From positions 43,207 to 107,206 of the forward strand of contig NZ_JAPSHJ010000011.1 in the NCBI RefSeq assembly GCF_031179985.1: 64,000 bases of DNA, written 5' to 3'. The notes beneath the pieces are model-generated. The model was not told the origin of the DNA. It was given only the letters and a program-made list of their open reading frames with translations, and made no database searches. Each line of letters begins with the position of its first letter. The first letter of the stretch is position 1. The stretch is from Arthrobacter sp. (GTDB taxonomy: Bacteria > Actinomycetota > Actinomycetes > Actinomycetales > Micrococcaceae). Of this stretch, positions 1 through 64,000 are shown one piece after another. Both the position numbers and the translations under genes were made by a program.

Positions 1-72
1 TTTACTGGCCGCTGGGCCTCCGCGCCGCCCCGCCACGGCTCATTTGCGAACGTGCGCGTTACAAGGCGCGTG

Positions 73-2277
73 CTACAGCGTGGTGAACTTCAGCACCAAG
101 GCATGCTCAGGGTTGAGGATTGGCATCGGCAGGCCGACCTCCGCGAGGAACCGTCCGGTGGCTTCGGCTCCTGAACTAAGCCAGGAAGGCGCCTGCGTCT
201 GGGTGAAGGTGTGTCCATAATCAGCGTCGCCAGGAGCCGGGAAGATGGCTTCCACCCGGTAGGACTGGCCGGAAACGAGGCCAGGAACGGCAAGTCTTCC
301 GGGTTGTTCGGCGAAACCTGTCCCTGTGCTCACCACCGCAAACAATCCACCGGTTTCACCCGGCTCCGGCAAAGAAGCGGGTATAACTCCGTGGAGCATC
401 AGGGAATCGCTGGGCACGTCCGCCCTGATCATCTGGCCGGAGTGGATCAGGCCGCGGTACTCCTTGTACAAAGCGATGAAGCGCTGAAGTTCTTCACGCT
501 CCGGACCCTGGACTTCGCGGACGTCCCATTCCATCCCGAAATGACCGAACAGGGCGGTGATCGCACGGAAGGACAGATCATGGGTCCGGGCTGTGGTGTG
601 GGATTTCGTGGGACCCACATGGCCGCCGACCAGCTCCGGCGGTACCACCAGCCCGGTCCAGCGCTGGATCGTCTGCCGTTCCAGGGCGTCGTTGCAGTCC
701 GATGCCCAGATCCGGTCGGTGCGCTCGAGGATGCCTAGGTCCACCCGGGCACCCCCTGAAGAGCAGCTCTCGATTTCGACGCCGGGATGCGCCTTGCGGA
801 GCTCATCGAACAACCGGTAGGCGGCAAGCGTCTGTTCGTGGACAGAGGCGCGGCCTGCATGGCCGTGCTCCATCAGGTCACGGTTCTGGTCCCACTTAAG
901 GTAGCTGATCTTGTATTCGCGGAGAAGGGAGTCGATCCGGTCGAAAATGAACTGCCAGGCGTCAGGATTGACGAGGTCAATGATGTGCTGGGACCGCCAC
1001 GGCAACGCCAGCCTGCCGCCGTCCTTATAAGAGGAGCTTGCCGGGCCCACAATCCAGTCCGGGTGTGCCCTGGCCGTGTCCGAGTCCAGGTTGACCATTT
1101 CCGGCTCCACCCAGAGCCCGAACTCCATGCCCCGGGAATTGACGGCATCGATGAGCGGATGGAGTCCGTCAGGCCACAGGGCATCGTCAACGTACCAGTC
1201 GCCGAGGCCTGCCTGGTCGTTACGACGCCCAAGGAACCAGCCGTCGTCGAGCACAAAGCGTTCAACTCCGAGATCAGCGGCGGAATCGGCGAGTTCGATC
1301 AGGGTGTCAAGGCGGTGGTCGAAGTAAACGGCCTCCCAGACATTGAGGACGACGGGCCGGGGTTTTCCGCCACCGGCCGCCGGCAGAACGTGGTGGGGAC
1401 GGGCACGGAACCAGTCGTAGAAGGCCGTGCTGATGCCATCCAGGCCTCGGTCAGAATATGCCGCGAACAGTGCGGGGGTGGTGTAACCGGTTCCGGGCTC
1501 GAGGATCACTTCGGCTGAACCGAGGAGTTCCGAGCCGCCGATCATGGTGCGGCCGTCAGCAATGGTGTCGGCGAACTGTTCGTGGTTGCCGCTCCAGGCC
1601 AGGTGGGTTGCCCAGACCTTGCCGTGGCGGTTGCCGAAGCCCGCGCTCCCGGCAGCGAAGAGCAATGAGGAATCGTGGCCTGTGCGGCCGTGGCGTCCGG
1701 TCCGCACCCACGTCCCTTGCTGGATGGACCGGCGCTGGGGATGGCGTTCGCGGCACCAGCGGCCCGTCAGGTCCAGGAGTTCGACGGCGTCAGGTCCTAC
1801 GGGGAGGACGGTGGCCAGCTCGTCGAGCTGGAACGGAGATGATCCGGTGTTGGTGACGGTGTGCCGCAGCTCCAGCAGACCGCCGTCGTGCAGGGTGAGG
1901 GAGGATTCCACCATAATTCCGGCTTCTTCGTCAGCTTGGACGACGACGGCGGAAGCACCTTTCCCGGGAACGTCACCCGTGGCGACCATGGAGGCTTTCA
2001 CTACCCGCAGCCGAACCGAGAAGTCGAGGCCGGAGACGCCGTCGGAAATCCTGTGGCCGCGAAGGGCGGGGCGTCCGCGCCAGCTGGAGGAGGCCTGGGG
2101 AATCAGGCCTGCGGGAACGGTCGCATCCACGGCCGACGGGGGAATGGGCTCACCGAGGATGGAGAGGTCCGGCAGTGTGGGGCCAAGATCAGCCCCCCAA
2201 TGAATGACCTCAGCCTCCCCGTTGTCGAAGCTCATCACCAGGCTGGTGCCGGTGGAACGGAGGTGCAAAGGATCCAT
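73..2277 (-). CDS. Alpha-galactosidase, GH36 family
   Basis: ORF with GH36 motifs (YLKWDQNR nucleophile region, CSSGGARVDLGIL, SDCNDALERQ). Start moved to Met at 2277 (MDPLHLRSTG) from the ORF-track start. Confidence 0.93.
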   Translation of the reverse strand: MDPLHLRSTGTSLVMSFDNGEAEVIHWGADLGPTLPDLSILGEPIPPSAVDATVPAGLIPQASSSWRGRPALRGHRISDGVSGLDFSVRLRVVKASMVATGDVPGKGASAVVVQADEEAGIMVESSLTLHDGGLLELRHTVTNTGSSPFQLDELATVLPVGPDAVELLDLTGRWCRERHPQRRSIQQGTWVRTGRHGRTGHDSSLLFAAGSAGFGNRHGKVWATHLAWSGNHEQFADTIADGRTMIGGSELLGSAEVILEPGTGYTTPALFAAYSDRGLDGISTAFYDWFRARPHHVLPAAGGGKPRPVVLNVWEAVYFDHRLDTLIELADSAADLGVERFVLDDGWFLGRRNDQAGLGDWYVDDALWPDGLHPLIDAVNSRGMEFGLWVEPEMVNLDSDTARAHPDWIVGPASSSYKDGGRLALPWRSQHIIDLVNPDAWQFIFDRIDSLLREYKISYLKWDQNRDLMEHGHAGRASVHEQTLAAYRLFDELRKAHPGVEIESCSSGGARVDLGILERTDRIWASDCNDALERQTIQRWTGLVVPPELVGGHVGPTKSHTTARTHDLSFRAITALFGHFGMEWDVREVQGPEREELQRFIALYKEYRGLIHSGQMIRADVPSDSLMLHGVIPASLPEPGETGGLFAVVSTGTGFAEQPGRLAVPGLVSGQSYRVEAIFPAPGDADYGHTFTQTQAPSWLSSGAEATGRFLAEVGLPMPILNPEHALVLKFTTL

Positions 2278-2379
2278 TGATAAGTCTCTTTCTTTACAAA
2301 ACATGATCATTGCAGGGCCCGCCCTGCGTGCTCGAAACACAAGCGCGCAAAGCGGGCCCCGGAACTGCTAGCTGATTTT

Positions 2380-3720
2380 TTACTTGAAGAGCGCGTTGAC
2401 CTGGTCGTTGGCCTGGCTCAACGAGCTGGCCGGCTTCTTGCCCGACAGGACGGCGTCCATGGCAGGCTTCATGATGCCTGTGACCTTGGCGGAGTTGTCA
2501 GCGATCGGGAACAGGAACGTGGTCTCGTCTTTCACGTGGGTGGTGAAGGCACTGACGTCGATGCCCTTATCGGCAAATGCCTTTGCTGCTTTCTCGGAGG
2601 AAGTGCTGATAGCGGGGAATACCACTGCCTTGGAGGCAACGACGTCCTGGCAAGCTGTGGAAGAGAGGTACTCCACCCATTTGACCGAGGCGGCAGGGTT
2701 CTTGGTGCCGGCCCAGATGGAGTCAGCCAGGCCGTTGAACATGCTGGCGCGCTTGCCGTCCGGTCCCTTGGGGGTGGGAGCTATACCGGTTTCGACACCC
2801 TTGTAGCTGGTGTACTGTCCGATCATCCATGAACCATTGGTGTTGATGGCAGCCTTGCCTGCACCAAAGTTGTCAGCCACGCTGGCTCCCACTGTGGTTT
2901 CAAGCTTGGGCATGTAGCCCTTGTCCGCAAGGCCGGACCACCAGGCGATGGTTTCCTGGAACTTGGGATCGTCATAGTTGAATTCCTTGCCCCACGGGTT
3001 CTTGTCCGTGTGCGTCCAGCCCAAGGTGGCGCTGAGGAAGCTCCACTGCGTCTGGCCATCTCCGCCACCGGAGTTTTCCAGGCCAAGACCGTAGACAGCA
3101 ACGTTGTTCTTGTCGAAGCCTGCCTCGTCGCCGCGCTTGCCGTTCTTGTCCACTGTCAGGTGGGCGATGGCCTTTTCGTAGCTGCCGCCGTCCTGGGGGT
3201 TCCAGTCCAGGCCCTTGAGCTGCTCCTCGGTGTACCCGGCGTCGGCGATCAGCTTCTTGTTGTAGAACAGAGCGATGGTGTCCCAGTCCTTCGGGAGGCC
3301 GTAGCGCTTGCCATCTTCAGTGACCCAGAGATCCGTGAGGCCCTTGTTGTAGATCTCAAGGTCCAGCTTGTCGTTCTTGACGGCATCGTCCAAAGCCAGA
3401 AGTTGCTTCTTGGTGGCGAATTCCGGGTACTTTGCCAGGTGGTTTGTGAAGACGTCAGGGGCCGTTCCTGCCACAAAACCGTTGGTCAGGGTGGTCCAGT
3501 AATCGTCCCAGCCGCGCTGGGTGACCTTTACCTTGATGTCGGGATTGGCCTTGGTGAAATCGTCAGCACACTGCTGGTAGGCCGGAAGCTGGTTTGCGTC
3601 CCACAGCCAGTAGTTGATTTCGCCCTTGGCTTCGGTGGATGCCGGTGCAGAGCCTCCGCAGGCGGACAGGGATAGCGCGATGGCTGCGGCGGCAGCGACG
3701 GCGCCGATGGATTTCTTCAT
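2380..3720 (-). CDS. ABC transporter sugar-binding lipoprotein
   Basis: Signal peptide plus lipobox (LSLSACGGS), family 1 extracellular solute-binding architecture; followed by two permeases. Confidence 0.92.
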   Translation of the reverse strand: MKKSIGAVAAAAAIALSLSACGGSAPASTEAKGEINYWLWDANQLPAYQQCADDFTKANPDIKVKVTQRGWDDYWTTLTNGFVAGTAPDVFTNHLAKYPEFATKKQLLALDDAVKNDKLDLEIYNKGLTDLWVTEDGKRYGLPKDWDTIALFYNKKLIADAGYTEEQLKGLDWNPQDGGSYEKAIAHLTVDKNGKRGDEAGFDKNNVAVYGLGLENSGGGDGQTQWSFLSATLGWTHTDKNPWGKEFNYDDPKFQETIAWWSGLADKGYMPKLETTVGASVADNFGAGKAAINTNGSWMIGQYTSYKGVETGIAPTPKGPDGKRASMFNGLADSIWAGTKNPAASVKWVEYLSSTACQDVVASKAVVFPAISTSSEKAAKAFADKGIDVSAFTTHVKDETTFLFPIADNSAKVTGIMKPAMDAVLSGKKPASSLSQANDQVNALFK

Positions 3721-3783
3721 GATGGACCTTTCGTTATTGACTTCGAAGCAGTGTGCGGTTGGGGGTGAGAGTGAAGGGTGGGA

Positions 3784-4752
3784 CTATTTGACGCCGGAGA
3801 AGCCGATGGAGTTGACCACCTTCTTGCCGAAGGCGATGAAGAGCAGGAGGACCGGAAGGGCGGCGATAAGGGTGGCCGCCATGAGGCCGCTCCAGTCCGG
3901 GGCGCCCTGTGGCGACTGGGACTTGAAGACACCCAGGCCTACGGTGAGTACCCGGACGTTCTCTTCCTGGCCAACCAGAAGCGGCCAGAAGTACTCATTC
4001 CAGGTGCCGATGAATGTCAGCAAAGCCAGCGTGGCCAGTGGAGCGGCGGCGTTGGGCAGCACGATCTGGAAGAAGATGCGGAATTTTTTGGCGCCGTCCA
4101 GCATGGCCGCTTCTTCGACTTCCCGGGACATACTCATGAAGAACTGGCGCAGGAAGAAGATGGCGAACGGTGTCATGAACAGGAAGGGCAGGATGATGCC
4201 GGCGTAGGTGTTCAGGAGGCCCAGGTTCTTGATCATCAGGAAGTTGGGCAGGGCCGTGAAGATCGGCGGCACCATCATGGTGGCCAGGAACAGCGCGAAC
4301 ACTTTCTCTCTGCCTGGCCAGCGCAGCCGGGAAAAGGCATAGGCGGCCATGGCGCTGAAGAAAACCTGGCCGGCAGTGACCAGTGTGGACACGATGATCG
4401 AGTTTCGGAGGTACCACCAGAAGTTGATGGCGGCGCCGGAGCCGCCCTCAGCTATGGCTTCCTCCGGGGACTGCAGGCCAAGAACGCGTTTGAAGGCGCC
4501 CCAGCTGAAGTCAGCCGGCAGGAGGTTGCCTGCGTTGCCAGCGAGGGAGTGGTTGCTGGAAAGTGCGGTTCGAAGCATCCACAGGAACGGTGCAATGGTG
4601 ACGATCAGCGCGATGACAACCAGGGCCCAGGCTCCGGCTCGGCCCCAGTTGATGGGCTTGCGCGGCTTTATGACGGGTCGGATCGACGAATCAGCATTGT
4701 GGCGGGCGGAGGGCTGCCCTGCATCTTGACGGGAAGGAGACGTAGTAGTCAT
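3784..4752 (-). CDS. Carbohydrate ABC transporter permease (MalG-like)
   Basis: Multi-TM protein with EAA-type loop (EEAAMLDGAKKFRIFFQIVLP). Confidence 0.92.
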   Translation of the reverse strand: MTTTSPSRQDAGQPSARHNADSSIRPVIKPRKPINWGRAGAWALVVIALIVTIAPFLWMLRTALSSNHSLAGNAGNLLPADFSWGAFKRVLGLQSPEEAIAEGGSGAAINFWWYLRNSIIVSTLVTAGQVFFSAMAAYAFSRLRWPGREKVFALFLATMMVPPIFTALPNFLMIKNLGLLNTYAGIILPFLFMTPFAIFFLRQFFMSMSREVEEAAMLDGAKKFRIFFQIVLPNAAAPLATLALLTFIGTWNEYFWPLLVGQEENVRVLTVGLGVFKSQSPQGAPDWSGLMAATLIAALPVLLLFIAFGKKVVNSIGFSGVK

Positions 4753-4763
4753 TGCGGGGTTCC

Positions 4764-5714
4764 TTAGTCCAGATCCGATTCATTGCCCTTGAGGAACTTC
4801 ATTTGGATGAAGGCCACCAGGGCGAGGATGACGAAGAGAATGACGGACAGTGCAGAGGCGTACCCGAAGTCAGATTCGGTGAAGGCCTTCTGGTAGATGT
4901 ACATCTGGATCACCCGCGAGGCGTTGATGGGGCCGCCGGCTGTGGTGACGGCCACTGTATCGAAGACCTGGAACGATCCGATCACGGTGACTACCAGGAC
5001 GAGTACCAGGACGGGGCGCAGGAGCGGGATGGTGATGCCCCAGAAGGTTCTGGCCGGCGAAGCGCCATCCAGGGAGGCTACTTCGTAGACGTGCTGTGGA
5101 ATGGCCTGGAGTCCGGCAAAGATCAGCAGGGCGGTGTAACCCATGTGGCGCCAGACGTTGACAGCCGCGATGGTCGGGATGGCCCATTGCTCGCTACCGA
5201 AGAACGCGATGCGGGGGAGCCCGGTCCAGCTGATGATCTCGTTCACGATACCCAGCTGGTAGTCGAGCATCCAGAACCACAGGAGCGCAACGATCACGTT
5301 GGCCACGAGGAACGGCAACAAGAGGGCGCCGCGGATGAAAGTTGACTTCGCAACACGGTGCATGAGGAGGGCCAGGCCCAGGGCAATGACTGTCTGGAAT
5401 CCGATGTTGATTGCCACGTACTGAACGGTCACCGCCATAGAGTTCCAGAAGAGCTCGTCGGTAAAAATTGAGGTGTAGTTCTCGAGACCGATCCAGGTGG
5501 GGTCACCGAGGATGCTGTACTCGGTGAAGCTGAGGTAGATCCCGCGGATGGTGGGGATCAGGAAGAAGACGACGAAGCCGATCATCGCCGGGAATATGAA
5601 CACCAGTGCCATTTTGAGGTCACCGATGCCGCGCCCATTGCGGACCGGAGCACTAGTCCCGGCCTTCTTCGTTCCGCCCGCTGGCGGGTCAGGAAGTTTA
5701 GTGATGGTGGTCAT
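4764..5714 (-). CDS. Carbohydrate ABC transporter permease (MalF-like)
   Basis: Multi-TM protein, EAA-like loop (YEVASLDGASPARTFWGITIPLL). Start refined to MTTITKLPD at 5714. Confidence 0.91.
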   Translation of the reverse strand: MTTITKLPDPPAGGTKKAGTSAPVRNGRGIGDLKMALVFIFPAMIGFVVFFLIPTIRGIYLSFTEYSILGDPTWIGLENYTSIFTDELFWNSMAVTVQYVAINIGFQTVIALGLALLMHRVAKSTFIRGALLLPFLVANVIVALLWFWMLDYQLGIVNEIISWTGLPRIAFFGSEQWAIPTIAAVNVWRHMGYTALLIFAGLQAIPQHVYEVASLDGASPARTFWGITIPLLRPVLVLVLVVTVIGSFQVFDTVAVTTAGGPINASRVIQMYIYQKAFTESDFGYASALSVILFVILALVAFIQMKFLKGNESDLD

Positions 5715-5759
5715 CGTCGACCTTCCGTAGGTGTGACATGGATAACAGCTGGGAGTGAA

Positions 5760-5773
5760 TCTACACGAGTAGA
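5760..5773. promoter_or_regulatory. Putative LacI-type operator 1 of the alpha-galactoside cluster
   Basis: TCTACACGAGTAGA, 5-bp perfect inverted arms, in the divergent promoter region between permease (-) and oxidoreductase (+). Confidence 0.5.
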
Positions 5774-5836
5774 AAGAGGGTGGCAAGAGCAATTTCTTTT
5801 ATTTCCATGAAGAAGTTGTCATTGGCTGCATGTCTG

Positions 5837-5850
5837 TTGACTCGAGTAGA
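5837..5850. promoter_or_regulatory. Putative LacI-type operator 2 of the alpha-galactoside cluster
   Basis: TTGACTCGAGTAGA, 11/14 match to the site at 5760; contains palindrome ACTCGAGT. Confidence 0.45.
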
Positions 5851-5921
5851 TGCCGATGTAACACTGGGAACCAGTTGCTGCCCGCCCGGGCAGCCGGATT
5901 GAAACCATTCATGGAGGAACA

Positions 5922-7124
5922 ATGGCGTTTTCGTTGGGGGTCGTAGGGGCGGGGCAATTCGGGGGGCAGTTTTCCCACCTTTTCAGGCTTCACCCCGGCG
6001 TGAGCAGCGTGGTTGTAGTGGACGAACTTCCGGAAAGGGCTGCGTCCGCGTGTAAGCAGTGGGGCCTCGACGGCGTTCTGGACAGTTTCGAGGATCTCCT
6101 GGCATCCGACGTCGAAGCCGTTGCGGTCTTTACCCAGCGTTGGACGCACGGACCCTTGGTGGAGCGGGCACTGCGCGCCGGCAAAGACGTCTATTCGGCT
6201 GTTCCGATGGCTGTCTCCGAAGAGGAGATCTCGCGGATCATCGACGCCGTCCGCGAGACCGGGAACGTCTACATGATGGGCGAAACGAGTTACTACAACC
6301 CGGCCACCGTCTACGCACGGGAGCAGCATGCCGCCGGGCGCTTTGGCCGCGTCTTCTACTCCGAGGGGGACTACGTCCACGACATGGACCTCGGCTTTTA
6401 CGATGCCTACCGCTACAGCGGCGGCGAAAGCTGGAAAGAGACTGCGAGCTACCCGCCCATGCTTTACCCGACGCATGCCATCGGAGGGGTTTTGGGGGCC
6501 GTTCCTTCCCATGCTGTCAGCGTGAGCTGCGTCGGAGTAAGTGATGACCGCGGTGACGGTGTTTTCGACAAGGGTGTCAGCATGTTCGGCAACGACTTCT
6601 CCAATGCCACGGCCCTATTTGAACTGAACGACGGCGGAGTGATGCGGACCAACGAAATGCGACGTGTGGGCTACCCCTCGCATATCCGTGAATCGCGCTT
6701 CAGGTTCTTCGGCACAGAGGCAAGCCTGGAGCAGTTGGCCCACGTTACTGTGTGGCAGGACAAGAAGGACGTCCAGGACATCTCCGCCCTGATGGAGACC
6801 CGGCCCAGTATTCCGCTGGATGACCCCTCGCTTGCCAACGTTGCCCCGGAACTGCGCGACGCTTTCGTTTCGGGCCTGGCACCCGTGCACGATCCCGGCC
6901 GGCTTCCGGAAGAATTCCGCGGTGCCCCCAACGGCCATGAGGGAAGCCATCATTTCCTGGTTGACGACTTCGTCACAGCCGTCAACAACCGCAGCCTGCC
7001 GCCGGTGAACGCATGGGTGGCGGCCCGGTTCACCCTGCCGGGGATCGTGGCCCATGAGTCTGCCCTCAACGGCGGTGAGCGCCTTCCCATCCGGGACTTT
7101 GGCGATGCTCCGCCGACTCTCTAG
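5922..7124 (+). CDS. Gfo/Idh/MocA family oxidoreductase
   Basis: N-terminal Rossmann GVVGAGQFGGQF, Gfo/Idh-type core. Confidence 0.88.
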   Translation: MAFSLGVVGAGQFGGQFSHLFRLHPGVSSVVVVDELPERAASACKQWGLDGVLDSFEDLLASDVEAVAVFTQRWTHGPLVERALRAGKDVYSAVPMAVSEEEISRIIDAVRETGNVYMMGETSYYNPATVYAREQHAAGRFGRVFYSEGDYVHDMDLGFYDAYRYSGGESWKETASYPPMLYPTHAIGGVLGAVPSHAVSVSCVGVSDDRGDGVFDKGVSMFGNDFSNATALFELNDGGVMRTNEMRRVGYPSHIRESRFRFFGTEASLEQLAHVTVWQDKKDVQDISALMETRPSIPLDDPSLANVAPELRDAFVSGLAPVHDPGRLPEEFRGAPNGHEGSHHFLVDDFVTAVNNRSLPPVNAWVAARFTLPGIVAHESALNGGERLPIRDFGDAPPTL

Positions 7125-7138
7125 CTAGGATCTAAGTC

Positions 7139-8170
7139 ATGACGACTCCCACATTGCAGGCTCCTCGCGGCCCGGTAACCCGGAAGGATGTTGCCCGGTA
7201 CGCAGGCGTAAGCACCGCCGTCGTCAGTTATGTCGTGAATGGTGGTCCTAAGAAAGTGGCCCCGGCGACGGAAGCCAAAGTGCAGGATGCCATCCGGGTA
7301 CTCGGCTACCGTCCCAACGCTGCCGCGCGTGCACTGAAGCTGGGTTCCAGTGAAACCATCGGCCTGGTGATCCCGGATAACAGCAACCCGTTCTTCTCCT
7401 TGCTCTCCCACGCCGTGGAAGATGCTGCCGCGGAGTGCGGATATGCCCTGGTCCTGACAAATTCTGACGGAAGCGTCGCCAAGGAGCGCCGTCATATCCG
7501 AAACCTGGCTGCCCGCCAGGTGGACGGCGTTGTGCTGGCCAGTGTGCTTTTTGAGCCGGACCTCGTGGAACTGGACGACGCCGATATCCCGGCGGTACTC
7601 CTGAACCATGGGGATGCGGCCCCGGGCTTCAGCAGCGTCGGCGTCGACCTGGCTGAGGGAGCGCGGATCGCCGTTGAGCATCTGGTCGGCCATGGGCACA
7701 CCAATATTGGCTTGGCCATGGGGACCAACACCGCCAATGACGTGGACGGCCGTGAAAAGGGATGGCTGCAGGCGCTCTCGGATGCCGGGCTGCTGGAGGG
7801 GCCGATCGTCCGCGGACCCTTTTCGCGGGCGGGCGGCTATGCTGCCGGTCAGCGGCTGCTGGCGTCCGCGAACAGGCCGACGGCGATTTTTGCCAGCTCA
7901 GACATGCAGGCCATCGGAATTCTCCGGGCGATCCACGAGGCCGGGGTCTCTGTCCCCGGGGACATCGCGGTGGCTTCTTTCGACGGCTCCGTTGAAGCGG
8001 AGTACAGCTGGCCGGCCCTCACCACCGTGGAGCAGCCGGTCAAGGCCATGGCGGAAGCCGCAGTCAGTGCCTTGATCGGGGCCGATCGAGGTAAGCCGGC
8101 CGGGCACCAGCTGTTTCCCACGAAGTTGCTGGTACGCCAGTCCTGCGGGTGCAGCAGGACGGTGCCCTAG
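7139..8170 (+). CDS. LacI family transcriptional regulator
   Basis: N-terminal HTH VTRKDVARYAGVSTAVVSYVVNGGPKKVAPAT plus periplasmic-binding-like effector domain. Confidence 0.95.
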   Translation: MTTPTLQAPRGPVTRKDVARYAGVSTAVVSYVVNGGPKKVAPATEAKVQDAIRVLGYRPNAAARALKLGSSETIGLVIPDNSNPFFSLLSHAVEDAAAECGYALVLTNSDGSVAKERRHIRNLAARQVDGVVLASVLFEPDLVELDDADIPAVLLNHGDAAPGFSSVGVDLAEGARIAVEHLVGHGHTNIGLAMGTNTANDVDGREKGWLQALSDAGLLEGPIVRGPFSRAGGYAAGQRLLASANRPTAIFASSDMQAIGILRAIHEAGVSVPGDIAVASFDGSVEAEYSWPALTTVEQPVKAMAEAAVSALIGADRGKPAGHQLFPTKLLVRQSCGCSRTVP

Positions 8171-8215
8171 AGCCTGCGCTCCGGCGCCCGGGCCTGTGCT
8201 CTTAGGCCTGGGTTC

Positions 8216-9019
8216 TTACGCCTGAGCCGGAGCCAGTTCGGCAATCCGCAGCCTGCTGACCTGCTCCTGAAGGCTGCGTTGGGCGTCGGCGCCCAGCCCT
8301 GAATCGCTGATGACTTCATCGGCCTCGTCAAGTCTGGCGATGGTGCTGATTCCCAGAGTGCCCCACTTGGTATGGTCAGCCAGAACCACCACTTTCCTGG
8401 CCGATTCCATAAATGCCCTGTTGGTTTCAGCTTCCTGCAGGTTTGGCGTAGTGAACCCCGCCTCTGCGTCCATCCCGTGGACGCCCAGGAACAGGATGTC
8501 CAGGTGCAGCTGCCGGAGTGCCGCCGTGGCAATTGGCCCCACAAGCGCGTCCGACGGCGTGCGCTCACCGCCGATGAGGATCACGGTGGAGCGTGCACGG
8601 TTGGACCCGGCCGGTACATCCGTGTAGAAAAGATCGGCGATGCGAACCGAGTTGGTGACTACGGTGATTCGTGGGCCAGCGGCGAGTTCGCGCGCCAGCG
8701 CCCACGTTGTGGTCCCGGCGCTTAGCCCTACGGCCATTCCTTCCTGAACCAGGGACGCGGCCTCCAAAGCGATGGCGCTCTTCTCCGCCGTCAGCTGGGT
8801 GGACTTCAGTTCGAAGCCCGGCTCGTGGGTACTGGCATCGCCCGGAAGTTTCGCGCCGCCATGGATCCGTTCCACCTGCCCAGCTTCTTCCAGGAGATCG
8901 ATGTCCCTGCGAACGGTCATCAGGGAGACACCCAGTTGCTGGGCGAGCTCGGAGACCCGCACTATCCGATCGCGCTGGACTGCATCCACGATGGCTTGGT
9001 GACGTGCTGCGGCGAGCAT
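8216..9019 (-). CDS. DeoR/GlpR family transcriptional regulator
   Basis: HTH RIVRVSELAQQLGVSLMTVRRDIDLLEEAGQVERIHGGA and DeoR sensor domain. Confidence 0.94.
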   Translation of the reverse strand: MLAAARHQAIVDAVQRDRIVRVSELAQQLGVSLMTVRRDIDLLEEAGQVERIHGGAKLPGDASTHEPGFELKSTQLTAEKSAIALEAASLVQEGMAVGLSAGTTTWALARELAAGPRITVVTNSVRIADLFYTDVPAGSNRARSTVILIGGERTPSDALVGPIATAALRQLHLDILFLGVHGMDAEAGFTTPNLQEAETNRAFMESARKVVVLADHTKWGTLGISTIARLDEADEVISDSGLGADAQRSLQEQVSRLRIAELAPAQA

Positions 9020-9270
9020 CTCAGCGGAATCCTTAAGGCAGGGAACAAGGCTGGTCCCAGTCTAGGCATCACGATGACGCGAGGGGGTCATCCTCCGCGT
9101 GCTGCTCGTTCCGTCCCCGCCTTCCCCTTGCCTCGCAAGCTCGGCAAGGGAGCCCTGACGGCGTGGGCCCATGAGGACGATGCCGGATAACTCCCACTCG
9201 TGAACCCGCAATAGTAGCCCGCAACCCCTCTGCGCTGCTTGGAAACCCCGCTGAATGCCCCCGCCTTTCC

Positions 9271-11337
9271 TTACTTTTTGAGGGACGCCGCGATTTGCTG
9301 CATGACAGTGTTGTCGGCCAGCGTGGTGGCGTCTCCGACGTCGCGGCCTTCGGCGACGTCTTTGAGAAGGCGGCGCATGATTTTTCCTGAGCGGGTTTTG
9401 GGCAGTTCCGGCACGATAAGGATTGTTTTGGGTTTGGCTATGGGGCCGATTTCCTGGCCGACGTGGTTGCGGAGTTCCTGGACCATGGCGTCCCCGGTGT
9501 CAACGGCGTCCCCACGGAGGATGACGAACGCGACGATTGCCTGCCCGGTGGTGGGATCCGTGGCGCCGACCACGGCAGCCTCGGCAACGGCGGGGTGGGA
9601 GACGAGGGCCGATTCAATTTCGGTGGTCGAGAGGCGGTGCCCCGAGATGTTCATGACGTCATCAACCCGCCCCAGGAGCCAGATATCGCCGTCGTCGTCC
9701 TTTTTGGCGCCGTCGCCGGCAAAGTACATGTTTTCGAACCGCGACCAGTACGTTTCCTTGAACCGCTGGGGGTCACCCCAGATCCCGCGGAGCATCGCGG
9801 GCCAGGGTTCGCGGATGACGAGGTAACCGCCCGAGCCGTTGGGTACTGACTCGCCTTGCTCGTCCACAACATCCACGGCGATGCCGGGCAGCGGTGTTTG
9901 GGCGGAGCCCGGTTTCGTGGCGGTGACCCCTGGCAGGGGTGCGATCATTTGTGCCCCGGTTTCGGTCTGCCACCAGGTATCAACGATGGGCGCCCTGTTT
10001 CCGCCGATGACGTCGCGGTACCACATCCACGCCTCGGGGTTGATGGGTTCCCCGACTGATCCAAGGACACGAATGGAGGAGAGATCGTACTTGGCGGGGA
10101 TGTCCTTGCCCCATTTCATGAAGGTCCTGATGGCGGTGGGGGCGGTGTAGAGGATGGAGACTTTGTATTTTTCGATGATTTCCCACCACCGGCCCTGGTG
10201 CGGGGAGTCCGGGGTACCTTCGTACATCACCTGGGTGGCACCGTTGATCAGCGGTGCATAGGCGACGTAGGAGTGCCCGGTGACCCAGCCGACGTCCGCG
10301 GTGCACCAGTACACATCTGTCTCGGGGTGCAGGTCGAAGACGGCCCTGTGGGTGTAGGCGGTCTGGGTGAGGTAGCCGCCGGTGGTGTGCAGGATGCCTT
10401 TTGGCTTACCTGTCGTTCCGGAGGTGTAGAGGATGAACAGCGGGTGTTCGGCGTCGTGCCCTACCGCGGTGTGCTGGGTTGAGGCGGCGCCGACGGTGTC
10501 TTCCCACCAGTGGTCCCGGCCCTCGTGCCAGTCCACGCCCTGGCCGTTGCGTTTGACCACGATGACGTTCCGGACGGTGTGCCCGGCTCCGCTTCCCTCT
10601 TGAGACAACGCGTCGTCGACGGCGGGTTTGAGGGCGCTGGGCTTGCCGCGCCGGTAGGTGCCGTCCGCGGTGACGACGAGTTTGGCTTCGGCGTCCTCGA
10701 TCCGGGAGCGCAACGCGTCGGCTGAGAAGCCACCGAACACCACTGAGTGCACGGCGCCGATCCGGGCGCAGGCCAGCAGGGTGATGACGGCCTCGGGGAT
10801 CATGGGCAGGTACACGGCAACCCGGTCGCCCTTGGCCACGCCCAGGGACTCGAAAGCGTTCGCGGCTTTTTTGACCTCGTCCGTGAGTTGGGCGTAGGTG
10901 TAGGTGCGGGTATCGCCGGGTTCGCCCTCGAAGTGAATGGCCACCCGGTCCCCAAGTCCGTTCTCGACGTGCCGGTCCAGGGCGTTGTACGCGGCGTTGA
11001 CCTTACCGCCCACGAACCATTTCGCGAACGGCGGTGTGGACCAGTCCAGCGCCTGGGTGAAGTCCTGATCCCAGGTCAGCAACTCCCGGGCCTGCCTGGA
11101 CCAAAAGGCGGGGCGGTCGGCGTCGGCCTCTGCGTAATCCGCCTCCGTCACCACAGCATTGGCAGCGAACTCCTCCGACGGCGGGAAGCGGCGATCCTCA
11201 TGCAGCAGGTTCTCAAATGCGTCCCCCTGCCGGGCAGGCTGGTCGGACGAAGCCCGGACGGCTGCGGCGTCCGCTTCTGTTCCTCCGGACTCTGCGGGGG
11301 CGGCGATAGCAGCAGAGCTTGGCGTTTCCTGGGACAT
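9271..11337 (-). CDS. acs: Acetyl-CoA synthetase
   Basis: Full-length AMP-forming synthetase; motifs [11 protein letters not shown] and C-terminal [18 protein letters not shown]. Start refined to MSQETPSS (GAGG upstream). Confidence 0.97.
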
Positions 11338-11755
11338 GGTGAACCTCATCATTCATCGATCTTTGCTGAGCGGAACTCCTGCGCGGCCGTCCGTCCGGTC
11401 GTAGACCGAGGACAGCGGCCCGCCATGGAAATTCCGCAAAGAGCTGTTCCGAAATACACACTAACGCTTGCTCACGACTGTGAGTGGCGCGGCTCACAAA
11501 GTCCGCCACGAGCGGCATTTATTAAGCGCTGAACGGTGCTGTCCCGGGTCACAAGGCCCCTGCGCTCCCGGCCAGTCAGCTAGTGATCGGCGGGGCACTT
11601 GGCTAGGCTGAGATGGAATCGTGACATCCGAGGGAGCCATCCGAGGGAGCATTGGGCCGATAGCGGTCCAGCTTGTGTCTGCCGCAGGCAGCACTATCCA
11701 GGCGGCACTATCAGACGGCCCTGTCCAGAGTGCCGTCATGCGAAGGAGAACAAAA

Positions 11756-13213
11756 ATGAATGAGCAACGTGGCCAGCAGGACGCCGCCCCAGAGAACCGG
11801 GTCCCGCAGTCTGCCGAGGATTCCCGGACCGGCACGTCCCAAACCAATATCTCCCAGCCCAGCGCCTCCCCAACGAACTACTCGCCAACGAATACTTCCC
11901 AGCCACTGGATTCTGATCCCCGCAGCACGACGGCGGAGCCAGCCGCCGGCAGCCCTGTTTCAGGAAGTGCAGCTTCAGGAAGCGCAGCTTCAGGAAGCCA
12001 GGCGGCTAACACCGCTGCCACGCCCGGTACAGCAACGCCGGGTGCATCGACACCGGGCGAAAAGAAGCCCGTTGCTAAAAACGAGGCAGTTCTGGGCCAT
12101 TTCACCATCCGGGACCTTACTGTTTTCGCTTCGACGTTGACCCTGTTCGTGGCATCGCTCATTCCCATGTTCGCCGGGCGTTACAACCTCTGGAACATGG
12201 GAAGCCTCTTCTTCCTGGGTCTTGGGGTCATTCTCCCGTTGATTGTCACCGCACTCTTTGTGGCCCGACGTCTCACACCCGGTTCCAAGGTCCGGATCGG
12301 TTCGCTGTCCGTGGACCAGTTCGCCTCCGTCACAGCTTCTTTCGCCCTCGCCTTCTTTTTCCTGGCCGTCGCGGACGACTTCGCGCCCAGCCTTCTGGTG
12401 GGGCTGATCGGCTCCGTGGGACTTTTCTCCGCAACAGTGCTGGCACGGTTTATCCCCTATTTCGCGGGTGACTTCCTGGACCGGCGGGAAGAGCCGGCCC
12501 ATGTGATGGCGAGGGAATCCGTCGCTCCCGTACGGAAGCCGCATGCGGCCAGAGCACCTAAACCCGCCAGGGAACCAAAGCAGGTCAAAGAAGCGCTGGC
12601 CAGAATCCTGCCCGGCAGGGGAGCCCGCACGACGCCGGACAGTCCGTCAGCGCGGCCGTCCGCTGCCCGCGCTGGAACGGCCGGCGCAACCGCTGTCGGC
12701 GGACCAGCTGTAGGCGGACCGGCAGGGGGCGGACCGGGTGCCGGAGTCGCAGAGGCAGGTCGACAAGGTACGGCTGCTACCTCCCGTCCGACTGAGGCGG
12801 AGCAGACCCAAGCGGCCGCCGTCGTTCCTTCCTCCGCAGCGGAGGAGACCAGGACCTCGGCGCTGCCCACCACCCGCTCCACCGCTGGTGCAACCGCTGT
12901 TCCCGGACCTGCAGCGGCCACGCCCGCGACGACGGTGACTCCCCAGGTAAGGTCCCAGGAGCCCATCGGCGCCACCGTGGATCCGGCTCACCGGCCTGAA
13001 CAAGATGAAGACCAGCCCGTGCAGGAGGCTTTCTGGTTCGCTGTGGCTCAGCCCCGCACTGCCTTTGACGAAGCAACCGGGGCGCCCGCCTTCATCATCG
13101 AGCCTGGCGGTTGGGTGCTTGCACTTGAGGACCGCGGCAACGAGTTCCTCGTTCAGCACACGGACGGCCGGCTTGGCGTCTTGCGGGATCTCAGCAACAT
13201 CGAACGCGGCTAG
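11756..13213 (+). CDS. Conserved membrane protein with low-complexity Ala/Pro/Ser/Thr/Gly-rich segments
   Basis: Start at MNEQRGQQ preceded by GAAGGAG; several TM helices flanked by disordered repeats. Confidence 0.75.
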
Positions 13214-13221
13214 CGGACACC

Positions 13222-14097
13222 GTGGACCTGGATTCCGGCCAGCAGCCAGAAGCTGAGCTCCCTGCGGAGGAAAAGCAGGGGGCCAGGCCGCGCCGTGGCG
13301 CAACGTCAGTGAGGCCGGTCGAATCCATGTTGGCCCAAAAGCGGCGTGCCCGCAGGATTAACCGGGAGCTGGCGAAGGTTTACCCCTACGCCCATGCAGA
13401 GCTGGACTTCCGCAACCCGTTTGAGCTGTTGGTGGCAACTGTCCTCTCCGCCCAGACCACAGATGTCACCGTCAACCAGGTCACCCCAGTCCTGTTCGCC
13501 CGTTACCCTGATGCTCGCAGCATGGCCGAGGCACCGATGGAGGAGCTCGAAACTCTCATCAAGCCCACAGGGTTCTTCCGCGCCAAGACGCGGAGCCTCC
13601 TTGCATTGTCCACCCGGCTCGTTGATGAGTACGACGGCGTTGTGCCCGGCCGCCTTGAAGATCTGGTCACGCTCCCTGGAGTGGGGCGGAAGACGGCCAA
13701 TGTGGTGCTTGGCAATGCGTTTGGTATCCCCGGGATCACGGTGGATACCCATTTCGGGCGACTGGCCCGCCGTTTCGGCTGGACCACATCCGATGACCCG
13801 GTGAAGGTCGAATCGGATGTCGCCGAGCTTTTCGAGCCAAGGGACTGGACCATGCTGTCCCACCGTGTGGTGTTCCACGGCCGACGTGTTTGCCACGCTA
13901 AGAGACCAGCGTGCGGTGCGTGCGCGGTGGCTGACTGGTGCCCCAGCTATGGCATGGGCGAGAAAGATCCGCAGAAGGCAGCCAAGCTGCTGAAGTACGA
14001 ACTTGCTCCCGGAAACGAGGAGTTGCTGGCCCGTCTGCAGGCGGAAACCCACCGTGCGGCCGAGATCCGGATGGAATCCCAGAAGAGGCCGCAGTGA
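13222..14097 (+). CDS. nth: Endonuclease III
   Basis: HhH-GPD ([17 protein letters not shown]) and 4Fe-4S cysteines ([17 protein letters not shown]). Confidence 0.97.
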
Positions 14098-14771
14098 CAG
14101 CCCGGCAGGATCTTCTTGACCTCGTCGCGGCCATCGAATCCGGGGCCGGACCTGCCCCGGATCCGCGGTGGCGTGAGCTTTCGGTGGACCCGGCGGTGGT
14201 GCGCAAAGCCGCGGTCCTGATGCTTTTCGGTGTCCTGGACAAGGTTCCCGCGGCCTCGGAAAAGAAGCTGGCTCCGGCTCATCTTGATGTCCTGCTGTTG
14301 CAACGCGCCAACACGCTGGTGGACCACCCAGGCCAGGTCGCGTTTCCAGGGGGCGGCATTGATCCCGGTGAGACCCCGGTGGAGGCCGCCCTCCGTGAAG
14401 CCGAGGAAGAGACGGGGCTGGACAGCGCCGGCGTGGAAGTCCTGGGCGTCATGCCGGAACTCGCACTTCCGCGCGGGAACTTCCTGGTGACGCCGGTCCT
14501 GGCCTGGTGGGCATCACCGTCCCCGGTGCGGGTAGTGGACTATGCGGAATCATCTCAGGTCTTCCGGATCCCGGTCAGGGATCTGCTCGATCCCGAAAAC
14601 CGGCGAATGGCCACGGTGACCAGGCGGGGCGAAACTTTCCACAGCCCGGCGTTCACTGTCAACGGGGTGGTTGTCTGGGGCTTTACAGGACTTATCCTGA
14701 ACCAACTGTTTGATCAGCTGGGATGGTCAGTACCTTGGGACAGGTCCCGGCTGATCCCGATAGAACCGTAG
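14094..14771 (+). CDS. NUDIX hydrolase (CoA pyrophosphatase-like)
   Basis: NUDIX box [27 protein letters not shown] start overlaps nth stop (GTGA). Confidence 0.92.
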
Positions 14772-14843
14772 AACCCTGAAAGCCAACGTCCCCCTTCGGC
14801 CAGTCAGCAGTTCCAGCCATGAGTTTCAGCCGGAAACCCTTTC

Positions 14844-15035
14844 CTAGCCGGAGACCTTCGGGGCGGAGCAATCAACAATCAGCCCCGTTGCTGCGTTCTC
14901 CCTGACGGCCATAATCCCCGCAGCCACTCCTTTGAGTGTTTTGAAAGCCGGCGACAGTGCAACCACTGATCCGTCCTCTGCAGTGAGCCGGAAGTGGAAT
15001 GCCTCGTGTCCCTCTATTTCAAATCTTCCAGCCAT
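14844..15035 (-). CDS. YegP family (DUF1508) small protein
   Basis: 63 aa: FRLTAEDGSVVALSPAFKTLKGVAAGIMAVRENA typical DUF1508 pattern. Confidence 0.75.
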   Translation of the reverse strand: MAGRFEIEGHEAFHFRLTAEDGSVVALSPAFKTLKGVAAGIMAVRENAATGLIVDCSAPKVSG

Positions 15036-15188
15036 GGCTGTTATTTCCCCCTGGCAAATGCTCCCCCTTGTATCGCATGGTGCTGGTCGGCTGAGCTCTT
15101 ACGGCAAACTGACCACAGTCGACAGTTCCGTTGCTGTAACGGGCTATTCAATGCTACTGGCGGGTAAGTGACAAAGAGTGTCTCGCGA

Positions 15189-16895
15189 CTACTTCGCTTT
15201 GTCATAGGAGTCGGTCACAGCAATGCTGACAGGGAATTCGACGGGGATCCTTCCGAAAAGCAATTCCTTGGCTGCGCTTGCCGCCTCTTCAATGGCAGCG
15301 ATGCTTGCCTCCACTGCATTATCGGGGCTGTGGACCATCACCTCGTCGTGGAGGAAGAACACGAGTTCCCCGGCAGGTGAGCCGTCGGAGCGCAAGGTGC
15401 GCAGCCGCCGTCGTAATTCGGCCAGCCAGCACGCAGCCCAGTCCGCCGCGGAGCCCTGGACCACAAAATTTCGAGTGAATCGACCGCGGGATCTGGCTAT
15501 CGAGTCCGCACTGCGCTGTTCATCGGCTGTCGCAGTCTGCTGGCTTAGGAGCCACCTTTCTGAGGGTGGCGGGCTGCTCCGGCCCAACCGGGAAGTCACC
15601 GTTTTTCCTGCCTCGCCATCGCGGGCGGCGCGTTCAACGAGGCCCACGGCACGGGGATACGTCTTAGTGAGCTGCGGCATGAGCCGCCCTGATTCACCCG
15701 ATGTCGCACCGTACATGGCGCCAAGCATGGCAATTTTCGCCTTTGCCCGGTCGCCGCCAAAACCCTGTGCTGCAACCCCGGCGTACAGATCCTTATCCTT
15801 CGCGGCCTCGGCCATCACCGTGTCCTGGGAAAGGGCCACCAATACCCGCGGCTCCAACTGTGAGGCGTCCGCCACGATGAGCTTATGGCCGGGATCTGCA
15901 TGCACAGCTCCGCGGATCTGGTGCGGAATCTGCAGCGCACCGCCGCCACGCGATGCCCAGCGGCCGGAAACCACTCCGCCCACCACATACTCAGGCCGGA
16001 AGCGGCCGCCGTCCACCCAGGCATCCAACCAGGCCCAACCATTAGCCGTGTGGAGGCGGGAGAGTTTTTTGTACTCAAGAAGCGGGCCGATGGCCGGATG
16101 ACCGGACTGCTTCAGCTCCCATTGCCTGGTGGTTTTGACCTCAATCCCGTTGCGGTGCAGCGAACGCATAAGGTCCTGAGGCGAATCCGGGTTCAGGGAC
16201 GGTGAGTTGAGCAGATTTCTGAGCTCGGCGGTGAGGGCTTCGAGTTTCGCTGGGCGCTGGCCATTCGCAGGACGCGGTCCAAGATAGTCCACCAGGATTT
16301 TCTCGTGGAGTTCTACCCGCCAAGGCACGCCGGTATGCTGCATCTCTGCCGCAATCATGGACCCGGCGGACTCGGCGGCGAGGAGCAGTTGGAGGCGCTG
16401 CCTCCTGTTCCCCTCGGTACTCGCGCCGTTGAGAGCGTTTTGCTGCGCTGCGAACTCCCTGCGGAGGTGCTCAATTGAGTGCTGCGCGGTGGTGGCAGGG
16501 CCAAGATGTTCGAACAGGGCCCCCTGTTCCTTGGGCGGCGGAGGCGGACGGAGCCCGGCGGGTGGCCCTTGAAGATCGTCGTCCTGGATAAGCTTCTCCG
16601 CCGTACAGGCATACTCAGTATGGGCGGTGAACTCCGAGTGGGCCAGGATCGCTCCGCACAGACTGAGGTCGTGGCACCGCTCCAGCTCAATGCCGGAACG
16701 CAGCAAACGCGGGTACCAGTCCTGTGTCCGGTTCCAGATCCAGCGGGGCCGGCGCTTCTCAAATTCACGCACGACGTCGGGGAGCTCGCCGAGGGCTATC
16801 AGTTGCGGTTCCGCATGGGCTGCTGCCGGTTCGCCTGCGGGAGTGAGTTGCTGAAGGGCTGCGCCGTCGGCGTGGGCGGCAAGCAGCAGATACAT
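15189..16895 (-). CDS. Bifunctional 3'-5' exonuclease/DNA polymerase I-like protein (actinobacterial)
   Basis: Family A polymerase motifs: VADASQLEPRVLVALS (motif A-like), FVVQGSAADWAACWL, FFLHDEVMVH (motif C). Confidence 0.9.
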   Translation of the reverse strand: MYLLLAAHADGAALQQLTPAGEPAAAHAEPQLIALGELPDVVREFEKRRPRWIWNRTQDWYPRLLRSGIELERCHDLSLCGAILAHSEFTAHTEYACTAEKLIQDDDLQGPPAGLRPPPPPKEQGALFEHLGPATTAQHSIEHLRREFAAQQNALNGASTEGNRRQRLQLLLAAESAGSMIAAEMQHTGVPWRVELHEKILVDYLGPRPANGQRPAKLEALTAELRNLLNSPSLNPDSPQDLMRSLHRNGIEVKTTRQWELKQSGHPAIGPLLEYKKLSRLHTANGWAWLDAWVDGGRFRPEYVVGGVVSGRWASRGGGALQIPHQIRGAVHADPGHKLIVADASQLEPRVLVALSQDTVMAEAAKDKDLYAGVAAQGFGGDRAKAKIAMLGAMYGATSGESGRLMPQLTKTYPRAVGLVERAARDGEAGKTVTSRLGRSSPPPSERWLLSQQTATADEQRSADSIARSRGRFTRNFVVQGSAADWAACWLAELRRRLRTLRSDGSPAGELVFFLHDEVMVHSPDNAVEASIAAIEEAASAAKELLFGRIPVEFPVSIAVTDSYDKAK

Positions 16896-17161
16896 GCATC
16901 AATTCTGCCTTGTGGTGCGGGACGTCCCTGACAGAACCGGTTCTATTGAGGACGTTCTGTGTCCGGATGCATTTGCTGCGGTCCGGGGACTCTTTGTTCT
17001 TTACCTGTATCGGACCCCTTGATTGGATCTGTTCCGGGCTTACGGGCTGGAGCTTGCTTCGCCTTTGTCCAGCACTTTGGGGTATCCGCCCTGACTGTGA
17101 CTTGTCCACATAGCCTCGATTTCGTCTTACGGGCAGTCTCCCGCCCCGGCAGGGTAGCGAT

Positions 17162-18430
17162 ATGAGCAGGCACCACCTCAAGCACCCTCCCCACAGTGAT
17201 CCATCGTCCGGCGCGGCATCACCAGCCGCTCAGGCAGATTTAACGGGTCGCGCCGCCATCGCCGCCCCCGCAGCACCAGCCGCCCCGACAGTGCTATCCA
17301 GTGCGGTGTCCGGCCGAACGGAAAGGGAAGCACTGTTTCGTCAAGGAACGCGGAGGCCATACACCGCGGGGGCTCCCTGGCTTCCTGACGAGGGATCGGA
17401 GACGTTGCTCGTCACCCGGTTTGATGTGCTCAGATCCGAGGTGGAGCGCATTGTGGCGGCAACAGGCGGGCAACTGCGAGTAGTAGGCGACGCCACCGAG
17501 GCCGCGCCCTTCTGGGATTCGGCCGCGGCAGTGTTGGTAGGAAGTGATGTGCGGGAGCTTCCTCCAAGGCGCCGCGGGCCTGCTGTCCTGGTAGGCCTCA
17601 GTGGAGAAGGCGACAGCCTGTGGCACCTGGCGGCAGCCCTGGGAGCAGAGCGTGTGGCTGTCCTGCCGGATGCGGCAACATGGCTCGCTGAGTACCTGAG
17701 CGGGGCCGGTTCACCGGAAGCAGGAGGTTTGGTGGTGGGGCTGACCGGGGGTTGTGGCGGGGCCGGTGCCACCACCGCAGCTATCTGGATAGCCCAGGCG
17801 GCGGCGGGGCTCGGAGCCCGGGTGCTCCTGGTGGACGGGGATTCCTGGGGAGGCGGCCTTGAATTGGCACTCGCAGCCGAGGAATCGGCGGGATTGCGCT
17901 GGCCCGACCTTTCGGATGCACGCGGGAGCATAAATCCCGAGCAGCTGAGCGATGCTTTGCCTGTGGCGGGAGGTTTTTCGTTTCTTTCCTGGCCCGGCAG
18001 CCGGGACCGCTCCGCAGTGGTGGAGCCCGGCACGGTCGCAGGAGTCCTCGACGCCGCCAGACGCGGCTATGAACTTGTGGTCGTGGATATCGGACGGGGT
18101 GCAGAACCGCTCCGGAACTTCGCTTGGGATTGCGATCGGCTTCTGCTCGTCGTGCCTGCCCAGCTGAAGGCCACCGTCGCTACAGCAAGGATCGTGCAGG
18201 AGCTTCCGCCGGTGGAAACGTCGTTGGTTGTGCGGGGAAAGGCGGGGGCAGCACTGGACGCCGGCCTGATAGCGGATTCGGTGGGGTTGCCCCTCCAAGC
18301 CATCTTGCCTGAGGTGAGGGGGACTGCGGGGGCTACTGAACAGGGTCGGTTACTGGAAGTCGGGCAGCGGAGGAATGTCCGCCGGTTTGTGGCATCGGTC
18401 CTGGAGCTTTTCGACGAGGAGGGGGCATGA
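17162..18430 (+). CDS. Septum-site-determining protein / CpaE-like ATPase
   Basis: Deviant Walker A (GLTGGCGGAGATTAAIWIAQ), first gene of Tad locus as in Rv3660c (Ssd) order. Confidence 0.85.
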   Translation: MSRHHLKHPPHSDPSSGAASPAAQADLTGRAAIAAPAAPAAPTVLSSAVSGRTEREALFRQGTRRPYTAGAPWLPDEGSETLLVTRFDVLRSEVERIVAATGGQLRVVGDATEAAPFWDSAAAVLVGSDVRELPPRRRGPAVLVGLSGEGDSLWHLAAALGAERVAVLPDAATWLAEYLSGAGSPEAGGLVVGLTGGCGGAGATTAAIWIAQAAAGLGARVLLVDGDSWGGGLELALAAEESAGLRWPDLSDARGSINPEQLSDALPVAGGFSFLSWPGSRDRSAVVEPGTVAGVLDAARRGYELVVVDIGRGAEPLRNFAWDCDRLLLVVPAQLKATVATARIVQELPPVETSLVVRGKAGAALDAGLIADSVGLPLQAILPEVRGTAGATEQGRLLEVGQRRNVRRFVASVLELFDEEGA

Positions 18431-19692
18431 CCCCCCGCCGAAACCAGCCCGGTTTTCCTTCTGCCCCCATCATTTCGGATGGTGGCCTCAGTCGTCGCAG
18501 GCAAAGCCGGTTGGTCGATGCCCGGCTGCTTGAATCCGTCCGTGAATCTGTCATGGCCGATTCCGGACCCGTCACCCCTTTGCGGGTGGCATCGGCAGTC
18601 CAGGCTTCGGGGCGGCTGCTCGGAACAGCAGGTTCCTTGGCGGCCGTGGAAAGCATCAGCGCTGAGCTCAACGGACTCGGGCCGCTGCAGGCGTTGGTCC
18701 GGGACCAGGCAGTGACTGACATCTTCGTGAATGCTCCGGACTCCGTCTGGCTGGACCGCGGCAAGGGCCTCGAGCGGGCTCCGGTCACCTTTTCCAACGA
18801 GGCCCAGGTACGTGCCCTTGCCGCGCGGCTCGTAGCTGCCGGAGGGCGCCGGCTGGATGACGGTTCTCCGTGCGTGGACGTCAGACTCGATGGCGGTTAT
18901 CGCGTCCATGCCGTTCTTCCTCCAATCTCTACCAGGGGAACACTTTTATCGGTGCGGATCCGGCGGGATCAGGTGTTTTCGCTCGACGAACTCAGGCAAG
19001 GCGGAATGTTCGGGCCCCTTGGCCAGCAGGTGCTTGAACGGATGGTGACGCACCGGTTGAGTTTTCTGATCAGCGGGGCCACAGGATCCGGGAAAACCAC
19101 GCTCCTTTCAACACTGCTGGGCTTGTGCCATCCCAGTGAGAGGCTGGTCCTGATCGAGGATGCATCGGAGCTGAATCCCGTGCATCCCCACGTGATCTGC
19201 CTGGAATCGAGGCACGGGAACCTGGAAGGCGGAGGCGCCATCGATCTGGGCGAACTGGTCCGGCAGGCACTGAGGATGCGGCCGGACCGGCTGGTGGTAG
19301 GTGAGTGCCGCGGGGCGGAGGTACGTGAGCTTCTGACAGCAATGAACACGGGCCATACCGGAGGAGGCGGCACCATTCATGCCAACGCGGCGGCAGCCGT
19401 TCCTGCGCGGCTTACGGCGCTGGGTGCGCTGGCGGGACTAAGCCAGAATGCGGTGCGTCTGCAGGCTGCCAGCGCCTTGGACGTCGTGGTCCATGTTGAA
19501 AGATCAGTCCATGGCAGGCAGCTGGCATGCATCGGCCTTATTGAGGATGGGGCGGACGGGTTGACCGTTTCCGCAGCACTGGAAATCCGTGGCAGTGAGC
19601 TGGGCCCGGGGCCGGCGTGGTCCGGATTGGCGAAACGCCTGGGACTGGAAGGGCGCGGGTTTGGGTTTGGGTACGGTAGGGAACCGGCGTGA
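18427..19692 (+). CDS. tadA: TadA/CpaF-family secretion ATPase
   Basis: Walker A GATGSGKTTLLSTLLG, GspE-type boxes; ATGA overlap with upstream gene. Confidence 0.95.
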   Translation: MTPRRNQPGFPSAPIISDGGLSRRRQSRLVDARLLESVRESVMADSGPVTPLRVASAVQASGRLLGTAGSLAAVESISAELNGLGPLQALVRDQAVTDIFVNAPDSVWLDRGKGLERAPVTFSNEAQVRALAARLVAAGGRRLDDGSPCVDVRLDGGYRVHAVLPPISTRGTLLSVRIRRDQVFSLDELRQGGMFGPLGQQVLERMVTHRLSFLISGATGSGKTTLLSTLLGLCHPSERLVLIEDASELNPVHPHVICLESRHGNLEGGGAIDLGELVRQALRMRPDRLVVGECRGAEVRELLTAMNTGHTGGGGTIHANAAAAVPARLTALGALAGLSQNAVRLQAASALDVVVHVERSVHGRQLACIGLIEDGADGLTVSAALEIRGSELGPGPAWSGLAKRLGLEGRGFGFGYGREPA

Positions 19693-20579
19693 GTTTCGCG
19701 ATGGCGGTTGCCCTTGGAGCTGCACTCTGGCTCCTCATTCGTCCTGGGCGAACCTCCGCATACCGCCTCCGACTTACCCTTCCTGCTGCCGGCAGACGGG
19801 CTGGGGCGGCCGTTCCAGGGTCTCCCGGACGATCTGCAGATGGAGTGGCTCCTGGCTTAAGTGTCCGCTTTCGGAACCGGAACCGCAGCCAGGAGTCCCG
19901 CCACATGACGGTGGTAGTTCAACAGCTCGCCGCCCTGTTGAAGGGCGGCCGAACTCCCTCCCGGTTATGGGACGAGCTCGTTACTCTTTACCCGGCAGGA
20001 TCGTCCGAACTCACCACAGGCCGGGCTCCTCGTGCTGACCGGGTCCCTCATGGTAGCCAGACTGCTCCTGCTGGTCGGGCTGCTCCTGAAGGCGCCGGCC
20101 GGACTAAGGCAGAAGTCTCGGGGGCTGCTTTTCAACTCGTCCTGGCCGCAGCCAGGGCGGCTTCGCTTCGGGGGTCACCTGTCTCGGACGCTATCCGGTC
20201 AGCGACAACGAGCGCCTACCCGGGCAGGTCGCGGAACCGCCGGATTTGGGGCGAACTCGCCGCTTGCTTTGACATCGCGGAAGCCAGTGGATGTCCATTG
20301 GCCGATATCCTCACCCGATTCGCAGCCCAGCTGGAAGCCGAGGACGACGCCGAAGCAGCCCGGCAAACGGCGCTGGCAGGGCCAAAGGCCACCGTGAAGC
20401 TGCTGACTTGGCTGCCCTTCCTGGGATTGGCTCTTGGCACGGCCCTGGGAGTGGATCCGCTAAAGATCCTTCTGGGAACACCGTACGGAATCGCCGCCCT
20501 CGTTGCCGGCATCTTGCTGACTGTGGCAGGACGAGCTTGGTCGGCCCGCCTCGTCCAGCACGCGGCAGGGACGCCATGA
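19689..20579 (+). CDS. tadB: TadB-like type II secretion F-family membrane protein
   Basis: GTGA overlap with tadA; T2SF-like helical segment and C-terminal TM helices. Confidence 0.85.
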   Translation: MSFAMAVALGAALWLLIRPGRTSAYRLRLTLPAAGRRAGAAVPGSPGRSADGVAPGLSVRFRNRNRSQESRHMTVVVQQLAALLKGGRTPSRLWDELVTLYPAGSSELTTGRAPRADRVPHGSQTAPAGRAAPEGAGRTKAEVSGAAFQLVLAAARAASLRGSPVSDAIRSATTSAYPGRSRNRRIWGELAACFDIAEASGCPLADILTRFAAQLEAEDDAEAARQTALAGPKATVKLLTWLPFLGLALGTALGVDPLKILLGTPYGIAALVAGILLTVAGRAWSARLVQHAAGTP

Positions 20580-21265
20580 CGGTTGCCTTGCTCCCTGCTG
20601 TTGCGGTTGCAGCGCTGGTTGCCATGGCTGCTTTGTTGGCCTTGGCAGGCCCGGAGAGGGTGCGGAGACGGCTCGCCCGGCTACTTGCACTTAGCGAAGA
20701 GCGCTCCGCCCTTGAGGACGACAGTCGATACAGGCACGCGGGAAATGGCCGGGATCTGACGGGAAACAGCGCTGACTTATTGGGGAAGCGGGGGCCGCCG
20801 GCAGGTGGTGCCGCCACCTCCGAAGGGGACGGCCTGGCAGACACCGCGATGATGCTTGAACTTATTGGCGCGATGCTCGATGCCGGCGCCGGAGTGGGGC
20901 GCTCACTTCAACTTGTGGCGGACTGCTCATCGGCCAAGCACGCGCTGTCCCTGCGGCCGGTTGTTTCAGCGCTTGCGATCGGTGCGGATTGGGATACGGC
21001 GTGGCGCAGTTCAGCCGTTCAGACCCGGGAAATACTTGAACTCCGTGATGCCTTGGGCTTCGCGGCGCTCACTGGCGCCCCTTCATCCTCGATCCTCTAT
21101 GCCCAGGCCTCCCGGATGCGGAGGGAGCGGTTCAGGGCGGCCGAAAAACGAGCGGCTGCATTGGGCGTGAGGCTTGTCATCCCTCTGGGGCTGTGCTCAT
21201 TGCCTGCCTTTGTCTGTCTTGGTGTTGTTCCCGTTCTTCTCGCGATGATTCCGTCAGCGGGCTAG
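20576..21265 (+). CDS. tadC: TadC-like type II secretion F-family membrane protein
   Basis: Start refined to ATG 20576 (ATGA overlap with tadB stop); T2SF pattern. Confidence 0.85.
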   Translation: MTVALLPAVAVAALVAMAALLALAGPERVRRRLARLLALSEERSALEDDSRYRHAGNGRDLTGNSADLLGKRGPPAGGAATSEGDGLADTAMMLELIGAMLDAGAGVGRSLQLVADCSSAKHALSLRPVVSALAIGADWDTAWRSSAVQTREILELRDALGFAALTGAPSSSILYAQASRMRRERFRAAEKRAAALGVRLVIPLGLCSLPAFVCLGVVPVLLAMIPSAG

Positions 21266-21410
21266 AGGCGTACTCCAGTTTTCCTCCACAGCGATGGAAT
21301 TCCGCGGTTATCCACTTAGCCGTCATGGTCACTTATCTGCCGGAGATCAAGCCGGAAGAGTCGAAGCAGCCGGTGCTACAGCCGGCACCCTACCTACGGA
21401 AGGACACATC

Positions 21411-21758
21411 ATGTCGACCACAGCACATCCCCTCGAAAAGCCAGAGCATGCCCGGGCGGAGCAATCTGAAGCCAAGGTCAGTGAAATTTACCCGGGGGCA
21501 AGCGCTGCTCCTCAGGTCCGGAACAACGTGGCTGGCCTTCGCAACCGGCATGGTCGCATCCGCCGGCTTGGTTTTCGACGGTACAGGCTTCGCCGTGACA
21601 CCTCATGGAGTTCGGAAGCGGGCATGGCGACGGCGGAATATGCCATCGCTACATTGGCTGCCGTGGGTTTCGCCGGCCTGTTGGTCTTTATTCTCCGCAG
21701 TGAGGAGGTCAGGGGTTTTCTGCTCAACCTCATCCGTACGGCTCTGGCCTTGCCATGA
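21411..21758 (+). CDS. DUF4244 / Flp-type pilin
   Basis: Motif G-MATAEYAIATLAAVGFAGLLVFIL (class III prepilin-like G|xxxxEY plus TM). Confidence 0.85.
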   Translation: MSTTAHPLEKPEHARAEQSEAKVSEIYPGASAAPQVRNNVAGLRNRHGRIRRLGFRRYRLRRDTSWSSEAGMATAEYAIATLAAVGFAGLLVFILRSEEVRGFLLNLIRTALALP

Positions 21759-22141
21759 CGCCCGTCTTGGAACTGCTCCCAGTCCCTGGCGCGGGGAAGT
21801 GCCGGGGTGCTGTAACGGCTGAATTCGCAGTCGCCTTGCCCGCCGTGTTGTTGCTGTTGGCCATGTTGCTGGCCGGTTCCGCCGCTGGCCTGACCCAGCT
21901 CAGGCTGGAGGAGGCAGCAAGGGCAGGGGCCAGGGCGCTTGCAAGAGGTGAGGATCCCGGAGCCGTCGAGGGCATTGTCAGGCAAGTGGCAGGCAGCTCC
22001 GCTTCGGCTGCCACCAGCACAGACGGGGAATGGCTGAGCGTCATCGTGTCAGGCAGGAGTGGCGGGCCAGTGGGTTCGCTGGTCCCGTGGACTTTGTCGG
22101 CGAAGGCAACGGCCAAGGGAGAGTCCGGCAGTGCACCCTGA
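21755..22141 (+). CDS. TadE-family pilus assembly protein
   Basis: CRGAVTAEFAVALPAVLLLLAMLLAGSAAGLTQLRLEEAARAGAR TadE signature; ATGA overlap. Confidence 0.88.
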   Translation: MTPVLELLPVPGAGKCRGAVTAEFAVALPAVLLLLAMLLAGSAAGLTQLRLEEAARAGARALARGEDPGAVEGIVRQVAGSSASAATSTDGEWLSVIVSGRSGGPVGSLVPWTLSAKATAKGESGSAP

Positions 22142-22484
22142 TTCCCACCCCGAGCGTGGTTCCGGCACCGTTCTGGCCGCGGCCCTGGGCCTTGTAGTCA
22201 TTACGGCGATGGTACTTGTGCTGCTGCTCGCGCAGTCAGCAGTCATGGCATCCAGGGCCGCATCGGCCGCCGACCTTGCAGCTCTAGCCGCGGCCGATGC
22301 GGCGCGGGGACTGACCGTAGGGGAACCCTGTGCCGTTGCAGCGGCTGTTGCGGCCCGCCACAACGCAAGAGTGACAGCCTGTGCAGAAGGAACAGGCCAG
22401 ACGGTCGAGGTCCGCACCGAGCTGGAGGCCCGGACTGTTGTTGGGGCAGCCACAGGTCATGCCCTAGCCGGCCCGCCGCCCTAA
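22131..22484 (+). CDS. TadE/TadG-like (Rv3654c-type) pilus-assembly protein
   Basis: GTG start at 22131 overlapping tadE; ERGSGTVLAAALGLVVITAMVLVLLLAQSAVMASRAASAADLAALAAADAARG. Confidence 0.85.
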   Translation: MHPDSHPERGSGTVLAAALGLVVITAMVLVLLLAQSAVMASRAASAADLAALAAADAARGLTVGEPCAVAAAVAARHNARVTACAEGTGQTVEVRTELEARTVVGAATGHALAGPPP

Positions 22485-22500
22485 AGTGAGGTTCGCCCTA

Positions 22501-24885
22501 CTAACTGCGATCCGGGGTGGTCTGAAGCGTCTCCAAACGAGGGGCCTCGGCGGCATCCCGAAGCAATACGTCGAGCAGGATGACTGCGGCCGCCTTGTCC
22601 AAAGGGTTGTTCTTGTTGCCGCATTTGGGCGATTGCACACAGGACGGGCAACCAGACTCGCATTCGCACGCTTTGATGGCTTCGCGGGTGGCTGACAACC
22701 ACACTTTGGCCTTGTCGAAACCACGTTCCGCGAATCCGGCGCCACCGGGGTGCCCGTCGTACACAAAAATGGTGGGCATCCCGGTATCGGCATGGAGGGC
22801 AGTGGAAACGCCGCCGATGTCCCAGCGGTCACTCGATGCCACAAGGGGTAAAAGTCCGATCGCGGCGTGTTCAGCGGCATGCAGCGCACCGGGGAACTGT
22901 GCTTCGATGAGGCCCGCGGCAGTGAGTGAGCGGTTGTCCACCTCAAACCACACCGCCTTGGTAAAGAGCTCCCTGGCGCCGAGCTCCAGCGGCTCCTCGC
23001 CCAGGATCTCGTTGGAAATCAGTGCCTTACGCTGGAAGGAGACAACCTGGGTGGTTACCTTTACATCGCCGAAATGCACCCCAATGTCGCCCCACAGAAC
23101 GTGACGCTGACTCTCCAGGACCTCGATCTGCGTTACATCCCTGGCCGTTGTGTAGTAGTCCGGATTCGCCCGCCGTACCACGACGCAATGGTCGTCCTCG
23201 TTCAGGTCCTCCACCACGTAGCTCTCGCCCTGATGAACGTACACGGCCCCGGTATGGGCCTGGTAATGAGTCTGCGGCGAATCCATTGTCCCGAGGAGGG
23301 AGCCGGTGTCGGCGTCCACGATGCTCACCGGCCCGCCGCCGTCGGCTCGAAGGTTCACCATGGCCGCAGCACTTTGGGAATGCGTCCAGAACCATCCTGC
23401 CGGACGTTTCCGCAGGTATCCCTGGGTCACCAGCTGGTCCAGCAGCTTCTCAGATGTATCGCCGAAAAGTTCCAGCTCGCCGTGGCCGAGAGGGAGTTCG
23501 GCCGCTGCCGCGCAGAGATGCGGACCAAGGACATAGGGATTGGAGGGGTCAAAGACGGTCGCCTCAACCGAGAGGTCAAAGATGGCTTCGGGATGATTCA
23601 CCAGGTAGGTGTCCAGCGGATCGTCGCTGGCTACGAAGGCTGCGATGGCGTCCTGACCCGTCCGTCCGGCACGGCCGATCTGCTGGAACAGAGAGGCTCG
23701 AGTACCGGGCCAGCCTGCCACCAGAACCGCATCGAGACCGGAAATATCGATACCTAGCTCGAGGGCCGAGGTGCTGGAGACACCCAAGAGCTCGCCGGAC
23801 CGGAGGGCCTTCTCCAACGCACGCCTCTCCTCTGGCAGATACCCGGAGCGATACGCTGCCACTCTTTGCGGAAGGCTGGGATCCACTTCATCAAGCAGCC
23901 GCTTTGTTATGGAGGAAATGGTTTCCGCCCCACGGCGGGACTTGATGAAAGCAATCGTCCGGACATGGGAGGTAACCAGATTGGCCAGGAGATCTGCAGT
24001 TTCAGCTACGGCGGTCCGCCGCTCCGGGGCGCCGTTTTCGCCACGGAGTTCCATCAGCGCCGGTTCCCAGAAGGCCACTGTGGTGGAACCGTGGGGTGAG
24101 GAGTCCTCGGTTACTGCCCGGACCGGAGCGCCGATGAGCCGTCCAAATGATTCGCCAGGTTCGGAAGCCGTGGCCGAGGCAGCAATAAACACGGGACCAG
24201 GGGATCCGTTTCCGGCGTAGTAGGCACAGATCCGGCGCAGCCGTCGCATCAGGTTGGCCACATGCGAACCGAAGACACCGCGGTAGCTGTGCGCTTCATC
24301 CACAATCACGTAGCGGAGCCGCCGGAAGAAGCTTGCCCACCAGGCATGGTTTGGCAGGATCCCGAAGTGCAGCATGTCGGGATTGGCGAGGATGAAGTTG
24401 GCATGGTCACGAATCCAGCGTCTTGAGGCCGGATCTGTGTCGCCGTCGTACGTCTCGGCCCGGACTGTCGGGAGCTTCAGAGCGCGAATAGCGGAGAGCT
24501 GGTCAGCGGCCAGAGCCTTCGTGGGGGAGAGGTACAGTGTCACGGCGCCGTCGTCGTGGATTTTTCCCGGTTGGGACAGTACTTCCAGCTCCGAGCGATG
24601 GATCGAGTCGAGCGCCGGGAGCTGGTAGGCCAAGGACTTTCCTGAGGCCGTCCCCGTGGCTATCACCACGTGTTCCCCCGAGTGGGCGAGGTCGGCGGCG
24701 AGCACCTGATGCCGGTAAGGCTGATGGATTCCCAATGAGCCGTAGGCAGCGATGAGGTCAGGGTGAGCCCACTCCGGCCAAGTTTCGTGGATAGCTTGTC
24801 GGGCAGGAATGGTGTGCACATGACGCAGCTGCTCGGGGTCCGGGCCCCGGCCCAGAAGCGGGATCAGCGAGTCATGTGGGTTCAC
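22501..24885 (-). CDS. DEAD/DEAH-box helicase with DUF1998 (MrfA/YprA-like; Rv3649-like)
   Basis: GTASGKSLAYQLPAL, VIVDEAHSY, QIGRAGRTGQ, and C-terminal four-Cys zinc-binding CECESGCPSCVQSPKCG. Confidence 0.93.
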   Translation of the reverse strand: MNPHDSLIPLLGRGPDPEQLRHVHTIPARQAIHETWPEWAHPDLIAAYGSLGIHQPYRHQVLAADLAHSGEHVVIATGTASGKSLAYQLPALDSIHRSELEVLSQPGKIHDDGAVTLYLSPTKALAADQLSAIRALKLPTVRAETYDGDTDPASRRWIRDHANFILANPDMLHFGILPNHAWWASFFRRLRYVIVDEAHSYRGVFGSHVANLMRRLRRICAYYAGNGSPGPVFIAASATASEPGESFGRLIGAPVRAVTEDSSPHGSTTVAFWEPALMELRGENGAPERRTAVAETADLLANLVTSHVRTIAFIKSRRGAETISSITKRLLDEVDPSLPQRVAAYRSGYLPEERRALEKALRSGELLGVSSTSALELGIDISGLDAVLVAGWPGTRASLFQQIGRAGRTGQDAIAAFVASDDPLDTYLVNHPEAIFDLSVEATVFDPSNPYVLGPHLCAAAAELPLGHGELELFGDTSEKLLDQLVTQGYLRKRPAGWFWTHSQSAAAMVNLRADGGGPVSIVDADTGSLLGTMDSPQTHYQAHTGAVYVHQGESYVVEDLNEDDHCVVVRRANPDYYTTARDVTQIEVLESQRHVLWGDIGVHFGDVKVTTQVVSFQRKALISNEILGEEPLELGARELFTKAVWFEVDNRSLTAAGLIEAQFPGALHAAEHAAIGLLPLVASSDRWDIGGVSTALHADTGMPTIFVYDGHPGGAGFAERGFDKAKVWLSATREAIKACECESGCPSCVQSPKCGNKNNPLDKAAAVILLDVLLRDAAEAPRLETLQTTPDRS

Positions 24886-24938
24886 CTAAACATTGTTTCA
24901 CCCGGGCTCAAATCGCCGGCTTCCACCAGGCCTTCAGA

Positions 24939-25631
24939 CTAGGCGACGGAGAGGTCTGCGCCCTCATCAGAGCCGGAGATCATCAGGACATGGCAGACGG
25001 TTTTCCAGCCCAGGTGCGAATACAGCTTCTGTCCGTCCAGGGACGCCAGCAACAGTCCATTTTCGACGTCGTGCTCAAAGGCCTGTGCGGCCAGCGCTTT
25101 CATGATGAAGCTTCCCAGACCGCGGCGCTGGTAGCCCGGTTCGGTGACGATCCTGTCAAATACAGCGGTATTACCCACCACATAGACGCGGCCGCTGGCA
25201 GCCACGTCGTCGCCACCCCAGACCACGGCATGGTGCACTCCGTCCATTTGGGAGGTCTCGAGCCTGAGGTCATCATCGGCAAGCCAGGGATCCTCAGAGT
25301 CCTGGGTCTGCATGTCAACGAACATCATGGTCTGCGACGCCGAGGTGACGTTCAGCCCGTGCTCCTGGGCCAGGAAACTGTACCGGGCGGCGTCGTTGGT
25401 GAAAACCGTGATGATCCTGGTTGGGGATTCCGCTGCCTTGGACACCAACTCGGCGAATTCGGCATGGGAGGGATCATGGGCGAAGTAGACCCAGTCCCTG
25501 TTGGCGTCGGCTCTAAGGACCGCCGGGAAGCGGCCCTCGTTGCGGGTCTCGTAGCCCCGGCAGCCGGCCCAGCCGGCTACCCAGACTTCCAGCAAGTGGG
25601 TGATGTCTTCAACCATGGCGTCCGGAGTCAT
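24939..25631 (-). CDS. GNAT family N-acetyltransferase
   Basis: VFDRIVTEPGYQRRGLGSFIMKALAAQA acetyl-CoA binding motif; start at MTPDAMVEDI rather than the antisense-extended ORF start. Confidence 0.85.
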   Translation of the reverse strand: MTPDAMVEDITHLLEVWVAGWAGCRGYETRNEGRFPAVLRADANRDWVYFAHDPSHAEFAELVSKAAESPTRIITVFTNDAARYSFLAQEHGLNVTSASQTMMFVDMQTQDSEDPWLADDDLRLETSQMDGVHHAVVWGGDDVAASGRVYVVGNTAVFDRIVTEPGYQRRGLGSFIMKALAAQAFEHDVENGLLLASLDGQKLYSHLGWKTVCHVLMISGSDEGADLSVA

Positions 25632-25802
25632 GTGATGAGGGTATTCCAGCGCTGTCACAAGCAACAGGGGTAGGCGGAGGAGAAAGGCCTTGCTTATGAA
25701 ATTGTGACCGAGGCAAGGCGCCCCCCACCCAGCACAACGGAACACCGGCACAACCGGGCACCGCACCAACGACGATTTCCCGTACCAAGTACCCTTAAAT
25801 AC

Positions 25803-26696
25803 GTGGCTTTGAACCGAATTGTACTTTTCTACGGCTTTACCCCTCTCCCGGACCCCGACGTCGTCCGGCTCTGGCAGCGTGCCTTGTGCGAGAAGCTGGG
25901 ACTGACCGGGCGCATCATCATCTCCAAGGACGGCATCAACGCCACAGTCGGCGGAGAGATCGGCGCAGTGAAGCAGTACGTCAAGACCACGCGGGAGTAC
26001 AAGGGCTTCCACGACGTCGACGTGAAGTGGTCCGACGGCGGTTCGGAGGACTTCCCCAAGCTCAGCGTGAAAGTCCGCGACGAGATCGTGTCGTTCGGGG
26101 CACCCGGCGAACTGAAGGTTAATGAAAACGGCGTTGTGGGCGGTGGCACCCACCTCAAGCCTGAAGAGCTGCACCACCTGGTTGACGCCAAAAAGCAGAG
26201 CGGCGAAGACGTGGTGTTTTTCGACGGCCGGAACGCCTTCGAGGCCCAGATCGGGAAATTCAAGGATGCTGTAGTCCCCGACGTCGCCACGACACACGAT
26301 TTCATCAAGGAGCTGGACTCCGGAAAATACGATGCGCTGAAAGACAAGCCCGTCGTGACCTACTGCACGGGCGGCATCCGTTGCGAAGTCCTCTCGAGCC
26401 TCATGGTCAACCGCGGCTTCAAAGAGGTTTACCAGCTGGATGGAGGGATTGTCCGCTACGGCGAAACCTTCAAGGATCAGGGGCTCTGGGAGGGCTCCCT
26501 CTACGTCTTTGACAAGCGCATGCACCTCGAATTCAGCGAGGACGCCAAGACGATCGGACAGTGCACCCGCTGCTCGGCCCCCACCAGCAAGTTCGAAAAC
26601 TGCTCAAACCTCAGTTGCCGTACGCTGACCTTGTATTGCGCCGAGTGCGCCGCAAGTCCCGAGACCCTCCGCTGCCCCGACGGCTGCGCGGCCTGA
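25803..26696 (+). CDS. trhO: Rhodanese-family tRNA uridine(34) hydroxylase
   Basis: YceA/TrhO domain order with active-site [11 protein letters not shown] start [12 protein letters not shown]. Confidence 0.93.
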
Positions 26697-26737
26697 AAAC
26701 TGACGACCGCGCCGCCTGACTCCCCTCGTGGGACAGT

Positions 26738-27274
26738 TCAGATCCGGCTCACGATATAGGCGTAGTTTGCGGCGGGAACTGTTTCCATCTGGACGGTCAG
26801 CACTGAGTCCTTCGTCAGCTGGATCACATTGACGCGCGCAGTGCCGCACCGCAGGCTCAGATTGATCAATTCAGCGTCCCCGTTGCGGATGATAAAGCTC
26901 ATCCGGTAGTGGCTTCGGCATGCCAGCGTCAGCGCATAGGTGCCGCTGGGCAACTGCGCTGTGCTTTCGGTCAGGGTTGCCCGGCGCTCCATTGAACCAA
27001 AGCCAGTGTGGAACACTTGCCCCTGCGTGTCAGGCAGGACTGACGCCACCCATAGCTCCAGTTCGTCCCCCGACACAGGCTCATTCATCCTCGGGTCCCG
27101 CGGGAGCCTTACATCCGTGAAGATCGGTGTGGGGGTCGCGATGAGCGGCCGCCCGTCGTCGTACACGTACTCGCAGCCGCTGGTGATCGCCGCGGCTGCC
27201 AAGGCAACGGAAAGAACGACGGCGGCGCCCGGCCGGCGCTTGAGCGTCGCCCGCGGTGCCCGCACTCTGGGCAT
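26738..27274 (-). CDS. Putative small lipoprotein, member A of a paralogous trio
   Basis: Signal/lipobox ITSGC then EYVYDDGRPLIATPTP; C-terminal LPSGTYALTLACR...RCG. Confidence 0.7.
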   Translation of the reverse strand: MPRVRAPRATLKRRPGAAVVLSVALAAAAITSGCEYVYDDGRPLIATPTPIFTDVRLPRDPRMNEPVSGDELELWVASVLPDTQGQVFHTGFGSMERRATLTESTAQLPSGTYALTLACRSHYRMSFIIRNGDAELINLSLRCGTARVNVIQLTKDSVLTVQMETVPAANYAYIVSRI

Positions 27275-27365
27275 ACTCTGACTTTAAGCCCGGAAAAGTC
27301 GCTAATCCATAGGTAGTACTGGGGGACGCCAGCGCTATCCCTGCCCTTCCAAGAACCGTCTGGGC

Positions 27366-27986
27366 TCAGGGCCGGGAGTGGGCCCCGGTTGCTCTGGCGA
27401 GATGAAATCCCACCCTCACGCCCGCCTGTTCCCCGGGATTCTCGTCCGTCACCCTGGTTGAGATTGAGAGATCCCCGGCCGCTTCCAGCTCGTGCACTAC
27501 TGGTTCTCCGCACATGTAGGTTGTCTGGAGAAGCACAGCACCCTCTGCCCCCACAACAACCAATTCGGCTTCGGACGCGCCCAAGCACTCTGAAGCCACA
27601 ATGTACTTGCCCGACGGTAGCGCCCTGGTGCTGGTGGAAACGCCACGCGCGGTCCCGTCCGCCGCAGCCACGAAGTCAGGTGCCGCAGCCACCAGGTGCC
27701 TTCGCATGATCGCCGCGTTCCTGTCCTGAGCTGCTGCTTCCTCCGGATCAAGGGTAGGAAATGCGGTAAAAGAGGGCGGGAGACTGGGATCTGTGCTCGT
27801 GGGGGAAGCAAGAACGGGAGCTCCGTCGTCGTATGCGCAGCCCCCGCAGCCGAGGAGAAGGACTCCGGCCATCAACAGCGCTGAAAGCGGCGGACGCAGC
27901 ATCCTGAGAGCTGGCCTCAAGGGTCGCTTCCGGGCCGGTCGCATAGGGTAGTCCGGTGGAGTCAGCGGGCCCGGAACCCTCATCAA
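27366..27986 (-). CDS. Putative small lipoprotein, member B of a paralogous trio
   Basis: Signal/lipobox CGGC then AYDDGAPVLASPTST; C-terminal LPSGKYIVASECL...MCG. Confidence 0.72.
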   Translation of the reverse strand: MMRVPGPLTPPDYPMRPARKRPLRPALRMLRPPLSALLMAGVLLLGCGGCAYDDGAPVLASPTSTDPSLPPSFTAFPTLDPEEAAAQDRNAAIMRRHLVAAAPDFVAAADGTARGVSTSTRALPSGKYIVASECLGASEAELVVVGAEGAVLLQTTYMCGEPVVHELEAAGDLSISTRVTDENPGEQAGVRVGFHLARATGAHSRP

Positions 27987-28323
27987 GGCATCCCTGTTGG
28001 ATTCACCGGAGCCGGGGTTGAGTGGGATGGCTGGTCAGCTGAACCGCCGATCGCCCGGCTATCTCCTGACGAATATGCGCAGGCACGTAAACGGCCGGCG
28101 AGCGATATCGCCACCGCCATAGACGCAATAGAAATACGTTCGTTCATGAGCTGCCTTCCCCCAAATGCTGCCGTAGACGACGAGCCTACTAGTCAACGCC
28201 TCAAATGCAGCAGCGGACTCTCTTGGATTCCGGGACGAGGTCACTATCGTTGGGCCTAGACGCAATCGAAAGTAGCGGGCTTCAGCATCGGATCCGGGGA
28301 ACCAGTCGAGAGGACTCCACCAA

Positions 28324-28896
28324 GTGGCGATCGAGATTCGTCCTGCAAAGCAGTTCGAGGACGTGAAGACGATGGTCGGTCCGAAACGGCCTGACGCGAA
28401 CGTGTGCTGGTGCCTGAGCTACCGCATCCCCTCAAAGCAGAACCTGGAGCTGCGGGGCACCGAACGCGGAGAACTGGTCAAACAACTGGTCGGGCAGGAG
28501 CCGCCGCCCGGGGTGCTCGCTTACGACGGCGACGAGGTGGTTGGGTGGGCAGGCGTCCACCCCCGTGCAGATACAAGCTTTGCCCGCAATCGGAAGATTC
28601 CCCACGTGGACGATCTCGACGTTTGGTCAGTCTGGTGCATCCGCGTCCGGCCGGGCTATCGGGGCAAGGGAATCTCCCACCATCTTCTCGAAGGCGCCGT
28701 GGATTTCGCCCGCAGTTATGGCGCTCCCGCCATCGAAGGCTACCCCGTGGATAACCAAGGCAAACACGTTGACCTCACCATGGCGTACGTGGGCACCCGC
28801 AAGCTGTTCGAAGCAGCCGGATTCACCAAGGCCGCCGATACCGACTCGCTGATCAATGGCTTCCCGCGGGTACTGATGCGCCGGGACCTGCGCTGA
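28324..28896 (+). CDS. GNAT family N-acetyltransferase
   Basis: VWCIRVRPGYRGKGISHHLLEGAVDFAR motif; GTG start. Confidence 0.88.
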   Translation: MAIEIRPAKQFEDVKTMVGPKRPDANVCWCLSYRIPSKQNLELRGTERGELVKQLVGQEPPPGVLAYDGDEVVGWAGVHPRADTSFARNRKIPHVDDLDVWSVWCIRVRPGYRGKGISHHLLEGAVDFARSYGAPAIEGYPVDNQGKHVDLTMAYVGTRKLFEAAGFTKAADTDSLINGFPRVLMRRDLR

Positions 28897-28934
28897 GCTT
28901 TTGTCTTCCGGAGCGGTCTGTCGCCCGGAGCAGG

Positions 28935-29378
28935 CTAGCTCCCGGGGGTCAGCTGATATGCGAAGATCAGGGGTGCGTCCACGCTGGACGTGCTGATCTG
29001 CAGGAACCCCGATTCAGGGACAGAGACCTTGGCCCGCTCGAGGCTTCCGTTGCAGGCGGCTCCGGCATCGACGATCTCCCGGCCCTGCTGCATGACTGCG
29101 AAAAAGGCCTTGCCGCCGCCCTCGCACGTCATCGTCAGCGTGTAGACCCCTGCCTGAACGTCGGTCGCTTCTTGCATCAAAGCCTGCCGATCCAGAATCT
29201 TCCCGGAGTCCTCCAGCACGGCGCCGGTGGCAGACGGCAATGCAGTGGCTTTCCACGCGGGGACATCAGCATTTTCGATTGAGACCGCCGAAGAGCACGC
29301 CGTAATGCTGCCTGCTATGAGTGCGGTCAGCGCTGCAGCTGCGAGGGCGCGTCGCAGCAGTACTTCAGATCGGGACAT
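28935..29378 (-). CDS. Putative small lipoprotein, member C of a paralogous trio
   Basis: Signal/lipobox SITAC; VQAGVYTLTMTCEG...AACNG pattern as in members A and B. Confidence 0.7.
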   Translation of the reverse strand: MSRSEVLLRRALAAAALTALIAGSITACSSAVSIENADVPAWKATALPSATGAVLEDSGKILDRQALMQEATDVQAGVYTLTMTCEGGGKAFFAVMQQGREIVDAGAACNGSLERAKVSVPESGFLQISTSSVDAPLIFAYQLTPGS

Positions 29379-29473
29379 GCTCCCAACTTACCCGGTGTCC
29401 CTCACTGACCGTTGCTGACCTTCTGCACACCCTCTTGCTGTAAAGGCGGGGAACCGACACCGGTTAAAAAACC

Positions 29474-29504
29474 TTGACCTTGACGTAACGTCAACCTTTA
29501 CAGT
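29474..29504 (+). promoter_or_regulatory. MerR-type promoter with 19-bp spacer and palindromic operator
   Basis: -35 TTGACC (29474-29479), 19-bp spacer containing perfect palindrome TTGACGT-A-ACGTCAA (29480-29494), -10 TACAGT (29499-29504). Confidence 0.8.
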
Positions 29505-29505
29505 C

Positions 29506-29551
29506 GAAAGTACGGGTCGTCGCAAAGAGAAAGTACGGGTCGTCGCACAGA
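29506..29551 (+). repeat. Tandem duplication of a 23-bp unit in the 5' leader of the tipA-like gene
   Basis: GAAAGTACGGGTCGTCGCAAAGA / GAAAGTACGGGTCGTCGCACAGA (22/23 identical). Confidence 0.95.
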
Positions 29552-29562
29552 AAGGAGCAGCT

Positions 29563-30339
29563 ATGGAGTGGTCGATCCAGGAGATCGCCAAAATCGCCGG
29601 CACCACGAGCCGGACGCTTCGTCACTATGACGACATCGGGCTTCTCAAGCCGAGCAGTACAGGTCACAACGGCTACCGCTATTACAGCCAGTCGGCCCTG
29701 GTACAGCTCCAGCGCATCCTGCTCCTCCGGGAGCTTGGGCTCGGATTGCCGGTCATCGCCCAGGTGCTTGACCGTGAACAGGACACCGCGGAGGCCCTCC
29801 ATGGGCATCTCGGCTGGCTTGAGCAGGAACAGAACAGGTTGGGCCGGCAAATAGCATCGGTCCGCCGGACCATCAAAGCAGTGGAAGGAGGTGAAAATCT
29901 CATGGCAGAAGAAATACTGGATGGCTTCGACCACACGCGCTACAAGGACGAAGTCGAAGAACGATGGGGTAAGGACGCCTACGCAATGGGCGACGCCTGG
30001 TGGCGGGGAATGGGCCAGGACGAAAAGCAGGCATGGAAGCAGCGAGCTCAGAAGCTTGGCAGCGACTGGATCGCTGCTGCTAAGGCCGGCATCGCTCCGG
30101 ACAGCGAGGCAGCCCAGGAACTGGCAGAACGCCACGTGGAGTGGCTTCAGGACATCCCGGGCACTCCGGCAGCGGCCAACGGCCAAAACGGCGTCAACAG
30201 TGGCGACATCAAGGGTTATGTCACGGGCCTGGGGGACATGTACGTCGCTGATCCCCGCTTTGGCGCCAACTACGGCGGCACAGAGGGTGCCATGTTCGTA
30301 CGGGACTCGCTGCGGATCTACGCCGAGCTGAACCTGTAA
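29563..30339 (+). CDS. MerR family regulator with TipAS antibiotic-recognition domain (TipAL-like)
   Basis: N-terminal MerR HTH (WSIQEIAKIAGTTSRTLRHYDDIGLLKPS) and C-terminal TipAS-like domain. Confidence 0.93.
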   Translation: MEWSIQEIAKIAGTTSRTLRHYDDIGLLKPSSTGHNGYRYYSQSALVQLQRILLLRELGLGLPVIAQVLDREQDTAEALHGHLGWLEQEQNRLGRQIASVRRTIKAVEGGENLMAEEILDGFDHTRYKDEVEERWGKDAYAMGDAWWRGMGQDEKQAWKQRAQKLGSDWIAAAKAGIAPDSEAAQELAERHVEWLQDIPGTPAAANGQNGVNSGDIKGYVTGLGDMYVADPRFGANYGGTEGAMFVRDSLRIYAELNL

Positions 30340-30344
30340 GCACA

Positions 30345-30379
30345 ACCGGGCAGGAAGGGCGCGCCCCTTCCTGCCCGGT
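30345..30379. terminator. Strong hairpin after the tipA-like gene
   Basis: ACCGGGCAGGAAGGG-CGCGC-CCCTTCCTGCCCGGT, 15-bp perfect stem. Confidence 0.7.
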
Positions 30380-30457
30380 CATCCGACCGTGCCTTCTTGT
30401 CTCCGAGCCTCGTTTTTGTTTCCGTGCGTTGTCAGGGCCGCGAATAGACTTGCACCC

Positions 30458-32119
30458 GTGACCGAACCAACTGCCCTTTCGCCCGTATCGTTCATTTCCG
30501 GAAATACGTCGGATGCTCCGCGCAGCGATATGCCTGGCCTTCTTGAGGCACTTGCAGCCGACCTGCAAAGCCTCGGCTACACCGTGGATGGTGTAGCCCG
30601 CTTACTGGGCGAATCAGCCTCGGAGGCGCTGAACAGGGACCAGCTCATCCCCGCTTTGATAGCCACCGAATCCGCCGCCGAGGGTGAGCATGCAACAGCC
30701 ACGCTGGCCGCCGTCGTCCGTTTATTTCTCCTGGCCCAGCCGCAGCAGCCGGCAACGCTCGACGCCGCGTTCCCCACTCTCCGGACGGAAGGTCTCGTGA
30801 CGCTGGGATTGGTCCAACACGGCGACGTCGGCGTGAACGCAATGGTGGATCTGCGGCCGTACGGTTGGGAGGGCGGTGCGGAGGTTTCCGTCGGGCATGC
30901 CGGCGTTGATACCCACGATGTGGAACTGTGGGTGGCGAGCGATCTTGCCGCCCACCAGCGGCCCGGAGTGCTGCGCCACGATCACGTGCTTGGTATCGGC
31001 CAGGCGTCTACCACGTTGGTTCAGGCAACCATCCGTCGTCCCGTTTCCCGCGCTCTGGACCTCGGGACCGGCTGTGGAATTCAAACCTTCCATTTGCTGC
31101 AGCATGTCAGGCACGTCACGGCAACTGACATTTCCGTGCGGGCGCTCGCTTTTACCCGCTTCAACCTGCTGCTCAACGCCGGGCCGCTGCACATTAATCC
31201 GTTGAACCTGGATGAGCGCGTGACGCTGCGGCTGGGATCCCTGCTGGAACCTGTGGCGGGCGAGGAGTTTGACCTGGTGGTCTCCAACCCGCCCTTCGTT
31301 ATCACGCCCCGGAGTCTGGACCTCTCGGCGCCCAACCAGTTCACCTACCGGGATGGCGGACTTCCCGGTGACCAGATTGTGTCATCGCTGATCCGAGGGT
31401 TGCCAAAAATCCTGGCGCCTGGAGGAACAGCGCAGATGCTGGGTAACTGGGAAATCACGGCGGGTACGTCCTGGGAGGAGAGGCCGCAGAGCTGGGTCAG
31501 CCCGGACACTGATGTGTGGATGATCCAGCGTGAGCAGTTGGGACCAGATCAGTACGCGGAAACCTGGCTTCGCGATGCCTCCGAAAGCCGGGACCGCAGG
31601 AGGTACCAGGAGGCCTACTCTGCTTATCTGGAGGACTTTGCGTCCCGCGATGTGTCCGGAATTGGTTTCGGCATGGTGTGGCTGCGTCGGCCGGCGGGAG
31701 AGGCCGGCAGGGCGATCGAACGGTTCGAGGAGATCACTTACCCGATAGAACAGCCCGTCGGTCCCCACCTTGGCTCCGCCGTCGAACGCTCCGACTGGCT
31801 GGTTGCCCATGACCTTGCCGCTGCCCATCTTGTGGTGGCTGACGACGTGACCGAAGAACGGCACCAGCGTCCGGGGGCAGAGCACCCGGGGGTGATCCTG
31901 CTTCGCCAAGGAGCCGGGCTCCGGCGCACTAATTTACTGAGTACGGAGTTGGCCGGGTTTGTTTCGGCATGCGACGGTGACCTCAGTGTGGAACAGATTA
32001 TCGGGGCATTGATTGCCTTGCTGGGCGGGGAAGACGGATTCGACGCCGGGACCTTCCGAAGCACGCTCCTGGCCGAAGTGGGCAACCTCGTCCGGGACGG
32101 ATTCCTCCTGCCCGCCTGA
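30458..32119 (+). CDS. Class I SAM-dependent methyltransferase (N5-glutamine methyltransferase-like)
   Basis: SAM motif ALDLGTGCGIQTFHL and catalytic NPPF; located just upstream of topA. Confidence 0.85.
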   Translation: MTEPTALSPVSFISGNTSDAPRSDMPGLLEALAADLQSLGYTVDGVARLLGESASEALNRDQLIPALIATESAAEGEHATATLAAVVRLFLLAQPQQPATLDAAFPTLRTEGLVTLGLVQHGDVGVNAMVDLRPYGWEGGAEVSVGHAGVDTHDVELWVASDLAAHQRPGVLRHDHVLGIGQASTTLVQATIRRPVSRALDLGTGCGIQTFHLLQHVRHVTATDISVRALAFTRFNLLLNAGPLHINPLNLDERVTLRLGSLLEPVAGEEFDLVVSNPPFVITPRSLDLSAPNQFTYRDGGLPGDQIVSSLIRGLPKILAPGGTAQMLGNWEITAGTSWEERPQSWVSPDTDVWMIQREQLGPDQYAETWLRDASESRDRRRYQEAYSAYLEDFASRDVSGIGFGMVWLRRPAGEAGRAIERFEEITYPIEQPVGPHLGSAVERSDWLVAHDLAAAHLVVADDVTEERHQRPGAEHPGVILLRQGAGLRRTNLLSTELAGFVSACDGDLSVEQIIGALIALLGGEDGFDAGTFRSTLLAEVGNLVRDGFLLPA

Positions 32120-32178
32120 CAAGCGGGAGATATCAAACGGTTATTTCAGGGTTAGGTGCTGCTGGATAGACTGGAGCA

Positions 32179-32832
32179 GTGAATACACCAGCGTTGGGGT
32201 CCGAACTTGCGGCTCAGGCCGGCAGTGAGAAGGTGGAAATCACCGACCCCAAGGCCATCCGCGCACTTGCCCACGCCGCCCGGCTTGAGGTGATCTCCGA
32301 ACTGTATTCCACCCAGGTGAGCCGGACAGCAACTGAGCTTGCAGGCCAGACCGGGCTGACGCCAAGCGCCATGAGCTACCACCTGCGCGCCCTCCAGAAG
32401 TGGGGGATAGTGGTGCCCGCGGAGACGGCCGGAGACGCCAGGGAAAGACGATGGCGGGCAGCCGGAAGCGATGTCACGATCAACTCGGGCGGCAGCCTGG
32501 CCCATCCGGAGTTCGCAGTTCTCGACCTGGAACTCGATGCCTTTCGCCGCCGGGCAACCGCCTACGCGAAGTCCAAGGTGGAGTCCACGCAGTCCCAGCC
32601 CCAGCCTGAGGATCCGCCAGCAGGCATCGAGGGCCCGGCGGCCCCCACCTCTGTGGTTCTGGCCAGCAATCTTCTGTACCTGACCGTGGAGCAGCGGAGG
32701 GAGCTGAATGGCAGGATCCTTGAATTACTGAGGGACTATGAGTTGAAGGATCCGGGCCTCATCCCCGAACAGGCGGAGCGGATAGCTACGCTGTGGTCCA
32801 TGATTCCTGATGACCGCCCGCGTGCCACCTGA
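32179..32832 (+). CDS. ArsR-like winged-helix transcriptional regulator
   Basis: ALAHAARLEVISELYSTQVSRTATELAGQTGLTPSAMSYHLRALQKWGIV. Confidence 0.87.
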   Translation: MNTPALGSELAAQAGSEKVEITDPKAIRALAHAARLEVISELYSTQVSRTATELAGQTGLTPSAMSYHLRALQKWGIVVPAETAGDARERRWRAAGSDVTINSGGSLAHPEFAVLDLELDAFRRRATAYAKSKVESTQSQPQPEDPPAGIEGPAAPTSVVLASNLLYLTVEQRRELNGRILELLRDYELKDPGLIPEQAERIATLWSMIPDDRPRAT

Positions 32833-33011
32833 TGCTCTCCTTCGCGGCCACCCAGGGCGAAGACCGGGGTTGACTGAGTCGAATAACGCCTTCCCATTCA
32901 GCGGTTTTTGCCGTGCGTTTTCCACATGAATGCGCATCATTCCGGAAAATATGGTGAACTAGGCCAATATGGGCTCATCTGCCCGAGCAAATCTTTTTCT
33001 GTAGGAGCACC

Positions 33012-35738
33012 GTGCCAAGCAAGGCCAAAACCGGCAAGAAACTCGTCATTGTGGAGTCTCCTGCCAAGAGCAAGACCATCGCCAAGTACCTCGGCGAGGG
33101 CTTCATCGTGGAGGCCTCCATCGGTCACATCCGTGACTTGCCGCAGCCTTCAGAGCTCCCCGCGGAACTCAAGAAGACCTCCGTGGGCAAGTTCGCCGTC
33201 GACATCGAAAATGGCTTCAAGCCGTACTACGTGGTGTCCCCCGACAAGAAGAAAAAAGTCGCCGAACTCAAGGCCCAGCTCAAGGACGCCGACGCCCTTT
33301 ATCTCGCAACCGATGGGGACCGGGAGGGTGAGGCCATTGCCTGGCACCTCCTGGAAGTGCTCAAACCCAAGGTTCCCGTATACCGGATGACCTTTGGAGA
33401 AATCACCAAGGAAGCTATCCACCGAGCCATGGACAACCTGCGCGACGTCGACACCGCTCTGGTTGATGCCCAGGAAACCCGCCGAGTCCTTGACCGCCTG
33501 TACGGCTACGAGATTTCCCCTGTGCTGTGGCGCAAAGTGGCCCGAGGACTCTCGGCCGGCCGCGTGCAGTCAGTTGTCACCCGAATGGTGGTGGACCGTG
33601 AACGGGAACGCATGGCGTTCAAGGCAGCCTCCTACTGGGACCTGACCGGACAGTTCGGCGCAGGCACCGGTTCCTTCAAGGCCAAGCTGGCCTCCGTTGA
33701 TGGTGCCAAGGTGGCCAGCGGCCGTGACTTCAACGACGACGGCGAACTTACGTCCCGCAATGCAGCGCACCTCAACGAGGAGCTTGCGACGTCCCTGGCA
33801 GCAGCGCTGCAGGATGCCGACTTCCGGGTCAGGTCCGTTGACACCAAGCCGTACACGCGGCGTCCCGCCGCTCCGTTTACCACTTCGACATTGCAGCAGG
33901 AAGCCGGACGAAAGTTGCGGTTCTCCTCCAAGAGCACCATGCAGGTAGCCCAGCGCCTGTATGAAAACGGCTACATCACTTATATGCGTACGGACTCCTC
34001 CGCACTGAGCAACGAGGCCGTGACTGCTGCCCGCCGGCAGGCTTCAGAGCTCTACGGTCCGGAATACATTCCGCAATCACCCCGGGTCTACAGCGGCAAG
34101 GCAGCAAATGCCCAGGAAGCCCACGAGGCCATCAGGCCCGCCGGTGACTCCTTCCGCACACCGGCGCAGGTTGCCAAGCAGTTGTCCGGCGACGAGTTCC
34201 GCCTCTACGAGCTCATCTGGAAGCGCACCGTCGCTTCCCAGATGGCCGATGCCAAGGGTTCAACCGCCACGATCCGCCTCGGTGCTGTGGCATCGGATGG
34301 CCGGGACGCAGAATTTTCCGCATCCGGAACGGTCATCACCTTCCCCGGCTTCCTCGCCGCCTATGAAGAAGGCAAGGACGAGAGCCGTGGGGATGACGAA
34401 TCCGACGAAGCGCGCCGGTTGCCGAACGTGGCCAAGGACGATTCCCTCACCGCGACGGACCTCGTCGCCGTCGGGCATGAGACTTCGCCCCCGCCGCGCT
34501 ACACGGAAGCGTCCCTGACCGCAGAGCTGGAGAAGAAGGGCATCGGCCGCCCGTCCACCTATGCCTCCACCATCTCCACCATCCAGGACCGGGGATACGT
34601 CCGGAAACAGGGCTCGGCCCTGGTACCCAGCTGGATCGCCTTCTCGGTCATCCGGCTGCTGGAGCAGCATTTCACGGACTATGTGGACTACGAGTTCACG
34701 GCTGACATGGAAGGCGACCTGGATAAGATCGCCAACGGACAAACTGTTGGTTCCGCCTGGTTGAAGCACTTCTACTACGGTGAAGACTCCGATCCCGGAC
34801 TGTTGAGCATCGTGAACAACCTCGGCGAAATTGATGCCAGGGAGATCAACTCGGTGCCGATTGCTGAGGGCATCACCCTGCGCGTGGGCAAGTTCGGCCC
34901 GTACCTGGAGAGCTCCATACCCACCGTGGATCCGAAGACCGGCGAAGTGGTTGAGTCCGCGCGCGCCAACGTTCCCGAGGACCTTGCGCCCGATGAGCTC
35001 ACTGCCTCGAAGGCTGTTGAGCTGATGGAGACCGCCGCTCCCGAGGAGCGCGTGCTGGGTGCTGATCCGCACACGGGCCACACCGTCGTCGCCAAGAACG
35101 GCCGCTATGGCGCTTACGTCACCGAGATCATTCCTGAGATGACGGATGAGCAATTGGCCAACCAGCCCGTTGAGTACTACAAGAACGGGAAGCCGAAGCC
35201 GGCGAAGAAGCCTGTAAAGGCCAAGCCGCGCACCGGCTCGCTGTTCAGCTCCATGAGCGTTGACACCATCACGTTGGATGAGGCCCTTCAGCTCATGAGC
35301 CTGCCGCGTGTGCTGGGGGAGGACGCCGAGGGGAACGTCATCACGGTGCAGAACGGCCGCTTTGGTCCTTACCTGAAAAAGGGAACGGACTCGCGCTCCA
35401 TCGGCTCCGAAGAGGAAATCTTCACCATCACGCTGGAACAAGCACTGGAGATCTACTCCCAGCCGAAGCAGCGCGGGGCACGGGCCGCAGTTCCACCCCT
35501 GGCCGAATTCGGGCCGGACCCCGTGTCTGAAAAGAACATCGTGGTTAAGGAAGGCCGCTTTGGGCCCTACATCACCGACGGCGTCACCAACATCACCGTG
35601 CCTCGGACCACCTCGCTCGAGGAGCTGACACGGGAACGCGCCGTCGAACTTCTTGCTGAAAAGCGCGCCAAGGGACCAGTGAAGCGCACCTCTACCGCCC
35701 GGAAGGCTCCGGCGCGGAAGGCAGCCGCGAAAAAGTAA
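33012..35738 (+). CDS. topA: DNA topoisomerase I
   Basis: Toprim VIVESPAKSKTIAKYL, active site YITYMRTDS, C-terminal Lys-rich tail. Confidence 0.98.
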   Translation: MPSKAKTGKKLVIVESPAKSKTIAKYLGEGFIVEASIGHIRDLPQPSELPAELKKTSVGKFAVDIENGFKPYYVVSPDKKKKVAELKAQLKDADALYLATDGDREGEAIAWHLLEVLKPKVPVYRMTFGEITKEAIHRAMDNLRDVDTALVDAQETRRVLDRLYGYEISPVLWRKVARGLSAGRVQSVVTRMVVDRERERMAFKAASYWDLTGQFGAGTGSFKAKLASVDGAKVASGRDFNDDGELTSRNAAHLNEELATSLAAALQDADFRVRSVDTKPYTRRPAAPFTTSTLQQEAGRKLRFSSKSTMQVAQRLYENGYITYMRTDSSALSNEAVTAARRQASELYGPEYIPQSPRVYSGKAANAQEAHEAIRPAGDSFRTPAQVAKQLSGDEFRLYELIWKRTVASQMADAKGSTATIRLGAVASDGRDAEFSASGTVITFPGFLAAYEEGKDESRGDDESDEARRLPNVAKDDSLTATDLVAVGHETSPPPRYTEASLTAELEKKGIGRPSTYASTISTIQDRGYVRKQGSALVPSWIAFSVIRLLEQHFTDYVDYEFTADMEGDLDKIANGQTVGSAWLKHFYYGEDSDPGLLSIVNNLGEIDAREINSVPIAEGITLRVGKFGPYLESSIPTVDPKTGEVVESARANVPEDLAPDELTASKAVELMETAAPEERVLGADPHTGHTVVAKNGRYGAYVTEIIPEMTDEQLANQPVEYYKNGKPKPAKKPVKAKPRTGSLFSSMSVDTITLDEALQLMSLPRVLGEDAEGNVITVQNGRFGPYLKKGTDSRSIGSEEEIFTITLEQALEIYSQPKQRGARAAVPPLAEFGPDPVSEKNIVVKEGRFGPYITDGVTNITVPRTTSLEELTRERAVELLAEKRAKGPVKRTSTARKAPARKAAAKK

Positions 35739-35756
35739 CCTTTGCAGCCGAGTTCG

Positions 35757-35808
35757 CCGGAAACGTGCGGGTTCGCCGGAAACTACCGGCGAACCCGCAC
35801 GTTTCCGG
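35757..35808. terminator. topA terminator-like hairpin: 23-bp perfect stem, 6-nt loop, T-tract
   Basis: CCGGAAACGTGCGGGTTCGCCGG-AAACTA-CCGGCGAACCCGCACGTTTCCGG followed by CTTTTTCC. Confidence 0.9.
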
Positions 35809-35864
35809 CTTTTTCCTGCAACTTCGACGTTTGGAAAGCTCCGCCTCCAACCGGGAGCTGCCAG

Positions 35865-36658
35865 CTAAGACGATCGCGCCTCGGCAACTGTCTCCGGTTT
35901 CCGGAAAAGCTGAAATGCCGGCCGGTAAATGAACAGTCCGTAGAGGGACACGCAGGAGATCGCGAACGCTATGAGCGGCAAGGTCTGCTCTTTCATAAGC
36001 ACGACGATGGACCCGTGCAGGAGAAGTCCCAGCCCGATGGCGACCCTCCTGGAAGGCCGGAACCAAAGCCCAAGAGCCAAAACGAGTTCAACCCCGATAG
36101 TGCCGACTGACATAAGAGCGAACATCCAGCCCGGCAGCGGCGCCCAGACCCATTGCGACAATGCCCAGCCGGACATAAAGGGGAGGTTTATCTTGCTGAT
36201 GGCAGCGAAGAAGTAACAGACCGAGAGCTGGGCCATCATGAGCAACTGTGGCCACCACGGAACAGTGCCCCCGTGCCGCGAAACTGACCATGCGGCATCG
36301 GATCGTGCGAAGACCAGATACGCCACGAGGAGGTCGCAAGGAAACGGTGACTGCTGTAGGTCTGCTGATCCCAAAGGAACACGAGGACATTCAAGAGTGT
36401 GGAGACAACGGCTGCGCTTGCCGTACGCCATCCGATGGTGAGGGCAATCCCGGCGAGAACGGCGAGGAGGAGGTAAGCGGAGGCTGCCGGCACCGTCGGG
36501 GGAGGTATGAGCGTGTGGACGGGCATCGCCAGCTTGCCGCCTGCGATCTCTGTCAGGAGCGTGGACATTTCGGCGGCGTTAAAAACCGTGGCTATGCCTA
36601 AGCCAATACGGGCTACTGCTATGGGCCGGCCATCAGCCTGAATATCCGTCAGTCGCAT
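35865..36658 (-). pseudogene. HTTM-domain (vitamin K-dependent gamma-carboxylase-like) membrane protein, frameshifted
   Basis: N-terminal half (MRLTDIQADGRPIAVARIGLG...WDQQTYSSHRFLAT) and C-terminal half (DLLVAYLVFARSDAAWSVSR...) lie in two frames; transition near 36330-36346. Confidence 0.75.
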
Positions 36659-37005
36659 CGAACAGTTCTCTGCCGCCCCGACTGTTCCACTGTGACTTGC
36701 GCCACGGAAGGAGTGGCCGCGCACATCCGCTCTGGTAGTGAAGTTGTCCAATCCAGGTCCGGTCTGGGAGTGCCTGCAACTTCAGCACTTACATTGAGCA
36801 GTATCTCCTGGCCTCGGTCATCAACACCCGTCACTCTGAGGCCACCCAGGCCTGAGTACATTTGGAATCCGAAACGGGACGGAGGTGACAGGGAAGCGAT
36901 GGACGGAACTGCGATCTGCAGCAGGACCACGCCAGCGATTGCGTAACCACCGAAGGCCCGAAAACTCCGGCCCCTGAATATTCCCCCCGTAAGCATGGAA
37001 AGCAT
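36649..37005 (-). CDS. Small membrane-anchored protein paired with the HTTM gene
   Basis: N-terminal TM, FGFQMYSGLGGLRV...; its 3' end overlaps the HTTM start. Confidence 0.6.
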   Translation of the reverse strand: MLSMLTGGIFRGRSFRAFGGYAIAGVVLLQIAVPSIASLSPPSRFGFQMYSGLGGLRVTGVDDRGQEILLNVSAEVAGTPRPDLDWTTSLPERMCAATPSVAQVTVEQSGRQRTVRCD

Positions 37006-37142
37006 GATACGGGCAATCCCGGAGTGAAATACAGGGTCACGGGCTCCCGATGCTGTACCGATGGTTGTCCCTGGGACAGGACATCGACCGGCTGGCCATC
37101 AGACGAATTGCGCGTCACTCGTCAACATGATCGAGTAGAGAC

Positions 37143-37589
37143 ATGACTGAACAGCCTGATCCTATGGATACCCGGCCGCTGAACGACCTTGAGGAGAAGC
37201 TGGCAAAGGGGGACCAGCCGGACGCAAGCCCGGTGGACGTCATCCTGTCCTTCCTGAACAACGAGGTCTACATCATCAGCGCAGACACAGTCGAAGGCCC
37301 CGATTCGCAGGTTGAGCCGCTGGTTCTGGCCAATGCGGAAGACCAGCCTGTTCTTGCTGTCTTCTCGCACCCCAGCAGGGTAAACGAGCAGTATCTTGCC
37401 GCAGCACCAAACATTCTCGGCACCCAGGGCGCTGCCATCATCGGCAATCTCGGCGACGAGCTGGGCATGGTGATCAACCCCGGCAGTGCCTTCGGCTTCG
37501 AGATCGATCCCGAAGGTGTGGCCAACATCCGCCGCGACTTCAAACGGGAAGACGAACCGACGGCGGAGGACCAGGCCGCGGAGGAGTAA
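37143..37589 (+). CDS. SseB family protein
   Basis: SseB-like pattern (YIISAD...LVLANAEDQPVLAVFSHPSRV...GMVINPGSAFGFEIDPEGV). Confidence 0.8.
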   Translation: MTEQPDPMDTRPLNDLEEKLAKGDQPDASPVDVILSFLNNEVYIISADTVEGPDSQVEPLVLANAEDQPVLAVFSHPSRVNEQYLAAAPNILGTQGAAIIGNLGDELGMVINPGSAFGFEIDPEGVANIRRDFKREDEPTAEDQAAEE

Positions 37590-37652
37590 GCGTCGAAGAC
37601 TTCGAAGGGACGCAGTTGGGTCTGCCGCCTGATCTCCGGCAATAATGGCAGA

Positions 37653-38681
37653 ATGCGTCTGGGCGTCCTCGATATCGGTTCCAATACTGTCCATCTACTC
37701 CTGGTGGATGCCCATGCGGGCGCCCGGCCGGTACCTTTTGCCTCCCATAAGCGGCCACTGTCCCTCGTGCAGTTCCTCGATGGGGAGGGCAACATCAACG
37801 AGGACGGCCAGCATGAACTGATTGAGTTCGTTCTGGAAGCCTGGGAATTCGCTGCCAAGCACAGGGCCGAAGACCTGCTGGCTTTTTGTACCTCCGCTAT
37901 CCGTGAAGCCACCAATGGCGCCGAGGTCCTGGCCCGGGTGAAGCATGAAACCACCGTGACGCTGCAGGAACTTACCGGCAGCGAGGAAGCGTCCATGACC
38001 TTCTTTGCCGTCCGGCGCTGGTACGGATGGGGCGCCGGGCCAATCCTCGATCTGGACATCGGAGGCGGCTCCTTCGAAATGGCCATCGGGCATGACGAAC
38101 TTCCCGAGCTGGCCTTGTCAGTCCCCCTGGGCGCGAGCCGCCTTACCCGTGATTGGCTGCACGAGGATCCCCCCACAGCGAAGAGCGTCAAGGAGCTGCG
38201 CCGGTACATACGCTCGACGCTGAAGCCAGCCGTCAGGAGCTTCGAAGCCCTCGGCAGGGCCAATCGGGTGGCGGGTACGTCCAAAACCTTCCGGTCCCTG
38301 GCACGAATCGCCGGGGCAGCGCCCAGTGGTGCCGGGCCCTATGTTAAACGTGAGCTTTTCGCGGCTGACCTAGGTTTGTGGGCGCAACGGATCTCGGCCA
38401 TGAAGGTGGAGGACCGCCTGCACCTGCCCGGTGTTTCGGAGGCCCGCGCGCCGCAATTGCTTGCTGGTGCGCTTGTAGCGGAGGCTGCCCTGGAGCTTTT
38501 CGAGTTCCCCAGCATGGAGATCTGCCCTTGGGCTTTGCGGGAGGGCCTTATCCTTCGCCGGCTGGATCAATTGGTCATGGACGGCCCCCTTGGGCCCGCC
38601 CCGCACGTGGAAGCCAGGCAGGCGGTGTCCGCTACGATGGCCGCTTCCACGGTGCCCGCCAGCAGCCGGGCCGGGGGCTAG
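37653..38681 (+). CDS. Ppx/GppA family exopolyphosphatase/phosphatase
   Basis: DIGSNTVHLLLVD and DIGGGSFEMAIG phosphate-binding loops. Confidence 0.93.
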   Translation: MRLGVLDIGSNTVHLLLVDAHAGARPVPFASHKRPLSLVQFLDGEGNINEDGQHELIEFVLEAWEFAAKHRAEDLLAFCTSAIREATNGAEVLARVKHETTVTLQELTGSEEASMTFFAVRRWYGWGAGPILDLDIGGGSFEMAIGHDELPELALSVPLGASRLTRDWLHEDPPTAKSVKELRRYIRSTLKPAVRSFEALGRANRVAGTSKTFRSLARIAGAAPSGAGPYVKRELFAADLGLWAQRISAMKVEDRLHLPGVSEARAPQLLAGALVAEAALELFEFPSMEICPWALREGLILRRLDQLVMDGPLGPAPHVEARQAVSATMAASTVPASSRAGG

Positions 38682-39515
38682 ATGGAAGAGCTGTCGCAGG
38701 GAAAGGACACTGCCGTTCCGGTGGCGCTGTCCAGTGCTTCCGTCTATCCCTTGAGCGTTCATGATGCGTTCGCTGCTGCCCAGGAAGTGGGGTATGACGG
38801 CGTCGAGGTGATGGTGACCAATAACGCCACCAGCCAGAACGCCCACGCCCTTCTGGAGCTAAGCCACCGCTACCGGAAGCCGATTGTCTCCATCCACGCA
38901 CCCACGCTGCTTTTGACGCAGCAGGTGTGGGGCACGGCGTGGAACAAGATCGAGATGTCCTGCCGGATGGCCAGGGAAGTCGGCTGCGGTACGGTCGTTG
39001 TCCACCCGCCTTTCCGCTGGCAAGGAAACTACGCCGGAAAGTTTGTTGCGGGAATCCGCGAGCTCGCGGAAATGTACCAGGTCCGGATCGCCGTCGAAAA
39101 CATGTTCCCGTGGAGGGTACGCGGCCGGGAAGCGGTGGGCTATGCGCCCCATTGGGACCCACGGGACCAGGATTACGACGACGTCACTTGGGACTTCTCG
39201 CACGCCTCCACTGCCGGTTCCAACAGTCTTGATGCGATCAAGGGCCTCGGCCCCAGGCTTCGCCACGTGCATTTGTCGGATGGGCTGGGATCCAGGCGGG
39301 ACGGGCATCTGGTTCCGGGTACGGGCAACCAGCCCTGTGCAGAGGCACTGCAGTATCTTGCCGCCACCGGCTTTGATGGTGTGGTGGTGGCGGAGATTTC
39401 CACTCGCAGGGTTCGGACCGCCGGAGAACGGCAGCAGCGGCTTGAGCAGACGCTACGGTTTGCCCGCCAGCATCTGGGCCTTCCGCTGGTAGGAGCTTCC
39501 GACAAGGACTCGTAG
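38682..39515 (+). CDS. Sugar phosphate isomerase/epimerase (AP-endonuclease-2-like TIM barrel)
   Basis: VGYDGVEVMVTN, VVVHPPFRWQ, VAVENMFPW, HVHLSDG; Rv0498-like position after ppx. Confidence 0.88.
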   Translation: MEELSQGKDTAVPVALSSASVYPLSVHDAFAAAQEVGYDGVEVMVTNNATSQNAHALLELSHRYRKPIVSIHAPTLLLTQQVWGTAWNKIEMSCRMAREVGCGTVVVHPPFRWQGNYAGKFVAGIRELAEMYQVRIAVENMFPWRVRGREAVGYAPHWDPRDQDYDDVTWDFSHASTAGSNSLDAIKGLGPRLRHVHLSDGLGSRRDGHLVPGTGNQPCAEALQYLAATGFDGVVVAEISTRRVRTAGERQQRLEQTLRFARQHLGLPLVGASDKDS

Positions 39516-39550
39516 GCTCCCGTTGCAACGAGAGCCCCTTAACGAGAGAA

Positions 39551-39646
39551 GCGCCGGGTGGTTTCGCAGAAGAAGTTGGGGGAACGCTTCTACAACCACC
39601 CGGCGCGTTCGCCGGTTCGGGGGGAACCGGCTTCATCACTCGCACC
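39551..39646 (-). ncRNA. Candidate structured element 1 (two hairpins plus conserved GGTGCGAGTGATG 5' tag on minus strand)
   Basis: Hairpin A 39551-39563/39594-39606 (13 bp), inner AGAAG/CTTCT; hairpin B 39611-39618/39624-39631 (8 bp); conserved 13-mer 39634-39646. Confidence 0.5.
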
Positions 39647-39810
39647 TTTTCAGGCACTTATAAACCTACTTGCCCTTTTTGGAGGTTCGGGGAGATTTTC
39701 CTGTGAGTAGGCTGGGAATCGTAGTCGTCGGCACGCCCTTGAACCAAGCAGCACATTAACCGTCGTACTAAAGGGTTTAGGCCTGCCCAGGGACTGCTTT
39801 AAATGCGAAA

Positions 39811-39906
39811 GCACCGGCGATCCGCTGCAGGAAAATGGGGGGAAACCTGCTGCAGGATCACCGGTGCCAAGGCAAGCATCCCCATGCTTGCTGCATCACT
39901 CGCACC
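39811..39906 (-). ncRNA. Candidate structured element 2, homologous in architecture to element 1
   Basis: Hairpin A 39811-39823/39855-39867 (one mismatch), hairpin B 39872-39879/39884-39891 (8 bp perfect); identical 13-mer 39894-39906. Confidence 0.5.
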
Positions 39907-40073
39907 CTCAATGAGGTAGTTCCTACGTTAGGGGCCCACCTTGTGTAGAGCCTGCGCTCAAGGTGGGAATGAGCTGGGAATGCGGGTTTTATGTTGCGGT
40001 CATCATCCGGCTGCGTCCGGTCACGGCAGAGTAATCTCCTGCGTCCGTCCCGGCGAACTGCAATGATGGAGCA

Positions 40074-40907
40074 ATGAGTAACCGAATTGCTTTCCTGGGC
40101 TGTGGATCCATGAACGAGGCCATCCTGACCGGACTCCTGGAGGCCGGAACGGATCCTGCCGATATTGTCGCCACTGTCCGTCGTGGCGAGCGTGCGGCTG
40201 AACTCGCCGAGCGCCACCATGGCATCACTGCGATCGCCGGTGAGGAAGAGCCAGACAACAACAAGGACGCAGCGCGGGGTTCCGCCGTCGTGATTCTGGG
40301 TGTGAAGCCGATGGGCATTGCAGGCTTGGCGCGGGAGATCAGCCCGTCCATTTCTCCCTCCACCATTGTGATCAGTGTTGCCGCGGCAGTGTCCATCGCT
40401 CAGCTGGAGGCTGCCCTGCCCGCAGGCCAGCCGGTCATCCGGAGTATGCCCAACACGCCTGCGAAGCTTGGCAGGGGAGTGGTTTCAGTGTCACCGGGCA
40501 CAAGCTGTTCCTCGGAGCAGTTGCAGCTGGCCAAGGACGTCCTCCGAGGGGCAGGCAGGGTAGTTGAGATCCCGGAAGATCAAGTGGATGCGCTCGGAGC
40601 CATCAGCGGTTCCGGTCCCGCTTACGCCTTCTACCTTGCCGAGGCAATGGCCGCTGCCGGAGTCAGGCTCGGCCTGGACCCGGAGCTGTCCCTTCTGTTG
40701 GCTACCGAGACGGTTGCCGGTGCCGGCTTCATGCTGGCCGAGCCGGGGGCTAACCCCACCGAGCTCCGCAAGGCTGTCACCAGTCCGAAAGGAACCACCG
40801 AGCGTGCCATTGCAACCTTCGACGAGCGCGACCTGCCCTCGATCATTGCGGATGCAGCCCGCGCCGCTGCCGATCGGTCAGCGGAAATCACCAAGCAGCT
40901 CGCCTGA
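40074..40907 (+). CDS. proC: Pyrroline-5-carboxylate reductase
   Basis: IAFLGCGSMNEAILTGLL, VIRSMPNTPAKLGRGVV, ISGSGPAYAFYLAEAM. Confidence 0.97.
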   Translation: MSNRIAFLGCGSMNEAILTGLLEAGTDPADIVATVRRGERAAELAERHHGITAIAGEEEPDNNKDAARGSAVVILGVKPMGIAGLAREISPSISPSTIVISVAAAVSIAQLEAALPAGQPVIRSMPNTPAKLGRGVVSVSPGTSCSSEQLQLAKDVLRGAGRVVEIPEDQVDALGAISGSGPAYAFYLAEAMAAAGVRLGLDPELSLLLATETVAGAGFMLAEPGANPTELRKAVTSPKGTTERAIATFDERDLPSIIADAARAAADRSAEITKQLA

Positions 40908-40929
40908 GCCGGACGCCGCCCGCAGGCCG

Positions 40930-41616
40930 TCAGGGCCTGGACGCGAACCGTTCCAGGAGGTCCACGTGACCCGACACAATGAGCATGTCCCTGGCTGAAA
41001 CCTTTGTCTCCGGCCGGGCATAGGTGAAGTCCTCGCCCGGAGATTTCACGCCCACAATGGTTACGCCGTACTTGGACCTGACCTTTGACTCATCCAGGGT
41101 GAAGCCCACTGTTTCCCGCGGCGGGTACATCTTCACGATGGCGAAATCGTCGTCGAACTCAATGAAGTCCAACATTCGCCCGGAGACCAGGTGGGCGGCC
41201 CGGACACCGGCGTCGGCCTCCGGGTAAATCACGTGGTTGGCGCCAATCCGGGTCAGGATTTTGCCGTGCGAGGGCGTGATGGCCTTGACCCAAAGGTGCT
41301 CGATCCCCAGGTCCACCAGGTTCACTGTGATCAGAACTGAAGATTCAATGGACGTTCCCACGCCAACCACCGCGGAGCTGAATTCCTGTGCCCCGAGCTG
41401 CCGAAGGGCGTCAATGTTGGTGGCGTCGGCTTCCACGGCGTGGGTGAGCACCGGTGCCCATTTTTGGACCAGGTTGCGGTCTCGCTCAATGGCCAGGACT
41501 TCACGGCCTTGCTTGACGAGCTGCTCCGCTGTAGCGGATCCAAACCGCCCAAGACCGATTACCAGGACTGGGGCATTGTGGGCGGGGCGGTTAGTCGCGC
41601 CTGACGAATTAGCCAA
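40930..41616 (-). CDS. Potassium uptake regulatory subunit (TrkA-N/TrkA-C, KtrA-like)
   Basis: VLVIGLGRFGSATAEQLVKQG NAD-binding domain; probable TTG start overlapping ktrB stop. Confidence 0.9.
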   Translation of the reverse strand: MANSSGATNRPAHNAPVLVIGLGRFGSATAEQLVKQGREVLAIERDRNLVQKWAPVLTHAVEADATNIDALRQLGAQEFSSAVVGVGTSIESSVLITVNLVDLGIEHLWVKAITPSHGKILTRIGANHVIYPEADAGVRAAHLVSGRMLDFIEFDDDFAIVKMYPPRETVGFTLDESKVRSKYGVTIVGVKSPGEDFTYARPETKVSARDMLIVSGHVDLLERFASRP

Positions 41617-43042
41617 TGATCGGCCTTTCTTCGGGGTAGTGGTACAGCTGGCTGCGCTGGCGTAACGCCAGAGCGGCGGCAAGGGTTACAGTGCCGATGC
41701 GCCCCATAAACATGAGGGCTGTCAGGACGTAGGCGCCGGCAGGAGGTGCTTCGGCGCTCAGGTTCGTACTCAGGCCACAAGTGGCGAAGGCAGAGATTGC
41801 TTCGAAGAGCACCCGGTCCAGTGGTTCTCCGGTGATGGAGAGGAGCAGGAACGCTCCTACGGACACCAATGTGGCACCCGCCACAATCACCGAGATGGCC
41901 ACTCGCATGGCTCCCTCAGGGATGGTGCGGCCATGGACTTTGACGTCCCTGTCGCCTCTTGCTTCGGCGAAGATGGCGAGGAACATCACGGCAATTGTGG
42001 TGACCTTGATACCCCCGGCGGTTGATGCGGAACCACCGCCCGCAAACATCAGGGCATCAGTCAGCAGCATGGTGGTGGATTCCATCTGGTTTTGATCCAC
42101 GAGATTGAACCCGCCGGAGCGGGTGTTGATTGAAGCGAAGACCGAATGCAGCAGCTTGTCATTGAAACTAAGTGCGCCGATTGTCCTGGGGTTATCCCAC
42201 TCCATGACTGCCCAGAGCAGGCTGCCGGCAACAAAGAGGATAAGGGAGACCTCAATGGTCAGCTTTGTATGAAGGTTCCACTTCTTCCAATTGAGCCCGT
42301 TCTGTTGCAAGACCATCACCACAGGAAAGCCGAGGCTGCCCAGGAATACGCCAACCATGACGGGGACAAGGATCCATAAGTCATTCTCAAAGGGCACGAT
42401 GCCCTCAGCGTGTGCCGTGAATCCAGCATTGTTAAATGCCGAGATGGCATAAAAAAACCCATGCCACACTGCACGCCAGAATGTCTCACCGAGCATGAGG
42501 AATCGAGGGATCAGAGCCAGCGCCAGCACGCCTTCGATAATCACGGACGTGGTGATAACGATCCGCAGGAGGGTGCCGACCTCCCCCAATCGGCCAGCAT
42601 TGTTCATCGACTGGGCAGCAATGATCTTTCCCCGTACACCAAGCCTCTTGCCCACCATCAGGGCCAGCAGGGAAGCCAGTGTCAAGGTGCCCAGGCCACC
42701 CACGAAAATCCCGATCAGAATGACCAGCTGACCAAAAAAGGACCAGTGGGTGGCAGTAGTAACAACGGTTAGACCGGTCACGCAGACTGCGGAAACGGCG
42801 GTGAACAAAGCCTGGTGAAGCGGTGTGACGTCACCGCTGGCCGATGCTGCCGGCAGGGAGAGCAGGCCTGTGAAAAGCAGGACGACTGAGGCGAAGGCAG
42901 TTAAAGCCAGGCGGGCTGGTGATGTATTCGCAATGTTGTCAACAAAGTCGCGAAGCCTTACCAGGACTCCCAGCCGTTCGCTCTCCGGGGCGCCGGGGCG
43001 CCAGTTGGCCGGGCTCGTTGACCTCGGCTGGATCTGCGTCAT
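41609..43042 (-). CDS. TrkH/KtrB family potassium transporter
   Basis: Selectivity-filter-like segments (AVSAVCVTGLTVV, NTRSGGFNLVD, AFATCGLSTNL). Start at MTQIQPRSTS. Confidence 0.92.
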   Translation of the reverse strand: MTQIQPRSTSPANWRPGAPESERLGVLVRLRDFVDNIANTSPARLALTAFASVVLLFTGLLSLPAASASGDVTPLHQALFTAVSAVCVTGLTVVTTATHWSFFGQLVILIGIFVGGLGTLTLASLLALMVGKRLGVRGKIIAAQSMNNAGRLGEVGTLLRIVITTSVIIEGVLALALIPRFLMLGETFWRAVWHGFFYAISAFNNAGFTAHAEGIVPFENDLWILVPVMVGVFLGSLGFPVVMVLQQNGLNWKKWNLHTKLTIEVSLILFVAGSLLWAVMEWDNPRTIGALSFNDKLLHSVFASINTRSGGFNLVDQNQMESTTMLLTDALMFAGGGSASTAGGIKVTTIAVMFLAIFAEARGDRDVKVHGRTIPEGAMRVAISVIVAGATLVSVGAFLLLSITGEPLDRVLFEAISAFATCGLSTNLSAEAPPAGAYVLTALMFMGRIGTVTLAAALALRQRSQLYHYPEERPIIG

Positions 43043-43143
43043 GTGTGGCTTTTCCTCGGTCGAAACTGCTTCCTTGAGTAGTAAACCACTTATTTTCGCA
43101 CGAATGCGGGGCTGTCTGCCCGCCACGCTCGGGTAGCCTGTCC

Positions 43144-44358
43144 ATGATGACATTCCTGCCCGGACTCAGCCTGCCCGCACTGCCAACGACGGTGGTGTGG
43201 GATTCTGCCATGACCTCGTACAACTTCGGCCTCGGGCATCCGATGGCTCCGGAGCGGATGGAGCTGACCGCCCGGCTTGCCAGAAGCCTGGGACTGCTGG
43301 ACCTGGAGCACGTCACGGTCGCCGCGCCGGAAGTAGCCGGGGACGAAGAGCTTCTCACAGTCCACAGTCCGGAATTTGTTGCCGCCGTTCGCCGTGTCAG
43401 CGAAGCCCCAAACATGCCGGATCTCGACCGTGGCCTGGGCACTGAAGATGATCCGGCCTTCGCGGGTATGCACGAGGCAAGCGCAAGGATCGCCGGGGGT
43501 TCACTGCTGGCCGCAACCTCCATCCTGGACGGCAGCGCGGTGCATGCAGTGAATTTCGGCGGAGGCATGCACCATGCCTCCCGCGAACGCGCCAGCGGGT
43601 TCTGTATTTACAACGATGCCGCCCTGGCCATCCAGAAACTGCTCGACGGCGGAGTGAACCGTGTTGTGTATATCGATGTGGACGCTCACCATGGGGACGG
43701 GACGCAAAGCATTTTTTGGGACGATCCCCGCGTCATGACCATTTCGCTGCATGAAAGCGGCATGACGCTGTTTCCCGGCACGGGTTTCGCCAACGAGATC
43801 GGCGGACCCAACGCCTTGGGCACCTCGGTCAACGTCGCTTTGCCGGCCGGCACGGGGGATGCCGGATGGCTGCGTGCCTTCCACGCCGTCGTTCCCCAAC
43901 TGGTTGGCGCCTTTGAACCCGAAGTCATCGTCAGCCAGCATGGCTGTGATGCGCACCGTCTGGATCCGCTGACGCACCTCAACATCAGCATTGACGGCCA
44001 GCGTGAGGCAGCCACCGCCGTCGGGAACCTGGCGGCCCGCCATTGCGGCAACCGCTGGATCGCTACCGGGGGCGGCGGCTACAGCGTGACCAATGTTGTG
44101 CCGCGCTCCTGGAGCCACCTGATCGCCATCGCGGCCGGGCGCCCCGTTCCGCTCCGGGCCCCCGTTCCGGACGATTGGCGCACCTACGTGCAGGACAAAT
44201 ATGGCATCCACGCCCCTGAGCTGATGGGCGACGACGTCGATCTGTGGTGGCGCTCCTGGGAAGTGGGCTTCGACCCCAATGACGCTGTAGACCGGAGCGT
44301 CATGGCCTCCCGGAAGGAAATCTTCCCACTTCACGGGCTGGATCCCTGGTTCGACTGA
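43144..44358 (+). CDS. acuC: Acetoin utilization protein AcuC / histone-deacetylase family
   Basis: GGGMHHASRERASGFCIYNDAALAI, YIDVDAHHGDGTQSIF, SQHGCDAHRLDPL. Confidence 0.93.
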   Translation: MMTFLPGLSLPALPTTVVWDSAMTSYNFGLGHPMAPERMELTARLARSLGLLDLEHVTVAAPEVAGDEELLTVHSPEFVAAVRRVSEAPNMPDLDRGLGTEDDPAFAGMHEASARIAGGSLLAATSILDGSAVHAVNFGGGMHHASRERASGFCIYNDAALAIQKLLDGGVNRVVYIDVDAHHGDGTQSIFWDDPRVMTISLHESGMTLFPGTGFANEIGGPNALGTSVNVALPAGTGDAGWLRAFHAVVPQLVGAFEPEVIVSQHGCDAHRLDPLTHLNISIDGQREAATAVGNLAARHCGNRWIATGGGGYSVTNVVPRSWSHLIAIAAGRPVPLRAPVPDDWRTYVQDKYGIHAPELMGDDVDLWWRSWEVGFDPNDAVDRSVMASRKEIFPLHGLDPWFD

Positions 44359-44420
44359 ATTCACGGTTCGATGAACAGCAAGTGATGCCATCTCAGGTAT
44401 ATGTTCGCTAGGGTGGACCC

Positions 44421-44981
44421 ATGGTGACAGACGACGTTTTTGCCGTCATTGCTGAGGCAACCCGGCGTGACATTCTGGTATCCCTTCGGGCAGGGGACAA
44501 AGCAGTGGGTGAACTGGTCCAGGAGCTTGAGGCAAGCCAGCCCACCATTTCCAAGCACCTGAAAGTTCTCCGGGAAGCTGACCTGGTCACCATGCGGGCG
44601 CAGGGACAGAAGCGTTATTACGCGTTGAACCCGCAACCGCTGATCAGTATCGCCAATTGGCTGGAGACTTTCGACGTCGGACATGCAGCTGCCGCCGGAA
44701 AGTCACCGGCGGCGGATGCTGCGCTCCTGTCCGAGGCGGAGGCGCTGCCAGCTGGCCAGCGGGAAAGTTCCGAGGCTGGCCTAGCGGCTGCCGTAAGTTC
44801 CGAGGCCCAATCGATCTCCCCCCGCTCGGCACAGGGTCAGCTGAGCCCCGCCGTCGCGATTCCGGTTGCCGTGGGTCCCGACGGAACTGTGCCTCAACAG
44901 ATTGGCCGTACCGTGGGGCGTGCTGCCGCCAAGGCGTCGGACCTTCTCTCCAACCTTCCCAAGTTTGGCCGAAAGAAGTAG
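44421..44981 (+). CDS. ArsR family transcriptional regulator with Ala-rich tail
   Basis: IAEATRRDILVSLRAGDKAVGELVQELEASQPTISKHLKVLREADLV. Confidence 0.9.
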   Translation: MVTDDVFAVIAEATRRDILVSLRAGDKAVGELVQELEASQPTISKHLKVLREADLVTMRAQGQKRYYALNPQPLISIANWLETFDVGHAAAAGKSPAADAALLSEAEALPAGQRESSEAGLAAAVSSEAQSISPRSAQGQLSPAVAIPVAVGPDGTVPQQIGRTVGRAAAKASDLLSNLPKFGRKK

Positions 44982-44998
44982 CCTGCCGTCCAACCCCG

Positions 44999-45055
44999 CG
45001 AGATGGCACTTACCGGCAGTGTCCGGCATCGGCACTGCGATGAAGTGCCATCTCG
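44999..45055. repeat. REP-like palindromic element, copy 1
   Basis: CGAGATGGCACTT (44999-45011) / AAGTGCCATCTCG (45043-45055), perfect 13 bp, nested inner arms GCAGTG/CACTGC. Confidence 0.85.
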
Positions 45056-45079
45056 GCGGGGGACTGGTTTCGAGAGCGG

Positions 45080-46420
45080 TTACTTGCCGAGGATCCGCAC
45101 GTGGTCCGGGGTCAGTTCCGAAAGCCTGGTGACGCCCAGGAGCGCCATCGTGCGGGTCATGTCCTTTTCCAGGATCTGGAGGGCGCGGTCCACCCCGGCG
45201 CGGCCGCCAGCCATCAATCCGTAAAGGTATGCGCGGCCGATCAGCGTGAAGTCGGCGCCGAGGGCGAGGGCCGCGATGATGTCGGCGCCGCTCATGATGC
45301 CAGTGTCGAGGATGATCGCGGCGTCGCTGTTGTCAGCCTTGAATGCCGCGGAAACCTCAGGCAGCAGATGGAACGGGATCGGTGCGCGGTCCAGTTGGCG
45401 TCCTCCGTGGTTGGAGAGCACCACGCCGTCGGCTCCGTGGTCCACCACCTTGCGGGCGTCGTCGACGGTCTGGATGCCCTTGACCACCAGCTTGCCCTTC
45501 CAGGTTTCGCGCAGCCAGTCCAGGTCCTCGAATGTGAGCGTCGGATCGAACATCGAGTTGATCAGGTCCGCGACGGTTCCGGTGTAGCGGGAGAGCGAGG
45601 CGAAGGTCAGGGGCTCGTGGGTGAGGAAGTTGAACCACCACGCCGGCCTGTACGAGGCATCCAGGACGGTCTTGAGTGTGAGCGCCGGAGGGATAGTCAT
45701 GCCGTTGCGGACATCTCGGAGACGGGCTCCAGCAACGGCGGTATCCACCGTGACCATGAGCGTATCGTTCCCGGCTTTGGCGGCCCGTTCGATGAGCTCA
45801 AGTGAGCGGTCACGGTCGGTCCACAGGTACAACTGGAACCAGTTCCGGCCGTTCGGGGCGGCCTCGGCCACGTCCTCGATGGAGGCGGTGCCCATGGTGG
45901 AGAGGGTGTAGGGAATACCTGCGGCTTCGGCGGCCCGGGATCCGGCATACTCGCCCTCGGACTGCATCATCCGGGTAAAGCCGGTGGGAGCAATACCGAC
46001 AGGCAGCCGGGATGACTTGCCCAGAATGTCGGTGCTCAGATCGATGCTGGAAACGTTCCGCAGGATGCCCGGACGGAACTCAATATCCAGAAACGCTTCC
46101 CGGGCCCGGCGCAACGTGATCTCGGCTTCGGCAGCGCCGTCCGTGTAGTCGAACGGAGCTTGCGGGGTGCGGCGCTTGGCGATATCCCGCAGCTCCCAGA
46201 TGGTGCTTGCCCGGCGGAGCTTGGCCTCCCGGCTGAACTCAGGCTTCTTGAATTGCATGAGCGGAGCAAGGTCTGAGTATTTAGGTACCCGTCGCTTGAG
46301 GGCCGCCGGGACGCGCTCCCTTGAGCTGGAGGTTTCGACGGCGTTCGCACTTCCGCCGGGTGTGGTGGCATCAGGAGTGGTGGGTGCTTCTGGATTTGTG
46401 GGTTGAACAGTCTGCGTCAT
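45080..46420 (-). CDS. lldD: L-lactate dehydrogenase (FMN-dependent, cytochrome-type)
   Basis: FMN-dependent alpha-hydroxyacid dehydrogenase: [38 protein letters not shown]. Confidence 0.93.
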
Positions 46421-46488
46421 GTGGTGCCTCGTCAAGGGATAAGGGCGGTAGATCATCCGCGGCCAGGGTTTGGGCGAAGGAAAGCTGC

Positions 46489-46503
46489 TGTGGTCTAACC
46501 ACA
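46489..46503. promoter_or_regulatory. FadR/LldR-type operator 1
   Basis: TGTGGT-CTA-ACCACA, perfect 6-bp arms. Confidence 0.8.
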
Positions 46504-46513
46504 CTGTAGGGCA

Positions 46514-46528
46514 TGTGGTCCAACCACA
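46514..46528. promoter_or_regulatory. FadR/LldR-type operator 2
   Basis: TGTGGT-CCA-ACCACA, perfect 6-bp arms, 25 bp from site 1. Confidence 0.8.
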
Positions 46529-46545
46529 TCAAGTACCATGGCTCC

Positions 46546-47235
46546 ATGCGCACGCACCAGCTTGTCCTGCAGTGGATCGAAAGCCAGCTCCTCGGCGGCC
46601 ACCTTGCATTGGGCGGGCGACTTCCCGCTGAACGGACCCTTGCAGAACAGCTCGGGGTTTCGCGTACTTCCGTGCGGGAGGCCATTCGGATCCTGGAAGC
46701 TATGGGGGTGGTCCGCGCGGGGGTGGGTTCCGGACCCGATGCCGGCACGGTGGTTATTGCAGACCCCACCACAGCCCTTGGCTCGGCCTTGAGGCTTCAT
46801 GTTGCAACCTCGCACCTTCCTGTGGCGGACATTGTCCAGACCCGCGTGCTCCTCGAGTCCTGGGCCGTGGCCCGGGCCACCCCTGGTTCGCCCGCGTTGG
46901 CGGAGGCTGCGGCGCTGCTCGACGAGATGGAAAAAAGCACGGAAACGGACCAGTTCCTGGCGTTGGATGTGCGCTTCCATCTCGCCTTGGCTGAAGCTGC
47001 GGGCAACGCCGTGGTCAGTGCCATGATGGGCTCCCTGCGCGAAGCCATCCAGAGCTATGCCGGCCGCCTGACGGCGAATCTTCCGGATTGGGATGCCACC
47101 GCCGACCGGCTTCGGGGCGAGCACCGGTCGATTCTCGCCGCCATCAACAAGAACGACGGCGCCGCTGCGGCCAAGCTGGTTGCCGACCACATTCAGGGGT
47201 ACTACGAGGAAGCCGGCCTGGGCTCCGGACGCTGA
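46546..47235 (+). CDS. GntR/FadR family regulator, likely LldR
   Basis: LPAERTLAEQLGVSRTSVREAIRILEAMGVV plus FCD domain; start refined to MRTHQLVLQW because the upstream ATG lies inside operator 2. Confidence 0.9.
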   Translation: MRTHQLVLQWIESQLLGGHLALGGRLPAERTLAEQLGVSRTSVREAIRILEAMGVVRAGVGSGPDAGTVVIADPTTALGSALRLHVATSHLPVADIVQTRVLLESWAVARATPGSPALAEAAALLDEMEKSTETDQFLALDVRFHLALAEAAGNAVVSAMMGSLREAIQSYAGRLTANLPDWDATADRLRGEHRSILAAINKNDGAAAAKLVADHIQGYYEEAGLGSGR

Positions 47236-47283
47236 CCCGGAACGGGCACAGCGCACCCCCTCCCGCCGGCACACCACCCCCTA

Positions 47284-47344
47284 CGCGAGATGGCACTTCA
47301 CGGCAGTGTCCGTCGCCAACACTGCCGCGAAATGTCATCTCGCG
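47284..47344. repeat. REP-like palindromic element, copy 2
   Basis: CGCGAGATGGCACTT / AAATGTCATCTCGCG (13/15) with perfect inner CGGCAGTGT/ACACTGCCG; related to copy at 44999. Confidence 0.8.
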
Positions 47345-47362
47345 GGAGAGGTGGGAGGGCTT

Positions 47363-47439
47363 GAGGGCAGAGAGGTAGAGGGCAGAGGGGCGGGGTGGAG
47401 GCAGCGAGGGCAGAGAGGTAGAGGCCAGAGGGGCAGGGG
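47363..47439. repeat. Purine-rich imperfect tandem repeat (period 43 bp)
   Basis: GAGGGCAGAGAGGTAGAGGGCAGAGGGGCGGGG and GAGGGCAGAGAGGTAGAGGCCAGAGGGGCAGGGG. Confidence 0.85.
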
Positions 47440-47462
47440 AGGCCAGAGGAGGTGGGTGGGAC

Positions 47463-48476
47463 CTACCCCTTCACTGGCCCTGTGCTGCCCCGGACCTCCA
47501 GCTGCGGCTGGAATGTGCTGGGCGTCGCAGGAGTCTCTGCCTGCTGGATCAGGGCCCGCATGCTGTGCCATGCCTGCTGGCCAAGCTCGGTAATGGGCAC
47601 TGCTGCAGTGGTCAATGGGGGCGTGGTGTAGCGGGCGAAGGGAATATCGTCGAAGCCTGTCACGGAGATATCTTCGGGAACCCGCACACCCTTCTCGTGC
47701 AGCCCGCTCAGAAGTCCCATTGCTACAAGGTCGTTGAACGCAAGGACGGCTGTGGCTCCGCTTGCAATGACTTTGTCCGCCGCTTCATGGCCTGCTTCAA
47801 AGCTTGAGCCGCCTTCAAGCATCTGCAGCTCAATGTCCGGATGGGCCGCGGAGAACTTCTCCAGGCCATTGAGCCGCATGCCGTTTGAAGCGCTGCGGGC
47901 AGGACCGGCCAGGAATGCCAGCCGGGTGTGCCCCAGGCTGACCAGATGTTCTGCCAGCTCCTGGATCCCTTGGCCGTAGTCCACCATGAGGCTAGGTGCC
48001 TGCGTTGACTCAGTGCTGCGGTTGATGAGCACCATGGGGTGGAGCGAGGGGGCAAGCTCCTCCAGCTCTGCGTCACTCATGCGCGGGGCGCACAGGACCA
48101 GGCCATCACAGCGACGCCTGGCCTCTCCGGCCAGGATCGCTTCTTCGCTGGAGACCTCCGAGGAGTCGGCGATCAGCACGCGATAACCGTCCTGGGCGGC
48201 GGCCATGCTGAGGCCCCGGAGGATGGCTTGGAACGTGGGGTTGGACAGGTCCGGCACCACGATGCCGATGGTGTCGGTCTTACCCAGCGCGAGGCTGCGG
48301 CCCACGGGATTCGGCTGGTAGTTCAGCTCAACCGCAGCCGCACGAACCCGCTCCGCGATGGTTGCATCCACCGTGAAGTTGCCGTTCATTACACGCGAAA
48401 CTGTGGCATGTGAAACCCCAGCCAGTAGTGCGACGTCGGCTATTCCGATTCGCCGTGTGGTGGATCTCCTGCCCAT
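47463..48476 (-). CDS. LacI family transcriptional regulator of the hexuronate cluster
   Basis: RIGIADVALLAGVSHATVSRVMNGNFTVDATIAERV; start refined to MGRRSTTRR. Confidence 0.94.
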   Translation of the reverse strand: MGRRSTTRRIGIADVALLAGVSHATVSRVMNGNFTVDATIAERVRAAAVELNYQPNPVGRSLALGKTDTIGIVVPDLSNPTFQAILRGLSMAAAQDGYRVLIADSSEVSSEEAILAGEARRRCDGLVLCAPRMSDAELEELAPSLHPMVLINRSTESTQAPSLMVDYGQGIQELAEHLVSLGHTRLAFLAGPARSASNGMRLNGLEKFSAAHPDIELQMLEGGSSFEAGHEAADKVIASGATAVLAFNDLVAMGLLSGLHEKGVRVPEDISVTGFDDIPFARYTTPPLTTAAVPITELGQQAWHSMRALIQQAETPATPSTFQPQLEVRGSTGPVKG

Positions 48477-48566
48477 GGGGCCCCTTTCCGGGAATCTAAG
48501 ATCCGGGCCGTACTGGCTGATGGTTGACGTGACCACCGGAGTCTTGGTACAAAGTTTATAACGGAC

Positions 48567-48584
48567 TGAGAAAACGCTTTCTCA
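48567..48584. promoter_or_regulatory. LacI-type operator A
   Basis: TGAGAAAACGCTTTCTCA, near-perfect palindrome. Confidence 0.8.
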
Positions 48585-48654
48585 TAATTCTTCCCGCATC
48601 ATCATCGGCCGTCAAGCGGCCAGGCTTCCTGCCTTTCGAAAGGGGCGCATCCCA

Positions 48655-50097
48655 ATGGTCAACGTTGACACCGCCGATTTACCGCCGGCTTCGCAGCCGG
48701 CCGGATCACGGGCGGCAGCCAAGGAGCACGGGCAGCAGAAAAGGCGGGCCCGGATCGCCCTTATCGGCACCGGCGGGCGTTCGGAAATGTATATCCGCGC
48801 CATCCTGGGCACTCACTCGGACACCGCAGAACTCGTCGCACTGTCCGACGTGAACCCCGGACGGGTGGACTACTACCAGAAGCTCATCGGAGAACTGGGC
48901 GGAACCGGTCCTGTCCGGTCCTTTGAGCCTGCACAGCTGACGGCGTTCATCAAGGAAAACGGCATCGACCGTGTCATCGTCACCACCCCTGACTACACCC
49001 ACGCCGGCTACATCGTGGAGGCGCTCGAGGCGGGTGCCGACGTCGTCGTCGAAAAGCCCCTGACGATCGACGCCGATGGTTGCCGCCGCATTACCGCTGC
49101 GGTGGCTGCAACGGGACGGAATGTAGTGGTCACCTTCAATTACCGCTATTCCCCCCGCAACAGCGCCCTGAAGGAAATTATCCAGAGCGGAGTGATCGGA
49201 AAAATAACATCCATCGACTTCAGCTGGGTGCTGGATACGGTTCACGGTGCTGACTACTTCCGCCGCTGGCACCGCGAGAAGAAGAACTCCGGCGGGCTGC
49301 TGATCCACAAGGCGTCCCACCACTTCGACCTCGTGAACTGGTGGATCGACGACGTCCCCGAGCGCGTATTCGCTTCGGGCGGGCTCAAATTTTACGGTGA
49401 CAAGAACGCAGCCGAACGCGGGCTGGGCGCGCGTCCTGAACGCGGCACGCTGGAGGCTTCACCTGCCGACGGCGGAGCGAAGGATCCGTTTGTTCTGGAT
49501 CTTCGCGACGACGAGAAATTGCGGGAGCTGTACTACGAAAATGAGCACCACGACGGCTACCGCCGCGACCAGGACGTCTTTACGGCCGGGATTACCATTG
49601 AGGACAATCTCGCCCTGATCGTCGACTACCAGGGTGGCCCCACGCTCAGCTACTCACTCAACGCACACAGCCCTTGGGAAGGGTACCGCGTGGCGGTGAA
49701 CGGCACCGAAGGCCGCGCGGAACTGGAAGTGGTGGAGCGTGCCGCCGTCGTAAGCAGCACCGATAAAAAGACCGTAGTCGATCCGAGCGCGACCCCGGTG
49801 GAGGAGGATGACGCCGTTCGCCGGAACGGTGAGCGCCTGGTGATCCAGCGCCACTGGGAAGCCGCGTATGAAGTGCCAATTATCAACGGTGAAGGAGGCC
49901 ATGGCGGGGGAGACATCCTGCTTCTGTCAGACCTGTTCAATGGACCGGGCGCAGATCCACTGGGACGTCCGTCCGGTTACCTGGACGGCCTGCGTTCGGT
50001 CTCGGTGGGCATTGCGGGAAATCGGTCCCTTGAGTCAACACTGCCGGTCCGCATTGAGGATCTGGACCTCGGCGTCGATCTGCGGCGTCAGCCATGA
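48655..50097 (+). CDS. Gfo/Idh/MocA family oxidoreductase
   Basis: ARIALIGTGGRSEMYIRAILG, VVVEKPLTIDADGCRRI; first gene of a coupled operon. Confidence 0.88.
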   Translation: MVNVDTADLPPASQPAGSRAAAKEHGQQKRRARIALIGTGGRSEMYIRAILGTHSDTAELVALSDVNPGRVDYYQKLIGELGGTGPVRSFEPAQLTAFIKENGIDRVIVTTPDYTHAGYIVEALEAGADVVVEKPLTIDADGCRRITAAVAATGRNVVVTFNYRYSPRNSALKEIIQSGVIGKITSIDFSWVLDTVHGADYFRRWHREKKNSGGLLIHKASHHFDLVNWWIDDVPERVFASGGLKFYGDKNAAERGLGARPERGTLEASPADGGAKDPFVLDLRDDEKLRELYYENEHHDGYRRDQDVFTAGITIEDNLALIVDYQGGPTLSYSLNAHSPWEGYRVAVNGTEGRAELEVVERAAVVSSTDKKTVVDPSATPVEEDDAVRRNGERLVIQRHWEAAYEVPIINGEGGHGGGDILLLSDLFNGPGADPLGRPSGYLDGLRSVSVGIAGNRSLESTLPVRIEDLDLGVDLRRQP

Positions 50098-51125
50098 GGA
50101 TACTTGTCACAGGTGGCTCGGGCAGGCTGGGCCGCAGCGTCGTCGCAGGCCTTGCCGCGGCCGGACACCGGATTATCTCGGTGGACCGCGACGCCGTTCC
50201 CTCCTCCCAGCTGCCATCCGGCGTTGAGCAGGAAACTGCCGACCTCCTTGCTCCGGGGGAAGCGCGCCGGATCATCAGCGCAACCCTGCCCGACGCCGTC
50301 GTCCACCTTGCGGCTATTGCCGTACCGTTCAGCGCCCCTGAGGAGGTTATCTTCAGCACCAATACCCGGCTCGCGTTCGCCGTTGTAAGCGCCGCAACTG
50401 AGCTGGGCGTGCGCAAGATCGTCACAGCCAGCAGCCCCACGGTCCTGGGCTACGGCTCTCCCGCCGGCTGGCTGCCTGAGCGGTTCCCGGTGGATGAGGA
50501 AACGGTGACGCGGCCCTGGAATGCCTATGCATTGTCCAAGCTGATCGCTGAGCAGACCGTCCAGATGTTCGCCGCTGCGCAGGGTGAGAACATCCGGTAT
50601 GCGGCGTTCCGGCCCTGTTACGTCATTTCTCCCGAGGAATGGCAAGGAGCGCCAACGCAGCAGGGCCACACGGTCCGGGAGCGGCTGGAGGATCCTGCAC
50701 TGTCCGCTCCAGCCTTGTTCAACTACGTGGATGCCCGGGACGTGGCCGACTTCCTCGATGCTCTCCTGCGCAAGATGGATTCCATCCCCAACGGCCAAAC
50801 GTTCTTTGTAGGGGCTGCGGACGCGCTGGCCACAGAGCCGCTCGCCACGCTGATGCCGGTATTCCTGCCAGGCAGCGGCGAAGCAGCAAGTGGCCTGACG
50901 GGGACCAGCCCGGCGTTCTCCATCGCCAAGGCGCGCGAGATGCTCGGCTGGGAGCCTCGACGCACTTGGCGGACCGAGCTCAGCCCTGCCCTTAGCGACA
51001 GATCACCAGTTGATGAACCAGTCAATGATGAACCACCCCGCAATGCTGAACCACCCGCTGCCACACAGACAGAAGGTGCCGCCGACCTCATAACGGCAGG
51101 GACCGGATCCAAGGAGAACAAGTGA
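50094..51125 (+). CDS. NAD-dependent epimerase/dehydratase, possible uronate dehydrogenase
   Basis: SDR motif MRILVTGGSGRLGRSVVAGLAAAGH; ATGA overlap; context with aldarate dehydratases. Confidence 0.8.
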   Translation: MRILVTGGSGRLGRSVVAGLAAAGHRIISVDRDAVPSSQLPSGVEQETADLLAPGEARRIISATLPDAVVHLAAIAVPFSAPEEVIFSTNTRLAFAVVSAATELGVRKIVTASSPTVLGYGSPAGWLPERFPVDEETVTRPWNAYALSKLIAEQTVQMFAAAQGENIRYAAFRPCYVISPEEWQGAPTQQGHTVRERLEDPALSAPALFNYVDARDVADFLDALLRKMDSIPNGQTFFVGAADALATEPLATLMPVFLPGSGEAASGLTGTSPAFSIAKAREMLGWEPRRTWRTELSPALSDRSPVDEPVNDEPPRNAEPPAATQTEGAADLITAGTGSKENK

Positions 51126-52027
51126 AATTCGACGGCGTTCTATTCTTCCCGGTCACACCCTTCACTCCCGAGGGTGATGTCGATGTGGCCATCCTCAAGG
51201 AGCACATCACCTCCCGGCTCCCGTTCGGACCGGGCGGCGTTTTTCCTGCTTGCGGCACGGGGGAATTTCATGCCCTGAGCATCGAAGAAGTCCGCACTGT
51301 AGTTACCGCCGCTGTGGAAGCGGTGGCGGGGCAAGTGCCGGTCGTCGCGGGGGCGGGCGGACCGTTGGGCCATACCCTGGCGGCTGCCCGGGCCGCAGAG
51401 GAAGCAGGAGCCGATGCCCTGCTGGTTCTTCCGCCGTACCTCGTCACAGGCCCCAGCGCGGGATTGGTTGCCTACATTGAGGCAGTGGCCGAGGCCAGCA
51501 GCCTGCCTGTCATCGTCTACCATCGGGGAAACGCCCAGTACACGGCGGCATCCATGACCCGCCTCGCGGCAAACCCCAAAGTGATCGGCTTCAAGGATGG
51601 GCTGGGGGATGTGGGGCTCGCCCAGGAGATCGTCTCCGCCATTAAAGCCACCGGACGCAGCGATTTCGCTCTGTTCAACGGCCTGCTGACGGCCGAACTG
51701 AGCCAGGGTGCCTATCGCGGCCTCGGCATTCCGCTGTATTCCTCTGCAGCCTTTGCCATGGCTCCGGAGATCGCCAAGGCATACTACGACGCCTACATGT
51801 CCGGCGACGAGGTCCGGCGCAACGCCCTGCTGGAAGGTTTCTACGCACCGCTGGTCCGGCTTCGGGACCAGACCCCCGGTTTTGGCGTTTCCCTGATCAA
51901 GGCCGGGCTGCGCCTGGGCGGGCTGCCAGTGGGTTCCGTACGTCCGCCGCTCGTGGACCCCAGCGAGGATCAGTTGCTGCAGCTGAAGTCCATCCTGGTC
52001 AAGGGCTACGAGCTGGCAGGGCAATGA
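51122..52027 (+). CDS. kdgD: 5-dehydro-4-deoxyglucarate dehydratase
   Basis: DHDPS-family: FDGVLFFPVTPFTPEGDVD, GVFPACGTGEFHALS, VIVYHRGNAQY, VIGFKDGLGD. Confidence 0.9.
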   Translation: MKFDGVLFFPVTPFTPEGDVDVAILKEHITSRLPFGPGGVFPACGTGEFHALSIEEVRTVVTAAVEAVAGQVPVVAGAGGPLGHTLAAARAAEEAGADALLVLPPYLVTGPSAGLVAYIEAVAEASSLPVIVYHRGNAQYTAASMTRLAANPKVIGFKDGLGDVGLAQEIVSAIKATGRSDFALFNGLLTAELSQGAYRGLGIPLYSSAAFAMAPEIAKAYYDAYMSGDEVRRNALLEGFYAPLVRLRDQTPGFGVSLIKAGLRLGGLPVGSVRPPLVDPSEDQLLQLKSILVKGYELAGQ

Positions 52028-53130
52028 CCACCAGGATCACGGGGCTCTCGGCCCGGCTCCTGACTGTTCCGCTGCGGCGCAGCTGGGGTGGGGACGCCCC
52101 GGATAACCACGTGATCGTAACGGAAATCAGGACGGACGACGGCGGCGTGGGGCACGGCTTTTCGTGGACCCCCACGATCGGCCCCCAGGCGGTGAAGGCA
52201 CTGCTTGAGTATGACATCGCGCCGTTCGTCACCGGGCTAGAGCCCAACCCGGAGCTGGTGTGGGACCAGCTCTGGAAGAGACTGCATGAAGCCGGCGGCG
52301 GAGGCCTGACCACCATCGCGATGGCTGGCGTGGACCTGGCTCTGTGGGACCTGCAGGCAAGGCGCGCGGAATCTTCGGTGACAAGGCTTCTGGGCCAGCG
52401 TCAGGAATCAGTGGAGGTCTATGGCTCCGGAGTGAACCTGCACTACACCCTGGACGAACTGGTCGGGCAGGTCCAGCGCTGGGTGGCGGCAGGCCACAAG
52501 GCCGTCAAGATCAAAGTGGGGAAACCGGATATCAAGGAGGACGCAGAGCGAGTGGCGGCGGTCCGGTCTGTGCTGGGGCCGGACCGGAAACTCATGATTG
52601 ACGCCAATCAGCGATGGGATCTTCCCACAACCTTCCGGGCCCTTGATGTGTTGACAGGCTACGGGCTGGAATGGCTGGAAGAACCCATTCGGGCGGACGA
52701 TCTGTGGGCCTACCGCCGGCTTCGAAAGCACTCACCCGTACCCATCGCACTGGGAGAAAACCTCCACACGATCTACCGCTTCCGTGACTTCATCGAAGCG
52801 GAGGCTGTGGATATTATCCAGCCCAACATCGTCAGGGTTGGCGGCATAACGCCCTTCCGGCGGATCGTGGAATTGGCCAGGACCAACAGCATAAAGGTGA
52901 TGCCGCACCTGCTTCCAGAATTGTCCGGGCAACTGGCGCTCACCATGGCCGAGCCAACCCTCGTCGAGGACGTGGAGGACGCCTCCTTTGAACAGCTCGG
53001 AGTGCTGGGCGGACCGTCGCCCGTCCGCGTCCGCAACAGCCTCCTCAACTCCACGGACCAGCCCGGGCTCGGCCTCACGTTTACGGAACAGCCCAGCAAC
53101 ACAGACCAGCCCAGCTTCGTTTCACGGTAA
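52024..53130 (+). CDS. Mandelate racemase/muconate lactonizing enzyme family (aldarate dehydratase or cycloisomerase)
   Basis: HKAVKIKVGKPD, LMIDANQRWD, WLEEPIRADD, GENLHTIYRF. Confidence 0.88.
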   Translation: MTTRITGLSARLLTVPLRRSWGGDAPDNHVIVTEIRTDDGGVGHGFSWTPTIGPQAVKALLEYDIAPFVTGLEPNPELVWDQLWKRLHEAGGGGLTTIAMAGVDLALWDLQARRAESSVTRLLGQRQESVEVYGSGVNLHYTLDELVGQVQRWVAAGHKAVKIKVGKPDIKEDAERVAAVRSVLGPDRKLMIDANQRWDLPTTFRALDVLTGYGLEWLEEPIRADDLWAYRRLRKHSPVPIALGENLHTIYRFRDFIEAEAVDIIQPNIVRVGGITPFRRIVELARTNSIKVMPHLLPELSGQLALTMAEPTLVEDVEDASFEQLGVLGGPSPVRVRNSLLNSTDQPGLGLTFTEQPSNTDQPSFVSR

Positions 53131-53191
53131 ACCGGCACATGTTCGCCTCGTATTTGCCGGCACCGCATCAACCGCAGAACAGGATCAAACA

Positions 53192-54643
53192 GTGACAACA
53201 GCAACTCTTGACTTAACGGAACTGACGGCGGCGGCCACCCGGGCCGCCAAAGAGTCTTCGAGAGCGAGTGATGCCGAGCGCGCGTCCTGGCTCCACGCCG
53301 TCGCCGCTGCCCTTGATGAAAACGCGGCTGAACTGGTTTCCATTGCGAACGAGGAGACAAACCTCGGCGAAACAAGGCTTACGGGGGAGGTTGCGCGGAC
53401 CTCGGGCCAGCTGCGGCTCTTCGCCAAGGTGATCACGGAGGGCTCCTATCTCGAAGCCGTTATCGACCACGCCGATCCCACCGCGACTCCGCCCCGCCCT
53501 GATCTTCGCCGGATGCTGCAGCCCATCGGTCCGGTGGCAGTGTTCTCGGCGTCCAACTTCCCGTTCGCTTTCTCGGTGGCGGGCGGCGATACTGCCTCGG
53601 CCCTGGCGGTGGGCAGCTCTGTGATCGTCAAGGCCCACTCCGGCCACCTCAAGTTATCGCTGCGGACGGCTGAAATTGTCGCAGATGCTTTGAAGGCTGC
53701 AGGCGCCCCCGAGGGCCTCTTTTCACTGGTCAGCGGACGCGAAGTGGGTACTGCGCTGGTTCAGGATCCTGCGATCAAGGCCGTTGGCTTTACTGGCTCC
53801 ATCCCGGGCGGCCGCGCGTTATTCGACCTCGCGACCTCGAGGCCTGACCCCATCCCCTTCTACGGGGAACTGGGAAGCCTGAACCCCGTTGTCATCACGG
53901 CCGAAGCCCTTGAAACCCGGTCCCGACAGCTCGCCAGCGGACTTGCTGCGTCCTTCACCATGGGCGCCGGGCAGTTCTGCACCAAGCCCGGACTCGTGTT
54001 CATTCCGGCTGGTACCGATTTCGGCTCCGATCTTGTTCAGGCCGTTGCCGGCGCACCGGCTTCCCCCATGCTGACGGAACGCATCGCCGCTGCCTACCCT
54101 GAAGGCCTCCGCAGCGTTGCGAAACTACCCGATGTGTCGGTGATCAGCGGCGCTGTGGAGCAGAATGCCGAGGTCGACGGCGCCGCGCCAGTAGTCTTCT
54201 CGACGACGGCTGCGAACGTTATGGATCACCCCGCTGAATTGCTCGAAGAATGCTTCGGACCCACCACCATGCTGATCGAGTACAGCAGCGGTGAGGAGCT
54301 CGCGGCGGTCCTGGCCAAGGTGCCCGGCAGCCTCACAGCCACTCTGCATTCCGAGCCTGGGGAAGACGTTGCAGGACTCGTTGATCAGTTGTCCGCCCTT
54401 GCAGGCAGGGTGCTTTTCGCTGGTTGGCCCACCGGGGTCGCCGTCAATTGGGCCCAACAGCATGGCGGCCCGTACCCCGCCACTACAACTCTTTTCACCT
54501 CTGTGGGGGCGACGGCGGTTCGCCGCTTCCAGCGGCCGGTGGCCTATCAGGATGCTCCCGAGGCCGTGCTGCACCCGGCATTGAAGGAAGACAACCCACT
54601 GAACATTCCGCGGCGGGTGGATGGACGTCTTGTTCTCCCGTAA
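53192..54643 (+). CDS. Aldehyde dehydrogenase (NADP+), alpha-ketoglutaric semialdehyde dehydrogenase-like
   Basis: VFSASNFPFAFSVAGGDTASALAVG, GAGQFCTKPGLVF; GTG start VTTATLDLTELT. Confidence 0.88.
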   Translation: MTTATLDLTELTAAATRAAKESSRASDAERASWLHAVAAALDENAAELVSIANEETNLGETRLTGEVARTSGQLRLFAKVITEGSYLEAVIDHADPTATPPRPDLRRMLQPIGPVAVFSASNFPFAFSVAGGDTASALAVGSSVIVKAHSGHLKLSLRTAEIVADALKAAGAPEGLFSLVSGREVGTALVQDPAIKAVGFTGSIPGGRALFDLATSRPDPIPFYGELGSLNPVVITAEALETRSRQLASGLAASFTMGAGQFCTKPGLVFIPAGTDFGSDLVQAVAGAPASPMLTERIAAAYPEGLRSVAKLPDVSVISGAVEQNAEVDGAAPVVFSTTAANVMDHPAELLEECFGPTTMLIEYSSGEELAAVLAKVPGSLTATLHSEPGEDVAGLVDQLSALAGRVLFAGWPTGVAVNWAQQHGGPYPATTTLFTSVGATAVRRFQRPVAYQDAPEAVLHPALKEDNPLNIPRRVDGRLVLP

Positions 54644-54713
54644 GAGGGGCGGGAGAGCTTCCATCGGCACGTGTATTGTTGCGCGGGAAGTTGCTGGTGA
54701 CTTCTGGTGGGCC

Positions 54714-54905
54714 TTATTTCCGGTTCGCGCGGATCCAGGGATCGATGGTTTCTTCAAGCCAGCCCGGCGATTGGCCTAGCCTGAAGTCCGGGCTGGGAAG
54801 TTTTCCTCGGTTCATCCAGACCCGGATCAGCCCGATGTCCTGGCCCGTGGCTGCTGCTATCTCTGCGTAGCCCAGCAGCGGGACCTCGGGATTGTCTTCC
54901 GGCAT
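54714..54905 (-). CDS. Small HTH (AlpA/excisionase-like) DNA-binding protein
   Basis: 63 aa: LLGYAEIAAATGQDIGLIRVWMNRGKLPSPDFRLGQSPGWLEETIDPWI. Confidence 0.75.
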   Translation of the reverse strand: MPEDNPEVPLLGYAEIAAATGQDIGLIRVWMNRGKLPSPDFRLGQSPGWLEETIDPWIRANRK

Positions 54906-54956
54906 GTTCGCAGTCTACGCGCAGGAGTGGAGCGCGTCTGTGGCGAACTTGCGCGG

Positions 54957-55076
54957 TCAGTACACAACCACAGGATCCGAGTCGTCATCTGCATCCACCC
55001 AGGCGGCGAAATCTGAATAGGACATAAAGGAGTAGTAGTCACAGAAGCGCTGTGTCGCCTTTTCAGGCTTGCTCAT
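54957..55076 (-). CDS. 39-aa acidic putative microprotein (below ORF-track cutoff)
   Basis: Hand translation: MSKPEKATQRFCDYYSFMSYSDFAAWVDADDDSDPVVVY*; AAGGAG immediately upstream though spacing is short. Confidence 0.45.
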   Translation of the reverse strand: MSKPEKATQRFCDYYSFMSYSDFAAWVDADDDSDPVVVY

Positions 55077-55312
55077 GCTCCTTGCCGATTCCTTCTACCC
55101 GGTGTGGTTTTTACACCAATATTGTAATGCCGCGTAACAGGTCCTTTGATGGGAAATAACAAGGTTGTTATGCGTTCGAGACCTCCCTCAGCCGTCCGAG
55201 ACCCGGCCGAAACTGCAGTCACGGTGACACAGAAAAATCATGTGGCGGAAACGAAGCAGCAACGTCGGTACGCCATGCTGATGAAACCTAGTGATGCGGC
55301 TTCAGGGGAGGA

Positions 55313-55612
55313 ATGACCATGGCAGGGCAGGGGAAAGTGCGTGTCCGGGACTGCGCGGAGCTCTCAGCAGGTGATGACATCGAGGCGTGGCATAAAGGAA
55401 GACTATTTCACCGCGGACGGGTGACAAGGGTGCTTCCGTCCACCGGGCTTTTTTGGATGGAAGACCTCACATCGGGAACCCGGCGCCTCCTGGACGTTGA
55501 GGCGCTGGATGTGGTGCTGTCTGATCCGCCGAAGGCCCAGGCGGCAGCCGGCCCCCAGCGTGTGGAGCAGCCAAACATGGATCCAAACCATGTTTGGTTC
55601 TCGTCAGCGTAG
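55313..55612 (+). CDS. Conserved hypothetical protein (SH3/KOW-like small beta protein)
   Basis: VRVRDCAELSAGDDIEAWHKGRLFHRGRVTRVLPSTGLFWMEDLTSGTRRLLDVEALDV. Confidence 0.65.
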   Translation: MTMAGQGKVRVRDCAELSAGDDIEAWHKGRLFHRGRVTRVLPSTGLFWMEDLTSGTRRLLDVEALDVVLSDPPKAQAAAGPQRVEQPNMDPNHVWFSSA

Positions 55613-55660
55613 AAGGGGTTTACGTTTAGGGCTGCACAGGTTCCTCAATCTGCAACCTCC

Positions 55661-56812
55661 TTACAGTTCCAGCGTCAGGGGCCGTTGAAGCCCGTTGACT
55701 GACGTTGTGGGCCAACGCGGGTCAACACTGAGGATGGCGATCCCTGATTCGGTCAATTGCACGGTGTCCTCGATCTTGACGCTTGGCCCGGAGGGATTCC
55801 ACGTAAACGTCTGGTTCAGGACTACTTCGTCCTCCGTAGCTGCGGTAGCCCGCGGGTCGCGCCCCGCATAGCCGGCCACGCCGCCCTGGTGATGCAGTGT
55901 CCATTGCTCCGGCCCAAAGCCATTCCGTGCGTACGATCTTTGGATCTCCCGGAAAATGCTGTTGAGCCTGACGCCGGGAACTGTCGCATCAAAGATATCC
56001 GCTTCAACAGCCGTAAGGCGGGACTCGGCGTCGAGCTCGGCGGGGGTGCCGCCGTCGAACCTGACCCAGCGGGTGGCGTTGGCAACAAGGCCGTTCCGGC
56101 GGGCGCACACCACTGCCATTGCCCTGCGGCCCAGGGGGTTGTGGGTGGGAAGAGGGTGCCGGAATGTGCTGCGGGTGGTCCCGTTGCAGAGAAGCACCAG
56201 GGGTTCCGCGCCCATGGCCACAATCCGGCTGGCAAGCTGGGCGGCGATTTCGAGCTCAGTTGTCCCGGGAGTGGCACGCGAGAGGACATCCGTCAGGACT
56301 GCAGCCGTGTCCGCGTTGAGCTGGGCGTAGCGGGTACTTTCGGCCGGGAGGAAGGCCTGGCGGGCGCCCCGCAGCTGTGCTGCAACTTCGGACTCGGCCA
56401 AGGGGTTGCTGCCAGCCAATTCCCGCGCGACGGCCTCGAGGGAACCGTGCCAGGGTGCAGCGTGGACAGATACCTCGGGGGGCACTTCCTCGGCGGCCAT
56501 CCGCTCGGCCTCGTTGTTGAACGTCACCAGATGATCGCCGCTGTGTGTCACGAGCATCGCTGCTATCGGGGCTCCCGCCAGGCTGATGTGCACACGGCTG
56601 CCGTCCAGGTACCAGCAGAGCGAAGTGTTGCTCGTCAGCAGCAGGGAGTCGGTCCCCGCGGCGTCCATGATGTCGAGCACACGCCGTCTTTTGACGGCAC
56701 GGTCTGCAGCGTTCCCCGGTGCAGCTGGCGTGTTCTCCGTCGATGTATCCGGGGCTGACGCTTCCACCGCCGAAGTATTCGGACCGGTGGAGTCGATGAT
56801 GATCTTGCTCAT
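55661..56812 (-). CDS. M24 (pita-bread fold) peptidase-like protein, probably lacking metal ligands
   Basis: Creatinase/aminopeptidase P-like two-domain layout (TSNTSLCWYLDGSRV... LHHQGGVAGYAGRDP ... VKIEDTVQLTESG). Confidence 0.8.
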   Translation of the reverse strand: MSKIIIDSTGPNTSAVEASAPDTSTENTPAAPGNAADRAVKRRRVLDIMDAAGTDSLLLTSNTSLCWYLDGSRVHISLAGAPIAAMLVTHSGDHLVTFNNEAERMAAEEVPPEVSVHAAPWHGSLEAVARELAGSNPLAESEVAAQLRGARQAFLPAESTRYAQLNADTAAVLTDVLSRATPGTTELEIAAQLASRIVAMGAEPLVLLCNGTTRSTFRHPLPTHNPLGRRAMAVVCARRNGLVANATRWVRFDGGTPAELDAESRLTAVEADIFDATVPGVRLNSIFREIQRSYARNGFGPEQWTLHHQGGVAGYAGRDPRATAATEDEVVLNQTFTWNPSGPSVKIEDTVQLTESGIAILSVDPRWPTTSVNGLQRPLTLEL

Positions 56813-58854
56813 GAGTTGTCCCCCAGGGAGTCAATGAGATGTTGGATTCCGGAGGTGTCCAGGCGTCCGTCGGCCACGAGCACCGTGACACTCCGTTCAA
56901 CCGGGTCACCGGCACTTGCTATCGCCGGTTCTTCCCAAGCCAGGGCCTGACCGACCCCGGGATAACCCGAGACTCTGACGAACCAGGGGTCCACAGAACC
57001 CGGGGCTGCGACGAAGACGAGAGTAGCCCCTTTGCCCCCTACCTCGGCGCTCCAGGCCAACCATGGCGAGACACTCCCGTGCACCGTTGCTTCCCCGGAG
57101 CCGCTGGCCGTGCGTACGTCAACGTTTTGGCCAGCGGGCAACCGCCAGAAAAACCCGCCGTAACCGCCCTCGTGCCGGCCGTTTGACCCGGGGCTTCCCA
57201 GGCTGACTGGCCGGTCACCGGCAGGAGAGAGCGTGAAGCCAAGGCTCAAGAGCCACGTGTTGGGGTCGACGGCGGACCAGTTCCACTCGCGTCGTTCGCG
57301 GAGGACAGCGTGACCGTCCGGTGCAAGCCACTCGAGATTCTGGGTCAGCGATCCTTCAACCTGCTCCGCAGAGGTGATCACGATCCGGCCATGATCGGGC
57401 CGCCAAACATACGCGCCGGACTGCCGGGTATAGGTCCGCCCGCCCCAGAAATTGACGCCGTCAACGTCCTGGATTGCCACCCCTGCGCCGAGGTGCCACA
57501 CGTGGTCCTCTGGAAGGTGATCGGTCACTACCGTCCCCGAGAGGGTAGACACCGGATGAAGGTAGGGACGAGGGGAGGAGGTGGGCATAATGTTGCCGCC
57601 ATCGTTTTCGACAGCCAGGGTGGTCCCGTCCAGGATGAGCCTTACGCCAGCCTTTTCAGGAGGCTTCGCCCAGGAGGCCCCGAGCTCGCTGAAGGTCGAC
57701 TGCGAAAGGACGGCGCGGCGGATAAGTGCACGGATGTTATGAATCACCGGACGGGCAGCGTCGCCGTCGCCCTCCCACTTCACGTGCTCGCCGCCGATTG
57801 GCAACGGCGGCTCTGCTGTACGGATCGCCTCCAGCACCGTCATAAACGCTCCGGTTCCTTTCAGCGGGCTTAGCAGGGCAGCGCCGGTTCGACGTGCTTC
57901 AAGCAGGTTCTCCAGCAGGTCTGTTCGCGGGAAAGTTTCACTGCGCTCGCCGTCGGGAGTGGTTATTGCCAAGAGGTCCTCGGTGTAAAAGAGTTCAGCC
58001 TTGCCCTGTGTCCCGAAGACGGTAATGGAAGGAGCGGTTTGCTCGTCCGCACACAGTGTCAAGGCGCAGAGCACCAGTGTCCCGGCAGAGGTGCGCACCC
58101 GGATGACGGAGGTGTCATCGCTTTCGGTGTCGTGAGCGTGGTAGAGGTCTGTTTCAACAGAAGCGACGTCGGATACCGTACGAGCAGCCGCGATGCTTAA
58201 TGCCGTGGCCACTGCGTGAGCGAGGGCATTCGTGGCCACGCCGTCCACAACATCGGTGCCCTCCAGGCTGCGCTTCCCGGCCCAGCGGGAGCGCTTGAAG
58301 TAAGCGAGGTTCCGCACCCACGTTCCTTCTGCTCCCACGCTCCGGACTTCGCCGATCTCTCCCGATGCAATGAGGCGCTCTATGGCAGGAAGTGCATGGG
58401 AGCCCAGGCTCTGGAATCCCACCTGTACCAGGCTGCCGGCTTCTTCCGCTGCTGCCAGGACGGCATCGAATTGGGCCATCGAGCCCACAGGAGGCTTCTC
58501 CATGTATACGTCGGCACCGGCAGCAATGGCTGCGAGGGCGAGTGGGGCGTGGGTCTGGATCGGGGTCGCGAGGATAACCACATCCGGAACCGGTCCGGCG
58601 CTGAGCAATTCGTCCAGTGAGCTGTAAACACCCACATCCTTGCCCAGAGTTCCTGTGGCGGGGGGATTTGGATCAGCTACTCCGACGAGTTCCACCAAGC
58701 CTTCGGCCTGAAGCCGTTGCAGGTTATCCAGATGGTGCAGCCCGTAACCGTGGGCGCCAACGAGGGCGATTCGGGCAGGGGATACGTTCCGGGAAGATAC
58801 AACTTCGGAGCGGACAGTTTCCGGAGGGCTCTTCGCCGTAGTCGTTTCAGTCAT
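56809..58854 (-). CDS. Gfo/Idh/MocA oxidoreductase fused to a DUF6807 (PmoA-like) domain
   Basis: N-terminal RIALVGAHGYGLHHLDNLQ..EKPPVGSMAQFD; C-terminal RPYLHPVSTLSGTVVTDHLPEDHVWHLGAGVAIQDVDGVNFWGGRTY...HEGGYGGFFWRLP. Confidence 0.87.
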   Translation of the reverse strand: MTETTTAKSPPETVRSEVVSSRNVSPARIALVGAHGYGLHHLDNLQRLQAEGLVELVGVADPNPPATGTLGKDVGVYSSLDELLSAGPVPDVVILATPIQTHAPLALAAIAAGADVYMEKPPVGSMAQFDAVLAAAEEAGSLVQVGFQSLGSHALPAIERLIASGEIGEVRSVGAEGTWVRNLAYFKRSRWAGKRSLEGTDVVDGVATNALAHAVATALSIAAARTVSDVASVETDLYHAHDTESDDTSVIRVRTSAGTLVLCALTLCADEQTAPSITVFGTQGKAELFYTEDLLAITTPDGERSETFPRTDLLENLLEARRTGAALLSPLKGTGAFMTVLEAIRTAEPPLPIGGEHVKWEGDGDAARPVIHNIRALIRRAVLSQSTFSELGASWAKPPEKAGVRLILDGTTLAVENDGGNIMPTSSPRPYLHPVSTLSGTVVTDHLPEDHVWHLGAGVAIQDVDGVNFWGGRTYTRQSGAYVWRPDHGRIVITSAEQVEGSLTQNLEWLAPDGHAVLRERREWNWSAVDPNTWLLSLGFTLSPAGDRPVSLGSPGSNGRHEGGYGGFFWRLPAGQNVDVRTASGSGEATVHGSVSPWLAWSAEVGGKGATLVFVAAPGSVDPWFVRVSGYPGVGQALAWEEPAIASAGDPVERSVTVLVADGRLDTSGIQHLIDSLGDNS

Positions 58855-58905
58855 GACCTGGTCCTTGGTGTTGAATCTGAAGCATTCTCTGCCTGTAAGA
58901 GTAGC

Positions 58906-58923
58906 TCAGAAAGCGGTTTCTCA
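58906..58923. promoter_or_regulatory. LacI-type operator B
   Basis: TCAGAAAGCGGTTTCTCA, 16/18 to consensus TGAGAAAGCGTTTTCTCA; upstream of 58854(-). Confidence 0.7.
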
Positions 58924-58973
58924 TGCGCAGTGCAGCTTCCGTCCCTTGATTGGATTGGGGCTCTTGAGCCCAG

Positions 58974-60197
58974 CTATCCCTTGGTCGCGGGCGTACTGCT
59001 CAGGGTGTCCTGCAGGAATTGAGTTGCTTCCTCCTGCATCGAAACCGTGAACTCATGCCCGCCCGGCCAAAAGCTTCCTCTGTAATGGCTGGCCATCTTC
59101 AGCGCTAGCAGCTGCGCGTGGGCATCGCGCATTCCTTCCTCTGGAAACAGCTCGTCAGCTAAGGCGTACTGGACCAGCAAGCTTTCGGCCGAGGAATGCG
59201 CAGCCAGCTCGGGCCAATCGCCGAGGCGCCGAAGACCTGGCGTCTGCAGCAGCCAGGAGTGGGCATCAAGGTAGGCGGGAACCAGAGAATCGAAGGTAGT
59301 CATCATGCAGATGACCACGTAACTCCGAACCTTTGGACTCAATGCGGCAAGGGTCAGAGAGCGGCCCCCACCGCCTGAGAAACCGATGCACCCCAGCCTG
59401 TCGGCCGCCACACCGGGCAGTCCTGCCAGAATCTCCAGCGCTGCCAGGTCATCGTGGGCCACCATGCCGGCGAAGCTCGTCCCTAGTAGCCCGGCAGCCT
59501 TGGCCACAGTGTCCTCATGGATGGCTGCGGCTGCGTTGTACAGGTCCGCTTGTGAAGGCACGACGCCGGCCTCCCGCCACTGGGCAAGTCTCGCCTCCAG
59601 GGCCGCCTCTGTCCGCCATGGTGGTGTGGTCAGGTCAAACCGGCGGCTGCCCCAGGCGAAGGTGTCATGGGCGAGCACCGCGAAGCCGCCTTTGGCCAGT
59701 TCTGTTGCCAGGCCTCGACCGTCGTAGTGGGCCATCCGGGACGCTTTTGCCAATGGATGACCAGTGGGAAGGTTCACCAGCCTCTCCGCCCCAATGAACT
59801 TGTTGCCGCCGTGGCAGTGCATAGCCAGAATCCCGGGCAGTGGCTCAGTGACTCCGCTGGGGCGCAGGTACCAGGCTCCGGTCTTGGGCCCAAAGCCCAA
59901 CTGCCAGCTGAGCCGAGAGGTGATGACGCCGTCGTACTCTTCTTCCCAATCCCACACCGAAACCGGGATGCCGGGAGACTCAGGAACCCCGAGTGCATCT
60001 GCGAGCCCTTGGGCTGCCGCGGAATCGGGCCGGTGCACCCCGGTTCCGCGGACGATTCCCCGGACGTAGTCCGGCCAGTCCTCATAACCGGGAATTGCGC
60101 TGGGTCTTGGGGCGGCCTGGGCCTGGTGGGATTGCTGCTCTGACAAGAAAGGACTCCGAAATGGTTGGTGGACACCCTGAGGCAGGGCTGCAGGCAC
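58974..60197 (-). CDS. Alpha/beta hydrolase (acetylxylan-esterase / dienelactone-hydrolase-like)
   Basis: Nucleophile motif GCIGFSGGGGRS and C-terminal SFWPGGHEFTVSMQEEA His region. Confidence 0.82.
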   Translation of the reverse strand: MPAALPQGVHQPFRSPFLSEQQSHQAQAAPRPSAIPGYEDWPDYVRGIVRGTGVHRPDSAAAQGLADALGVPESPGIPVSVWDWEEEYDGVITSRLSWQLGFGPKTGAWYLRPSGVTEPLPGILAMHCHGGNKFIGAERLVNLPTGHPLAKASRMAHYDGRGLATELAKGGFAVLAHDTFAWGSRRFDLTTPPWRTEAALEARLAQWREAGVVPSQADLYNAAAAIHEDTVAKAAGLLGTSFAGMVAHDDLAALEILAGLPGVAADRLGCIGFSGGGGRSLTLAALSPKVRSYVVICMMTTFDSLVPAYLDAHSWLLQTPGLRRLGDWPELAAHSSAESLLVQYALADELFPEEGMRDAHAQLLALKMASHYRGSFWPGGHEFTVSMQEEATQFLQDTLSSTPATKG

Positions 60198-60200
60198 GGG

Positions 60201-61496
60201 CTAGCCGAGGTTCTGGTTCACCTCGGAGATGAGGGCCTTTGCGGCATCGCGCGGGCTGATCTTGCCGAACAGCACGTCAGTATTCTGGCGGGTCAACACT
60301 TCCATGGTGGCGGAAGATCCGGCGGGGAAGGGCAGGGGAGCTTCAAGGTTCATCTCCGCGACCCGGTCCAAGTAGCCTGCTTCCTTTTTCTGCCCTTCCT
60401 TCAGCAGCGGCTCGATGGCTGCCTTGGTGTCAGTGTTGGCGGGCATCCCGCGGTCGGTCTTGATCAGCTTGCCGGCATCTGGGCTGTTGACCAGGAAGTT
60501 CAGGAACTTGGCGGTTTCCTTGGGGTGCTTCGACTTGGCGGAGATGGCGTATTCCATGGAGCTGCGTAGCCAGGTTCCGCCCTTTGAGGACTCTCCGGGC
60601 AGCTTGAGCATCTCCAGCGGGGCGTCTGAGTAGGAGATCATTTGATTGCTCCAGGAGAGCTTCATACCCTGCTTGCCCTGCCCTAGAAGCGTTTGCTCCG
60701 GCTGCGAAGACGCATCCTCAACCGTCTGTGAAGCGCTAGGTGCACCACCCGTTTCCATGAGCGTCTTGTTCAGCTCGAACCATTTGGTGGCTGTGTCTTC
60801 GCTGATGGCAAGCTTCTTGCCGTCGTCGGCGTAGAGCTTTTCACCGTGTTGGCGGGCCCAGACGGCGAGGAAGGAATCGTTGGCCATGGAGGTGGTGCCA
60901 AAGGTGCCTTGCGGGGAGTTTTTGGAGATTTTTTCAGCAATGTCCGCGTAGTCGTCCCAGGTCCACTTTTCGTCGTCGGGAAGCTCGACGCCGGCCGCCT
61001 TGAAGACGTTGGGGTCGATGACCATGGACATCGCGTTGACGCCCGCTGTGACGGTGTATTGCTTTCCTTCTATCTGCCCGAGTTCGAGGGTCCCGTCGGC
61101 AAACTTGGAGGTGTCGATCTCCTCCCGGACTTTTTCAAGGTCCAGAAGGACGCCGCGGGTGGCGTATTCGCTCGGGTACGAGCCGCTCATCGTGAAAATG
61201 TCAGGGGTTGTGCCGCCTGCGATCTGGGTCGCCATCTTGTCCCAGTAAGAGCTGAATTCTGTCGTCTCGCCTTGGACTTTGATGGTGGGGTTTGCTGCCT
61301 CAAAGGCCTTGATGACTTCCTGGGTTGTTTTAGCCCGGGCGTCGTTACCCCACCAGGAAAAGCGGATGGTAACCGGCTTCTCAACCGTCCCTTCCTGGTC
61401 AGCCGATGAGCCGGCGCCGCAACCGGTGAACAGGAGTGCCGAGGCGGCCCCCGCCGCGACCGCACCCAGGAAAGTTCTCGCGAGACCAAACTTCAT
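60201..61496 (-). CDS. ABC transporter sugar-binding lipoprotein
   Basis: Lipobox LLFTGCGAG and family 1 SBP pattern (IRFSWWGNDARAKTTQEVIKAFE). Start refined to MKFGLARTF. Confidence 0.92.
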   Translation of the reverse strand: MKFGLARTFLGAVAAGAASALLFTGCGAGSSADQEGTVEKPVTIRFSWWGNDARAKTTQEVIKAFEAANPTIKVQGETTEFSSYWDKMATQIAGGTTPDIFTMSGSYPSEYATRGVLLDLEKVREEIDTSKFADGTLELGQIEGKQYTVTAGVNAMSMVIDPNVFKAAGVELPDDEKWTWDDYADIAEKISKNSPQGTFGTTSMANDSFLAVWARQHGEKLYADDGKKLAISEDTATKWFELNKTLMETGGAPSASQTVEDASSQPEQTLLGQGKQGMKLSWSNQMISYSDAPLEMLKLPGESSKGGTWLRSSMEYAISAKSKHPKETAKFLNFLVNSPDAGKLIKTDRGMPANTDTKAAIEPLLKEGQKKEAGYLDRVAEMNLEAPLPFPAGSSATMEVLTRQNTDVLFGKISPRDAAKALISEVNQNLG

Positions 61497-61551
61497 TGTC
61501 CTACCCCTCGTTTGTGGTTTTCCCGTTCTTGGCTCTACAGTGATCCAGACC

Positions 61552-61569
61552 ACAGAAAACGCTTTCTCG
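61552..61569. promoter_or_regulatory. LacI-type operator C
   Basis: ACAGAAAACGCTTTCTCG, upstream of SBP gene (-). Confidence 0.75.
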
Positions 61570-61596
61570 AAAGCTAGCAAAAGGCTATACAGGAGT

Positions 61597-61614
61597 CAAG
61601 AAAGCGTTTACTTT
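61597..61614. promoter_or_regulatory. LacI-type operator D (weaker)
   Basis: CAAGAAAGCGTTTACTTT, same core GAAAGCGTTT; between divergent SBP and permease genes. Confidence 0.55.
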
Positions 61615-61778
61615 GGTACCTGAACGCTTCGGCCGGTTGAAGAAGTCCGCTGACTTCCCCCAGGTGACCAGCGGGGCCGCGATGATAAAGGAGACAAGAT
61701 GGCCGTGACAACACATGGCATGCAGGGGGCGGCATTGCTGAGCCGGACCTGCTCCACAACGACGGCGCAGGAGCCGAC

Positions 61779-62723
61779 ATGAGCGCAATCAGTGAGCTCT
61801 CCTCACTGACCCGGCGCAAGGGGCCAATCTCGGCCGCTGAAAGAAAAGCAAACGGGCGGGACAACAAGGCGGCCTATATATTTCTGCTGCCGTGGCTGGT
61901 GGGGCTGCTCGCCATCACTATCGGCCCGATGATCATGTCCCTGTACCTTTCCTTTACTGACTACAACCTGCTGCAGCCCCCTGAATGGACGGGCCTGGAT
62001 AACTTCACCAGGATGCTCACCGACGCCCGCCTTCATAATTCACTCGGTGTCACATTCACATACGTACTCGTGGGCGTGCCCCTGCAGTTGGCGGTCGCCC
62101 TGCTGATCGCGTTGGTGCTCGACAAAGGGCTTCGTGGTCTGCCGTTTTACCGGTCGGTGTTCTATCTGCCGTCCCTCTTGGGAGGGTCCGTGGCGGTGGC
62201 CATCCTGTGGAAGCAGATCTTCGGCACTACAGGGCTGGTCAATCAGGCCCTCGCGATGGTGGGCATCCAGGGGCCGGGATGGATCTCTGACCCCAGCACT
62301 GCCCTCGGTTCCATCATCCTGCTGCATGTGTGGACTTTCGGTGCCCCCATGATTATCTTCCTCGCCGGCCTCCGCCAGATTCCCCATATGTACTACGAGG
62401 CCGCGGAAGTGGATGGGGCCAGTACTCTGCAAAAATTCTGGCGCATCACGCTTCCGATGCTCAGCCCCATCATCTTCTTCAATCTTGTGCTGCAGATCAT
62501 CGGGTCATTCCAGTCCTTTACGCAGGCATTCATCGTCTCCGGGGGCAACGGTGGGCCGTCCGATTCCACGATGTTCTTCACGCTGTACCTCTACCAGAAG
62601 GGCTTTGGCCAGTTCGACATGGGCTACGCGTCAGCCATGGCCTGGTTCCTGCTGGTAATCATCGGCGCATTCACTGCCGTCAACTTCATCGCTGCTAAGT
62701 ATTGGGTGTTCTACGATGACTAA
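61779..62723 (+). CDS. Carbohydrate ABC transporter permease (MalF-like)
   Basis: Multi-TM; EAA loop YEAAEVDGASTLQKFWRITLPML. Confidence 0.93.
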   Translation: MSAISELSSLTRRKGPISAAERKANGRDNKAAYIFLLPWLVGLLAITIGPMIMSLYLSFTDYNLLQPPEWTGLDNFTRMLTDARLHNSLGVTFTYVLVGVPLQLAVALLIALVLDKGLRGLPFYRSVFYLPSLLGGSVAVAILWKQIFGTTGLVNQALAMVGIQGPGWISDPSTALGSIILLHVWTFGAPMIIFLAGLRQIPHMYYEAAEVDGASTLQKFWRITLPMLSPIIFFNLVLQIIGSFQSFTQAFIVSGGNGGPSDSTMFFTLYLYQKGFGQFDMGYASAMAWFLLVIIGAFTAVNFIAAKYWVFYDD

Positions 62724-63657
62724 AATTCAGACCCTTCCCGCGGCGGACAGCAAGTCCGTCGACTCCACAAGCAAGCCGTTGCCGCCCCGTCGACCGCGCG
62801 AATCCAGGGGAAATCTGGCATTCAGCCGCAGTGCCCGCACCAAGGGATTGGTCAAGCACGCAATTCTGATCCTGACCGGCGGACTCATGATCTATCCGCT
62901 GGTATGGATGGTGGTTTCCTCGCTACGTCCCAACGATCTGATCTTCCGCGAACCGGGGTTGTGGCTCAACAGCTTGGAAATGAGCAACTACACGGATGGT
63001 TGGTCAGCCCTGACGCACCCGTTCGGTCACTACATGATTAACTCGGCAATCGTGGTGGTTGGCTCCATACTGGGCAACCTGATCTCCTGTTCGATGGCCG
63101 CCTACGCCTTTGCTCGGCTGCAATTCAACGGCAAGAAGCTGTTCTTCGGCATCATGCTGCTGACTATCATGCTGCCTTTCCACGTGGTGATCGTGCCGCA
63201 GTACATCCTGTTCTCCCAGATCGGCTGGGTGAACACCTTCTGGCCGCTGATTGTGCCGAAGCTCCTGGCCACGGACGCCTTCTTTATCTTCCTGATGGTG
63301 CAGTTCATCCGGGGCATTCCAAAGGAGCTTGACGAGGCTGCGAGGATCGACGGCGCCGGGCACCCCCGCATCTTCCTGCGCGTCATCCTGCCGCTCATGG
63401 TGCCGGCCTTGGCAACCACCACGATCTTTACCTTCATCTGGACGTGGAATGACTTCTTCGGGGCCCTGATCTACCTCACGGATCCTGACATGTTCACAGT
63501 GCCTGTTGCCCTGCGGGCTTTCGTCGATTCGCAATCCAGCACCAGCTGGGGATCCCTGTTCGCGATGTCAATTGTTTCCCTGCTCCCCGTCTTCCTGGTG
63601 TTCCTCTTCGGCCAGCGATTCCTTATCAAGGGAATCGCCACCACAGGCATCAAGTAG
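62716..63657 (+). CDS. Carbohydrate ABC transporter permease (MalG-like)
   Basis: Multi-TM; EAA loop LDEAARIDGAGHPRIFLRVILPL; overlaps upstream permease. Confidence 0.93.
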   Translation: MTKIQTLPAADSKSVDSTSKPLPPRRPRESRGNLAFSRSARTKGLVKHAILILTGGLMIYPLVWMVVSSLRPNDLIFREPGLWLNSLEMSNYTDGWSALTHPFGHYMINSAIVVVGSILGNLISCSMAAYAFARLQFNGKKLFFGIMLLTIMLPFHVVIVPQYILFSQIGWVNTFWPLIVPKLLATDAFFIFLMVQFIRGIPKELDEAARIDGAGHPRIFLRVILPLMVPALATTTIFTFIWTWNDFFGALIYLTDPDMFTVPVALRAFVDSQSSTSWGSLFAMSIVSLLPVFLVFLFGQRFLIKGIATTGIK

Positions 63658-63748
63658 CCTCAGAAGTTTCCGCCAGCTGCGTCTGTAGCAACAGCAACGG
63701 GACTCCAAATCAGTACTTGTAATACAAGTTTCCACCTTGTAACATCAG

Positions 63749-63766
63749 TCGGAAAGCGTTTTCTCA
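63749..63766. promoter_or_regulatory. LacI-type operator E
   Basis: TCGGAAAGCGTTTTCTCA, upstream of the truncated SBP gene (+). Confidence 0.75.
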
Positions 63767-63803
63767 TTTATTCGTTCCAGATCAAAGAAGATCGGAGTTT
63801 CAA

Positions 63804-64000
63804 GTGCCGCTATTTCCCTTTCGTGCCTCTCATCAGGCAGCCATACCAACTCCTGCCAAGGCCAGCCGGCGATTCAGGCGCGTAAGCGCAACCGCTGCAG
63901 CTGCCGCCGTCGTACTTGCTCTCACTGCTTGTGGCGGAGGAGGTTCCCCGCAGAGTGCTGATGGAACAGTGGAGCTGCGCTTTTCCTGGTGGGGAAGCGA
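63804..64000 (+). CDS. ABC transporter sugar-binding lipoprotein, 5' part only (runs off window)
   Basis: GTG start; translation VPLFPFRASHQAAIPTPAKASRRFRRVSATAAAAAVVLALTACGGGGSPQSADGTVELRFSWWGS, lipobox LTAC. Confidence 0.82.
   Translation, partial: MPLFPFRASHQAAIPTPAKASRRFRRVSATAAAAAVVLALTACGGGGSPQSADGTVELRFSWWGS

Follow-up and report, generated by a model that had tools for sequence, protein, structure and literature searches.

Few actinobacterial sRNAs have a known mechanism, and Actinobacteria are, to our knowledge, without the chaperones Hfq and ProQ. In Firmicutes, the LhrC family of Listeria and the UCCC-motif sRNAs of Staphylococcus exist as sibling copies whose C-rich or UCCC loops are expected over Shine-Dalgarno sites, and LhrC is controlled by a two-component system. 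Among actinobacterial RNAs, the defining trait of the 6C RNA is a pair of stem-loops, each carrying about six Cs (PMC4046766). Another one, Ms1, was reported also in Arthrobacter; it adjoins the gene of a HAD hydrolase ('inhibition of morphological differentiation') and binds the core of the RNA polymerase (PMC9130861). We analysed a stretch of 64,000 nucleotides from Arthrobacter sp. (the window), in which the intergenic region at 39516-40073 holds two copies of a structured element on the minus strand (Table 1). We give a probability of roughly 0.68 to the reading that these are tandem, paralogous and independently transcribed genes of trans-acting sRNAs, members of a Micrococcaceae-wide family absent from Rfam, whose loop would repress mRNAs.

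Table 1. Features of the intergenic region and of its neighbours (positions in the window).
Feature	Position	Strand	Support
sRNA copy 2 (proC-proximal), predicted transcript of ~117 nt	39801..39917	-	150/150 congeners, covariation in A1, covariance model R1
sRNA copy 1 (distal), predicted transcript of ~115 nt	39541..39655	-	27/103 loci, covariation in A3
Copy 2, 5' module ACCTCATTGAGGGTGCGAGTGATG: small hairpin and single-stranded GUGCGAGUGA	39894..39917	-	(Near-)invariant in A1; common to all paralogues
Copy 1, conserved 5' module GCCTGAAAAGGTGCGAGTGATG	39634..39655	-	Comparison of paralogues, A3
Copy 2, hairpin B, 8 bp, GGGG tetraloop	39872..39891	-	Folding, covariation in A1
Copy 2, hairpin A, loop UUUCCCCCCAUUUU, C6 at 39837-39842; probable terminator	39811..39867	-	Folding, A1
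Copy 2, U-tail, directly after hairpin A	39810-39801	-	
Copy 1, hairpin B, 8 bp, C-rich loop	39611..39631	-	Folding, covariation in A3
Copy 1, hairpin A, loop GUUCCCCCAAC, C5 at 39578-39582, then tail UUCUCUCGUU; probable terminator	39551..39606	-	Folding, A3
Copy 2, -10 box TAACGT (-13..-8)	39925..39930	-	TANNNT here in 97% of 109 proximal copies
Copy 1, -10 box TAGGTT (-13..-8)	39663..39668	-	TANNNT in 97% of 30 distal copies
Copy 2, predicted operator, four half-sites every 11 bp, CA cores at 39976/75, 39965/64, 39954/53, 39943/42	39941..39981	-	Conservation profile
Copy 1, predicted operator, spaced as in copy 2, CA cores at 39714/13, 39703/02, 39681/80; third half-site degenerate	39679..39719	-	
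proC, pyrroline-5-carboxylate reductase, divergent neighbour	40074..40907	+	Pfam PF14748, PF03807
TIM-barrel isomerase-like gene, convergent neighbour	38682..39515	+	PF01261

Two minus-strand copies upstream of proC

Among the features originally noted for the pair is an identical 13-mer, GGTGCGAGTGATG, which we retrieved at 39646-39634 and 39906-39894 of the minus strand and at no other site of the 4.33-Mb assembly. A third occurrence of GGTGCGAGTGA in the genome was set aside, as it lacks the 5' hairpin of the module. Both copies fold as claimed: against dinucleotide shuffles, the minus-strand z-scores of their minimum free energy are -5.1 and -4.6, and the plus-strand ones -3.9 and -3.8. 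We confirmed two C-rich loops in copy 1 (C6 and C5) and one in copy 2 (C6); the description of C-rich loops needs correction at hairpin B of copy 2, where the loop is GGGG, without a C-run. We considered a kissing interaction between this GGGG loop and the C-loop of hairpin A, and found it unsupported: GCGG loops coexist with full C5/C6 runs. The RNAs are probably somewhat longer than the ~100 nt proposed, since they are predicted to span ~115-117 nt and to start 9-11 nt upstream of GGTGCGAG. The ends of both transcripts are predictions, and the U-tails of the terminators are short and interrupted. Inspection of the neighbouring genes revealed no minus-strand gene downstream of either copy; hence, the copies are not leaders.

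The stems of the two copies had been noted to differ while pairing is kept, and homologues across Micrococcaceae bear out this covariation. We aligned 28 proximal sequences (A1) and 24 distal ones (A3). In A1, 96.9% of the cells pair, two-sided changes occur in 13 helix pairs (shuffles: 5.9) and covariation in 60 cells (shuffles: 12.8); kinship between the sequences inflates these shuffle-based statistics, and a fairer comparison is with slid versions of the alignment, which score at most 0.118 against 0.242 for A1 itself. In A3, 94.2% of the cells pair and 27 covary (10.8 in shuffles). Further pair types are no more numerous there than in shuffles, so the distal covariation is weaker than the proximal one. 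G-U cells exceed A-C cells in both alignments (50 vs 8 in A1, 55 vs 13 in A3), as expected if the RNA is read from the minus strand.

The nearest named homologue of the proC of the window is that of Arthrobacter rhizosphaerae (96% identical). A search of 150 congeneric genomes matched the intergenic DNA upstream of proC in every one of them, and we extracted the region from just over 100 genomes. The conserved block consists mainly of the proximal copy and its promoter. Nearly all proximal copies start with TACCTCATTGAGGGTGCGAGTGAT. Next come a hairpin whose loop is GGGG or GCGG, a long hairpin that carries UUUUCCCCCAUUUU as its loop and a U-containing tail, e.g. UUUCGCUUUUAA. A distal copy homologous to copy 1 was found by pattern scan in a minority of the loci examined (Table 1), with an invariant C5 within the loop sequence GUUCCCCCAA. 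Two distal copies (L099, L111) have no hairpin B at all; what they keep is the 5' module and hairpin A with its C-loop. In the closest relative (A. rhizosphaerae relative, L004/L034, G049:C12:458180-459446), the copies are separated by ~1 kb that includes additional sequence, and a fragment of copy 1 is repeated. The position divergent from proC recurs in other genera (L216, L221, L223), which is why this location is probably ancestral.

Promoter and predicted operator

Each copy is preceded by a complete promoter, which the original prediction did not describe and which comprises a -10 box and a predicted operator, spaced identically in the two copies. Together with the strong covariation in Micrococcaceae, this corroborates the proposal of two paralogous minus-strand RNAs. 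We numbered the promoters from the purine of (A/G)CCUC as +1. In copies from other genera, TANNNT occupies -13..-8 in 83% of 81 cases. Upstream of it lie 11-bp direct-repeat half-sites at -58, -47, (-36) and -25, with conserved CA cores every 11 bp (-59/-58, -48/-47, -37/-36, -26/-25), and the outer pair of half-sites is 47 bp from the predicted start in both copies of the window. The conservation profile of the family promoters contains no recognisable -35 box. The element ATTCCCAGC, thought to be shared upstream of the two RNAs, is indeed present at both; its place is in the promoter, as the outermost half-site, outside the RNA. The tandem pattern TTCMCAGNNNNYTCMCA occurs at five sites genome-wide, two of which are these promoters. 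The only other occurrence that looks non-coding, TTCACAGGAAATTCACAGCG (L226, G000:C61:65917-65933), lies upstream of a small lipoprotein-like gene divergent from argS, possibly a co-regulated gene.

An array of four half-sites at 11-bp intervals that ends ~11 bp before the -10 box is the layout of an OmpR/PhoB-type activator site. A response regulator of this type may thus act here, and we infer from the motif that MtrA is the best match. The mycobacterial MtrA site is a direct repeat of GTCACAgcg (PMC2945938, PMC13189361). The half-site core TCMCAGC resembles it, a resemblance of motif only, and the tandem 11-bp spacing is typical of OmpR-family regulators, whereas here there are four half-sites and their first base is T/C instead of G. 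The mtrA gene is present in this genome, and a search of the region upstream of it found none of these repeats. OmpR-type regulators other than MtrA remain candidates for the predicted operator. MtrA has an osmotic role in Corynebacterium (PMC8334368) and the sRNA pair lies close to trkA and trkH as well as to proC, so osmotic control may be worth testing, even if the hint is weak.

Distribution and diversity of the family

The covariance model R1, which scores copy 2 at 130 bits in its own genome, matches 169 of 248 Micrococcaceae genomes, in 27 of 32 genera. Across 395 genomes of the class, it matched no other family. All members have the 5' module (A/G)CCUC-n-GGUGCGAGUGA and, behind it, one or two hairpins that vary; a search with the pattern of this module adds members missed by R1. 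The same pattern was found in nine of ~273 genomes of the order outside Micrococcaceae (two for a reversed control). We took these matches as chance because their form is unlike the family and the best R1 E-value is 0.1. Searches of plasmids and phages found no DNA like the sRNA pair. Literature searches, which covered open-licence papers, found no report of this sRNA.

Some genera have up to eight copies per genome, in tandem (sometimes ~160 bp apart) or dispersed. The paralogues have in common the promoter layout and the 5' module, whose hairpin exists in the variants ACCUC/GAGGU and ACCUU/AAGGU, while their bodies vary and their loops are C5/C6, CGCCUCCUUGU or short. C-rich loops are found in 93 of 110 proximal, all 30 distal and 56 of 81 other copies. 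One subtype (L168, L169, L202, L204) has the 5' module ACCUUCUCAAGGUGCGAGUGAUCA and the loop CGCCUCCUUGU, which contains CCUCCUU, the core of the 16S anti-Shine-Dalgarno sequence. At one locus (L208, G171:C5:179124-179604) there are four tandem copies ~160 bp apart with loops that vary between them. In two genomes (G168, G171), dispersed paralogues (L204-L211) adjoin permease-like or ureide/purine catabolism-like genes. Their neighbours, assigned by eye, include NCS1-, NCS2-, SulP- and MFS-like proteins, a cupin and a PucR-like regulator; this neighbourhood could reflect co-regulation or chance.

The comparison of both copies with Rfam gave nothing at the gathering threshold and nothing credible up to E = 10, an outcome in favour of the original prediction; the matches obtained at E <= 10 (MIR2629, snoZ6, ncr1175, BjrC68) are far below cut-off and were discarded. 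The 6C model RF01066, which the original prediction had held to differ, has no match in the region up to E = 10, and the whole of Rfam, RF01066 included, has none in 20 relative loci. The best score of RF01066 in this genome is 22.8 bits, below its curated cut-off of 47 bits. It belongs to an unrelated locus on the minus strand (L063, G000:C56:53280-53345), a strong hairpin with a loop of six Cs.

Possible mode of action and relation to known RNAs

Comparison across genomes strongly supports the RNA structure, its strand, the distribution of the family and the shared promoter layout. On comparative grounds, the copies look like stand-alone genes of trans-acting sRNAs, having a promoter at fixed spacing, a terminal hairpin with a U-tail and a structure conserved through covariation. 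In the mechanism that we propose, an OmpR/PhoB-type response regulator would bind the four 11-bp-spaced half-sites and activate a promoter devoid of a recognisable -35, transcription would terminate at hairpin A, and the C-rich apical loop would pair with several mRNAs at their G-rich Shine-Dalgarno or translation-start regions and repress them. The invariant 5' module may provide stability or bind a common partner. Among proximal and among distal copies alike, the stem changes and its loop is conserved, which suggests that the loop is the contact surface. Its most likely role would be the translational repression of several mRNAs, because C5/C6 runs match G-rich Shine-Dalgarno sites by complementarity and the CCUCCUU of one subtype is itself the anti-Shine-Dalgarno core. 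C-loop pairing cannot be the whole function of the family, since ~30% of the copies of other genera have short loops without a C-run.

The main rival reading, which we regard as unlikely, retains a real sRNA and makes it act by protein binding: the GUGCGAGUGA module or the loop would titrate or recruit a partner, like CsrB-type decoys or 6S/Ms1-type RNAs. It owes its standing to the 5' module, which is the most conserved part of the RNA and persists even in the short paralogues that lack a C-rich loop in their hairpin. Multicopy tandem arrays are also known for protein-titrating RNAs. Nevertheless, the retention of the loop over covarying stems and the subtype with an anti-Shine-Dalgarno-like loop suggest base pairing. 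More tentatively than the repressor reading, the family may be regarded as a modular multigene sRNA system, in which the invariant 5' module (the hairpin and GUGCGAGUGA) would dock an RNA-binding partner in these Hfq-less bacteria and the seed loops would be interchangeable (C5/C6, a CCUCCUU mimic or none), with one response-regulator operator per copy and amplification in tandem or dispersed arrays.

The remaining alternatives do not fit the data well. It is very unlikely that these RNAs are divergent 6C RNAs, even if copy 1, with its two hairpins and their C6 and C5 loops, comes close to the two-C-loop definition: hairpin B is not C-rich in the proximal group (GGGG in copy 2) nor in most distal relatives (UUCG-like loops), the 5' module and proC context are specific to the present family, and RF01066 detects none of the members compared with it. 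We find it highly improbable that the region merely holds a structured element (terminator, attenuator or repeat) without an independent sRNA. Hairpin A does have a U-containing tail and sits between convergent genes, but dedicated -10 boxes and predicted operators lie at fixed distances, and loop and 5' module are conserved beyond the needs of a terminator; moreover, the minus strand has no gene downstream to attenuate, and it is the strand favoured by the wobbles. It is scarcely credible that the RNA is a short mRNA translated from the GUG or AUG of GUGAUG, AGGGUG serving as the ribosome site. A Shine-Dalgarno-like GAGGG does lie ~8 nt before GUGAUG, but indels of 1 nt right after the 5' module shift the frame between close relatives, for which reason we rejected coding from this start; in some copies, moreover, the sequence is AUGAUCUGA, where a stop follows at once.

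The family is a candidate for a new entry in the RNA catalogue Rfam. It is present in all congeneric genomes searched and in most genera of Micrococcaceae, and combines a constant 5' module with variable loops and a shared predicted operator. It would make Arthrobacter and Pseudarthrobacter a tractable system to study the use of base-pairing sRNAs in such bacteria and the possible recruitment of a common partner by the constant module.

Like the 6C RNA, these RNAs are actinobacterial, ~100 nt long, and have C-run stem-loops and a terminator hairpin at the end. Unlike it, they usually have one C-rich loop, an invariant 5' module and another genomic context, are limited to Micrococcaceae, are multicopy in some genera and have no covariance-model match. 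Ms1 is also an actinobacterial sRNA; however, its length differs and the neighbours here are proC and a TIM-barrel gene, without the HAD-hydrolase synteny. By analogy, the functionally closest systems may be the multicopy C-rich-seed sRNAs of Firmicutes. These belong to another phylum, have another 5' module and promoter, and we know of no sequence relation between them and the present family.
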